64,000 nucleotides of DNA from assembly GCF_963675165.1 (NCBI RefSeq), contig NC_087378.1, forward strand, positions 2,949,525 to 3,013,524, in the 5' to 3' direction. The notes under the pieces were generated by a model that saw only the letters and a list, made by a program, of their open reading frames with translations, ran no database searches and was not told the origin of the DNA. Below are positions 1-64,000 of this stretch, piece after piece. The stretch's first letter is position 1; each line of letters opens with the position of its first letter. This DNA is from Halichondria panicea (taxonomy: Eukaryota; Porifera; Demospongiae; Suberitida; Halichondriidae). Position numbers and translations under genes: made by a program.

Positions 1-720
1 GGTTTCCTGTCAAGTCTACTCTTTTGTTCTTTACAAAAAGGCATGTGTCTCTCTGCTGCTGACTCCTGGAACCTTCTATCACAGTGCGGGCACTGGACAT
101 AATCAGGATCAGGGGCAGAGGGTCGATGAGGGGGCAACGGGGCACCTGTACAGAATAATTACAATTGTGTTACTGTGACCCACAGACGTTAAAGTACATG
201 ATATTAAAGATTCAGACAACAACTAACCAGTTTTGATGGCCTCAGTCACAATTCTTGCTGATCTCATTGACTCCACAAGAGACTCGTGTTTCTTCCTCCA
301 GTCTTTCTTCGTCTGCTTAGGTGTGGGAGCTCGACCATGGGTGGCCAAAAACACTTGTAAGTCAGCACACTGCCTCTGTTTAGAACTGTCAAACGTTTTC
401 CTATTCGTTGAAGATTTCTTGGAACAGATACGCTGATGTCTAGCCTGCAAAGATACCCAGAATAGTTATTTAAATAAGAGATAGGTTACAGCTTGCAAAA
501 CTTACCAGAACATCAGGATTGAATGTCCGACCACAAAGATTGCAAGATTCAAATCCAGCAGGATGCTGGACTGCATCTGCTGTATGTGCAAACAAAACAA
601 AACATAATAACATTCTCTAGCTCTCTAGCTGGAGAGATCAAATCTACTAGATCTAAGAAACTACTCTGTACAACTCTGTACTTTATACTCACCAGGAATC
701 TCATCAATTGGATAGGCCAT
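1..720 (-). CDS. ZC2HC1: ZC2HC1-type C2HC zinc-finger protein, 5' part (cut by window edge)
   Basis: Four exons are visible on the minus strand: 720-693, 576-506, 444-228 and 145-1, with GT/AG junctions and continuous frame; the gene continues past position 1. The protein starts MAYPIDEIPD. It has two zinc fingers of the form C-X2-C-X11-H-X3-C: CNLCGRTFNPDVLARHQRIC, split over exons 2 and 3, and CPHCDRRFQESAAERHMPFC in exon 4. Between them lie KTFDSSKQR and WRKKHESLVESMRSAR, close to the linker of vertebrate ZC2HC1A/B, where KRKTFDSSRQR and WRRKHEEFIATIRAAK occur. The family's molecular role is not established. The start codon faces that of the coiled-coil gene at 963 with 242 bp between. Family identity is firm; which paralogue (A, B or C) is not decided. 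Confidence 0.9.
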
Positions 721-962
721 TAATGTTGATTGGGCTGGGATCAATCGAGATTTGACGTTAGTTGATATTGATGTTTAGTCAGTGGTGATGGTGTGTCTAC
801 AAAAAATGCCATGTGGATGTTGCTATGGAGTTTGTCACTGTGGATACGAACTTTGAACTCTATAGATTTGACTTCCTATTCCGCGATCCGTACCGTACGT
901 ACGTACATGGCATGCTAAAATTTTGAGAGCTAGCTATATAGCTCTAGTACAGTACAGTGACG
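721..962. promoter_or_regulatory. Shared divergent promoter region, ZC2HC1 / CCDC73
   Basis: This 242-bp gap separates the opposed start codons at 720 (minus) and 963 (plus), so it must hold the 5' ends of both genes and probably a bidirectional promoter. At 819-832, GTTGCTATGGAGTT resembles an RFX X-box (RYYNYY-N1-3-RRNRAC) but fails one position, so it is only a weak candidate. I see no clear TATA box for either gene. The role is inferred from geometry. Confidence 0.5.
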
Positions 963-3900
963 ATGCCCACAGTTGGATTGGAGGAAAACCCTAACACTGT
1001 CTCTGAATCTTTTGGTGAAAGGTATAGCGCTACTAGACTGCATGCATGAGAACTTTTGCCCAGCTGTCTATGTCTTGGTGCTCCATACACTGGTACATTT
1101 TAAACATTTATACTTATATGTACGTTGAATGTATACACTGAGTCACTGAATGTAGGGCTAGGGAGGACTTAACTGAAACATCTGATCTCCCTGATGGTAA
1201 TCAAAAAATAATGTATGCAGCATGTAGGTATGTAGTTTTAAACTGCAGTCCAACTAAGTGATGCTCCAAGTTTTCCCAGTTGTAAAAGTGACAAGAACTC
1301 AGTCTCAAAATCCCATTCTTCTGGAGACGATGGCCTACTGGATCCACACCGATTCAAGAGTGCATTTGTGCAGGTGCCGTACTAAAGTTTGATTTATACT
1401 GAACTGCATTACTATAATATACATAGGCTGTGGAAGAGCTTCGGATGAGAAGGGTAAACTCTTACATGTGTGGTAACTTGACTTGTTGTGTGCAATATTT
1501 CAGACCATAGATGTGGAGAATGACTGTCGTATCAAGAAACTAGAAGATAATAATCATGACCTAAAGAAAAAATTGGTTTGTCTTCTGTTTAGTATATCTT
1601 ACGTGTATCTATACACTTCCTGATGAGTGTTTAATGTTACATTCTTGTTACATGTAGGAGGACGAAAAAACTAGTATTGGAACATTAATTGAGGGGCACT
1701 CTCAAATTGAGCAGAATCTAAGATCAGATTATGGAGAGAAAGTTAAACAAACCGAAAATGAAAAGGTGAGGTACTACACTACAATGGTGGTGTGATACAA
1801 GTACTTTTCTAGGTTAAGACACGTATCTTGGGAGAAAATTGGGACTATGAGCTCAAATCTCTCAAGGATAAGATAAGAGCGCTACATGTATGTCTATAAT
1901 TAATTATCAGTATTTGACTACGGTTTTCATACTTTCTTTCCTGTTTCTGTAACAGCTTGTAAAATACAGTCTTGAAAAGAAGGTGACTGAACAAAAGAGG
2001 CAGCTCCAGCTTCAGTCCTCATCCAGGGATGGCTATCTTTCACAGATGAATGATCTGGATGAAAAATTTGGCGCAGTGCTCAAACAGGCTGACTTTATCT
2101 CTGAGCAGATGGAAAAACTGGAAGCAAATGGTATATACAGTGGAACGTCTAATAATTGAATCTTACATGTACTTGTACCTTATACACACCCAGTACCCAT
2201 AGTGTATAAAATCTCTTAGACACACTAGTAGATAAGATCTACATGGGAAGTACATGGGAAGTACACGGGAAAAGTGCCTCAGAGCAGGTATACTATGGGA
2301 CTTAGTATACCTGCAAATTTACTAAATATACCTAGTATTCCGTTCAAGTAATTGTATTGTAGCCAAGCGGTTTGCGTATGCGCACTGGTATCTAAATGAG
2401 TTAGACACTGTTTTGGAGGTGTCTATGGGATTTAGAAGCCCAAAGGCACTGATTTAGTATCCCAAGCGTATTATTGGCCCCGTGTATTTTATGAACTTTC
2501 CACTATCGATCTCACTTGATTTGTAATGTCCATGTAATCATTGTTTTTAGTGAAGGCTTCAAAAGATCTCCACCTAAAGCTGCAGTATGTCAATGAGCAC
2601 CGTACTTGTGAATTGGAGGCGTACAAAACTAGGCTTGAAGATTGCCGAGCGGAGCTTATGGAAGAGACTTGCATGAAGGTTGTTGAGGTACATGCGCCAG
2701 AGTGCACGGAGGTAGTCACTACTCGGACAAAAGCAATTGACCAGGAGCTAAAAATGGTGCGTCTTAATAGTTAGCTCATATTTTTGTTATGTAAATCTAA
2801 CATATACGTTCACTTTGATGAGCTATCCACTGCTTTAGAGTGTAGTTGACTCTATCTACTGTCACATTTCAATGCTCACTAGTTTTGCTTGGCCCCAGCA
2901 AACTGAATTAAACAAGCAGCTACAAGATCAATTGTCAAGCCTAAGAAAGGAACACCAAGATATTTTACGACAGCTTAAAGATGCTCATTCACTAATTGAG
3001 AAACATGCACAGTCACTTACTACTGCCACAAAGAGTGAGGTAAGAAATTATTACGTGATGTGAAAAAGCAGCAATATGTATGAAAATGAAAGCCGGTTAG
3101 CAGCAATTCAACTAACAGGGGCAATAATGAATGCTGAAATTCAGTGATGTGAACACCATGCATAAATATCACAGACATGCACTGGGAGTCAGCAAAGACC
3201 CTGTGGTTGTGAGACACATACAATTGTAACCACTGAGAGTTTAGCACTTTGCTCAATAATAATCTCTAGTTACGTGTAGTTTGTGTAAATGTTATGTTTC
3301 ATAGGAAGAGTTGCGTAAAGAAACTACATCACTCCATGAGACGATTGATCACCTGACACAAGAAGTGGATCAATCTCACAAAGCTGAGCAGTCAATTAAA
3401 GAGGAATTATCAAAGGAAAACGAGTACTGGTCGGCAAAAGTATGTCATTGTACAGTTTATGTGCGACTGGACAGTTGGCACTGCTATGTATTAGGGTCGT
3501 GCTAGGTTGTCCTTCTCCTTCCGAAGTATGAGTTTGAAGGGTATTTATGCCCCAATGCGCTGCGCAAGCGAGGTATACGGTAGTGCGTCTGTCTACGTAG
3601 ACTGCTATAGCTGCTCAAGGATCAATGAAGTGCAAGTACATTGTAAGGGTTTCTAAGGCTTCTAGTAATGTTTTCTTGGATTTTAATTTGTGGATTTGCT
3701 TGGTTCTCGAGTTATGCCTAGTGCCATTCATTGCAGCTTTTTCGGAAGAGTGCGTAGGAAAACTTGTCCATGGAGTGTTGCTACTCTACTTAGTAGTTAG
3801 CTCCGCACTAGAACGCTAGCTATTGGTAACTAACTGGCAAGGCTGCAAGGCTCTACTGTACTGCAGCAGCCATTAATTTGCACTTTGGATCCTTTTAGCA

Positions 3901-5437
3901 AAAATCGTGGTCGATGATTCCCACTCTTTGAGTTTCCCTGTGATTATGCATGCATGCAGCAAAATTAACGCAAAAATTAATGACTAGTCAGTATCTTTAT
4001 GTTATATATAGCTTTGACACATCCACCGAGGCATCAGCACCTGCGGTGCTTTCATTTCATTTTTCCTATCAGTATTCAGATATCGATGCTCGTCTGAAAT
4101 CGCTTCAAGAAGACTATACAACTCAACAAGAAAACCATTATAAGGAATTGGAAACAAAAGCAAACCAGCTGACAACAGTTGGAAAGTCTGTAGTCGAGCT
4201 CAAAGACGAAGTTGCTCAACTCCAAGATCAACTAATTACTGCCCGGGGAGAAGTGAGCTCTCTGAAGGAGCAAGTTCATAGGATTACAATTGTAATGTCG
4301 ATCGATGCATTTCTGTACCATGACCCTTACGGCACAGCCAACTTTTCACCTCAATAGCCATGAATGTACACATGAGTCTGATTCACGCTAGTGTTATTGT
4401 TCTGCAGGATGCTCAGCGCACCCTCAGCCAACATTCAGTGCAGATCAGTAGTACTACTAGTGAGAGCTCCTACTCACCTAAAGTAACAAATCGTCATACT
4501 CCACTTACCTCAGTTCCCAATTTGGGAAGCTCACCTGAAGTTACAAATCGTCGTACTCCACTAACCTTGGTTGGAAGCTCACCTGACCTTCTTGGGTCAC
4601 CAACCACACCCCTAAATACATCTAATAAGGTACGCTCAGAGAGAAGTATAATGTCAATATTATATGTACCTATAAAATTAATGTCTAGTTTGCTCAGCAA
4701 AAGTATAACCGGTAATAAGTATGATTACCACATAGGTGATCAAAGGAGAATGTGCTCAATTAACTAGAATAGAAGAGATTCCTGTGTCTATAAACACACA
4801 AGAAAGCGGTCAAAACAGTGAACTAAACAACAGTCTCACTCAAATTAAGTCTTCACAGGGTGCAAAGAGGCCGAAGATTGATGAGGAAACTGAATACCCT
4901 GCTAAGAAAATTTGTGCTGACCCCGTAAAGCCAGAAGATGAACAAATCGTTGCATACATTAATAATCGGCAAGTGACACAATTAGAATTATCATCAGGGA
5001 ATATGTGTAATGAAGAAGCCTCAAAAAATATACAACCGTCCATCACTTCACACCAAATGAGTGTACCTGCTGATTTACAAAATACACTCCCTTGCTATGA
5101 TCAACCTCGAGAAATGTGTACCAATGTCATGAAAACTGATTCTCCTCAAGCTGTAGAAACGACACAAGAACCCCCCTCAACCAACGAGAAACTATCGCCC
5201 ACCTCGAATCAAATGATTGAATCCCAAACTATGTCCACAACTTGTGGCCAATTGCATTCCGATGTGGCGCAAAAAGAACCTGGCCCTCTGCCCACTGTTG
5301 TACCTATTTTGTTCTCAGATGACGATGATGGTGCTGGTGAAGACAGCCTTTGGAACACACAACTTAACATGCAAATTGACAAGGTGCAGACGGTTCTGAA
5401 ATTGGACAAACTGAGGCGACCAAAGAAAAACAGTTAA
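963..5437 (+). CDS. CCDC73: CCDC73-like coiled-coil protein, 13 exons
   Basis: Exons: 963-1021, 1280-1373, 1427-1453, 1504-1575, 1658-1765, 1813-1887, 1956-2130, 2551-2756, 2899-3039, 3305-3439, 4073-4291, 4408-4629 and 4736-5437, in frame for 744 residues. Exon 3 is a 27-nt micro-exon encoding AVEELRMRR, almost the same as ALEELRMRR in vertebrate CCDC73. Further on, LKDKIRALHLVKYSLEKKV parallels LKETLKALQVSKYSLQKKV of that family. Residues from about 50 to 430 are heptad-rich coiled coil. The rest is Ser/Thr/Pro-rich with an acidic patch (FSDDDDGAGED) and a basic end (RRPKKNS). Known CCDC73 proteins have no defined biochemical function and are testis-enriched. The least certain points are the exon 2 acceptor (1271 or 1280) and the exon 11 donor (4273 or 4291). 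The gene converges on DNA2. Confidence 0.82.
3546..4063 (+). repeat. Dispersed ~540-bp repeat family, copy 1
   Basis: Nearly fills intron 10 of the CCDC73-like gene. It begins with a hairpin-like GC-rich block (TGCGCAAGCGAGGTATACGG) and ends ACCGAGGCATCAGCACC..GCGGTGCTTTCATT. Similar copies lie at 46463-47000 (plus) and 58293-58833 (minus), with diverged copies at about 53374-53835 and 55330-56045. The right end stops nine bases before the exon 11 acceptor. No coding capacity seen; probably a non-autonomous mobile element. Confidence 0.75.
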
Positions 5438-6463
5438 ACTCATTCATAACTATCATTAATATTATGTATGGTTTGCATACTAACTATCTATCATTAATAA
5501 TCGTTATTATTATGGGTTTGCATACAAGCTATATACGTACACTGTATAATTATTTTACTATAATTGATACCAGTGCGAAAAGTGCTTCAAACTATAATTA
5601 TATGCTATGATTTTATCGTACATCTTCATAATAATTATAGTTACCACTAGTATTTGTCGATCTATAGCTGTCTGTTTGTGTGTGTTTGAGGAAAGTGTGA
5701 GTAGAATTGTGTCCATTAATTGCTCATAAGATTTAGAGTGCTCATGCTTTATATTGTGGGCATTTAGTGGTGTAGGAGAGGTACGTGCCTTGTGTTACAC
5801 ATATCCTAGTTATTGATAATTATGTGAATGGGACTAGCTATAGGGGGAGACACAAGATGCCTGACCATGCAGGAGCATATTGGGAGTGATAAGTAATTAC
5901 GCTCCTTTCACACTCCTTTGACAGAAGCAAAAATTACCACAGATCAGGCCGGTGCATGCTTGTGGGTTATTCGTAATTATAGTGGATAACCGATTGAGAA
6001 CAATTACCGTATATATAAAAGGAAAATTTAACGAGCGTTCAAATTTAATTATACTCATTAATTACACTCAGAATCACCAAATAGAAAAACACCGATATAA
6101 AATCCAGACGAAAAGACATAATAAATGATATACACTGTAGTAACCACACCCGAGACGCCAAATTAAAAAACTGTAAATGGTTTATTCGCCATAATACTCA
6201 TCAATGTTCCCGTTATACGGTATCAAGATCTCATTGTGTTGAAGTACTCATAATTATGGAGGTTAAAATTAATGTAAGTTATTACATTGCCAAAAGTCCT
6301 TGCAGCCTCGTCCTCAGATCGATATTATTCTAATAGAGCAAAAAAGCGTTAATATGTTTTTCAGACTGCTGAAAGCTGAACCAAACGATGAGGTGAGGCA
6401 ATAATTTTTATAGAAGTCACTGCAGCTCACTCACACACATTTCATAGACTAGATAGAAATGAT
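5438..6463. other. Convergent intergenic spacer, CCDC73 / DNA2
   Basis: AT-rich, about 1 kb, between the stop codons of two convergent genes. It should hold both 3' untranslated regions. I see short AT-rich repeats (GGTTTGCATAC.. twice, 5468-5535) and no open frame or RNA gene I can support. Confidence 0.5.
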
Positions 6464-9400
6464 TCAAGGATGAACTAAGCACTTGCGTTCCACTAGATGA
6501 TTTAGCATGCATTCAAGCAATGGAGTCCGTTTAAGAGTGCTAACAGAACCAACTAGTATGAGTTTATGCTTGGCTCGAGTTATGGCCACATTCATACGTC
6601 GCCAGTCCTTCAGCAATTGACCAGTCTATAATTAAAAATGAGAAGCACGGTTAAGTTGATTCAACAGGTTATATTACAGCATATATGGGGGTGCTATATA
6701 ACACTACAGGAGCAAGCAACTAATCAGAGTTTTGAAACGGTGTTTCTCATAACCAGCTTTTTGTACTTACATTTCCCTTAGAGTTGCTCCTTACAAACGA
6801 AAGGATAATGCATTCTTTATCTCTGCCTTGGTACTTGTCAATGGTATTCACTTCTATTGCCTTGAGATCAGTGAGATTGCCCCGGCTCGTTAAAGATGTG
6901 ACATTGTGTTGTATGAGAGTTTGTTGATATCGCATTGGTGTGATCACCCCAATCCTGTCTGGAGACAGACCAAGCTGAGAAAATGGAAATATTGAGTGAC
7001 CACGCCATCAAAGTTTCAAGAAATTATTATATGTGCTTACAAACGATTACACATCATTTTAACGTTATGCACTACAAACGAGGTACCTGCAACATTACTT
7101 CAACGACACTTGCCACCAGCTCAGCTTCCAAGACATTGCAAACATGGTCCCCGACTATAGACTCTTGACCATTGGAGCAATTGTCAGTGTTCACAAACAG
7201 AATTGGTCTACAGGGGTCAACCACCTCTCTTAACCAGCTGCAACTTAGCAGCCTCTCACACGAAGAGCAGTCACTAGAGGGAAACGAGTGAGTCTCTAAA
7301 TGAGGGAGATGCAGTCTTCCTTGTGCCACTTCTTCTGTGCCACACTTCAAGCTGTCACTGTAGATGAGCTTGTTGGACAGACTCATTATTTCGCTGCAGT
7401 GAAATACATAATTATATCAATTGAAAGCAATGTACTAGAAACACAACACATGTAACCAATGCTACCTTAGGGTGCTCTCTAATTGACCACACCAAGGGGG
7501 ATTTGGGAATCTAAATGCATGTTTATTTTTTGCCACCTAACAACTGATAAGTATTTTCCCTATAGGCCAAGGTGTGTTGACAACACGAAGTTCAATTTGC
7601 CAAAAAGGGATCACTGAGCACCTGTTCATTCTGTACTGCAGTTCCAAGGACACCAATGCTGATGGATGGTGCTCACTCAAGTACCGAAACAGGCTCACAT
7701 CCAGACCGCCCTCTCTATGGGAAATAGTACACGTCAAAGAAAGAATCACATCTACATTTACCTTGCTTGCTGACTTTGCACCAGTGGAGGTAGCTGGTAA
7801 TGATCACCAACCAGCACAAACATACTGGCATACCGTAGTGGGCCTAGACTCACAGGCAGGGTAATTTGAGATGCTTCATCAATGATGCATACATCAAAAG
7901 AACGCCTAAAAGAAAGTGATGTTTACAATTAAAGACAAGTTGGCTGCCGAAGCAGTAGATAATTCCACTCAGTCATGCACTATAGAAAAGAAAAGAAAAC
8001 AATTACTACAATCAGGAGTGTATGAAGACTCCTGCTACAATGTATGAGCGGTGGTGAAGGCAATAAAGAGGTCCTCAAAACAACAGTACAGATATACAGA
8101 TACATGTAACTGTAACAACAATTTTTGCCTTTTACCACTACATTATTATTTTTTACCTTGCAAACAGTGGATGCTTGACTCCAAGACATGTTGTGGCAAC
8201 AACTGGGGTATTTAGGTACAGTTGTTCTAGCTCTTGCACTGTGGTTGCATGTCCACACAGGTTAGAGGGAGTGAAATCGTGTATTTCAGGATGAACTCGG
8301 GACAGACGGCCCAAGCGGAGAAACTGAACATTATTCTGCAAAAAGTTTTGTAATAAGACAACCTAACAGATAAAATACAAAATACAAGCGGGTAATTTTC
8401 GTTGGTGCAAATTGTTGTTTAAACGACCCATTTAAATATTAAAATTTTCGTACAGCACCATATCTATCAGGATAGTGACGTTGAATCTTCGTATGATGCT
8501 GTTCAATACGAAATCGACGAAAATTTCAACCATACGAAAATAACCTGCTATACGGTATTGTGTACTATTGCAGGTGTTAGCTTATAATTTATGAACGTGT
8601 CTTAAACCATGCATGTACAGTTGATAAGTGATTTGCAGGTGTGCGATTGCTATGACAAGTGTATCGTGCTCACTGTTTTGAGTTTCAAGAGTATGTTGTC
8701 CACTGCTGAATGTGTGTAGCTAGTGAGCAGCACACTTTTCCCCAGAATAACAAGAAGCCTCACAAGAGAAGTGATGGTTGTGGTCTTACCGGTACCAGGC
8801 ATTCCCAGAATGAGAGCAAAGTCCTGTGAGCTGAGTACCTGGGATAGGGAAAACCGGCTCAGCTCTAATTAGTACACACACATAATTTGATGGAAAACAC
8901 GAAAAGAAACACGGATGCTTTGATACTATAGAATCCAGCCTCCAGTAATGTCGGGCTACCTTGAAAATGGCTTTCTTCTGACTCAAGTTGAGTGTAGACA
9001 ATATTTCTTGCACTTCGTTTGAGAAGTCCATCTTAACCGACTGCTGAACATTGCAGCTTGGAGGTTCAAGATTGATTATCAGGTTTCTCAAGCGCTGATC
9101 TCTGTAAAGGAAAGTCCAACCATTAATTTGTGTGTGCAGTTACCGATTATACTATAAGGGACCAATGATTATATTGACAGACAAGTGTGATGGCAGATGA
9201 TAGAGCTACGACTGTGCTATTAAAACTAACACTGACAGTGGTTTACTCATTCATAATAGAAACACCTTTGGGAATTAAACAGAGAGTCAGGTTGACAATC
9301 GTTGAGGAGTTACATACACCAAATTTGGACTTGGCCTTTATTAGCTTTTGCTGGTGACCATTAACAGAGGTTAACTGAACGCCAACGGTGGTAAATGAAT

Positions 9401-12400
9401 ACCGTATAGCGCAAACTTTTCGAGGGGAGGGGCTCAATTTTCGCTGTTTTAGTAATCCTATATGAAAATTAATTCCACGAAAATTGTTTTTGATTAGAAT
9501 TATTTTTTATAACGTACAAAGATTAAAAGCGTGGCCTCCGGTAAGCAATTTATTCAACGTAGAGGCCATTCCACAAAATTTAAAGTGCCTTGAAAATTTC
9601 GCGCTATACAGTAGTGCCTGTATACATGTACATGTATACCTCTCGGAATCTGAAGTACAAAAGTCAGCCAAACTTCCTGCCATAACTCCTCCCCCATAAG
9701 ACGGAGCAGCGTCAATACGGTAGAGAAAACTTGCAGATACTGCCTTATCCACCAACACCTCCATATCCCCAGCACACATTGGTCTAGTGATGGTTCCCAT
9801 GGTGAGGGCCCACCCTCTCCCATCCTGTCTGCTGATGACCACCCTGTCATTGATGGTCAATACACTTTCACTACGCCTCTCACCAAGCTGTGTGCAGGAT
9901 GCTTGGGTAAAAACCTGAATCTGTCTGCTCAGTGGACACGACATATCTGCCGGATTGGCTGTCAAGTTGGCATGGCAACAACCCTCTTTTTCGCTGCATA
10001 TAGAATATTGACCAGCATGACTGCATACAGCATGTGATAGGCTTTAGAAAACAAAACATCATTTTGGAAATTACGCATTCAGTATTACAGCACACCATGA
10101 CATTATACAAGCCTGATTGCGTTGCAAATTGCATGCAAAGCATGCTGCTGTATGCGCATCTTTGCAAGGCTTTTTTTACAATGTATGCGAAAACTTGCAT
10201 TCATCATCGAAAGAGTCTCAAAACCCAGTATACGATACTCTAATTGTAGACAAAGTTGTGCATAAGAGTATACACATAATCATAGGTTTTAAGACACGCG
10301 ATGTATTGTATCATAATGGGGTACATGTTACATAATTGTGTACAACAGTGACAAAAAGCATTTAAGCCGCCTTTAACCAGAGTATAAATGTACCTTAATT
10401 AGATAAGTGTAAAACAGCATAAAATTTCGAAACTGTGCACACTAAACAGAGGACACACCTTTCCAGTGGGTCAGTGAGCCAGAGCGGGGTGCTATCTTTG
10501 GCCTTGCTGTGAGCCTCTTCCAGTGCAACGAGGCCATACCACTTAACAAAGAAGTCTAAGTGACTGGGGGAGAGGTGACTTATTTGCTCAGTGAATAACT
10601 CTCCTACTCCACTGCTTAGCTCATCTCCTTGCTCTAATGTGCTGAGTGAGATATTGACATAATATTGTGTAAGCAAGCAGCAAGCATTCATCCGTAGGGC
10701 AAATACTATGAAACCATAAGACGTAATCCTCACTAGTTACATAATCCACATATCAATTACAAATGGGTCACTAGTACATGCAATTCCATGTGGCAGGAAA
10801 TAAATGTTTTGCGTTGGTACAGTAGTGTAGTGATTGAACGGCATTGCTAACAAAGAAAGTTTTAACATAGCAAAGGCTTCGACTTGTGACATATGTACAT
10901 GTACCTGTGGTAAAGCATGCACTCTTTGAGGCAGGGGCAGTACTTGCAAGTGTGCTTATCCTTCAATAGCCCAGGCATATCCATGTAGTCACCAGAGGTG
11001 GTGTGGTAACGTGACAGGTGGTTTCGAGCATTTATGAGACCTACATGTAACGAAGCGAACAAGGAGCACAATAATTAGGTGAACACTAAAACGGCTCTCA
11101 GCATGTTATGTGACCACACCAAACACGATAACAATACGAATTTCAATTTACAGACTGAAACACTGCATGATAAAATGGAGCCTCACTTCTATCCCTAATC
11201 ACTACAACACACACATGCTCGCACACACCCCGTATTTCGTGAGGCAGTGATGGTAGACCCTGCATGTGGCCAGTCTTCATGTAGTAGAGCAGCCCCCCGG
11301 TGGGATGGGCGGAGTATCGGTCACTGAGCATCAGAGTGTAGAGAGCCACCTGTGTACATTGTTGAGCAGAAGATTCAACGAATGAATTGGTAGCAATAAT
11401 CAGTAACGATAAGAATGGTGTAACCAACTTTTGTGAGATTTTACAATACTGTAAGTGTAGTACATTGTACACTTGAGAAGATGCGTACATGTAATCGGAT
11501 ATACGATACAGTGTAGTTAAATAGCCGGTACTACTTAACCTCATCTACACAATATTAATAGAGTTGCATGCCGACATTAATTTTATAGACTCCTAAAGCA
11601 AAACAAAATAAACAAAATATTGTTCCTCCAATAATAATACCCACACCTGTGCTCTGTGCTGGATTGTCCCTTGAGTCCTGAACATTTTTCCTGTCTTCAG
11701 CTCTAGAGGTACTCGGGTTGTCTCCGTAGTAAGAGATTTCCTTCTCTCTTTAATGGTAACAGACACATCCACCTTCCCTTTCAAACCATACCTGCATAAT
11801 ATAGAATAATTTTGTCAGAAAAAAAACACATTACAAAACAAACCAGTAACACTGCATGCACATGCATGAATTAACCCATGTACATACATGACTGTATGTA
11901 AAATTTTGAAGAAAATGTGTTACCTTGGTGACCATATGTTTTCTTCAATGTCCTGTATGTCCGTAATGGCCACACAACTGATGTTACCACCCTCAGAACC
12001 CGGCCTGTATGTATGCAGTACTCTCAGTGAAACACATGCATGTGTGTTTATGTTTTGAAACGTAATCATAAAATGAAAGTGAACTAGCTACAATGTATAT
12101 ACAATTTTAATAGCAATTGCACAAATGCTTCAGAAGATGTCTTGACTAAAAATGAAACTCTCAAGAGTTAGTTTGCTACATGTACTAGCTATACTTTACA
12201 TCACTTCAAGCACAGGTACGTAATTCAAGTGATTATAAAAGTTATGAAAAGTGTAAGAGCATAATAATATGATTGTATATAGATTCTCAAGACTGCACCT
12301 CTGGAGTTAGATTTGTCGATGATTCAACTAATGGTGACAGGAAAATTGAGATTTATACGAAAAAGTGGTTGTTCGTTTGCGCTTTCAGTGGATGTAAAAA

Positions 12401-12672
12401 CACTGGTTCAGATTGTGACCTTATGGCATGTACGAATCATACGATTAAGAATAACACTGAGTGCCTGGCAACAAGCACTTATTCTGGATCTCAGCTAACA
12501 ACATCAACCAATGCAAGTGAACAGCCCACAATTCAGTCTACGGACCTCTCCAGTGGACTTGGAGCATTAATAGCAGTGCAATTTCTTGTGATAATTGGAA
12601 TGATTACTGGATGGGTTTGTACACGTGTACAAATGAAAAGGAAGAAGGGAAAATACACTATCTCGTAAGTTA

Positions 12673-12717
<45 letters not shown>

Positions 12718-15700
12718 GTATGTTGATGTACACATTTTTATGAAAACAAACGCCCATGCACACAGCAATGCTATGCATATCGAGAACCCTGCCTACAGGG
12801 ATATCCACCACACGGAGCCTCAACCAACACCAAATCTGGCTCATTACAGCAGTCAGGACACTTCCTACGACATTCAAAACGCTAGCTCGAAACACAGCGA
12901 AGATGAACACCACACGTACGCTGTGATACCTGCTGATAGGTCCACTGCCGTAGGGAAACGGCCAGCTAGCTTGATGGATAACTCCAGGGAATTAGTGTTA
13001 CATGAGGTCTCTGCTGCCCCCCCACCACCCATTCCAAGGAGATTTTCTGCTTGTGATACCAGTATACCCCAGAGATTAAGCATAGCCTTTTGCAGCACCA
13101 GACAAAGTTCCCTACAAGATTCCCCCACTAGGTTAAGTGTTTTACATAGCGATTCTTTAAATGAGCCCCAGGGAAACATCTACCAATTACCGGATCGAGA
13201 GTATGAAGAAAGTAGTGACGGTGAGCATATCTACCACATTCTAGAGGACGGGGGTTTCAATGACTCAAATGAACAAACGCTGGGTCGAATCTCATGGTTT
13301 GGATCTGATGCTGGAGTGATATGTGCCGCTGATGACGTTTCCTCAATTTCCAGTGAGGAGGACTGGGAGGGAAGGACACCCACTACTTACGAGGTACCGA
13401 AATCCTTGTTGGCAGTTCAAGATGAAATACGATCATTATAAGTACACTACTAAAATACACAAACTTGAATGAATATTTACATTAGTTCAAATATTGAAAG
13501 CTAACAATTATTGGAAAATCGGCCCATGCATACATACAGTACTTCATGTACTAGATCACAAACACAACTTGTAAACTTTGACCTTTTGGATACGCCGCTT
13601 TGTACTATTCAATGACAGGAAATGAATGATGTGACTGTGATTTCATTACACTTTTACAGACTTTAATATCTATTGTAGATCATGTAGATTTTCATAATTT
13701 TTGTATTATTAATTATTGTAAGTACACGCAGTGGAATGTATCTACATGATGTAGGCCTATTATTGCAAGTCATGATCATTACGTCAACAATCTTGACATC
13801 TATATGTAATATAATTATTGACTGAAACCATCTTACTAAAGCACTAATTGATCAGCGTGGTTGTATAGCATGTCTAACAACTAAATGTGAATAAGTATTA
13901 TACCATATCCGCTCATGTCTATAGAGTATAAGTATACCATATTGCTCATGTGAAAAAATGAGCGATAAAGCCTAGGGGCCAGTAAACTGATATGAACCTC
14001 ACCCACAGCTAAAGCAAGGCTTTGGGAACAGCATACTGGAGTTTTAGGTAAGGCCTTGGGGACTAGGATCATAGAAGGAAAGAAGTAGCATTCATTGGTG
14101 GATCCCAGCTTCGCAAGTTCGCATAAATACAGCCATGCATGCTCTGTTAGGCTGAACATATACAGTGAAGTGCTTTGAATTTAAGATGTACATGTAGGCC
14201 GGTAGATTAGTGATTAGCCAGTTAACGTGCAAGTAAGCTTCTTAGCTTTTAGTAGCTTTTGTTCAACACGAAGCTTTATAAACAAAATCTGCCACATGTG
14301 ATGAGTTAATAATAACTGAGCCTATACATGCTGTAAACGCAGCGATTTGGCAGCCAGGTGAGCAAACTCATGCATTACAGACAAACAATTGTAAATACTA
14401 TAACCAGTGCCTTGAGTTAATGAGTAGAACACACATTTATAAAGCGTTACGGTGTGTGAAAAGTAAGCCTTGAATCACCCACCCCCTTGATAAATTGTCT
14501 ATTGCAGCCATAAGAAGAGTGTCAAACTACCAAAAGTACTGTTAACAAAAGTACTGTTAACTTTCACAAACATGACATGCAAACGTATAACATACTCTCC
14601 TATACACCTTGTTCCCATTTAAGGAAAAAATGAACTCACATTTTATGGTCAATGTTTCCATGTCCTTCAACTGGTTCACTGTGCATGTACTTGTCACACC
14701 ATTCCACTATGGCCGGAGTATACTTGGTCAAAATTTCATGTGCACTAGTTTCAGACATTTCCAGACAGAAGCTGTATTGTGCATTACAAAGAAACACAAG
14801 ATTATAGGCATTGCTTTCTTGTCAACTGGAGTTCAATGTCTGTTGCAGGTTCAAAAATGCCAGTCCCCGCAATATTGTCAAGAAAAATGGGAGTGACTTA
14901 CAGTTGGTCTAGAGTGTCAATGGACATGAGCACTTTCCTTATCTCTTGTATCACCACATCGCTTAGTTTGGCCTCTGAGAGACTTGGTCCTACCTCTTTT
15001 CTTCTCAGCAGCACGTGTTGAAACACTTCATGCAGCAGCTGCCCAATCAGCATTGCTTCACTACCAGTGGATCTTTGACTCTTGAACTTCTCAGAAAGCA
15101 CAGCCCTAGAAGAAAATGAGCCACCGTTGTTGAACTGGTTTGTGTAACCAATAAAATAAATATAAAGAACAAGCATACATAATTATGTCATCTAGGCTTA
15201 GCTACCTTCTCACACAAGTAACACTGTTGGCCACACTAGTACCACTGATGAGCGTGTCAGGGTTAACCACAATGCTGCTGAAATGAGAGGTGTTGTCAAT
15301 CATGAAGCAGGAGCTGCTCTTATCATACTCCGCATTCAGTTGAATTATATCCCCAGGCTGAACATCAGTGGTGAGCCTGTACAACAACAGTAGTGCACTC
15401 TAATGAAGACCAAATACTTGAATTTACACCTACCAATCATCTCGTAAGAAGCAAACGTCCTCAATGTTAGTTTTCTCTTCAAACAGTCTAAGCATGATCT
15501 CTGGCTTTGGTCTATAAAACAGAGTAGAGAACAACATCGTATAATTTATGGTATATTTACCTTTCTAAATTGAAGCTCATCTGTGAAACTTTTTCCAAGA
15601 CAAGGTAACGACATAGACTAGGGGATTCTGATTGTCCAGTAAGCGAAGAGCTCCAATTTGACAAATCAGATTCATCTAACAAATCTGATAAATTGATATC

Positions 15701-18700
15701 CTCCAATAGCCCAAAATCGGATTCTTTTTTAACATCACTCGAATCATCTTGTGAATCTGTCTTGGTTTTAGGAAAAAGAACTTTTCTTCTGGAAAAAACA
15801 GGCGTTTGTTTCACAGAGCTTAGGTTGGAGTCATCAGGAGTGGAAAATAAGAGAGCACTTGTGTCTAACTGTAAACTTCTGTCTTTCGATTCAAGAAATG
15901 GACTGAAACGCTTAAGAGAGTTTTTACGCGGGGAGAAAGTAGGAGACACTGGTAATGGATTTAGGTTTGATGGTTTGACGGGAGTTGACAATTCTGAAGT
16001 AGTTTGATGAATATTTAAAGGATGAGTGCTTTCAGGAATTGGGCTGACGATGTGGGCCTTCTTCTCAAAACTGCTTAGATCAGAGGGACAAACTTGTTTG
16101 TGATTATGACCGCTATCAGGAGTGCATGAATAGCCGCTATACATGGATAAAAGATTGATTTCACTATCACTCAGCCCATCTTGCTTGAAAGTCGTCGAGA
16201 TACTTGATAAGTCACACTTGGTGGTGCTTTTTTTTTCTGGAGAAACAATTGTGCGATACTTTCTTTTCCTAACTTTCAAGCTTAATGGCTGCTTTCTTGA
16301 GCTTTCATCTCTCCTCAATTCGAGATCTTCAGAATGATTGCATTGGATTTTTCTAGTGACAAATGAGTTGTGCACAAGAGTCGCATTGTCCAATTGCTTG
16401 AGTGTCTGCTCATTCTTGACAATGACTGGGGAATGATTTTGATAACTACTTGAAGGCAACTGAACTTCTTCATACACTTGAGCCTCATTATTTACTTTGA
16501 AGAAGTCAGTGACAGTAGACTGATGGGGAATTGCCTACAAAATATAGAGCATAGCAATGAAGTAGCTAGAAAACACTTCGAACGATAACTAAAACTTTAA
16601 TTTCAACTTTCAGCTGGCCTCGTCACATACATGCTAATGTGGTGCGGAGCTACATGTAGCATTGTATGGACGGACATGGCCTGTAACAAATAGTGATTGT
16701 ACAAAGTGTTACTACATTTTATATTGTACAAAAATTTAATACTATATATAGCGGGTAATTTTCGGGGGTCAAAACATTTGTGGTTGAGCAATCATAAGTT
16801 ATTTCGTGGACAGAGGAGGCCCGACATGCGTGTACAAATCACTACAAGTTCAGTGCATTGATGTCATTGCTGTCACGTGATAGCCTTTAGGCCAATGCAT
16901 TGAACTTGTAGTGATTCGTGCATGCATGTCGGACCTCCTCTGGTTCGTGGATATTCATTTTATGGAAGAGAACTGGTAAAGGTGGTCAATGATCGCTTTA
17001 TTTGTTAAATTATTAGAAAATATTTACCCACGAACATTATCCGCACAAATAGAAAACACGCTAGTAGCTGTTTCCACGAGGCTTATGGGAGGCTATTTTT
17101 CAGTGAGAGGTATATAATTTTTATTGAGACGTGACTTTTTAAGTGGTCTATGAGGCGTGTATTTTTTTGATGAAGTGCGTTTTGTAAGAGGCCAATTTTT
17201 AGTAGGAAGTATGTTTTTGGAAGGTCTATGTTTTGAGGTGCATTTTTCTGGAAGAGGTGGTGCATGGTTTAAACGTCAAATGAGGTCCCATGCACAGTTT
17301 GAGTTAGCTGAAGAATTTAAAGGTGAAATGAATTAAGTTAAAGTCACAGACACAATTCTAAGTACGAGTGATTGGTACAACCAAGCTGTTCGGAGAGTGT
17401 TGGTGCATACATGTTATACCTTATTACGTAATATTTACTACACTTTAAACCATAATTTGCTGCTGTCAAGTTGTACTTTTGGACTCTAGCATTTAGCCTC
17501 ACTATTGTTAACATTTCCTCTCTTTGTTCATGTGAGCCCCACGCAGGGCCTCCATCACTGTATTTTGTGCTCCTGCAGCCATTTTGTACTCACTTTGCTC
17601 TCTATCTAAGAATTGTTGGCACAGCAATAGTGAAGTCAATTTGCATGAATGCTTGCTATAGTTTAGCTACAGTATTTCAATTGCATATAGCGGAATAGAA
17701 CCTGTTTCTATTTAGATCTAGCCTGTCTAGTATCACTTAGCTAACTATTTGTCTATCCGAGAAAGGGCTCAAACAGAGAGTATTATGTCAGTGTGTTGCT
17801 GATAGCTATATAGACATTTGCATGTCATTCTAGTGGGAACCTCTTATAACGAACTCTAATTTCATGTTTCTCATCCTGCTGTAGCCAGAAACTATATAAG
17901 GTTGGACACAACATAATACAAATACAGCCTGAAACCACAAAAAGTGATATTTGTAACCGCAAATGACCATTGCCTGATTTAATCTGGAGGCTGCAGAGCT
18001 TATTTTCTTCGATAATATCGTGCCTATAAGTAATTTGGAGCCCAATTGCTGGGGATGTGTTCCTGCTTAAAAGAGAACCCGGGAACTCTGTAGTTTCAGT
18101 GTGCATGGACTTGAACAGGATGACATTGTTGGTCATGCTCCGTTTCTTTAAACAATACAACTGATGTGACTATTAGACACTGACCTATTCTTGGTGTGTA
18201 TTATTTCATATTTTTTTTGTAATGTTAATCTGTTCCTAAGACAATGGCTATATGTAAATAATGATCATTATCTTTGCACTGGAAGTCATTGTTGTCCCTA
18301 CATGTACATACATGTACCTTATTAAACGCATTTGACCGGGGTAACATAACTATAATAAAGGACACCTCCGAATAGTGGACAGAAACTCCTGCTGAGGTTC
18401 CACTGTATTATCATAACAGCCTATTATTCTGCCTATTATGTCCGCACTATTCCCCAGTTTAAAGTATGAGGTACAACATACACATACCTCAATCAACAAT
18501 GAGGTACACATGCATGGTACTGTTTGGAATGAGGGATGAAAGAATCAATACTGTTATTAGGATAATTTCTCATCTTAGAGTAGTATCAATTAACAGTGTG
18601 GATGCATGCACTCATAATTATGGGGTAAATGCACGATGCTACCGTAGTGCTAGAAGATACAAACTAATGCTATAATTATATTTATGTGAGTGCCTACGCA

Positions 18701-19151
18701 TAAATTTGTATCACCAATATTGCCTTTATTCGATGCCTGTACAATCCCCATTGGTCTACAGTGTCAATGGACATGAGCACTTTCTTTATCTCTTGTATCA
18801 CCACATCGCTTAGTTTGGCCTCTGAGAGACTTGGTCCTACCTCTTTTCTTCTCAGCAGCACATGTTAAAACACTTTATGCAGTAGCATCGCGACGTTTAA
18901 TCGAGGAAATAACATCTTATGATTGGTCAAAATGCAATCTTCTATGCTCGCATACAATTATGTTTATTTCATGTAATAGGATAGTGTCTTCTTGTTTCTA
19001 TAGAACACCACTTTGTATCGCTTGTGGTGTTCTTCGATGCATGCCCGTTACTGTAGGCCTTGTGTATTGTATATGCTTGATACATTGCTTTTAATAACAG
19101 CCAATATTATTCCCCGCATTATACAGACCATGCACAATTAATTGAGCGGTC

Positions 19152-19244
<93 letters not shown>

Positions 19245-20422
19245 CTTTATAATGGCCATGCACATGCACTAGCCTAGAATCATACCATGCCAAGGAGATA
19301 ATATTTTCCAACAAGTCATATGACATAATTATGGAGACGTTATTTATACTACTGACTCGCTCCCTATAAAGCGCCTAACATAATTCTCACCAATAAAATG
19401 TACCTACTGGGCTCAACATCATGAATAATCCACCAAGGCTCTGATCTGCACACTCAAGCAACTAACACCGCTTTATAGCACAAACTCTGTGATAACTATG
19501 ATTATAGCTAGAGTCAATACACAAGAGTCCAGAGCATCTCCAAACCCGCTTGGATGCACCAATCACTCGTGTATTAACCACAAACAATCATCGCACCCAC
19601 AGTACATAGTTATAAATAATGCCAGGAGTGCATGAATGCCTAGCTATAATTATCCTGTGACATGAGAACATGAATAGCATACAGCATACAGTCATAGTTG
19701 AGCTATAAACTTACAGTGTGGCGCTTTCTATGGGTCCTATGGCTCCTGTCTTAATGTAACACTTACAGTAGATTTTTCTAAGATCAGTGATACAGGATTT
19801 AGATTTAAGGCGACACTCTAAATATGCGACGTTTCGATGTTTTGTGTACATAGTCTTGTAGAAGCCTAGGTAGTATAATTTTCTTCTTCAAAATTAATAG
19901 TGCTGACGGCGCATAAAATATAACTTGGACTTGGCGCTTCTATTAGGGTGGCACTGTAATTAGAAGAAAGACGATATACGGTAGGTTCATGTGCCAGAAT
20001 AATTTTGTATAATTATACCCTAACAAAGATTTAGATTTAAGGCGCCACTAGGACGTTTCGATATTTCACTCATAATAGACACAATAAATTGCGAGGAGGT
20101 TGGTGTGTGCACAGAGTTGTAACTACGTTCTACAAGACTATCGGTATGTACACAAAACAAATGGTGCTATAATTATGTCAATGCATGAGTGAATGCTCTA
20201 CTGAGCATCTTAAATGTCACTTTGAATCGAGGTCATAATGGTTATAATTATGTAGATCTAGATCTATAATAAATTTACCCAAAATGAAATTTCAAGGACT
20301 GTTGCAAATTTTACCTGTCCACCAAAGCAATGGTTGATAGTAAGTTGCCGAGAAGAGCCTGTTTGCAGGCTCAGCTTGGGTCTACCTCTCTTGATTTTGC
20401 TAGACTTCTTCATGTTCTTCAT
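6464..20422 (-). CDS. DNA2: DNA replication helicase/nuclease DNA2, 20 exons
   Basis: Exons (high to low): 20422-20315, 16534-15561, 15511-15434, 15376-15206, 15105-14902, 14771-14640, 12004-11924, 11791-11647, 11349-11229, 11040-10905, 10641-10459, 9993-9640, 9101-8960, 8838-8674, 8335-8157, 7905-7762, 7714-7622, 7393-7087, 6974-6771 and 6625-6464. Together they encode 1,360 residues in one frame. DNA2 removes long flaps in Okazaki-fragment maturation and resects DNA ends. Seen: iron-sulphur cysteines (TCVRR, then [10 protein letters not shown]), nuclease motif LELKTGK (about 613-619), Walker A GMPGTGKT (955-962), Walker B IIDEAS (about 1066), [34 protein letters not shown] and [14 protein letters not shown]. 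The long N-terminus holds a PIP-box-like QSTVTDFF (41-48), QLTINHCF (26-33), an AT-hook-like KRGRPK and several CDK-type sites (SPEK, TPVK, SPRK). All catalytic motifs are intact. Exon 1 is the least certain exon but has good context and phase. Confidence 0.95.
8386..8557. repeat. Inverted-repeat element, GTATAGC-end family, copy 1
   Basis: Lies in DNA2 intron 14. Left end GCGGGTAATTTTCGTTGG, right end CGAAAATAACCTGCTATACGGTA, imperfect inverted repeats. Internal AGGATAGTGACGTTGAATC recurs inverted in the copy at 48206-48379. About 170 bp, no coding; a MITE by form. Confidence 0.7.
9400..9613. repeat. Inverted-repeat element, ACCGTATAGCGC family, copy 1
   Basis: In DNA2 intron 12, ending 27 bp from exon 12. 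Ends are ACCGTATAGCGCAAACTTTT and GAAAATTTCGCGCTATACAG. Related copy at 45929-46125; a right-end fragment at about 31100-31140. MITE by structure. Confidence 0.65.
12152..13441 (+). CDS. Single-pass membrane protein with tyrosine-motif tail, nested in DNA2 intron 6
   Basis: Three exons on the strand opposite DNA2, wholly inside its intron 6: 12152-12215, 12283-12664 and 12766-13441 (373 residues). Start [20 protein letters not shown] is a signal peptide. The short ectodomain (about 22-110) has six cysteines and NHT/NNT/NAS glycosylation sites. A membrane helix spans about 113-134 ([20 protein letters not shown]), followed by a basic stop-transfer KRKKGK. The tail of about 230 residues has NPAY (NPxY, PTB-type) and several potential SH2-type tyrosines: YAVIP, IYQLP, YEESS, IYHIL and TYEVP. 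It also has a proline run (APPPPIPRR) that could bind SH3 domains. I do not recognise a named family; a signalling receptor or adaptor role is inferred from these motifs only. Intron 2 is nearly filled by an AAT microsatellite. Confidence 0.75.
12675..12717. repeat. (AAT)n microsatellite
   Basis: About 14 AAT units inside the 101-bp intron 2 of the nested membrane-protein gene, 11 bp after the donor. Confidence 0.95.
14215..14400 (+). repeat. Diverged fragment of the composite GTAAACGCAG repeat family
   Basis: AAGCTTCTTAGCTTTT...CATGCTGTAAACGCAGCGAT..CAGCCAGGTGAGCAAAC matches the core unit of the family seen at 23243-23942 and 49818-50588. In DNA2 intron 6, distal to the nested gene. Confidence 0.6.
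16811..16942. mobile_element. Near-perfect palindromic MITE, CAGAGG ends
   Basis: 132 bp in DNA2 intron 1. The arms, about 50 bp each, begin CAGAGGAGGCCCGACATGCG and end CATGTCGGACCTCCTCTG, and include a matching ACTACAAGTTCAGTGCATTG block. Flanks share TTCGTGGA, a probable target-site duplication. The ends match those of the element at 49212-49369. hAT-like by CAGAG terminus and duplication size. Confidence 0.75.
18590..18960. mobile_element. MITE-like repeat carrying the DNA2 exon fragment
   Basis: In DNA2 intron 1. The left part (..CTACCGTAGTGCTAGAA.., then GCCTGTACAATCCCCATTG) and right part (CGTTTAATCGAGGAAATAA) both match, in inverse orientation, one continuous repeat at about 62440-62580. 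There the two halves are separated by only about 10 bases; here 136 bp of DNA2 exon 5 sequence separates them. Outer limits are approximate. Confidence 0.65.
18751..18886 (-). pseudogene. DNA2: Duplicated fragment of DNA2 exon 5
   Basis: Aligns without gaps to 14904-15039, inside DNA2 exon 5, with six mismatches in 136 positions (about 96%). The copy is purely exonic: it begins two bases inside the exon's donor end and stops before its acceptor end, so it has no splice sites of its own. It lies in intron 1 of the same gene and strand, within a MITE-like repeat. It is a fragment, not a usable alternative exon. Confidence 0.9.
19151..19241. repeat. (CA)n microsatellite
   Basis: About 90 bp of nearly uninterrupted CA dinucleotides in DNA2 intron 1. 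Confidence 0.97.
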
Positions 20423-20681
20423 TTGAACTTCTTCATACTCGAAAGGAGGGTGGCGACCTCAATGTTTTGACCTACAAAAGTGACGACTTTTACCGTCATC
20501 AATCCAAGAAACCAACAGCAAAACGAGAAACATTTGAAATAAAGTACACCACCGTACCGGTGGGTACACTATACACGTTACCTTTGAGCAATGGTGTCTC
20601 AAGAAAACGACGACACGAAAAACTCTAAATTGGAATTTAAAGAAACCAAAATATCTCATCAATAAAATCAATGGAGAAGGT
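20423..20681. promoter_or_regulatory. Shared divergent promoter region, DNA2 / 20682 gene
   Basis: 259 bp separate the opposed start codons. On the plus strand, two short upstream frames precede the chosen start: ATG at 20593 (24 codons) and ATG at 20672 (ATGGAGAAGGTATGA). These could act as upstream open frames or mark an unrecognised 5' exon. The palindrome-rich CACCGTACCGGTGGGTAC lies near 20560. Bidirectional use is inferred. Confidence 0.45.
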
Positions 20682-22147
20682 ATGAGTGTCAATTCTGATG
20701 AAAATAACAGTATTAGTAGCACTAGCACTATCTTGTTATCTGAAGCACCAGAAAATAAGCAATGCAAAGTTGTTAATCTTAAGATAGATCTACCACTCCC
20801 TTTGCATCCTGATGCTTTTGCACTGCAACTATTCAAGCAGCAACAAATTGAGCAGACCTCAAAACTAAGTGTCATGGAATCCTCAATAAAATCTGAGGAA
20901 AACGAACTGTCAGTCCTTAGTAAGTAAAATCGGTACATAAAATTATGATTTTCGTAATGTCACGTAGGCCCTTTTGTTTGTATATATACACACAGACTGT
21001 GACACAGTTAATTAACGGGTATCATACAGGATTTTGAAGTCAGAAGAGGAAATAAAATCATGCAGAGTGCGTCGTCGGCTAGGGTAACCCAGGGGCATGC
21101 CCCCTTTGTTAGGTGGTCTTAGGTGAATTTTGGGGTTGCCTTTGCATTCTCGTCAACAATTAACTAGAATGCAAATTTTATCTCCCCCCTGTAGGTTATG
21201 ACACCTACCTTATTAACAGTAAGACGGGTCTGTGTTTCCGTGGTCAATATTTATGTTGTTCGTACTCTATCTGATTTTGTGCTGTATTTACACAGAGAAT
21301 AGTGAGCCGATTAACTTTGACAGTGAGGGACAATCCTCCTTGTACTCTGATCACCAAAGAACCCTTAACAGGTCGAGCTGTGTCACAATGCCCACTCTGG
21401 TGAACAGGTACAAAACATCTCTAGTATTCTGCAGCAAACCTCTATATAATTATACTGAAGCTTTGTCTTTATTCCATTTGTCAGCTTGAACCAGGATATT
21501 CACCCACCCGTACCCATGTTTTGTCAAAAGAACTCCACAAGCACCGATTTAAAACTATCCTCTGATCAATTCTCAGCTACTGTTCCATGTACCCAGTTGA
21601 ATGCATATCACTCTGTACAAAATGTGGAGCACATGTCTAGGTAAGCCCCAGCTAAGGCTAATCAATCAGGTACTAGGTGAGGGTTAGAGTTAGGTATTAT
21701 TATTTTATTGAAGAACATGATGTCATAATTGATCTAAAATGACTTGTATAGCAAGACATTCAAACTTACATTTCACAAACATGTCTTGCTCAGGGCATGG
21801 GTATGGAAAGTGTATAGCAACGTATTTTCTTGTATAGGCCTTTGTTTCGGTTTTCACATTGGGAAAGTGCTCTGCGACACTGCTCCTGTGTTCGCGGATG
21901 TCAGCACTGTTTATCTGATATTGCAAGAAGAAGTCCATCATCATCACCAACACTAGACAGACACATTGAGGTCTCTAAAGCGAAATTACCGACAAAAGAT
22001 TCTAGGAAAAGTTGTGTGGGCACAGAGCTTCCACGGCTAGAATCAGCAGTTGCGGACACTCTACAGACATTGTCCCTGCAGGCTCAAAGACTAAACATAA
22101 CGAGACGTCTGCCAAAGTTCACGTGTTCTCAGAAAAGAGCTGAGTGA
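20682..22147 (+). CDS. Unrecognised protein, 4 exons
   Basis: Exons 20682-20919, 21296-21407, 21485-21640 and 21838-22147 join in one frame (271 residues) with good GT/AG sites. The N-terminus is acidic and Ser-rich (MSVNSDENNSISSTSTI), followed by LPLPLHPDAFALQLFKQQQI, a short helix-prone stretch. The last exon has a cysteine cluster, HCSCVRGCQHC, then a Ser/Pro stretch and a basic end. No signal peptide or membrane helix. I do not recognise the family. The cysteine cluster could bind a metal, but spacing fits no standard finger I know. The start is uncertain because an upstream exon may exist. It is head-to-head with DNA2. Confidence 0.6.
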
Positions 22148-22937
22148 GTAGTATACTTCAGTGTGTACATTTACTGTGTGCATACAGCTGCTGGGTCTAA
22201 CCAACGCTTATATGGAGCAATCTACTTTATTATTGACAAATAATGCAGTGGTTATAAGTCCAATGATTACAAGATTGCCTGCCTTGCATTTCAAGTGAAA
22301 GGTGGAAAGTATTGCCTTATAGATTGTATACTGTTCAGAGTTTGATCCGAACAAGAAGAGTAGTGGCTGCGTTATAACGACTACAGATACAAAATTTGCA
22401 ATTGCTCCATAAGGGTTGTTTTCCTAAACCCTATCCACGTCCTTAAGTGACCTACGGCAGTGTTATTGAGTGTATGGAAAAATATTACAACCACAACCTT
22501 ATATATTTTACGTATTAATTTATTGCGGTGTATACAGGATAGATTTACAGAGTTCCACTTCAGTGTTACCACTGCGACACAGGAAGGAAGGTACAGATAA
22601 TTATAATGGTGTTCGTCAAGCATAAACCATTGCGTCACACAGTGCCGTGTTATGCTGATCCTCTGGTAGGTGGTCTACCTAGTTTCCATAGAAGACTAGC
22701 ACAGATGACTATATTAGTCACGGAGACAATACGCTGTGAGAAAGAAAAGGCTCTCAAGTCAAAATCAAGGAAAAATCTTCAATAGGTTCATGGAGCTAGG
22801 AACACTGTCATGCAATAATTATGGCTCCTTATATAATTATATGTTCATTTTAATCATAATTATGTCACCTCCTAAGTCAACATGTTCTTACATGTATAAT
22901 AATTTATTTGGCAATCTGATTAGGCATATGAAAAACT
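22148..22937. other. Convergent spacer before TMEM129
   Basis: About 790 bp between the stop of the 20682 gene (plus) and the stop of TMEM129 (minus). AT-rich; it should hold both 3' untranslated regions. I see no supported gene or clear repeat ends. Confidence 0.4.
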
Positions 22938-25900
22938 TCACAGACTCAGTTCAAACACGTCCAACATACAAAACTTTGCCCTACACATGGGGCACGGAGC
23001 AGTGGAAGACATCCAAGAGTCTGGTCTGTCCTTGTCTTGTCTCGCAGCAAACCATTTACTCATACAGGACAAGCACCACATGGGTCGGCAGAAGCATTGC
23101 CGACACTGTCCGTCCTGTAGAATGTGTAAATTCCTCCTATATAATTAATCATGATTTCCTATTCGCTCATTAAGCAATAAGTATCGATCTTATACAAACT
23201 GAAAATCACACCCTGTGACCAAAGCTGGTAACAGATTAGTTTTAACTACAGCACTAAAGTGTAAACCCTCGGCTGGTGACATGCTATAGAAACCAGGAGA
23301 GTGATAATTATAGTCTTTTATTTATTAGTATAGACTAGCACAGCAAGTAGACTAGAGACTGATAACGGTTTTAGTAGTGCATGCACTGTGGACTAGGATC
23401 ACAGCAAAATCCCCAAAGAAGCCTTAGAATAATGGCTCCTGTTGGGATCAGCAAAGAAGCAACTAGTTTTCTACTGTAGTGACCCTTTTCCATTATTGTT
23501 GGTAGAGGATCACCTCAGCTGCAAATTAGTGTCTCAAATAAAGGCCTGCCGCGTGTTGCTTGTATATAAGTCCTGCAGCCAACATGCTAAATTCAAGCTT
23601 CTTAGCTTTTATCGACAACGATGCCACTATAACTTGTTGTGTAAAGGCTATCCATGCTGTAAACGCACCGCTATGGCATCTGTAGCATTATGCCCAGCTA
23701 GGATTGCGAGAGTATAAGTAGCTACAGTAAACTGTAAACTACTCTTTCAGTTCAACATGTGTTTAAGATGCAAGATAACAATACTGCGCATGCTCAGTAG
23801 ATATAAGAGCATGCACTATTACATATGTTATAGTATAGTTCAATGTTATTATCCAGAACACAATGCTACAGCATCCAGGTAAGCAGACGAACCAATTGAC
23901 TACTATAAACCTGCTGGCCGCGGCACGGCCTCGGGTTAATAATTACCGTATTACTAAAATATTTTGCGAGTGAAAAGTAAATGAGCTAAATCAGCAGAAA
24001 ATTTGATGATTTGCGATCTAACTATTGTTTTCTGGCAAGGATCGTGTGTAAATTTTAGGTTTTACGATATTATTGTTGCAAATTGATCAACCCTCGCAAA
24101 GTTCGCATAATTATTTGATGCTCGCAAAACATTCTAGTAATACGGTACATACCGTATATGCTTGATCAGAGGCCGCGCTTGTATAAAGGCCGCACTCAAA
24201 TAGTAGCCTCCCTTGCTAGCAAAATGAAACATTTAGTAGCCGCTCTCAAATAGTAGCCTCAGTGAACTTTGACTCTAGCATTTCTGCACGAGGCAGCAAA
24301 AAAATTATTAATACTAACAGCTAGCTACATGTACGTAGCTTCTGGGTACAAGTAGCAGCTTGTTAGTGCTTCACAAAGACTTTCTCATGGCAGATTCAAG
24401 TTTATGCAGGTGAAAAGAACTTTTGATGACAAACTAAAGGTTGTTGAATTAGCTGGAGCTAATAAACGCCGCTCTTGAACAGTGGCCTCTCTCGAATTGT
24501 AGCCTCCTCTTCCAGCAAAATGAAACATTTAGTAGCCGCGGCTCCTGATCAAGCATATACGGTAAACAACTTAGCAATAACTTACATCAACTGGTGCACA
24601 CATTTTCTGTATTTTGACTTGTGGGAGCACTTGAAGACAGCCAACACATGGCTCCAAAGCCTATATAATAGTCTAGAGGTTAATGTAATTATAAACATGC
24701 ACTTACAGGTGACCCTGGTGGTATTTGATACATTCCATTTCTCTGCACTTGTTCTCTAAATGCAGAGATGAAACGATCACTAAGAGATTGTTGAATGAGA
24801 ACTGTTCTGGCTGTGCGAATAGGAGCTTGCAGCTTATCCGTCAACTGGGAATATTGATGAGAGTTCAATCTTATGCCTGAAGGAAAATGGGGTCTGTGTT
24901 AGTATTTGTGTACAGGTGAAATTTTACTTACTGAAAGACTTAAACTTAGAGTTTATACTATTGACATTAATTGTTAGATACTGCTTTGACTGGCCATCAA
25001 GAGTGAAGTTGTGCTCATCAGCTGCAGCTACACTGAAGTGTACAAAAAGTTGTATAGTCAATGACACGAAATAACATAAACATACTTAAGAACTGCATCT
25101 CTCTGATGGATTAGGTTCACAGAGTGGACATTGCACTGAATTATCCAAGAATCGGTGACAATCACAGTGCTGCCGCCAAGTTGCGACACAAACTTGTCAA
25201 TGTGTAGAAACTCAGCATTAATAGAACCAGCCACCCTCCTGCAATCCAACAATATAATTTTACCTTTCAGCTATATACCGTATTTACTTCATTAAATGCC
25301 CATCTACTCCTACGACTTAAAGATTTAAGCTGAGAGCTGTGGCAGCAGGCATAATCACTGCTGCTGTGCAAGAGTTTGAAGCAGACATAACAATAAACGC
25401 CTGTTTTGAATAAGTGCCCATCTCGTTTAAACAGATGTTGCTAGGAAATAACGCCCGGGCGTTTAATCAAGTAAATACAGTATGCGATATGGTGCCCTCT
25501 CAGCTCACCTCCATGGCTGCCCCAACTGAGAGAGCTGTACTGTCATTGGGTGTCTTTGCCAGTTATTGGTGTACCAGTACAGAGCTATAGACAGTCCAAT
25601 CATACCGACAGTAACTGATGGAAGCCATATGCTCAGAGTAGTCGCTGACCAGAGTCGTGGGTTAAACTACATACATACATGCATGGTACACGATGCAGTA
25701 TTAAATGTGTGACAGTGCTCACCATGTGAAGCGATGGACACACAAAGCTGAGGCCAATGCAGTACACCAAGGGTAAAAAGAGATGAACAATGACTGAACA
25801 AGTAGTTCGTCTTAAATGATACCGTGTAAAGTCCAAGCTCTGCACATCATCAATCGCACATCAAAACATAATTATATTAAATAGTTGACTTACAGGATCA

Positions 25901-26031
25901 CCAAAGTATTTGGAGAATAATCCTGGCAAGGTCAACCCAGCACTGCTGATTTCTTGAGGCATTAAACCAAGGACATCCATCAGTCCATATGCTATGAAAG
26001 CAGCCGTATATAATACTGCCGACGTTTCCAT
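22938..26031 (-). CDS. TMEM129: TMEM129-type membrane RING E3 ubiquitin ligase, 8 exons
   Basis: Exons (high to low): 26031-25894, 25839-25723, 25666-25509, 25238-25086, 25032-24932, 24876-24707, 24660-24586 and 23114-22938, giving 362 residues, the same length as I recall for the human protein. Vertebrate TMEM129 is an endoplasmic-reticulum E3 ligase used in retrotranslocation and degradation. Seen: three hydrophobic segments in exons 1-3 with SAGLTLPGLFSKYF and RYHLRRTT; then NAEFLHIDKFVSQLGGSTVI and VTDSWI; LQAPIRTAR; and an atypical RING split over the last two exons (PCVGC..KMC, then CRQCFCRPMWCLSCMSKWFA and CPMCRAKFC). Intron 7 is 1.5 kb because three repeats sit in it. The stop is shortly after the last RING cysteines, as in the family. 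The start is the first in-frame ATG. Confidence 0.93.
23243..23942 (+). repeat. Composite GTAAACGCAG repeat family, full copy in TMEM129 intron 7
   Basis: Starts near CAGCACTAAAGTGTAAACCC, followed by CTCGGCTGGTGACATG. It passes GTGGACTAGGATCACAGCAA, a TGACCC..TTCCATT block and the GCTATCCATGCTGTAAACGC unit, and ends in a GC-rich hairpin (GGCCGCGGCACGGCCTCGGG). Related copies: 49818-50588, 63049-63345, 58836-58979 and 14215-14400. Confidence 0.75.
23943..24147. repeat. Inverted-repeat element abutting the composite repeat
   Basis: Ends ATTACCGTATTACTAAAATA and TTCTAGTAATACGGTAC are inverted repeats, with TTTTGCGAG / CTCGCAAAA just inside. About 205 bp, no coding. In TMEM129 intron 7. Confidence 0.65.
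24150..24564. repeat. Inverted-repeat element, ACCGTATATGCTTGATCAG ends
   Basis: Left ACCGTATATGCTTGATCAGA and right CTGATCAAGCATATACGGT are nearly perfect inverted repeats. Internal AGCAAAATGAAACATTTAGT occurs twice. 415 bp in TMEM129 intron 7, ending 22 bp before exon 7. MITE by form. Confidence 0.8.
25276..25482. repeat. Inverted-repeat element, TACCGTATTTACTT ends, copy 1
   Basis: In TMEM129 intron 3. Ends TACCGTATTTACTTCATTAA and AATCAAGTAAATACAGTA. A larger relative is at 55519-55938. Confidence 0.75.
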
Positions 26032-26284
26032 TATAAGAAACAGCGACAATCAGTTATAAAATTATCTCTCTAGAAGTGGCTGGCCGGCCAGGTCACAGTG
26101 CATGTAAAAATAATATTGGGTAGGCGGAGGCCATAATTATAGCCACACCCAGTTCAGATAATAAGCTGTCTTAGTTGTCATGGTTTCCTGACAACAAAAA
26201 CAATACTTATGTCATAATGCATTTCTATAACTCACACACAAAAGTCAAGTGGAGCTAGCTAACTGTAATTAGTAGCTCAAAAAG
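26032..26284. promoter_or_regulatory. Shared divergent promoter, TMEM129 / PPP1R42, with an X-box
   Basis: 253 bp between opposed start codons. At 26183-26195 the minus strand reads GTTGTCAGGAAAC, which fits the RFX X-box consensus RYYNYY-N-RRNRAC at every position. It sits 90 bp upstream of the PPP1R42 start. RFX factors drive ciliary and centrosomal genes in animals, and PPP1R42 is centrosome-linked in vertebrates, so the site is plausible. Function is inferred. Confidence 0.55.
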
Positions 26285-27677
<1,393 letters not shown>

Positions 27678-27702
27678 AAATATAAATATCACTTGGTTTT
27701 CA

Positions 27703-27880
27703 CTTTTTGTAAAATTTATGGTAATGAAATAAGTTAAGAAAACGAGTAATAGGGTTAACTGTATAATTATACATAAAATAATTATCACCTTTTTGTAAAA
27801 TGAATGCACATGAAATAAGTTTAAGATATTAAAGAAGACCACAAATTATGAGTAATAGGGTTAACTGTACATAAAAGCTC
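27703..27880. repeat. Diverged tandem duplication spanning the nucleotidyltransferase 3' end
   Basis: TTTTTGTAAAAT..AATGAAATAAGTTAAG..GAGTAATAGGGTTAACTGTA at about 27703-27763 recurs at about 27790-27871. The second copy contains the last codons and stop of the minus-strand nucleotidyltransferase gene; the first lies downstream of that stop. Confidence 0.75.
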
Positions 27881-28483
27881 GTCCCAGTCTTCACAGAAGT
27901 TACCCAATACTTGAGCCTTGTACACATTAGCACTCAAGTAATCATTAATTTGACCTGACGTTTTTAACTGAACGGCCATATCCAAATAACGAATGAAATG
28001 CAACAATATCTTTCTCGCCTTTTTTCTATCTTTTTTCAGAAAATGTTTTCGGGCAACTCTCAAGTCACGTTCTCTGTGGTGATCAATTGCCGTAATGAGA
28101 GCATCTCTTGAAAAGCGAAAATGAGCTCTTGGATTGACTTCCTCCATTAGTACACACTCTTTCGGTAGCCATAGGGTAATTAGCAACTGAAGTGAATGAC
28201 TCGATATTTGTTCAATGTACTGATCTTCAGATATGATCAAAGACTCAATACTGCCTTTATGCTGATTGACAGCCTTTATTGAAGACAGTTGTTTCACAAC
28301 TATTATCAGGTCAAAGTCACTTGATACATGGCAAGTACTCCATAAGTGACTTCCAACAACATAAATACTGAGCACATTAGACTGTTCCAAGCCAAAAACT
28401 TTCAGTATAGAGCCAATCAGTGGTAGAGGGTGTCCTTTAGCACAGGTTTGACTTTCTTTATAGTGGGTTGTAGATTCTGCCAT
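27821..28483 (-). CDS. Intronless nucleotidyltransferase-fold protein
   Basis: A single uninterrupted frame of 220 residues starting MAESTTHYKESQ. VVGSHLWSTCHVSSDFDLIIV (about residues 42-62) contains the GS...(S)DxDL signature of the DNA polymerase beta/minimal nucleotidyltransferase superfamily: the GS loop and two metal-binding acidic residues. The third acidic strand is not obvious; ESLIISEDQY is the candidate, so activity is uncertain. The segment after it (LITLWLPKECVLMEE, then a basic helical region RVARKHFLKKDRKKARKILLHFIRYL) resembles uncharacterised stand-alone proteins of this fold in protists and animals. Substrate unknown. Lack of introns, unlike its neighbours, would fit retroposition or transfer, but proves neither. 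It converges on PPP1R42. Confidence 0.8.
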   Translation of the reverse strand: MAESTTHYKESQTCAKGHPLPLIGSILKVFGLEQSNVLSIYVVGSHLWSTCHVSSDFDLIIVVKQLSSIKAVNQHKGSIESLIISEDQYIEQISSHSLQLLITLWLPKECVLMEEVNPRAHFRFSRDALITAIDHHRERDLRVARKHFLKKDRKKARKILLHFIRYLDMAVQLKTSGQINDYLSANVYKAQVLGNFCEDWDELLCTVNPITHNLWSSLIS

Positions 28484-29283
28484 TGTTTATCAGACAGGCA
28501 TGTGGGCGCATGCGCTGTCGTCCACGTGGTCAGCCAAGAAGCCAAGAAGCCCATGGACCAGTGATCTGTGCTACTGTGTACTCCTCTCCAAACGCTTCCC
28601 ACTTTTGTCTAAGGTAGATTTTGTGGTCAATATAGTAGTGGCTCTAAGATAATATTTGATTTAGGGCATCTGGTTCCATGTTATTTGGTTGGGGTAACTT
28701 ACAATCTTACAATGATTATTTAGAAATTATTCTTACCATAATTATTATAATATACCCTATTTGATAGCAACTGGGTGGGGTTTGATTACCATAACTCCGC
28801 ATTCCTCATAAACTTCCCTGTCTTGCGGGCGTACTGATTTTATACTAGATTTACACAGCAAAAAAGAAACTACAAGGGCAGGACATATTATGGGTGGGGT
28901 TCTTACCTTAAAAAATAACTCTTATCGCTCTTATCGCCACAACTAAACAGTCTGTATAATTTTTTTATACTGCCGAAATGCACCTCCAAGCTATGTACTG
29001 CTGCAATTTGAACAGCTCAACATAATTTTCTCCATTCTATCTGTGCGCCAAAGAAATTGTTTTTTATTAGTTAATATTTATGTCTGGCTGCCTTGGGCCA
29101 AGCAAAAGAGTTGATTGCTTGATTCCCCGCAACATTTATTGTAAAATTCTACGAGGGCAGGAGGTCATTTAAAATATCATACGACATAGACTTTAAAACA
29201 TGTCCAGGTCACTAATGCACCTGCTGAACACTGAACACTGAACAATTATGTGGAGATCACATCCATGATTATAGCAATCTGAT

Positions 29284-29482
29284 ATACCATAGTAGTGCTA
29301 GAAATAATTATGAGAGCATAAAATATTGTGTTTTGGCCAATTTCAAAGCTACAAAAACTTCATGCGATTTATTTCCTTGGGGCTTGAATAAAGATCAACA
29401 ATTGTGCAATACAAATTTATGCAATATTATAAGCGTTAGCATTAGTTTGTATCACGCATACATTTCTAGCACTACGGTAGAT
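29284..29482. repeat. Inverted-repeat element, TAGTGCTAGAAAT ends
   Basis: Left ACCATAGTAGTGCTAGAAAT, right ATTTCTAGCACTACGGTAG. Shares TTTGTATCACGCA and ACTACGGTAG with the repeat at about 62360-62580 and with 18590-18960. Confidence 0.6.
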
Positions 29483-31869
29483 ACACTGCTCTGGCTCAGA
29501 GGAGGTACGACATTTTTTTTCATTGTGATAACATTCTCTTAGCAGCTAGGTCTTAGCAGCTAGGCGTTTGCCGCGATCTTGTCGTAACAGACTCTAGGCT
29601 TGCAGAACTCTTGTAACTGACCGTTAAGCGGCCCAGGAATTTTGAGAGGTGGTTAAAAATGATGGGGGGGGGGGGGGGGGGGGCAAAGCCACCCTTGCAG
29701 GGGGGGGTGTATTGTAAGGGGGACACACATTTGAACATGCATGTGTTGTAAGATATGTAAGTATGCAGTTGAAAAAAATGTACTTGCATCAGTATGGTGC
29801 TACTATAAGATTTCTTCATCACAGTACTTGGAAGCGTAGCCAGTTGCTCACTCTCCTAGCAGGTGGTCCAACTCCCTGTTTGAAGGCAGAGTATAGCTAG
29901 CTGCAGTACTCCTCGAACTCAACAAAGCCATACTGCAGCTATTTAATAGCCTATTAACTGTTCTGGTCATACGCAGTAAAGCTCAATTCATAGTTAGCTC
30001 TATATAAGGCACATCAAGACAGTAAAATGTGATAAGCTTGGCTAGCTAGCTACGGTGCATTATAGTATGTAGCAGTGGTCGGAAACGTTGACTGGTGGTC
30101 GAAAAATATCTAGAAGTGGTTAGTATAGTTACCTAAACAACCACTGTAGGCAGAACCCTGTAAGCCTGCTCTGTACGTTGCTCATGGCTAGCTATAGTGT
30201 TTCTCCAGCTGAGGTCCTGGTTAAAATTTGTTCAGATATTTATGACCGGTGCAGTTCCCTCACCTTTTGTCGCAAGCGTATCTCGTAACTGAATAGCGGG
30301 GTTCAGCGACATAAAAAGTTGGATCTAGGTCTAACCTATACTACCCTTGACTTTGAAAGCCTTAGTTACAGAATAACAAAGGTATTGTGGGAATACGCTA
30401 CGTTGAAAATCAATGTGAGATGCGTGTCGCACATGGGCTATATCACATAACCTTATAACTATACATTTAGTGCCTGTATACATTTAGTGCCTGCAAATTT
30501 GATGGTCACGTGACTGACAATAATGAATAATGAAAATACTCTGCTATGCAGGTAGGTGACGAGATTCGAGCAATCATCTTTCCCTGGTTAAATAACTAGA
30601 CTCATGGCGGCTAATGGGAACCGTTCCCACATTATGAATTCCCAGTAGTGATTAAATCACAAGAGCTCAGTAGATCAAGCTGCATGTTCACATGTATTGA
30701 TTGCTGAAAAACAGATCGGTGTAGTGGCTGTTCTATTTTAAGTGTTGGTCTTTGTTGAGAGCCTTCAAATTCTAACCCCATGTATGCGCTCAATAAGTCA
30801 ATTCCTGCTACAAATGAATCTTGGAGCTTTGCTAACAGCTTCTCTAGCTCATACAAGCTTTGAAAAGTGCAAAATAATGCTATCCCAGCAAAAATGTTCT
30901 GTTAATTCTGAGTGTGGCTGTTCGTTATTAGATAGTCACTATGAATCTTTACTCCTCGAAATTCAAGTGAAGACCGGATACAGTATAGCACAAAATTTTT
31001 GAGGCACCTCTAGAAGCATTTCGTTGAATAAATTTGATCAAATTACATTGTGTCTTTCGTTAGCTGGCATTTTGTGGACCTGAATTTTTATGGAGGATTG
31101 CTAACTCATGAAAACAGCGAAAATTTCACGCTATACGGTATGCCATTCCATAAACAGATGTGGACTTTTCCTCAATTCACGGAGTAGGCTAGTTCACGGA
31201 GAGACTAGCTAGCTGTTTTTGGATCATAGATTGTGGCTGTGATTATGCTAATACTGATTGATAGTGCTACAGTGAGTGTAGGTATCTAGCTATTAGGCCA
31301 TACCAAGTTAATTTCCTGTTTCTCTTCTCCTCCCTCATACGATTTCCCCAAAGCACACACAAACTTTTAAACTCAGTTTATTTTCGAGGCACTATTATGT
31401 TCGTGTTTCTGGGTAAATCTTTGAAAATAACTAGCTAACGGCTATTTATCGGACACTTTCTGGGAAATTTTCATTGTTCTAATCAGCAAACACTGGTGCT
31501 TTAATTTTGCATTGCAGTTAGCATTAGGCACGTAAGCAGGGTTTCACAGGATTTTTAAATTTTGAGGGGAAGTTAGAAAAGGAACCGCGCGCCCCAGCGC
31601 AAAAAAGATGAGGCCACGCCCACTTCCTATCACCACACCCCCTATATTGTTTGTTGTTGGTGCCTATTAGCAATGTACTCCTGGCAATGTGCATTGACAT
31701 ATAACTTGGTATGCTGGTTTGAAATTGTGGACCGTATCTATAGAACACTATAGAAACCACATGTACTAATTAAAGCAATGGATAGATTTGTGGTAAGACT
31801 AGGTGATGACCAATCATCTACATGTATTAGTAGCAAAATACCGTGTCTAGATAATGTTGGGTATAGTAC

Positions 31870-31930
31870 CCCTTTCTTTCTCCCTCTCCCTCCCTCCCTC
31901 TCCCTCTCCCTCTCCCTCTCCCCCTATTTT
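31870..31930. repeat. C/T-rich low-complexity tract
   Basis: (TCCC)/(CTCTCC)-type simple repeat; responsible for spurious open frames on both strands. Confidence 0.9.
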
Positions 31931-32240
31931 CCCCTCTCTTTTGGGGGCGAAGCTTCCCCCCACCCCCCCTAAATGAAACCCTGCGTAAGTGTTTGGGGGG
32001 ACCCTCATTCAGCCCCCTTACCTGTAAAGGAATGGTCAGAGTAGTGTCTGACAGGGAGGATGGGAGGCTCGAAAGTTGAGCAACCCGATAGAGCAGTAGT
32101 TTATGCAACTCAAAGTCTTTGCACGTGTAAGCAAGTAAGTCACGCATGCGTGATATACGGGGCCACGCCCGAGCACCTCTATAACCGAGGTGAGGCCGCA
32201 GTTATGATGCTTCCTTGTTAACTACGTTTAACTTATTAAC

Positions 32241-33150
32241 CCTTTCCCGGCTTTAGCCGTCACATGACGGCAGCGGTAGTGATAATGAAAAAAAATTGTT
32301 GCGAATGCTCTTTTGCAGCTATGTGCACGCTGTAGGTACCAGCACATGCGCATTGAGCTGCTCTTTCACGTGGTATTTTCAATATCCTGCCTCAAGGTAC
32401 ACTTTGTACAGTACTGTCGAAAGAAAAGTGACCATTTTGATAATGGCCGGCTACAAAATCTTTGTAGTAGTATTTTGATAATGGCCGGCTACAAAATCTT
32501 TGTAGTAGATCTACAACCATAGCAAGGTTCTAGGGTAGCTAGACAGTGAGAAGAATGATGCTTATGGCCTTGTTGAGTGAGAGGACAGTGACTGGGATCA
32601 TAGCTAGGTAGGAAGCTACTTTTCAGAGGTCAAGCTATAAATAAAGAGCCTGGAGAGCCTGATGAAGAAGCTCCTGAGCATGGACCAAGTTCCTGGACCT
32701 TGTAAGTAACTATAGAGCATCATAATTATGTACTGTTGATAGGTTCGCTTAGTCTAGTTAGTACACAAATGGACATCATGAGCCACCATTGAACTTGTAA
32801 ACCTGTGTGTAGATGAAGAAAACATTTCTCGGGAAAAGGGTGTCTTCCGATACAATCTCGCAGAGAAGTTGTTGCAGATCCTGATTGAACCATGTCACCG
32901 TGAGAACACTGAAAACACTTACTTAGTGTCTTTAGTCACTTTGTGCCTTCATACAATAATTATTGTTTAGATACATATAAATGTAAAATTTGTAAAAAAA
33001 AAATTGATAATTAGTGGGGGTGGTCAGTTGCTAGGTAACGATGATGGTGTCAAGATATCTCTTGGGTCTGGGCTACCTGTAGGAAATAGTTACAAGTGAT
33101 TTCATCGTATGGTTCATGAGATATGGATTTTTTATTAAAGCCGGGAAAGG
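32241..33150. mobile_element. 910-bp terminal-inverted-repeat element
   Basis: Perfect 15-bp inverted ends, CCTTTCCCGGCTTTA (32241-32255) and TAAAGCCGGGAAAGG (33136-33150). Inside, a 38-bp unit (ATTTTGATAATGGCCGGCTA...) is tandemly repeated at 32434-32471 and 32472-32508. No transposase frame seen; non-autonomous by inference. It ends 224 bp before the multi-Tudor start codon. Confidence 0.65.
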
Positions 33151-33373
33151 ATTTATAGCCAGCATGAGTACTGCAAGTTAGATAGCTGCAGTTTTAGATA
33201 TTCAGTCACACACTGTTCTATTAAATTTTGCGTGCTCTATAAAAATCTGTTCCAATTATACCCGGACAATTTTCGTTGTCGGATAAATTAGAATTGTATT
33301 GCAAGTAGCAGACATGTACAATAACAAGACATGTACAATAACAATTTTATCTTTTTTCAGGGTGGTTTTAAAA

Positions 33374-36300
33374 ATGTCAGTCAAAATTGTGTTTGAAAAG
33401 AAACAGAAGGCTTATACTACTCATGTCGAGGAAAATGGAATATTTTTTGTTCAATTAGACACTAAAGAAGCCTACAAACTTGCTGAATTATCCGATCGAA
33501 TTTCTAAGAGTATTGAGTCAACTGGTACACACAAAGTCATTCCTGAGTATGGCCTGAAGTGCTTTGCTCTCTCAAAAACAGACCAAACATGGTACCGAGC
33601 ACTCGTTGTTAAAGTTAAAAGCTCTAACATCAATGTGTTTTATGTAGACTATGGAAATACTGAAGACCTTGCCATAGAACAGTTAAGTGCATCAGTCGAT
33701 TCTTTCTTTGAGTTTCCCTACCAGAGTGTTTGTTGTACAATTGCCAATTTCATCCCAAAAGACGCCAATTTTGGGTCCAAGGTAAAGGATCTGATCATGG
33801 ATCGAGAAACCTGTTGTGTCTTCCTATCCAAGAATGGATCCAAAGGCCATCCTTTTCTGCAATTCTTGCCATGCTTCAATGTTCTCTTATACGAGAATGA
33901 GAAGAGTGATGTCACTCTAGCTGAATTTTTAATCAAGAGGAAGCTTGGCGAGTATGCTGTTTGTGCTGACAATGCTGAAGTAGGCACGAATCAGAATGTA
34001 GTTGTCTCCTTTGTAGACTCACCAGGAAAATTCTGGGTGCAGCTATCTAAGAAAATGGGAGCTTTGGAAGAGCTCATGAAAGAACTAAACAGTCCAACAA
34101 CCCTTCGATCATTGGCTTCATTACCTGATGCATCCATTCGTGAAGGTGTAGCTTGCTGTGGCCTATATGACAATGATGTCCGTTTTTATCGTGCTGAGAT
34201 CTCAAGTCGCAAGTCAGGTACAAAAGTGAAGGTCTGGTTTGGAGATTATGGAAACACTCTTACTGTTGCTACGAAGGATCTGAAAATTCTCCCACAGCAA
34301 TTTACACGATCTCCATTCTGTGCATTAATGTGTGGTTTAGATGGTGTGTTGCCCGTTCGAAGCGACAAACCACACCCCATATATGGCAACATCGCTTGGA
34401 CCCCTCAAGCAAGCAAAGACTTTACAGCCTTCGCTCTCGAGGAAGAATTTGTGGCTCATTTTGTAAGCGAGCTTTCTCCAGATGTGTACACAGTACGCCT
34501 TACCGATCCAAATACTGGGAAGGATATGGGAAGAACTCTAGCTGATAATGGTATTGTTGAGCTGTCTGCCTCTGCCAACCTTCCAAATGAAATTCCTGCT
34601 GATTTCGAAAACATCACTATAGAAGTTGGCAAAGTATATGAAAAACTGTTTATCACTCATGTGGAATCGCCATCTATTGTGTGGGGTCAACTGCCTGACT
34701 ACCTGGAAGAGATGGAAGCATTGACTGCCACACTGGAATCTATAGGCGCCAGTCTCCCTGAACTGATTGATCCTGAAGTAGGAGCTTCCTGTTGTGCTCA
34801 GTACTCCGTGGACAATGCTTGGTACAGAGGTACCATTGAGAGCGTGAATGTTGCTGCCAAAAATGCTCTGGTGTTGTTTGTTGACTATGGCAACAGTGAA
34901 GAAGTACAGCTGACTAGTTTGAAAGCCCTTCCCAGTGACTATTTTGCTCTCCCTGCTCAGGCTATCAGTTTCTCAATGGCCACCGTTGCTCCTTATGAAG
35001 ACGATTGGAGTGAAGATGCTCGTGATTTTTTTGTGGACCTAGTACGGGAGAAAGAACTCAATTGTTTGGTTATTCGACTCGATGACGACGGATATCCTTC
35101 TGTGACCTTGAGTGACCCACAAAGCCCAGATTATGACATTGCTCAAGAATTAGTTCAATGTGGGTATGCCATTGAGCTGCCTCCTAGTATTGCTAACTTA
35201 GCAGTTTCATCTGAACCTCAAGCCACTGTCGCGGTTCCTAAGCATTCTTTGAATTGTCCTCCTGAAGTTGAAACTGCTCCGGTTAACTACGAGTTTCTCT
35301 CAATCAAAGTGGGAAAATTGTATGAAAGTGTTTTCATAACCCATGCCGAGTCTCCATCTGTTGTATGGTGTCAACTGCCTGAGTACCTGGAAGAGATGGA
35401 AGCATTGACTGCCACACTGGAATCTATAGGCTCCAGTCTCCCTGAACTGATTGATCCTGAAGTAGGAGCTTCCTGTTGTGCTCAGTACTCCGTGGACAAT
35501 GCTTGGTACAGAGGTACCATTGAGAGCGTGAATGTTGCTGCCAAAACAGCTCTGGTGTTGTTTGTTGACTATGGCAACAGTGAAGAAGTGAAGCTGACTA
35601 GTTTAAAAGCCCTTCCCAGTGACTGTTTTGCTCTCCCTGCTCAGGCTATCAGTTTCTCAATGGCCACCGTTGCTCCTTGTGAAGACGATTGGAGTGAAGA
35701 TGCTTGTGATTTTTTTGTGAACCTAGTACGGGAGAAGGAACTCAACTTTTCGGTTATTCGACTCGATGACGACGGATATCCTTCTGTGATTTTATTTGAC
35801 CCATGCCCAGACAGTGACATTTCTCAGGAATTACTTGATTACGGGTATGCAGTTAAGCTACATGCGGAAACAGAAAAAGACGCAGATTCACCTGAACTCC
35901 AAGCCGCTGTCTCGATCCCCAAACTGAAACCTCCATCTTTGTCAGAGCTTCTTGAATTTGAGTTTATTTCATTGGAAGCAGAAAAATGTTACAAGAACAT
36001 TTTTATTACTCATGTGGAATCGCCATCTGTTGTATGGTGTCAACTGCCTGAGTACCTGGAAGAGATGGAAGCATTGACTGCCACACTGGAATCTGTAGGC
36101 CCCAGTCTCCCTGCACTGGATGATCCTGAAGTAGGAGCTTCCTGTTGTGCTCAGTACTCCGTGGACAATGCTTGGTACAGAGGTACCATTGAGAGCGTGA
36201 ATGTTGCTGCCAAAACAGCTCTGGTGTTGTTTGTTGACTATGGCAACAGTGAAGAAGTGAAGGTGACTAGTTTGAAAGCCCTTCCCAGTGACTGTTTTGC

Positions 36301-39300
36301 TCTCCCTGCTCAGGCTATCAGTTTCTCAATTGCTACTGTAGCTCCTCGAATAGGAAATGACTGGAACAAGGATGCCTGCCAGTGTTTCATTAGTATGGTG
36401 CAGGAGAGGGAGTTGAACTGTGAAGTAATTCAATTAGATGCGGATGACTATCCATATGTGCATTTGTTTGACCCATTGCACCCAAACACTGATATTGGGC
36501 AGGAGCTCGTGCGGCGTGGTTTTGCTAAGAAGCACCTTCCCGCTTCCTCGAATGAAGACAGTGATGTGAGATTAGTGCCATCTGGAGCACAAGTTGCTGT
36601 CGCAAGCCCTATAAAGATAACTGAGCAAATACCGAAACAGCCACTGTGTTATAACAACATTGCTCTAAAGACTGGGTGTACTTATGAAGTGCTTGTTTGT
36701 CACGTTGAGTCGTTAACCAACTTTTACTGTCAGTTGACTGAAAGTTCACCAGATTTGGATGAATTAATGGACAATATTCGTTGTCATTGTGGCTCTTTGA
36801 ATTCTTCCTCTCCTGTTGATGTCAGTAACATGGTCAATCAACCAATCATTGCCCTGTTCTCAGAGGATAGCGAGTGGTACCGAGCTCAAATCTGTCGAAT
36901 TGAAAGTGAAGGCTCAGTCTTTGTGAAATTTGTCGATTATGGTAATTGTGAATCTGTCTGTTTGGACACTACCAAAAACATATTGAAGACCTTTGTTCAG
37001 ACTCCAGCTCAAGCTATCTCGTGCTCACTGTATTGTGCTCCTGAGAATACCGATATTTCTGATGACACCACCACCACATTCTCCAGTTTAACTCTTGATC
37101 AGAACTTCACGCTAAGTGTAAAGAAGATTACTGACGATAACCAGATAGTTGCTGACCTCAAATGTGAAGATGGTACTACTATTACCCAGCAACTTGGTTT
37201 AATCCACGCTTCAGCTGCAACTCCAGATTCTTCTGCAATTAGAACTGTTCCTCCACCCATCGTCAGAGTGAATTGTCCTACTACTGTTGTGCCTTGTTTC
37301 ATTGATACACCATTTCGCTTCTACCTTCAACTGGCTGATGATTATGAAACTTTGAAGACTTTTGTTGACTCATTTAACGACTTCTACAAGCTGAATGGTC
37401 AGAATCTCGAGCCATATGTAGGTTGTTTGTGTGCTGCAAAATTTTCTGAAGACCATGTCTGGTACCGTGCAAAGATTACAGGTATATGTGGTAGTCAGGT
37501 AGACGTGGAGTTTGTCGATTATGGTAACTCAGAGACGACTACAATGTCAGCTGTTAGAGCCTTGGACTCCCAATTTTTGTCTGTCCCCTGTTTTGCTGTT
37601 CCCTGCTATCTTAATGGCTTGCCAAAAGACCAGTCAACTGATGCTGACTCCCAAGCATTCAGCAACTTGATTAGTGACAAAGAACTCACAGCAGAATTTC
37701 ATGCTCCATTCTCAGATTTTGACACTTTTGTTGCTGTGCAACTCACAACCAAAGAAGGACAAGATATTCTTGCTACTTTTCTCTCTGCTAAGGATGTGTT
37801 ACTACAAGAGCAAATTATGCTCCGAACATTCGATACGCAACAGATAAAAACACTCTCTCCTGATCTCAACACGCCAACTATGTGCACTGTGTCCTTCATT
37901 TCCAGCTGTAAAGAGTTCTACTGTCAACTGTCCACGTTCAGTACACATTTTAACGAGTTAATGGACAATTTGTATGCTTTCTATGAAGAGGGGAGCAATG
38001 GCAGTTTACTGGCTGCACCTGGTATAGGCTCTTACTGTGCTGCTCCGTTCTCTGACGATGGCTCGTGGTACAGAGGTGTTATTACTGACTTGAACTCACG
38101 GAGTGCTTCTGTTTTTTACATGGACTACGGTAACACAAGTGAAGTTGAATTATCCAAATTAATGCAGTTGGAGCAACAGTTTTGCTCTTTGCCAATCCAA
38201 GCTCTGCTTTGCAGTCTACCTCAACAGTACTCCAATGAAAATTGCTCAAACTCCTTCCAAGACACCCTCGACCAGTCTGTGGAAGTCACGTTTATTGACA
38301 GGCTCCCAGATGGCAGTTTCATGACTGATATGAAAGTGAATGGCATACGAATCAAAGAGATTCTTGCTCCGTATGCTACTCCTAATTTATCGACTACTCT
38401 GGACAATACTGACATTTCTGCTGTGATTCCCGAGTGTGGCCTACCCATGCAAGTGACGGTGTGCTTTGTAGCCAGCTTCGAAGAATTTTATTGTCAAATT
38501 CTATCGGAGAGTGCTTTTGATAGCTTGATGAACGATCTCTATTCATTCTATGCAGAGAGTGGGGAAAGCCGATTGTTGGCTACCCCAGCTGTTGGCCGTC
38601 TGTGTGCTGCTCCGTTCGGTGATGATGGCTCCTGGTACAGAGCAAAAATTACGACAATCTCCGGAGAAAATGCTATTTTGTTCTACATTGATTACGGCAA
38701 CTCTGAGTCACTTCCTCTTTCTCTTATAATGGAACTAGAGCCACAGTTTTGTGGTTTGCCTGCACATTCTATCAAATGCTGCCTGAAGAATTTCACTGCC
38801 ACAGAAAGTCCAGAGTGCTTAACAGTGTTTCAGGAAATTATTCTACAGAAAGAAGTGCTTGCTGTTTTTGAGCCCCATGTTCTAGGTGACTGCTATTCTG
38901 TCACTATGGAAGTAAATGGGCGGAACATATCTGAGATACTTATTGAAGCCGTATCTCCTGCTTCACTGCAACCTGTGGAAAGTGTGACTGCTTCAAAGAA
39001 AATATCACCAACAAACAGTTCCCCAAAAATACCACTGCTGTCCCTTGAACCTGGCTCCACCTGTGATGTGGTTGTAACAGCTTTCAATTCTGCTGAGGAG
39101 TTTTACTGCCAGGTGGTTGACATCGAATCAAAACTTGACTTTTTGATGGTCGAAATCAAATCGTTTTGTGAAAGTAGCCCACAAAGCACTGAGTGGTGCG
39201 AAAAAGAGTGCGTTCTAGCTCGATTCACAGAAGATGAGGAGTGGTACCGTGCTCAGATAGTTAACCTCAACAAAAATGGCACAGTGAAAGTGTACTATGT

Positions 39301-42300
39301 TGACTATGGCAATTCAGACGTTTTGAATATCACTGAGCTCAGAAAGATCACGTCAACAATTTGCCAACTGCCTGCTCAGGTCGTTAAGTGTGCCTTAGAA
39401 GGCTCCCAGTTCTATTCCTACGGTGAGACCAGCCACCAACAGTGGTGTGATTTGCTGCTAGACCAAGAGATGAAACTGAAGTGTGTATCTGTTAAGGATG
39501 ATGAGACTTATACAGTTGATCTCCAGACTTTTGATACTAATGTCGATATCATGTCACATGCCATTAAAACTTTAAAAATTGTCAGTCCACGAAATGTAGA
39601 CCCTGCTGTTGAACTATCAGAGAACAATATAGTTGCCAGCACCGATGTGCGAATCACTTGTGTCTTTCCAGCTGATCTCAAAAATAACTCGTTTCACGAT
39701 GCCCTTGTTCAAAGTGTTGACTCTCCTTCCCTATTTTACAGTCACTTTGATGTTCGCCAGCTGCAGTCCCTAATGAACAGTATGCAAAATTTCTACACGT
39801 CTACGGCCAACCCTCTCAAGCCAGTAGCTCTGTCCAACTACACTGCTGAGTGTTACCTAGCAGCTCAATATTCAGAGGATGATCTCTGGTACCGATGCCT
39901 CGTTGAAGGGGTGAGCTCCACTGGGGTAGAAGTAAAGTTTGTAGACTACGGTAACTCTGAGATGGTCCCATATGAGAAGCTACGATTCCTGGACTCAGAA
40001 TTCACTAAGCTGCCGGCACAAGCTATTCCTTGCTCTCTTGGCTCTATTTCACCATTGGGTTCTGAATGGAGTGATGAAGCCATTGACACATTTTCGGAGC
40101 TTGTGGTGGGGAAGACTTTTAAGAGTCAAGTGATGTTTGATTCTGACCTTACCGAAAAGCCTTTCACATTTGATGGCAGAACCACACTGAATGTTGTCCT
40201 GATTGATGACCAACAGTTGCCAGTTAGTAGGGAGCTAATATCTCTTAGTCTGGCAGGCAGCACTGATGACCATCGACTACAGACTGATAATACTACTATA
40301 TCGGCTTCGGCTGTGTCACCTCAAGAGGATGCACTTACCTATATTGATTTCACGAAACCGTCTGTGGGAGATATCTGTGATATGTATGTGTCTCATATCA
40401 ACTCTCCTGTCCAGTTTTGGCTTCAGATGCCGACAGCTGACGATGTGCTGACTGTCTTGCAGAGTGAACTATCTACAGTATGTGAGGGCAATGAGAATAT
40501 TGTGCTTGTTAATCGGCGAAGTGCTTGTTGTGCCAAGTTCTCGGAGGATGGGTGCTGGTACAGGTCAACTGTTCAAGACGAATCATCAGAAGGACTCACT
40601 GTTCGTTTCGTTGACTATGGCAACTCAGAAACTGTCCCTGCCTCTCAAGTGTTTGAGCTACAGCCTAAGTTTCTTGAAACACCTGTGCAGGCTATTGAAT
40701 GCTCTTTGGCTAGTATAGAAGACAATACCTTTACAGAAGAGAATGTATCAGTGTTTTCTGGTCTTGTGATGGGCAAAGAACTACTTGTCTCTTTCGTTAA
40801 ACAACTAAACCCCCAAAAATGGGAAGTTAACTTACAAGAAGGCGAGAGAGGCATTGATGCACTTTTTCTGGCCACGCTGCAAACTGAGAAGATTCTAGAA
40901 ACTTCCCCTGCTTTAGTCACGATTCCTTCTCTTGACATCGAACTAGGAGAGACGTACCCTGTGTACATAGCATTTAGTGACTCACCATCTAAATTCTTTT
41001 GCCAACTAAAATCTGACTGTGACAAACTGGAGGTCCTAATGGACGAAGTTAGTAAATACTACAGTTCACATTGTGTGGAACCTGACCTGACACCTGGCTT
41101 GTTCTGTGTGGCTCAGTACTCTGGCACAGGGACCTGGTATCGTGCTCAAATCATAGCAGTCCACTCGAAGTCTGATATCGAGGTGAACTTCGTTGATTAC
41201 GGCAACTCTGAACATGTTGCTGCTGAGCAGATTCATTCTTTAGTAGACAAATTCTCCCAGCTGTGTTCTCAAGGAATCCCGTGCTCACTAGTGCATGACT
41301 ACACCATGGAGTTTACGAATGCGGTATTGGAACAGTTCTTTCGATATGATTTGAATCAAGAATTCAAAATCAAGATCAGAGCAGTACATGAAGATCGATA
41401 TGTAGTTGACCTCTTTGACCAAGAAGGTGCCCACATGAATGCCTCAGTACTGGGAATGATTGTGTCACCATCATCTGCATCCCCAGTAGACAAGCACTCT
41501 TACATTCCCACTCAACTCAGTGTGGGTAGCAGCATCCAAGCTTACGTCAGCCACGTCAATTCCCCCACAAACTTTTATTGCCAACCCCTTGAACAGGCTG
41601 CCGAGTTAGAGAATCTAATGAGCCAAATCGTCACTGTGATGTCACCCCCGTTGGCTAGCCACCTACTTGCTATAGAGGATCTCATTCCTGGAAGGATCTG
41701 TCTTGCTCAGTACAGTGAGGACAATGAGTGGTACCGAGCATTGGTGAAAAGTGTGAAAGACATCGAAGTGTCTTTGTTGTATGTGGACTATGGCAACACA
41801 GAGCTTAGCACTTCTGACAAGATTGTCGACTTACCAGAACAGTTTCAGCCAGTTGCCATTCAGGCGATTCACTGCTCTGCTTTCGAAGGTCTGGACACTG
41901 ACATGAGGTGGAAGGAAGAGCAAACCAGCAAGTTTCAGAAGCTAGTCTCTCAGTGTGACCACATCACTGTAACTGTGACTAGTGTATCTCCCACTGGGCA
42001 GTATGTAATGGAAGTTAGCACTAATGGAAATATCATCGACTTCTCATCACTCTTAGAGGAACAAGTGGAAGGATTAGTGCCTCTGGCACCATTACAATCT
42101 CTCTCTTCTGAACCTGCTGATCTGATTGACTTCTCAAAAGTGACCACTGAAGGTTCTGCTGCTAGCAGTACCTCCCTTGACACCGGGTCAGAATGTGGAG
42201 AGACAGAGTCTGATAGTGAGTCAGTCGGAAAACCTCTCATCAAGGCTCCATTCAAACTCAGTTTGGCCATTCAGGAGTCACTCGAAGTGAATGTCGTGTT

Positions 42301-45300
42301 TGTGCAGAGCCCTTCTTTGATGTACATCCAGAGAGCGGACTGTAAAGCTGTGTTAAACAGCCTGAGTGAAGAAATCAAGCAGTACTGTGCAAATTTTGGA
42401 GATTCTCAAAAGGAATTTTCCTTGACGTTTCACAAAGGTGACTATGTACTAGCCAAAAACTCTGCTGATGGTGAATGGTATCGTGCTGAAGTGACAGGTG
42501 TTGATTCTGAAGATGGAACTACTAAAGTTTCACTTATTGATTATGGAAATATCGAGATTATCCCACCAGAAGACGTGGTCATGTGCCCTGAGAACCTACT
42601 TGAACTCCCTGCCCAAGCAATCCCATGTTCTCTTGCTCAAGTCCCAAGACGAGACTCATGGCCTCTCGAGTACAAGGAGCTGATCAACCGGTTGGTTGAA
42701 GGCAGAGTGTTGAGGGCGACTGTGATTCTCCCGGCGAGTCAGGGAATGAGACCCACTGTTAAGCTGGAGGACATACAGACAAACATCGATCTCTCAGATC
42801 AAGTTTTGTTGAACCTACACGAAGAGTGTGAGTTTGGCTCAAATAATGTAATAGCTGAATTGTCCGAAGGTGAGGATTTGGACCCACCACTTGATGCTCA
42901 TCCTGAAGTCACAGAAGACAGCAGTTCAGGCCGTTTATGCTTTGCTGAAGAAGAGCCCAATATACAAGAGGTTAGACTGCTCAGAGAAAGGAAGTTTGAA
43001 ATAGGTTCGGCACACTCTGTGTTTGTACTTACCTGTGAAAGTCCACACTATTTTCTCTGCCAACTGACTGACGAAGCAGGCATATTAGAGTCCATTGTGT
43101 CTCAACTAAAACAGCTCTGTGACAGTCCTCTCGACAACCCTCCTCAACAAGGCAACATACTGGCTTCCCAGTTCAGTGAAGATTACCTGTGGTATCGTGC
43201 ACGAGTAGACAGCTCTGAGTCAGGCCTCACTGAGGTTACCTTCATTGACTATGGTAACTCCGAGGCTGTCACCCTGGATAAGTTGCAATTCCTCCCGAAG
43301 TCCCTTCTTTCTCACCCTCCGTTAGCTTTGGAGTGTTTCCTGGCAGGTATTGAAGCATGTTCTATTGATGGTGTGTTTTGTGAAGATGCAGCTGTTAAAT
43401 TTCTTGAGCATGTGGGAGACAAAGAGGCAAGAATTGAGATTGTTTCAATAGACACAACAGGTCATCTAGGTGTGGTACTAACAACTGCCACTGGAGTGAA
43501 TATTGGAAATGTGCTAATCGAGTCAAAGCTGGCTTCTCCTCTCATTGCCAGTCCAGAAACTGATTTACACTCACTTTCTAACGTAGTCAAAGAGCCTCAA
43601 GAACATTTTTCTCACGAAGATGAGGAACCAATCAATCCGAAAGATATACAGGCTAAGCTAGTAGTCTCACAACAAAACATGGTATCTGTGGAGGAGGTAC
43701 GTGTGGAAGTAACCAAAGAAAATGAAGACAGAGTTCCATTACCTGACCTCCATATAGCATCTTCACAAGATGATGAGATGGCTGATACAGCATTTAGCGT
43801 GCAAGAAACATCTCACTCATCAGACGAAACAACTGTCTCAGTATCAGTCAATTATGTAGCAGCTGAGTTTCACCCAGAAAGCGAATCTATTTCTCAACAG
43901 CTAACATCTATGGACCCACCTCCTGTCAACACCAATGAGAACAACAGTAATGGTTCTGCTTTGTCTTTTATAACCGAATCGAATCCAACTCAATCAACTC
44001 TGACCCAAGCCACTAATAGCTACTCAATCAATGAATGTTATCATGCTTACAATTTGTTACCAGCAAGCGAAGATGAAGAAATTTTCTCACAACCAGAAAA
44101 CGAATATGCAACCATCTTCTCCACACCAACTCTCACACCTGGTAGTCGGCACAAAGTGGAGTTTGTGCACCTGGCAACACCAGAAGACTTTGTGTGTGTC
44201 CTAACAGAGAAGGCCGATATTTTGAAGCAGATGGCTACTGAAATGACTGATAATGATTCCCTACCAGCTGTTAAACAACCTGCACCTGGTTTGCCTGTAG
44301 CTGTCTTTAATGATAAAGACAGAGAGTGGTGTCGTGCTGTTGTACGCTCTGTTGGGATGTCACTCAGTATGGTCAAGCTGTACTTACTGGACAAAGGGAC
44401 AAGTGACATGACACCACTTTCTAAGCTCAGACCTCTCTCAAAAAGTCATGCTGAACTACTACCACCTCAAGCTTTGAGATGTCAACTTAGTGTTCTGCAT
44501 GAGAATGACTTCGACCCTAATGTTGTCACAAAAGGGGAACCATGGGAGCTCAATTGGCCAAACAGCTGTAGTCACCACCTGCGTAAACTCACCGAAAACA
44601 GTAATGAAATCTACTTAGAGATCCTTTCAGCCGGAAATGACTATACATGTACCTATGAAGTCACACTGCTGGATTGCTCTACTGACCCTGCTCTCAACCT
44701 CAGACAGGTTGTGATCGATAAACTCCGTACACTCACTGAAACCACCGTTCTCTCCCCTATATGTCCAATTGCTCACGAGGAATCGTTTGAAGCTGCCCGA
44801 ATGCAAGTTGACTTTGAGGAGCTCTCAAACCCTGATGACCAAGTCACAGTCGGTGTTGATAGCATGGCTGTTACACCACCTTTCTCACCTGAACCAGTTT
44901 CAAGCACATCTGTAGAGGCTGTTGTTACACCACCTCTCTCACCTGAACCAGTTTCAAATACATCTGTAGAGGCTGTTACACCACCTCTCTCACCTGAACC
45001 AGTTTCAAATACATCTGTAGAGGCTGTTACACCACCTCTCTCACCGGAACCAGTTTCAAATACATTTGTGGAGGGCATAGAGAACAGCATGGCTGTTACA
45101 CCACCTTTCTCACCTGAACCAGTTTCAAGCACATCTGTAGAGGCTGTTACACCACCTCTCTCACCTGAACCAGTTTCAAATACATCTGTAGTGGCTGTTA
45201 CACCACCTTTCTCACCTGAACCAGTTTCAAGCACATCTGTAGAGGCTGTTACACCACCTCTCTCACCTGAACCAGTTTCAAACACATCTGCAGAGGTCGT

Positions 45301-45854
45301 GGAGAACAGCGTGGCTGTTACACCACCTCTCTCACCTGAACCAGTTTCAAACCCACTGGCAGAGGGCATAGAGAACTGTATGGCTGTTACACCACTTCTC
45401 TCATCCGGAATAATTTCTGGAGAGGGCATGAAGAACGGAAAAGTTGAAGTAGTTCGTCATCATTCGCAAATGTCAGAAGGCGAGACACAATCCGATGTGC
45501 TGCCCAGTGAAATCCAGGCAGCCATTCCAGGGGTATATGTCCCATCCAATTATGATGACCGTGACTTCATTGATGGTGAAACATCCGTGTCCACTGGTGA
45601 GGGTGATAGAAGCGCTGGTAAGATCTCTGACTCTGGGGAGGAGGTTGCTGTAAGTGGTGTGGAGGGAGAGACAAGTGCTGGAGAAATGGACATGTCCAGG
45701 GAAAACAATTTGCATCCCTCAGAAGACCAGGCCTATAAAAGTGAGTGTGCATTGCATTCTATCATTGTTTTGTAAATGCCAATATATTTTCGGCTCTAGA
45801 ATTACATTCAATTTTTCAGTGGCTGTTCTAGAATGTCTCCAGGGTTTATTTTAG
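33374..45854 (+). CDS. Giant multi-Tudor protein (Tudor/TDRD6/TDRD15-like), 17 Tudor units
   Basis: The main exon begins at the acceptor TTTTTTCAG (33352-33360) and runs to a donor at 45740. A 35-bp last exon (45820-45854) ends ...MAVLECLQGLF. Both spliced and read-through forms give 4,133 residues. I chose ATG 33374 because the in-frame ATG at 33299 lies upstream of the acceptor. There are 17 Tudor units: sixteen have DYGN (Asp near residues 92, 291, 504, 732, 955, 1188, 1382, 1584, 1773, 1977, 2191, 2414, 2608, 2805, 3056 and 3292), and the last, near 3673, reads DKGT and WCRA, so its methyl-arginine pocket is probably lost. Most have WYRA..FVDYGNSE..LPAQAI, typical of extended Tudor domains. 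Known relatives bind dimethyl-arginine PIWI tails and scaffold germ granules. Units 3-5 are near-identical. The tail has TPPLSPEPVS repeats. Confidence 0.95.
34630..36520 (+). repeat. Three near-identical tandem Tudor units inside the multi-Tudor gene
   Basis: Units of about 670-685 bp centred on DYGN codons at 34883, 35567 and 36236. Shared blocks include YLEEMEALTATLES, EVGASCCAQYSVDNAWYRGT and FALPAQAISFS. Long stretches are identical at the nucleotide level, indicating recent duplication or conversion. Confidence 0.93.
44864..45410 (+). repeat. TPPLSPEPVS-type coding minisatellite
   Basis: Nine full and one degenerate copy of a 16-17-residue unit (AVTPPLSPEPVSNTSVE), period about 48 bp with a few longer spacers (ENS). 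Encodes a Pro/Ser/Thr tail with repeated proline-directed TP and SP sites. Confidence 0.95.
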
Positions 45855-45928
45855 TCGAGGTGGTGGATGAATTTTTACCTTGCATATGGAGCATGTGGAA
45901 ATTTATAAATCACTTTCTAGAAGAGAAC

Positions 45929-46125
45929 TACCGTATAACGCGAAATTTTTGTGGCACTTATATTTCGTAGAATGGCCTCTAAAAGTATTTGGAATGACTG
46001 CTTACCGGAAGCCACACCCTTTAATCTTTATATATTATAGCGGATAATTCTAACAATTTTCGTGTAGAATTGCTAACCCACGAAATCGAAAATTAAGCCC
46101 TTTGAAAAACTCGTGCTATACGGTA
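45929..46125. repeat. Inverted-repeat element, ACCGTATA(A/G)CGC family, copy 2
   Basis: Ends TACCGTATAACGCGAAATTT and CTCGTGCTATACGGTA, with shared internal GAATGGCCTCTAAA / GTAGAGGCCATTCCAC relation to 9400-9613. Confidence 0.65.
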
Positions 46126-46462
46126 TATCCCTCACTGTTTCACTGTTTATAAATAACAGCCTGCAACTTGAGTCTGTTGACTAGTTTTCTAAAGAATTTT
46201 TTCTGTTTAAAATCCCCCCCCCCCTCCCCCCCAAATATTGGCGTGCCGAAAATGAAATTGTAGTACTCAAGGATCACACCATGAACAATTTAATTTGATC
46301 TTTGTGGGATATGATAAAAGAAAAATTGCTATTGTTATAATTATAATAATTATGGGCATAGTTTTGACGTCAGAGTAGGCTCTTGTGTAGATAGTAGTGA
46401 ACCAGAGAAGGTGCGACAAGTGCGGTGTATCTCGAGCCATTAGCCTCGATTGAAAACTGTAA

Positions 46463-47000
46463 TTATGCCTCGGTGCGCATGCGCAAGCGAGGTATACGGT
46501 AGTGTATCTGTCTGTGTGTGTGTGACTGCTACAGCTGCTCAAGAATCAATGAAGTTCAAGTAAGAGTTTCTATAGGCTTCTAGTCATGTTTTCTTGGATT
46601 TAATTCGTGGATTTGCAAATGCTTCATTCTCAAGTTATGCCTAGTTTTGCTTACTTGGAATGCCATTGCAGCTTTTTCATAAGAGTGCGTTGCAAAACTT
46701 GTCCATGGAGTGTTGCTACTCTACTTAGTACTTAGCTCTGCACTAGAACGCTGGCTATAGGTAGCTGCAAGAGTGATAAGGAAGAGAGCTGCAAGGCTCT
46801 GCTAGTGCCATTCATTTTAGACTTGGACTTTTGGCATTGATCGTTTTTGACAACAATCATAGTTGAAGTTCTCTGTAGCAAAATTAATGCAAAAATGTTC
46901 ATCATGATAATAATGATAGCTATAGTAGCTTTATGTTATGTAGCTATGTTATGTAGCTTTGACACCTCCACCGAGGCATCAGCACCCGCGGTGCTTTCAT
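46463..47000 (+). repeat. Dispersed ~540-bp repeat family, copy 2
   Basis: Begins TATGCCTCGGTGCGCATGCG and GAGGTATACGGTAGTG; ends CACCGAGGCATCAGCACCCG and GGTGCTTTCATT. Same order of blocks as 3546-4063 (GCTGCTCAAG.ATCAATGAAG, CTTGTCCATGGAGTGTTGCT). Confidence 0.8.
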
Positions 47001-47010
47001 TATAATTAGT

Positions 47011-47201
47011 ATTACATTTCGCTCACGTGTTGTGAGTCAGCTATCCTAATACTCGTGTCAAAAATACTAGCTAACAGGCAACAATAGCTGCTGCTTAGAA
47101 AGGTTAAGTTCTCTCAGTTCTCAGAGCATGCTGTCCCTGTGTGCAATTTCTGTATTGTGATTCTCTGACTCATAAAAACAACACGTGAGCGGAATGTAAT
47201 T
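47011..47201. repeat. Palindromic element, ATTACATTTCGCTCACGTG ends
   Basis: Arms ATTACATTTCGCTCACGTGT..GAGTCAG and CTGACTC..ACACGTGAGCGGAATGTAAT fold back over about 190 bp. MITE by form, adjoining the ~540-bp repeat. Confidence 0.65.
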
Positions 47202-48205
47202 ACAGTTTTTCAATCAGAGGCAAATTTTTCGGAGCTGCACTGCGCCTGCCGTCTTTCTCCGATAGTAAATCTTGCATGATAGAAATTCATACTCGTTTAG
47301 TGAAGTGAATAATTCAAACCATCTCTCCTGCTTCTTTTGATCTCTGAGCACGAACAAATAAAGATGCAACAGCCACTGTGGAGCCATCTGGATGCGCCTA
47401 GCCAGAAAATCCTTCCTTTTGATACTTTAATTGTTGTGGCCTACATTTTCATCACTCTAGTTCTTTCTCTGTTAGCAAAGCATTGTCAATAGTAATCTCT
47501 GCATTCATTTGAGATTGGTTCAAGCGCTTCTTTGTGCAACATTTTAAGGAGAAGGTTCAACTTAACGCACCTACGTGGGAATTAAATGTAAAGTGCGTAA
47601 ATGTTGTTGTCCCACGGGTATCTCACCCATTTTATTATTTCCTATTGTCAAGAAGCCTTCTGCAGAGCCTGTTTTGACATTGTGGTTCGTAATAAACGTA
47701 CGATGTACTATTTTACTGCATGTACTTATTAATAGCGTACTGGGTATCACAGTAATTGCAAGTCGTCAAGCGAGTAATTGCACGGGGCTTGTTTTCAAAT
47801 AACTGACGCAATTAAACTACGTTATTCTGTGAGCATTGTTGTCCTAGGGTATAGGCTCAATAAGTACATTCAAGACTTGGTACTTTTTAATGTAGTTAGC
47901 GCAGGAAAATTAGTATTGTCTGACAGTATCTATGACAGGTTTGTTCGCTGTGTGCATAATAAGTTTTCATATATGCAGCTTCCTTTGTGACTATCTAATG
48001 GCAACTGTTACTGTTGTTGGAAAACTTTCAATTTGACGCAGTGTGTATTTAACTTTCCTATGTATGTTAATGATTCATTTAACACCATTATAATGTTTTT
48101 GTTGTCACTTCATCCATTTACCTTGTCATTAAATTTTGCATCATTATAATTATACGTAATGTTTTTCTTTCACATTCTAATTGAAGGGCATACATTAAAA
48201 TATAC

Positions 48206-48379
48206 TACCGTATAGCAGGTTATTTTCGTGTGGTGGAAAGGTTCGTATAAATTAATTTGTATTGAAGAGTATCATACAAACTTATTCTACTGCAATAGAT
48301 TCAACGTCACTATCCTGAACTGTACGAATACAAAATGTTTAAATGGGCAGTTCATACAAATATTAGCCGCTATACGGTA
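48206..48379. repeat. Inverted-repeat element, GTATAGC-end family, copy 2
   Basis: Ends TACCGTATAGCAGGTTATTT and CCGCTATACGGTA. Shares GATTCAACGTCACTATCCT with the copy at 8386-8557 in inverse orientation. It ends 12 bp beyond the stop codon of receptor 1, so it should lie in that gene's 3' untranslated region. Confidence 0.75.
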
Positions 48380-48390
48380 TGTGACGTTAA

Positions 48391-51300
48391 TTACAAGTTT
48401 TGGAGTCTGATTAGCAAATCCTCCTTAAGTTGAAATTTGTGTTTGATAGTCAAAAGACCTTCCAACGTTTCTTCCAAAAATTTAACCACATTGTCCAGAT
48501 CTTCTTCCCAGCTAGTAGGATCTACACCGACCACCTCTTCATACAGTACACAGTAGGCCCTCTTAAATGCAGTTATCAGAAACTGATGATCTTGCTTATC
48601 CATACTGGTCATAGTACTATAAAAGATGTCCTCTTGAAATAGTTTGAATACTCTTGGCTTCAGCTGAGAATGAGCCAGTCCAGTATTTACAATTTTCTTT
48701 ATGCTTTCGATTGCTTTTGTGATATCTTCTTCAGACAGTTCTTCTGGTGGCTCCAACTGTCGAATAGCACTCTCAGCTCCTCCGTGATCGATCTGATGTA
48801 TTCGTTTGTAAATTTTGCAAACCACATCTGCCAGTAGGTCAGATGGATTAGCACCGGGATTGTGTTCAACCTCTGTCGGAAGGGCCCCTATTGCTAGATT
48901 TCCAGCTGTATGCATATCGCCTTTTCTTTTGAGATGTCTTTTTACCAGGCAGGCAATGACAATCAGTAATATGAACAAGAGAAGAAAAACAAAGCATCCA
49001 ATCACCGACACTATTATGATGATTTCATACAACTGTTCAGTGCTTAGGGGGCGACTTCTTGTATCTGTAGTGAAAAATTGTATTCATGCTTCTCAAACAA
49101 AAACAATCGTGGATAGCGAGCTCAGAAAGGATAATTATTTTTTTCTTCCACGATTCTTTTGACAGCTAGTGCGTGGTTAGTATAAGTGCGCTCTACACGA
49201 TACACATAGCTCAGAGGAGGTACGACAGGCACGGTGCAGCTTAAGTAATTAGCCTCTCAGCAATAACATTGTAACGTTAGTGTTTAATCAGAGACTAATT
49301 GCTAGAGCTCATTTTCTGTTATTAGATATGCATTTGTCATGCTGCACTGCACCTGTCGTACCTCCTCTGCATAGCTACATGTACAAACACAAATTGGTAG
49401 GGACTTACCCAGAACACGTGACTTGTCACTTTTTGGTCCCATTTCCAGATTTTGAGTAATGAGGGCAACTTGCAGTGTAAATTCTGTATCCAAAATTGCC
49501 TGAGGGGGGGCTCTCTCCAGATAAATTATATTTTCAGTGTTAATAAAACCGTCTTTTGTAATTATTGGGATAGTACTTGTCGGATTGTTGAGAGGCGTGT
49601 ACTCAATGTAGAGGTTAACATCAATCGGAATTACGTCATGCAGTTTAATGTCGAAAAAGATGTTTCCCTCTTGAGTAACACTTACTGTCATACCTGAAAA
49701 TCCACCTGCATGTGTTTTTGGGATCATGATAATCAGTGGAACCCTCCCCCTCATAATCCCTCGACGTATGAAATAGTTTACAATACACCCTCATGGAATT
49801 TTTGCATTACATGTTATACTAGAGCACTAAAGTGCAAACCCTCGGCTGGTGACATGATTATAAAGAAACCAGAAATATAATGCAGTGCCATATAGTGATG
49901 TTGTTATCACGTATGACTTGCACAGCAACTAAGGAGCAATAAAACTAAACCAGACTGGAGGCATGCTGAAACATTTGAGAACAGGTAGTGGTACTATATG
50001 CACTGTGGATTAGGATCACAGCAAAGAAGCCTGGAGTCTCAGAGAAGTATGGCTCCAGGTCCTGTGGAGTAGGATCCCAGTCAGCTAAAAGCAGGAGCTA
50101 TAATTCAAGCTTTCTACTTTAGTGACCCTGTTCCATTGTTCCTGGTATATACAGCTTTCTACTTTAGTGACCCTGTTCCATCGTTCTTGGTACAGGATCA
50201 CTTCAGTTATAAGTAACGCATGTGCAAGTTCTGTTCAAGCTACATTTTGCTCGCTTTTATTAGACAACGAAGCTTTAACACCGAAAGCTGCCACTATCCA
50301 AAGTACTAACTTGTTGTGTGGAGGCTACTCATGCTGTAAACGCAGTGCTAGAACATCCAGGTAAGCAGACCTAGTCACAAGCTTCTTAGCTTTTGCTCGA
50401 CAAAAAAGCTTTAACATCAAAATCTGCCACTATTTAAATCAAGATATTGTTGTGTGAAGGCTATCCATGCTGTAAACGCAGTGCTGTGGCATCCAGGTGA
50501 GTAGAAAAGCCGATCACAAACAAACAAACAAACAAACAAACCAACCGACTACTATACCCGTGGCCGCCCACGCGCCTCGGGTAATAACTTAGAACCTAAC
50601 TATATACATGTAGGTTGTAGCAAAGGCTTATAAAGAGAAGTGGGCATGCAACTCGTGATCGGGCTATTCTCAGAATCAGCACTTTTTATCTGTTACTATA
50701 TAAGACATTCCACGTGGGAGGAATGCTCTACTGGTTTCTATCGTGTAGCTAGAAATTTCTGCGGCCCAAAAATTCTGCGAATAATTGTAAAAAAACCTTC
50801 TGCGAATTAAACTTTCAACTGTTAAATTAATTTGTTAATTTATTTGCGGATAATAATTATAGCAGAATTCGCAGAATTTTTGGGCCGCAGACATTTCTAG
50901 CTATATGGTATTTATAGTACATGTAGATCCTGTCTCTGATATGAAGTGCATGCCTTTCTCTTTATAAGCCCTTCGTTGTAGCAGAGATACAAAAGAAAGG
51001 GGATTGGAAACAACCGCCCACGCCCTATGTAAAAGGACTGACATCCGGTGAAGCACTCCGTGTAATTATTGCGCTCGCAAATAATTACATGGAAAAGTTT
51101 TATATCCCTGGTTTCTAGCTCTCCTATCCACTAGAGATCACTCAGGGCCTGGGAGATACTTGAGAGAAGTAAGCTTATACCACTGACAAGCTCTAAGTCC
51201 GTTGTCTTTACTCTGTTTCCAATTTTTTTGAGTTTAGCTTGAATTACTCTATGTCAACTTTTCTCTGTCCCTCTTGTGAAGTCAAAACAGCAAAGGACAT

Positions 51301-53125
51301 TGCTTGACTTGGTTATTATGTATCTAAGTGCTACATAGAATGGCTTCATGCTATAAATAAGCTGTACTGTTCATAAACGTTTGCAGTATAGTCCTTCAAA
51401 CTGCTTTAGTATACTTTTAGACACGCCACGGGCCTGTCCCTCCTACGACTTCATAGTAAAGGCTATTTCTTCTTGCATAGCATTTATTTGTCTAGTAATA
51501 GTGGCTGCATGGCTTAGTCGACTTTTTAGAGCTAAATTCTCTTTACTTTTTAGAAAAATCAACATTAAAAATGATCAATTTCACTGTTTCTATGTACAGC
51601 ACATTGTAGAGCAGTCAAGACTGGTAATGAGCATGCTGACTATAAATATAATCCTTTGTAGTTTTAGCCACGCCCTATAACACGGAATGCTTCACGCAAA
51701 AATTTCGTAAAAATTTCGTTTCCAATCCCCTTTCTTTTGTATCTCTGGTTGTAGTAATGTTACACCATAATTTACACATGTTATGTCATTGACCAACATA
51801 TATACATGTAGTGGGTTCTGTTTAGCTAGTGACATCACGCACTACATGTTTAGAGAATCCCATTAAGGTGCAGGGCTCTCTGCTTACCTAAAATAGCCAG
51901 TGTGGTATTGGCAAACATGGTGGCTGGGACTGACCCACTGGCTTCACTAGGAGGGATTCGAGCCTCACACCTCACAATTCCATTGTCAATCACTCCAGTA
52001 GATCTGATGGTCATTTCAGTTGTGATGCTAGTTACACCATTACTGGTGCTACGGCCTGTAACCTCGGTGCTATATTTGCCTGAACCAATGGTTTGAACAT
52101 CCCTCACATCACCATGCCACCAGAAAATTTCAAGGCTAGAGGCAAACTGTTCAGACGCAGTCGCTGTGCATGTGAATATGACGCTATCTTCATTTGTGGC
52201 AAGTACGTCGTTGTTCTGTAGCGTAACCACTTGAGGTGTAGGGGGCTGTGGAATTCTCGGGAGATCTAAGTGGATCATTAAAAAAACATTGTAATAATAA
52301 CATAACATGCATGTTAACACATTGACAGTGACATCATAATGATACAGTGTGTGCAGAAACACGTACATACCAAACACCACCAAGGAGAGGTTAACGGATC
52401 TTGTCTGTTCATATACCATTTCACCATCAGCTCTATTTCCACCCTCCACCCCCAAGACACATACATAATCACCAGCATCAGCAGGAGAAACGTCAGAGAT
52501 TATGAGTGATAAATCTCCTCTGTCAATACTATAGTGACCACTGTTGCTGTTATCATTTCCAGAAGTATGACCACCCCGGAGGCTGATCGTCATTCCTGTA
52601 TTGACATAAGACCACTCAACTGTGTAAAAACCAATCAGTTTGCCAGGCTGAATGGCACAACTTAGGCGAGCTTTAGTTCCAGATGCAACAGGGAAAAGAG
52701 TTGGCACACCCATCAAATCTTGATACACTGGGAACGCTGCAAGGCGAAAAGAACTTAATTATGGAGCCGTAAAAAGGTAAATGCAACAAACCAGGGAAAT
52801 ATTTTGGATCGCTTTCTCGTTGGTTATTTGGATTACTTTGTGTTCCACATGTGTACATACCTTCGAGGTCACGAGTAATACTAAATGCTATGTTGCTGCT
52901 ACCCGGTTGACGATTAATTTCCACTCTCGGCATAACATCAAACAGCGAGGTTCCGTTAAGCCAGAAGAAAGCATTTGGTTCACTAGTTCCTGTTTGTTCG
53001 TTGCGGCACTCAAGTGTAAGCACATTAATGTTTATTGTGCCAACTATTAGCAGGTCGAATTTCTGAGACAACGTTATACTTGGCAGGAGCAAGCACAAAA
53101 TGGTAACTGTCCTTGCAAAGTTCAT
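48391..53125 (-). CDS. Immunoglobulin-superfamily receptor 1 with helical cytoplasmic domain, 5 exons
   Basis: Exons 53125-52792, 52736-52371, 52265-51888, 49693-49409 and 49064-48391 (678 residues); every intron is phase 1. Signal peptide MNFARTVTILCLLLPSITLS. Exons 1-3 each carry an Ig-like fold: LECRN..DLEGMYTCG; ARLSCAIQ..VEWSY..DAGDYVCVLG; VIFTCTAT..IFWWHG..GIVRCEA. Exon 4 has a beta-rich membrane-proximal module, fibronectin III-like by context. The membrane helix is about 468-492. The tail of about 185 residues ends in a Leu/Glu/Lys-rich, probably helical domain (SEEDITKAIESIKKIV..WEEDLDNVVKFLEETLEGLL) that I do not recognise. Symmetric phase-1 exons are the classic form for shuffled extracellular domains. 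A cell-surface recognition role is inferred. Intron 3 (2.2 kb) and intron 4 contain mobile elements. Confidence 0.85.
49212..49369. mobile_element. 158-bp CAGAGG-end MITE with 7-bp target duplication
   Basis: In intron 4 of receptor 1. Ends CAGAGGAGGTACGACAGG and CCTGTCGTACCTCCTCTG are inverted repeats. Flanks carry the direct repeat CATAGCT on both sides. Same end sequence as 16811-16942. Confidence 0.85.
49818..50588 (+). repeat. Composite GTAAACGCAG repeat family, expanded copy
   Basis: In intron 3 of receptor 1. Starts AGAGCACTAAAGTGCAAACC and ends CTATACCCGTGGCCGCCCAC..CCTCGGGTAATAA. A TTTCTACTTTAGTGACCCTG block is duplicated (about 50110 and 50157). The core unit ending CATCCAGGTAAGCAGA / CATCCAGGTGAGTAGA is also duplicated (about 50225-50368 and 50380-50506). 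Confidence 0.8.
50746..50904. repeat. Palindromic element, CTGCGGCCCAAAAATTCTGCG arms
   Basis: Arms TAGCTAGAAATTTCTGCGGC.. and ..GCCGCAGACATTTCTAGCTA enclose an AT-rich loop, with matching CCCAAAAATTCTGCGAA on both sides. In intron 3 of receptor 1. Confidence 0.8.
50982..51747. mobile_element. 766-bp DNA transposon-like element with perfect 30-bp inverted ends
   Basis: Left end CAGAGATACAAAAGAAAGGG (50982 onward) and right end CCCTTTCTTTTGTATCTCTG (to 51747) are perfect inverted repeats over 30 bp. A 7-bp direct repeat, GTTGTAG, flanks both sides as a target-site duplication. Internal CACTCCGTGT / ACACGGAATG adds a sub-terminal inverted pair. The frame at 51381-51680 has no transposase motif that I recognise, so it looks non-autonomous. 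The CAGAG terminus and short duplication suggest a hAT relative. Intact ends imply recent insertion. Confidence 0.88.
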
Positions 53126-54777
53126 TTTCTTAACAATTACACAAGATAAGATAATCACACGCTATAGATACATTAATGGGATCCTAATATAGCAGCTAAA
53201 TTCAATCAGCTAGGCACAAAATAATCTTACTTACTTTAGTGGTATCTATAGCTTGAGCTTTCCTGTTTCAACGCAGGAAGTAGATGAATTCAATCTACCC
53301 AGTTTTAGGGGTTGACCCATCTATAATATTTTCCCTGATTTTTGTCAGTGTAACAGTAGATAACCAATTATTATGCCTCGAGGCGTAGCCGCACGAGGGA
53401 TACGGTAAAGCTGACTGTGTGTGTGTCTGTCTGTGTGTGTGTGTGTGTATTCCAGCTATAACTGCTCAACGGTTACAATGCGACGAAAACTAACAGCTTC
53501 TATAGGCTTCTAGCCACGTTCTCTTGGATTTTGATTCGTGGATTAGCAAACTAAAGCTTCTTTCTCGAGTTATGGCTAGTTTGACTCACATTGAAGGCTG
53601 TTGCAGTCTCTTCAGAATCTTTCATAGCATCATCTGTCCGCACAAACTTTCTATTCAACATATGAGTTAGCCTTGCACTAAAGCGCTAGCTTTTTGTTAG
53701 CTACAATACTCAGAAAATATCTGTTAAAACAGCTAGCTAGCAGTACAGTAGCCATTTGTAAAATTGATCTCTTTGGACACACCCTTTAATTATTCCTGTG
53801 GATGTAATGCGCATGCGCGCTCATTCCCCATGTGTGAGAAAATAATATCCAAGATCCAGATCCAGATCCTCCTGGCAGAATCATCTTTGTCTTGAGGGCC
53901 TGGTAAGCCACAAAACACTACCATATAACAATATAGATAACAATATGCATGTACACAGGTCTTTTCTTCTTAGATATTATATACACTGAACTACAGATCC
54001 TGGAAGAATCAATTTTCTTCTTTCTTGATGTCCTGGTAAGCCACATAATACAAAAAATAATAACTTACAATAGATGCATGTAAATAAGTCTTTTCTTCTC
54101 AGTGACTTTATATAGATAAGCTAACTTTAATATAAAATTCATTATAGATAACACTCTAATACTTTTGAGCGAAAGCAAAAACATGGCGAGAGGCATTAGC
54201 ACAGCGCCAGCTTGAACACTAGTTACAGCATGATTGGCAGGTATAATCATCTCCTTGTCATGCCATGATGGCATAGTTCAAGAGTCATGTGGTACTTGTT
54301 GCATTTTGAGTGGGCAGATCAAAGGAAACACTGTGCCAATATCTGCCATATGGCACAGGTCAAGCCTTGAACTGTGCCAATATCTAGATACTGGCATAGT
54401 AAGTTACCCACCCTCCACCGAGTAACCTGAAACGGTCCCTTCTAGTTGTCCTATAAAAGGAGTGATGTGTACACGGAAAGGAATGCACAAGGAATGCAAC
54501 AAATCATGTATCATTACTAGGATTGTGCAGTATCCACCTTCTGATCCTTCAATGACAACGTTCATGATATAAGAAATAATTATTATACAACCGTAGTTAT
54601 ATATATATAGTGGACAAGACAAGACAAGAGAATATGTGGGGTGGGTGTTGTGCAATACAAACATAATAATTATAATATTATACTATAATTAAACAATTAT
54701 ACTCCTATAACACAAGCGATGTATCAATTAAGTTGGCTGCATCACAGCAGAGTGCTAACTTCTCCTACTTGTTCAGT
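53126..54777. other. Spacer between the two receptor genes
   Basis: 1.65 kb. Contains a diverged copy of the ~540-bp family (about 53374-53835) and a two-copy diverged direct repeat of roughly 120 bp (about 53858-53980 and 53993-54108; each has CAGATCCT.., CCTGGTAAGCCACA and CTTTTCTTCT). AT-rich to 54777. It holds the promoter of receptor 1 and the 3' region of receptor 2. No gene supported. Confidence 0.5.
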
Positions 54778-57700
54778 TCACTTTGTTTGGAAAGGAGGTT
54801 GAAAATGTGGGCTATTATCCAGCTCCAAATCTTCAAACGACGAGCCACTATGTCTCAGATTCTTTTTTTCATACTTGATGGTGAATTGGATAGGGTTGGT
54901 GGCGTGAGGCAAGCTAGTGTGGAACACCTCCTCCCTGCTGGTAGGTGGTTGAAATTGAATCTCCTCGTATGGGTTTTTGATAGGGTCTGCAGGGAAGACA
55001 TAACAATTTAACTAATAATGAAACCACTGAAGTTTCATAATATACCGTGGCCATCTGTACTGTGATCTGTAGAGTTTGTAGCTAGGCAGCAGCAATACCC
55101 GATCGGATTCCTTGTCAAAAAGCGCTTCTTTCTATAATTATATGCTGTAAAACATATAAACTCCTACCAGCTAAAAGTTAGCATTTTCCATGCAGAGTTA
55201 AACTCCTACCAGCTAAAAGTTAGCATTTTCCATGCAGAGTCCCTGTCAAGGCTGTCATACTTGTCAACCACATAAAGCATAAATGAAGCCATAATTGACT
55301 ACATTACTTCCGGGGCCGAACTCAAAGCAAATGGCTGCTTTGCAGACACTTTTGCAGCTGGCGTTTTAGTGCAGAGCTAACTACGAAGTAGAGCAAAAAC
55401 ATGTGCTCGAAGACAATTTTTTTTTGCTACGAACAACTTATGAAGAGGCTGCAATGGCATTCCAAGTAAGCAAAACTAGGTATAACTTGAGAACAAAGTA
55501 TTATTTTGCAAATCCACATACTGTATTTACTTGATTAAACACCTGGGCGTTTATTTCAGATTTTTTTTTTTTTTTACGAGGAGGGCGTTTAATCCAGGAG
55601 GGCGTTTATTGTTATGTCTCCTCCAAAACTCTTGCACAGCAGCAGTTATTGTGCTCTTCTTGGGCTGCTGTCTCAGCTTAAATTAAGTCAAAGGAGTGCC
55701 CTCTGTATCGGTATCTCTCTCTCTGCCATCAATGCATCGTAAAAAAGTATTTTTATTCTATGCTGCCACACCTGCAACTGGTTCCACGTGCTATTTCAGC
55801 TCCACCCACAGTGCCACGCCCCATCATGGGCGATTATTCAAAATGGGCGTTTATTGACAAAGACAGAGCTTTTACCCTGGGCGTTTAAACGAGATGGGCG
55901 TTTATTCAAGGAGGGCGTTTAATCAAGTAAATACGGTACTGAAATCCAAGAAAACCTGACTAAAAGCCTTTTACTTATTGGTCAATGAGCAGCTGTAGCA
56001 GTCACTTCTACTTTAATGATACCTCGCTGCGCATGCGCACATAATTATAATAAGCTCAAAATTCTGAGGCCACAAAAATGCATTTAAAAAAACAAACGTA
56101 CACTTCACCCTACCACTACCACTTACCATGGATAGTAAAGGAAAACATATCATGCGCACCAAAGTTTCAATAGAGTCTGGATGGTACAATCCTACGTACG
56201 ATTTTTAATTCATTAGAGGCTGTTTTTTAAGCTTTATTTTTGTACCTCAAGATCATTTTTTCAGCGTTCAAGCCAATGAAGTGAGCTATTTCGGTACATA
56301 AAAACATAAGCTTCCATGGTAGTGGTTGCCATAAAGTTTGGATGGTGTATTGTACCCAAAAATGTGTTTCTACCTTGGGTTGAGTTGTTTTCAGAAGCTC
56401 TATTGCTCCATAAGGATGGATTAGTGAGCGGTACATAAAAACATAAGCTTTCCAATGATAGTGGTGCCATAAAGTTTGGATGGTGTATTGTACCCAAAAA
56501 TGTGTTTCCACCTTGGGTTGAGTTGTTTTCAGAAGCTCTATTGCTCAATAAAAGGTCTAAGCATAAGGATGGATTAGTGAGTTACACTCTGTTTTAAGTG
56601 AAGTTCTTGTCTACTATATATACAGAGAAGGTTGGACACGTGTCATAATGTTTACGGAGGAAATGTGTGTGTATGGAGAGATGTACGGAAACTTACACAG
56701 AACAGTAGCTATCCTAGCTAAGCTAAACGACTGCAAACGATTTTAGCAATTCATACTAGTAGTAAATGATGCTAAAAATACCCAGTGATTCTAAAAAGTG
56801 ATTAGCATAGTCACACTCGAAGCAATGAACCATAATAGTTCAAGTTGTTGCTACACTTCCCTTTATCTTGATGTAGCAGATATACATTGTAGTAATCATA
56901 GTATTAAACTACTACGACTCATAAACGAACAGGAGATACATGTACTATACAAGAGATAAAAAAGTAAGAATGGAAGAGTTAGATAAAATGCTGACTCAGC
57001 TGGATCGAAAAGGCTCGGTTTTAACATGTCATTAATGATTTTGTAGTGATCGGAACATCCAATCCTGATTTCCAATAACTTTTATATCATGCATTTTAAA
57101 GCGATAGTCTTTTTAGAATATGAAGCAAAAAGCTCGTAAGAAAAGGTGCAAGTCATCCTTAACCAGATCCCACTCTCTCTCAATAAAACAAAAGCATCTA
57201 GGAAGACATGAATTCAAAAATGTCATCCATAAGACACGTACACGTAGTAACCACACCATATTATAATTATACGCGTTTATTTTTATGTTGGCATGTGTAC
57301 ACTGTAGTTTTTGTTACTCTCTGCGAATCCACTTTAAACTTTGCAGTACAGTTATGATTAGTGTCAAGACTCATACATGTACGTACAAAGAGAGTTCAAT
57401 AAGATTAATAACACATTTTATCGTGTTTATATGTAGCCTAGATAAATAATTGATCTAGCTTTTTCATGATATCCCTTTAACTACACTGTCCACAGTGTCT
57501 AATATGAGCTTAGAGTTCGAGCTTGACGTACTCATATCTATGTAGCCTCGATTTCACACCACAATGAAGGGCCTGGAATCGAGGCTAAGATAAGCAAGTG
57601 GGATTGAGACGTATGACGTAACGCGTTTTCAATCCCTTTCCTATTACTATCTATGCACTTACTGAGCACATCAAGTTCTCACCTGGAGTCACAGGGGAAG

Positions 57701-60700
57701 AGTGAGGTTCCTGTTGATGGTCGTCACCCCATTGAGCCAGCTCCTTGTGTTTGAGAGAGTCAGTCTCAGCGTAGACCTCTCTTACACTTTCCAAATCTTC
57801 TTGACTCCACGTCCCACGACTGTTCCCACTACGACTGCTCCTACGACTGCTACCACTGCGACTGTTAAATGAACAAACACACCTATGAAGTTTACTCACA
57901 AAATACCACAGATTACACCAAACCATGCATTTGGGACAGCAGCAATGACAAGTTAGGCATGTGACGATTATGCGAGCATAATTTTGAGAATTTAATAGGC
58001 AGCTTCTAGAAGTTGTGCGGGAATAAACGGACAAGTGGGTGGGAATAATTTTCCCATGTGGATAGAATTCTAAATAACGTACATTTACCGTTTGTGTGTT
58101 AGCTAGCTAGGTTTCTATTTCAGCATGGAATCTGGAGAGATTAGCAGTAGGGTTAGTGCCCCTCCTAGCACAACAGGCACCATTGTAACTGATTCTAATA
58201 CAGCTAAAGCCAGTTCCCAAGAGTCATAATAATTAGTCCTGTGCGTGCGCAGCAGGGGTAGGAGTGATTGCATTGTGAATGATAATGTTGTTAAAATGAA
58301 AGCACCGCGGGTGCTGATGCCTCGGTGGAGGTGCCAAAACTACACAACATAAAGCATACACACATACTGAATCAATATCATGATGAACATCTTGCATGCA
58401 GAATCCAGAATCACAGGAAAAGAGTGGGTAATGATCGACCATGATCGTTGTTAAAAACGATCGATGCTAAAAGTAAAAGTCTAAAATTATAATGGCTGCA
58501 TGCATTAGCAGAGCCTTGCAGCTCTCTTCTCACTCTTGCAGCTACTAATAGCTAGCGTTCTAGTGCAGAGCTAACTACGTAGCAACACTTGGTGAACAAA
58601 TTTTGCTACGCACTATTCTAAAAAGGCTGTAATGGCATTCCAAGTAAGCATAACTCGAGAACGAAGCATTATTTTGCAAATCCACAAATTAAAATCCAAG
58701 AAAACATGACTAGAAGCCTATAGAAACTCTTACTTGCACTTTATTGATCCTTGAGCAGCTGTAGCAGTCTACACACAGGCACACACACAAATACACTACC
58801 GTATACCTCGCTTGTGCATGCGCACTGAGGCATAACTACTAACTTGTTGCGTGAAGGCTATCTTGCTGTAAACGCAGCGCTATGGAATCCAGGTGAGTAG
58901 ACTCATGTGTTACAAACAAATAAACAAACCAACGGATTACTATACCCGTGGCCGCTCCACGCGCACCTCGGGTAATAACATGCAGATGGGAATGAGAATT
59001 ACTACACCAGCATGATTCATCTTCAAATATTTTCTTCAATAATAACTTATTATATTATATTATAGCTAAGCAAAATAATGTCCCTGTAGGATGATTGTAA
59101 GCATGCATGACTACCAATAAGGGACGCTCATGTACCTGTACATTTACCTTGAGTGGATGGACTTGTCGCTCCGCTCACTGTTGTGACTCCTGCTACTCCG
59201 CCCACTACTGCTGCTGGTGTCACTGTTGTAGCTGGATCTACTTATACTCCTGGTCAACGTATCTCCCTTAACGCTCCCACTTTCATGGAAGTAAGGGCTA
59301 GCAGTCAATGAACGAAGCGGCTGTTTCTTGCGCATGTAGTGGACGCACAGTCCCAGTAGAACACTCCCTACTATGAACAGGCCTATAACCGCCACCAAAA
59401 AAATGCCCAAAAGGACCTGAGTGATCGTGCTCTCAGGAGAGTTTTTCGAATCTTCAGGAAACTGTGGACACTCACAGTCACTGCCTGTAATGCTAGAAGG
59501 AAGCTCATTGGGTAGTGCTGTGTGTGTATGTATATGTGTAAAGATGAAAAGGGAATTTGAGTGGGCTGATATACCAGAAGAGGATAGCCAGGGTCAAAAG
59601 TTCTTAAGTAAAATATGCTTCCGAAGGACTTTAATTGCATTTCGATCATCTACTCTTTCTTTGCTTCAGTCACAATGCAAGATTGGAGGTATTAAATAGA
59701 TCAGAATGCATGCAATTAAAGTCCTCCGGAAAATTTTTTATTGACCCTGACTATTCTCTTCTGGGCTGGTACTGTGCATGTAAATGTAGTGCCAAACTAC
59801 TGGGTAAAGGTCGTCATAATAGTAAGCAACAAGCAAGGTACACGTTACATGTAGATAGAGAATAACACCAAAAGGGAATTGAACTTACTTATTTTCTCAG
59901 TCTCAGGAGTCAGTTTCCCCACAATATCATCAAACTTGAGAGCAATACTGACCCCAAATTGCCTAAACTGCGGTAGCTGGTCTTCTGGTATTGAAATATC
60001 AATAAAATTTGTGTTTTTGAATGAAGGATGGATTATTTCCCTCTGTTGAACGACGGCAGTGTTGAATATGAACTTGACTATTAGTGAGAACACTCCAGGG
60101 ATGACAGCGGGCAGGGGGGCTCGAATGCGGACATTGCCGTTGGTCTCAGATGTTAGTGTCACAGGGAAGTTATTAGCTGTACATGTGTGTTGAGTGAATA
60201 TTGCCACCACTAACAACCTTAATCATATGGACATAGCCACCTTAATCATATGGACATAGCCACAACCAATTACTATAATAATGTTCAAGAATTATGTCTA
60301 TGTCTACATCTGTATGCTAATTGTATAATTATGCCCTAAATAACACCAGAATGCTTTAACAACTCAGGGTGTCATACAGGGGGGAAGGGGATACTCCCCT
60401 CCGGCTCTAATCCCCCCCTCACCGCATTCAGGTACTATAGTTATTTGACTGAGTGTCCATAGCTGGTAATGTTACATACCAGCAGGGTATTGAAGTAACA
60501 GTTTACCTTTTTTTAGCAAAATGTTTTGGTTACTTTTCAAAAGCATGCCTTATTTCCCCCCTCTATTTCAAAATCCTGTATGACACCCTGCAACTGATAC
60601 ATAATTATATATAAGGCAGCTGCCTTCTAGACCCATTAACACATTGAATGTAAGCAGTCTGTTGGTAGGGTGGGGCATGGGTCCAGAAAGCAACGTACAG

Positions 60701-62219
60701 GACATTGTACATGTACATGTACGTATCAGATGCAGTGCATTACATTGAGTGAAACCGAGTGCTCCCACCCTATGTCAGGCACTAGGTAAGTCAACATTGA
60801 AACATGCAATATAGAAATATGAAACAACAATGAGTTTCTAGAAACAACTTCGTAACACCTACTCACTTAGTATGACAAGGTTGGATGTACTAGTGGCCAA
60901 AAACAGATCTCCACTGAAAGAATGATAAGCCACACAAGACACAGGTCCTGTCTCAGTCTCTGTTACTGCTGTCCGTCTGAGAATGCTCTGCACTGTGATG
61001 GAGTTGAGGGTGGAGGAGATGATGACGTTACCATCCTCTGTCACCTCTTTGCTCCCAATCAGCCACTTGATGCGGGGTTGAGGTACACCTACTGCTGTGC
61101 ATGTAAACACTGCATCTTGCCCCGGTAGAATAGCTACGTCAGTAATGTACTCGGTGATTCTGATTGGGTCTGTGCGAGAGAATGGTGTTAATAATTACTA
61201 TTGTGGAATGGAATAAATTGTTTCTTACGATTCTGATGCATGCAGCTAATCTACAGCACATACCAGTAACTTCTAATGACACTGATAGTCCATATTTCTT
61301 CACGACATCCCCGCTGATGTTCACGGCTATGTTGCAAGCATATGCTTTAGCATCATCAGGTACTGTGTTGTTGATGACCAGTGAAAAGTTATTCAAAATA
61401 CTGTAACGACTAAACGCTGGGGCCAAAGTGTTGACCTGACTAAGACCTCTGAACCAGCTGACTGAATAGTTGTCTAGCAGCACACCAGGCTTGTAAGGAC
61501 AGTGAATGATGGCATGATCACCAGTTGGAGTGGAATAAATTGTTCGAGCACGAATTTCAGGATTGATGGTCGGATATGCTGTGGATAAAATATCAATGAA
61601 TGCATGGATTTGAAACCAGCACGTCAGATAATATTCTATTGTGTATAATTATTACAACTGCTACACAACATGTGTGTCAGCATAGATAATGGAGCACAGA
61701 AATTCTAGAATAGTCTCTATTATCTATGGTGTCAGCTAGTGCGCTATACAATGGGCAATTGTTACATGCAGTTGACCTCTGCACATGCAGTGGTGCATGA
61801 CAACCACTATCATCTGATAGCCCCCCACTTCTACACCGTTGAACGTAGGTCAACTATTAGTTGACACATGTATAAATAATTATATGTAACTCACCAACTA
61901 GTTCCACTTCATTATCGGATCGTATATTGTCCACTTCACAATAATAGTAGCCCTCAATGTCAGGCGTCAAATCAAAGTTCAGCAGGACACGGCTAGAAGA
62001 TTTAGTTGTGTTAGCTATCACACGCTCTCTGTTAGCCCCAACTCTACGATAGTACAGGGTGACACCGTTAGGCTCATTAATGGGACACGAGAGGACAACT
62101 TTGGTAATATGAGCATCAGAGATTGTCCTCATTGATGTTATGGACGTGGCTGTAGCATGAGAGGATAATGAAAGTAGAAAGATGGATGAGATGAGGAGTA
62201 TTGATCTTGAGCCCACCAT
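54778..62219 (-). CDS. Immunoglobulin-superfamily receptor 2 with Ser-rich, YEEI-containing tail, 7 exons
   Basis: Exons 62219-61895, 61578-61264, 61169-60867, 60176-59889, 59517-59148, 57861-57683 and 54986-54778 (662 residues). Signal peptide MVGSRSILLISSIFLLSLSS. Exons 1-3 are Ig-like: VVLSCPIN..DIEGYYYCEV; AIIHCPYK..VSWFRG..AKAYACNIA; AVFTCTAVGVPQPRIKWLIG..VSCVAYH. Exon 4 is a beta-rich module. Exon 5 has a short CECPQF linker, the membrane helix (about 445-469) and HYMRKK. All ectodomain introns are phase 1. The tail has an SR-rich run (exons 5-6: SSSSGRSSRS, SGSSRRSSRSG) and ends with NPYEEIQF near Tyr600, matching both NPxY and the Src-family SH2 ligand core YEEI. The last exon is 2.7 kb away but fits in phase and motif. 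A surface receptor signalling through tyrosine phosphorylation is inferred; ligand unknown. Confidence 0.85.
55158..55241. repeat. 42-bp perfect-length tandem duplication
   Basis: AAACTCCTACCAGCTAAAAG... repeated at 55158-55199 and 55200-55241 with one terminal difference. In intron 6 of receptor 2. Confidence 0.95.
55330..56045 (-). repeat. Dispersed ~540-bp family, diverged minus copy split by a second element
   Basis: Blocks GTGCAGAGCTAACTACG, AATGGCATTCCAAGTAAGCA, TTATTTTGCAAATCCACA, then AAATCCAAGAAAACCTGACT and GAGCAGCTGTAGCAGTC match the family in minus order. The element at 55519-55938 interrupts between the third and fourth block. Confidence 0.8.
55519..55938. mobile_element. Inverted-repeat element, TACTGTATTTACTTGATTAA ends, copy 2
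   Basis: Left TACTGTATTTACTTGATTAA, right TTAATCAAGTAAATACGGTA, with repeated GGGCGTTTA blocks inside. It has inserted into a ~540-bp family copy; relative at 25276-25482. Confidence 0.85.
56293..56580. repeat. ~140-bp tandem duplication
   Basis: Two copies starting GGTACATAAAAACATAAGCT at 56293 and 56430, each containing GTTTGGATGGTGTATTGTAC and TTGGGTTGAGTTGTTTTCAG. In intron 6 of receptor 2. Confidence 0.9.
58293..58833 (-). repeat. Dispersed ~540-bp repeat family, copy 3 (minus)
   Basis: Reads GAAAGCACCGCGGGTGCTGA..GGCACC.. to ..GTATACCTCGCTTGTGCATG, the reverse complement of the 46463-47000 order. In intron 5 of receptor 2. Confidence 0.8.
58836..58979 (+). repeat. Composite GTAAACGCAG family, 5'-truncated copy
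   Basis: ACTTGTTGCGTGAAGGCTAT..GCTGTAAACGCAGCGCTATGG, then CCAGGTGAGTAGA and the terminal ACTATACCCGTGGCCGCTCC..CTCGGGTAATAA. Abuts the minus ~540-bp copy. Confidence 0.75.
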
Positions 62220-62359
62220 TTTACTCTGAACCAGTAGAAACAGTGATCTGTAACAAAAAGAAAAGTATACAGCGTGTACAATACGACAATTTACAAGTAA
62301 TAATTATGCCAACATCATGCATTTTAAAGGTTTCGAATTCCTTATCACAGTGAAGCATG

Positions 62360-62580
62360 CTTTATGCACATGGAAACCATCGAGCATAAAATATTGCATT
62401 ACAAAAAACGTTATGTGATTTTTATTTATGCGATTAATCTTATCTCCTCGATTAAACGCTGCAATTTCAATGGGGATTGTACAGGCCTCAAATAAACAAT
62501 TGTGCGATATAAATGTATGTGATATGATAGGCACTCGCATAAATAGTTTGTATCACGCACATATTTATAGACTACGGTAG
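62360..62580. repeat. MITE-like repeat without captured sequence
   Basis: Holds ATCTCCTCGATTAAACGCTG, CAATGGGGATTGTACAGGC and TTGTATCACGCACATATTTA..GACTACGGTAG. This is the uninterrupted counterpart of the element at 18590-18960 and shares its right part with 29284-29482. Confidence 0.6.
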
Positions 62581-63048
62581 TATAGTTTCAGACAAACAAA
62601 GCATGCTGCCTACATGAATGACATCATCTCTACACATACAGTTGACGTAGATTTAGAACAGTGTGTTCATTCCAAATCTGACTGTCAACATCCTAGTGTA
62701 GAAGGAAGACACAACAAGTAAATTATCAACATGAGAGTAAAACACAGGAACCTAATGACTAGAGAGAGATACTCTCTAAGCACTTATCGAATCTAAAAGT
62801 GCTGTGACAATACTTTAGTATACATGTAGACAATAGAGGAAGGTATGGTTATACCATACAAGTATTCACACATCACAAAGAGTAACGTGTGCATGTATGT
62901 AGACTCAAAGAAACCACTGAGCAGCTGTACGGGAGAATCAAGCACCCACAAGACATGCTATCATGCTAAGTACATGTAACTCCTCTGCTAGAGTAGAAAA
63001 TACAACACAAATTACTAAAATTATTTCGTTGACAAGTACAACATAATT

Positions 63049-63345
63049 AACTAGAGCACTGAAGTGCAAACACTTGGCATTAATTTGAGGTTTAGTGAGT
63101 CTACAGCCTCGAGTCAAAGCTGCATGTACATCTAGGCCGACGTGCAGGTTAAAGCTTTAGCTTTTGCTCGCTTATATTCAACAATGAAGCTTTAAAATCA
63201 TAATCTGCCAAATTTAAAACTAATGCCTTGTTGTGTTGAGGCTATCCATGGTATAAACACAGTGCCACTGCATCCAGGTGAGTAGACTCAGAATACACGG
63301 ACAGACAGACAGACAGCTGACTGACCGACTACTATAACCCGTAGC
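63049..63345 (+). repeat. Composite GTAAACGCAG family, internally deleted copy
   Basis: Starts ACTAGAGCACTGAAGTGCAA, then TTAGCTTTTGCTCGC, GTTGAGGCTATCCATGGTAT..CATCCAGGTGAGTAGA and CGACTACTATAACCCGTAGC. Confidence 0.7.
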
Positions 63346-64000
63346 ACCGCCGTTTAATTATTTTATACAGACTATGTTAACACACTGGTCTTAATGATTT
63401 CTTAACATTTATCACTTGGCTCTGAGTCGCACCAAATTCATTAAAACCAAGCAGTGTGCCAATCAGGATTGAACAAAACAACAGCTGGCGAGAAAAACAC
63501 AATGTCATGTCAATCTAGTCAGCTGTTTAAAACTTTTCATTTTGTACCTAAATGTCATTTATACTATTAACGAGTGATTGGCTAGAGTGGTCATGCCCAT
63601 GGGATTAAACCTTCATACTGCAATATACAAAATACTTTAACTCAGATTCAGTGTTTATCATCTACAGGAGTGCATGAAATTCATCCACTCCTGCTATCTA
63701 TTATACTGTTTATCTATCTACTAGGCAACCAGCAGAGCACTACAGTGCAGTGTAGCTAGGTACGTACGTATCTAAAATGTCATTAGCTAATGGACTCACT
63801 TAGACACAAAGAGGTGCGTTAATGTGGATCAAGGTCCAGGACACCGCTATATTATCTGTGTACACAGTCTAGTCACTTACCAAACAAACGGCACTTTATG
63901 AAAGCTTGCAGCCTGTAGCGACAGCAATGTACGTACCTGTAGATACAGGCCAGGACAACAAAAGACCCAATTCAGTTCGGCTTGCTAGTACAGATGCGCT

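Follow-up and report, generated by a model that had tools for sequence, protein, structure and literature searches.

Insertions templated from nearby sequence, with 0–20 nt of microhomology, form a published class, and for templated insertions a hybrid model has been described in which one broken end is primed by microhomology and the other end is joined (PMC11724301). The same source reports that loss of the DNA2 nuclease raises templated insertions in yeast and describes this role as conserved to humans. Transcripts have also been described as able to guide break repair, in the reported case independently of DNA synthesis (PMC11390984). Among transposons, Turmoil-1 of C. elegans is a described example of capture by an animal element (PMC2572040), and Pack-TYPE elements have been modelled from pairs of neighbouring elements (PMC8903248).

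Here we describe a piece of DNA2 exon 5 that lies inside a MITE copy in a window of 64,000 nucleotides from the sponge Halichondria panicea (contig NC_087378.1, positions 2,949,525 to 3,013,524 of the forward strand); all positions below are those of the window. The preliminary description of this DNA had proposed a Pack-type capture of host sequence. Our analysis instead points to a local templated insertion, in which the piece was probably copied in place, during the repair of a break, into a MITE that was already old.

An exon 5 copy inside a MITE

The gene was identified as DNA2 from exon translations joined by eye, which matched the Pfam Dna2 family (PF08696, E = 1.1e-54) and solved DNA2 structures (E = 8.7e-54). 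Pairwise matching bore out the recurrence of exon 5 sequence that had been reported earlier: the two stretches match over 136 bp with six mismatches, no gaps and the same orientation (Table 1). In a whole-genome search with the entire interval of the preliminary description (18590–18960) as the query, the copy matched its source at E = 5.8e-56 and no third place for the DNA2 piece was found. When the complete exon was searched against the genome, again no third place appeared at E <= 10; because such searches score the best candidates only, the single-copy result is strong rather than absolute. The source exon is intact and lies 3,711 bp from the copy, and the chance of a random landing less than 4 kb from the source is about 6e-5.

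Table 1. Positions, strands and supporting evidence for the features of the locus.
Feature	Position	Strand	Basis
DNA2 exon 5	14902-15105	minus	GTAAGT donor, CTAG acceptor; Pfam Dna2 and DNA2 structures on joined exons
Source stretch in DNA2 exon 5	14904-15039	minus	Pairwise match and genome search
Probable DNA2 intron 1	16535-20314	minus	Exon 2 acceptor at 16534 and candidate exon 1; read by eye
Candidate DNA2 exon 1	20315-20422		ATG to GTAAAA donor; read by eye; plausible
Interrupted MITE copy	18640-18979	plus	Consensus BLAST to 18961; 18962-18979 decayed, from multiple alignment only
Partial copy of exon 5, DNA2 sense	18751-18886	minus	First three bases, TTG, common to the MITE, leaving 133 bp new
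Left junction	18751-18753		TTG common to MITE and source
Right junction	18886-18887		No shared bases; two MITE bases lost (consensus 126-127, AA)
More decayed MITE copy	29292-29479	minus	BLAST of consensus positions 1-237, 72%
Further MITE copy, insertion site intact	62426-62579	minus	BLAST of consensus positions 1-167

The copied piece is on DNA2's strand and, since the bounds of exon 5 enclose the source stretch, entirely exonic, as had been claimed; it begins 2 nt inside the 3' end of the exon. Its position within DNA2 intron 1 is probable, provided that the by-eye reading of exon 1 is right. Three of the six differences (E to K, Q to stop and R to K) affect residues at which exon 5 agrees with the aligned DNA2 structure, so that at least these three changes probably arose in the copy. 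The stop is an in-frame change of CAA to TAA, and with the exon's GTAAGT donor also missing, we rejected the copy as an alternative exon. No function of the copy is apparent from its sequence. As it lies in the sense orientation, DNA2's own transcript would hold two direct copies and no antisense one. An assembly mis-join at the insert appears unlikely from the sequence, since a single contig of 8.6 Mb contains it, the MITE halves are collinear on both sides, and the six differences make the copy no mere echo of the exon.

Two other features of the DNA2 introns were observed. A foldback at 16811–16942 in intron 1, with two 66-nt arms that are 82% complementary and separated by no spacer, is perhaps another MITE-like relic. 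At 12273–13438, inside a DNA2 intron, the plus strand (antisense to DNA2) contains open frames that resemble a nested gene, whose product would have a tyrosine-rich tail and a hydrophobic stretch of membrane-like character.

The element that surrounds the copy belongs to a family of about 241 bp that is bounded by long terminal inverted repeats (TIRs), as defined by a multiple alignment and BLAST of the resulting consensus. A search with the copy at 62 kb returned at least 40 matches; 30 of these loci and three from another search gave 33 copies, which were aligned together with the joined flanks from the window, while L054 was left out as the query had no match there. Two near-identical pairs occur among the 33 (L018/L025 and L022/L028). 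The better-preserved copies carry TA...TA at their ends and show no longer duplication in the flanks, as would be predicted for a MITE that inserts at TA. The consensus is predicted to fold into a strong hairpin (z = −6.5).

Consensus positions 1–125 match at 18640–18753, 128–156 at 18887–18915 and 180–225 at 18916–18961, and the interrupted copy further lacks consensus positions 157–179, as a separate gap, and smaller stretches of its left half. Both halves thus match one family consensus, which upholds the earlier view of a single MITE-like repeat interrupted by the exon piece and led us to reject the alternative that the flanks derive from two unrelated repeats. The flanks are also contiguous in the repeat at 62360–62580, where, on the opposite strand, nine bases separate CCCATTG and CGTTTAATCGAGG (about 10 in the preliminary description). 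Of the interval first proposed for the feature, the left edge did not hold, as the MITE starts 50 bases further right; on the right, the BLAST match reaches 18961 and the multiple alignment extends the element, with a decayed end, to about 18979. None of the 33 other aligned copies carries the DNA2 piece, and in each a single BLAST match spans the site. Within this one assembly the empty insertion site is therefore seen in 33 paralogous copies, with the site itself deleted in L050. In a separate observation, the MITE copy at L045:1430–2154 is split, at another point of the consensus, by a 527-bp insert that is probably a nested element; the overlap at that break is 2 bp.

We then compared the exon 5 pair with other repeat pairs. 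Among the 45 pairs listed for the window, no other with >=90% identity outside tandem arrays is as long; the other pairs at this identity measure 47 bp (23634/50447), 45 bp (50547/58935) and 30 bp (a perfect inverted pair, 50982/51718). The arrays set aside lie at 34.6–36.5, 44.9–45.4 and 56.3 kb. Large overlapping direct repeats at 34623–36504, 84–94% alike, represent an internal tandem duplication, and three copies of a roughly 550-bp dispersed repeat occur in the window (46459–47005, 58291–58839 and 3541–4057). We also scanned 40 loci (166,663 bases) for pairs of at least 40 bp with a spacing of at least 200 bp and an identity of at least 88%, and obtained pairs in L010, L013, L017, L058, L059 and L063. 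The pairs in L017 and L059 are multi-copy repeats, that in L013 consists of two copies 254 bp apart, that in L063 is inverted and 41 bp long, and those in L010 and L058 are array-like. No second clear local patch was found among the pairs checked in these loci (L013, L017 and L059), which are repeats or close duplications.

Origin of the insert

The intact consensus at the insertion site reads CCCATTG-AA-ATCGCGG. The interrupted copy shares TTG with the source at the left junction and no base at the right, and it has lost the two As, as in end joining. By chance, a 3-bp overlap would be expected at one given junction in about 5% of cases and at either of two in 10%, and the TTG overlap is therefore weak evidence when taken alone. 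Neither junction has a target-site duplication or a poly(A) stretch in its sequence.

Differences from the respective parents suggest, weakly, that the MITE copy predates the insert. Relative to a leave-one-out consensus, 20 of 186 sites of the MITE part have changed (10.8%), versus 6 of the 133 new bases of the insert relative to exon 5 (4.5%; Fisher p = 0.06). When the decayed right tail is left out, the MITE count becomes 16/170 (p = 0.12 against the same 6/133); the left half alone gives 8/104 (p = 0.41) and the right part, tail excluded, 8/66 (p = 0.07). In a tree of copies the tip branch of the MITE part is 0.145, versus 0.047 for the insert.

The nearby source, the single copy and these junctions lead us to favour in-place copying during the repair of a break. 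The source is still present on the same chromosome, as in local insertions. Under this model, an old MITE copy would have been present beforehand in DNA2 intron 1, and a break would have occurred near its middle, possibly favoured by the predicted hairpin of the element. The left end, ...CCCCATTG, would then have paired with the exon 5 TTG, at a distance of 3.7 kb, and a polymerase would have copied 133 bp, presumably from a DNA template and in the direction that this pairing implies. Joining of the new end to the right side would have cost two MITE bases without any shared base, and the exon 5 copy would subsequently have decayed without selection. The argument from nearness is weakened by the local hopping described for DNA transposons (PMC8903248).

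We considered whether the break could instead have been filled from DNA2's own transcript, either primed by the TTG or as cDNA, to give a sense, exon-only copy. The piece is indeed exonic throughout and starts 2 nt from the 3' end of exon 5, and RNA origin has been argued for the class 2 insertions of PMC5110952. Exon-only content points weakly toward an RNA template, and the lean is slight because 942 of the 5,646 windows of the piece's size in the exon 1–6 region (17%) are exon-only, with exon ends good to 1–2 nt. Because the piece comes from one exon only, with no splice junction within it, a DNA template explains it equally well, and poly(A) is absent; the orientation of the insert has no power to separate the two templates. 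The transcript-guided repair of PMC11390984 is not a direct precedent, since repair there was independent of DNA synthesis. Taken together, we regard an RNA template as unlikely. If it were true, and if exon-only patches were common in the introns of this genome, they would preserve, in the germline of an animal, a durable trace of break repair templated by RNA.

Pack-type capture, in which the MITE would have taken up the DNA2 piece elsewhere or in the course of transposing, before it moved or made a local hop into intron 1, we consider improbable. A host-gene piece does sit inside a TIR element, local hopping of such elements is known (PMC8903248), and Turmoil-1 provides an animal case, while anatomy alone would be the same for capture in place and a repair patch. 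Against this, the piece occurs in none of the 33 other aligned copies and, in the genome searches, in no third place, and its source lies in the same gene, 3.7 kb away. A single element is involved here, versus the two neighbouring elements of the Pack-TYPE model in PMC8903248. If capture had preceded movement, the piece should have decayed roughly as much as the rest of the element, whereas the MITE part seems, on the weak evidence above, to be the older. On these grounds we did not retain the capture reading of the preliminary description. We judge it improbable as well that the MITE break took up, by ligation, a broken-off genomic piece of exon 5 with no copying from the MITE end, as this model, which is named for templated insertions in PMC11724301 and suits the blunt right junction, gives no special reason for the 3.7-kb proximity or the shared orientation.

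Consequences and relation to described systems

If the local templated insertion that we favour is correct, this locus illustrates how a host-gene piece in a transposon can be misread as gene capture. The surrounding MITE is informative in this respect, since its paralogous copies provide the sequence of the empty site and a rough relative date. Source and copy now form a direct repeat of 136 bp, 3.7 kb from one another, and recombination between them would remove exons 2–4 and part of exon 5. The allele may consequently be somewhat unstable, and we infer that this passive effect is the likeliest one. That loss of the gene concerned raises templated insertions in yeast is a coincidence, and nothing here links that role to the patch.

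Like this locus, the Pack-TYPE transposons described in PMC8903248 have part of a host coding sequence flanked by the two ends of a non-autonomous TIR element. This locus differs from them in having one copy, a decayed right end, a single element and no sign of later movement: the genome searches returned no third place for the DNA2 piece, and the right TIR is decayed. The class 2 templated sequence insertion polymorphisms of PMC5110952 are also similar, with a small deletion and microhomology and with target-site duplication and poly(A) absent. Their template is described as coming from a distant region, and we kept the DNA2 patch out of this class because its source is only 3.7 kb away.

The local templated insertions of PMC11724301 are the closest match. 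In contrast to the cases described there, the event at DNA2 is reconstructed from one inherited genome, without induction, and the copy landed in a MITE within the gene that supplied it. As in those cases, the source is nearby on the same chromosome and intact, and the microhomology falls within 0–20 nt. The DNA2 exon patch is most likely a new instance of an event type that is already known.
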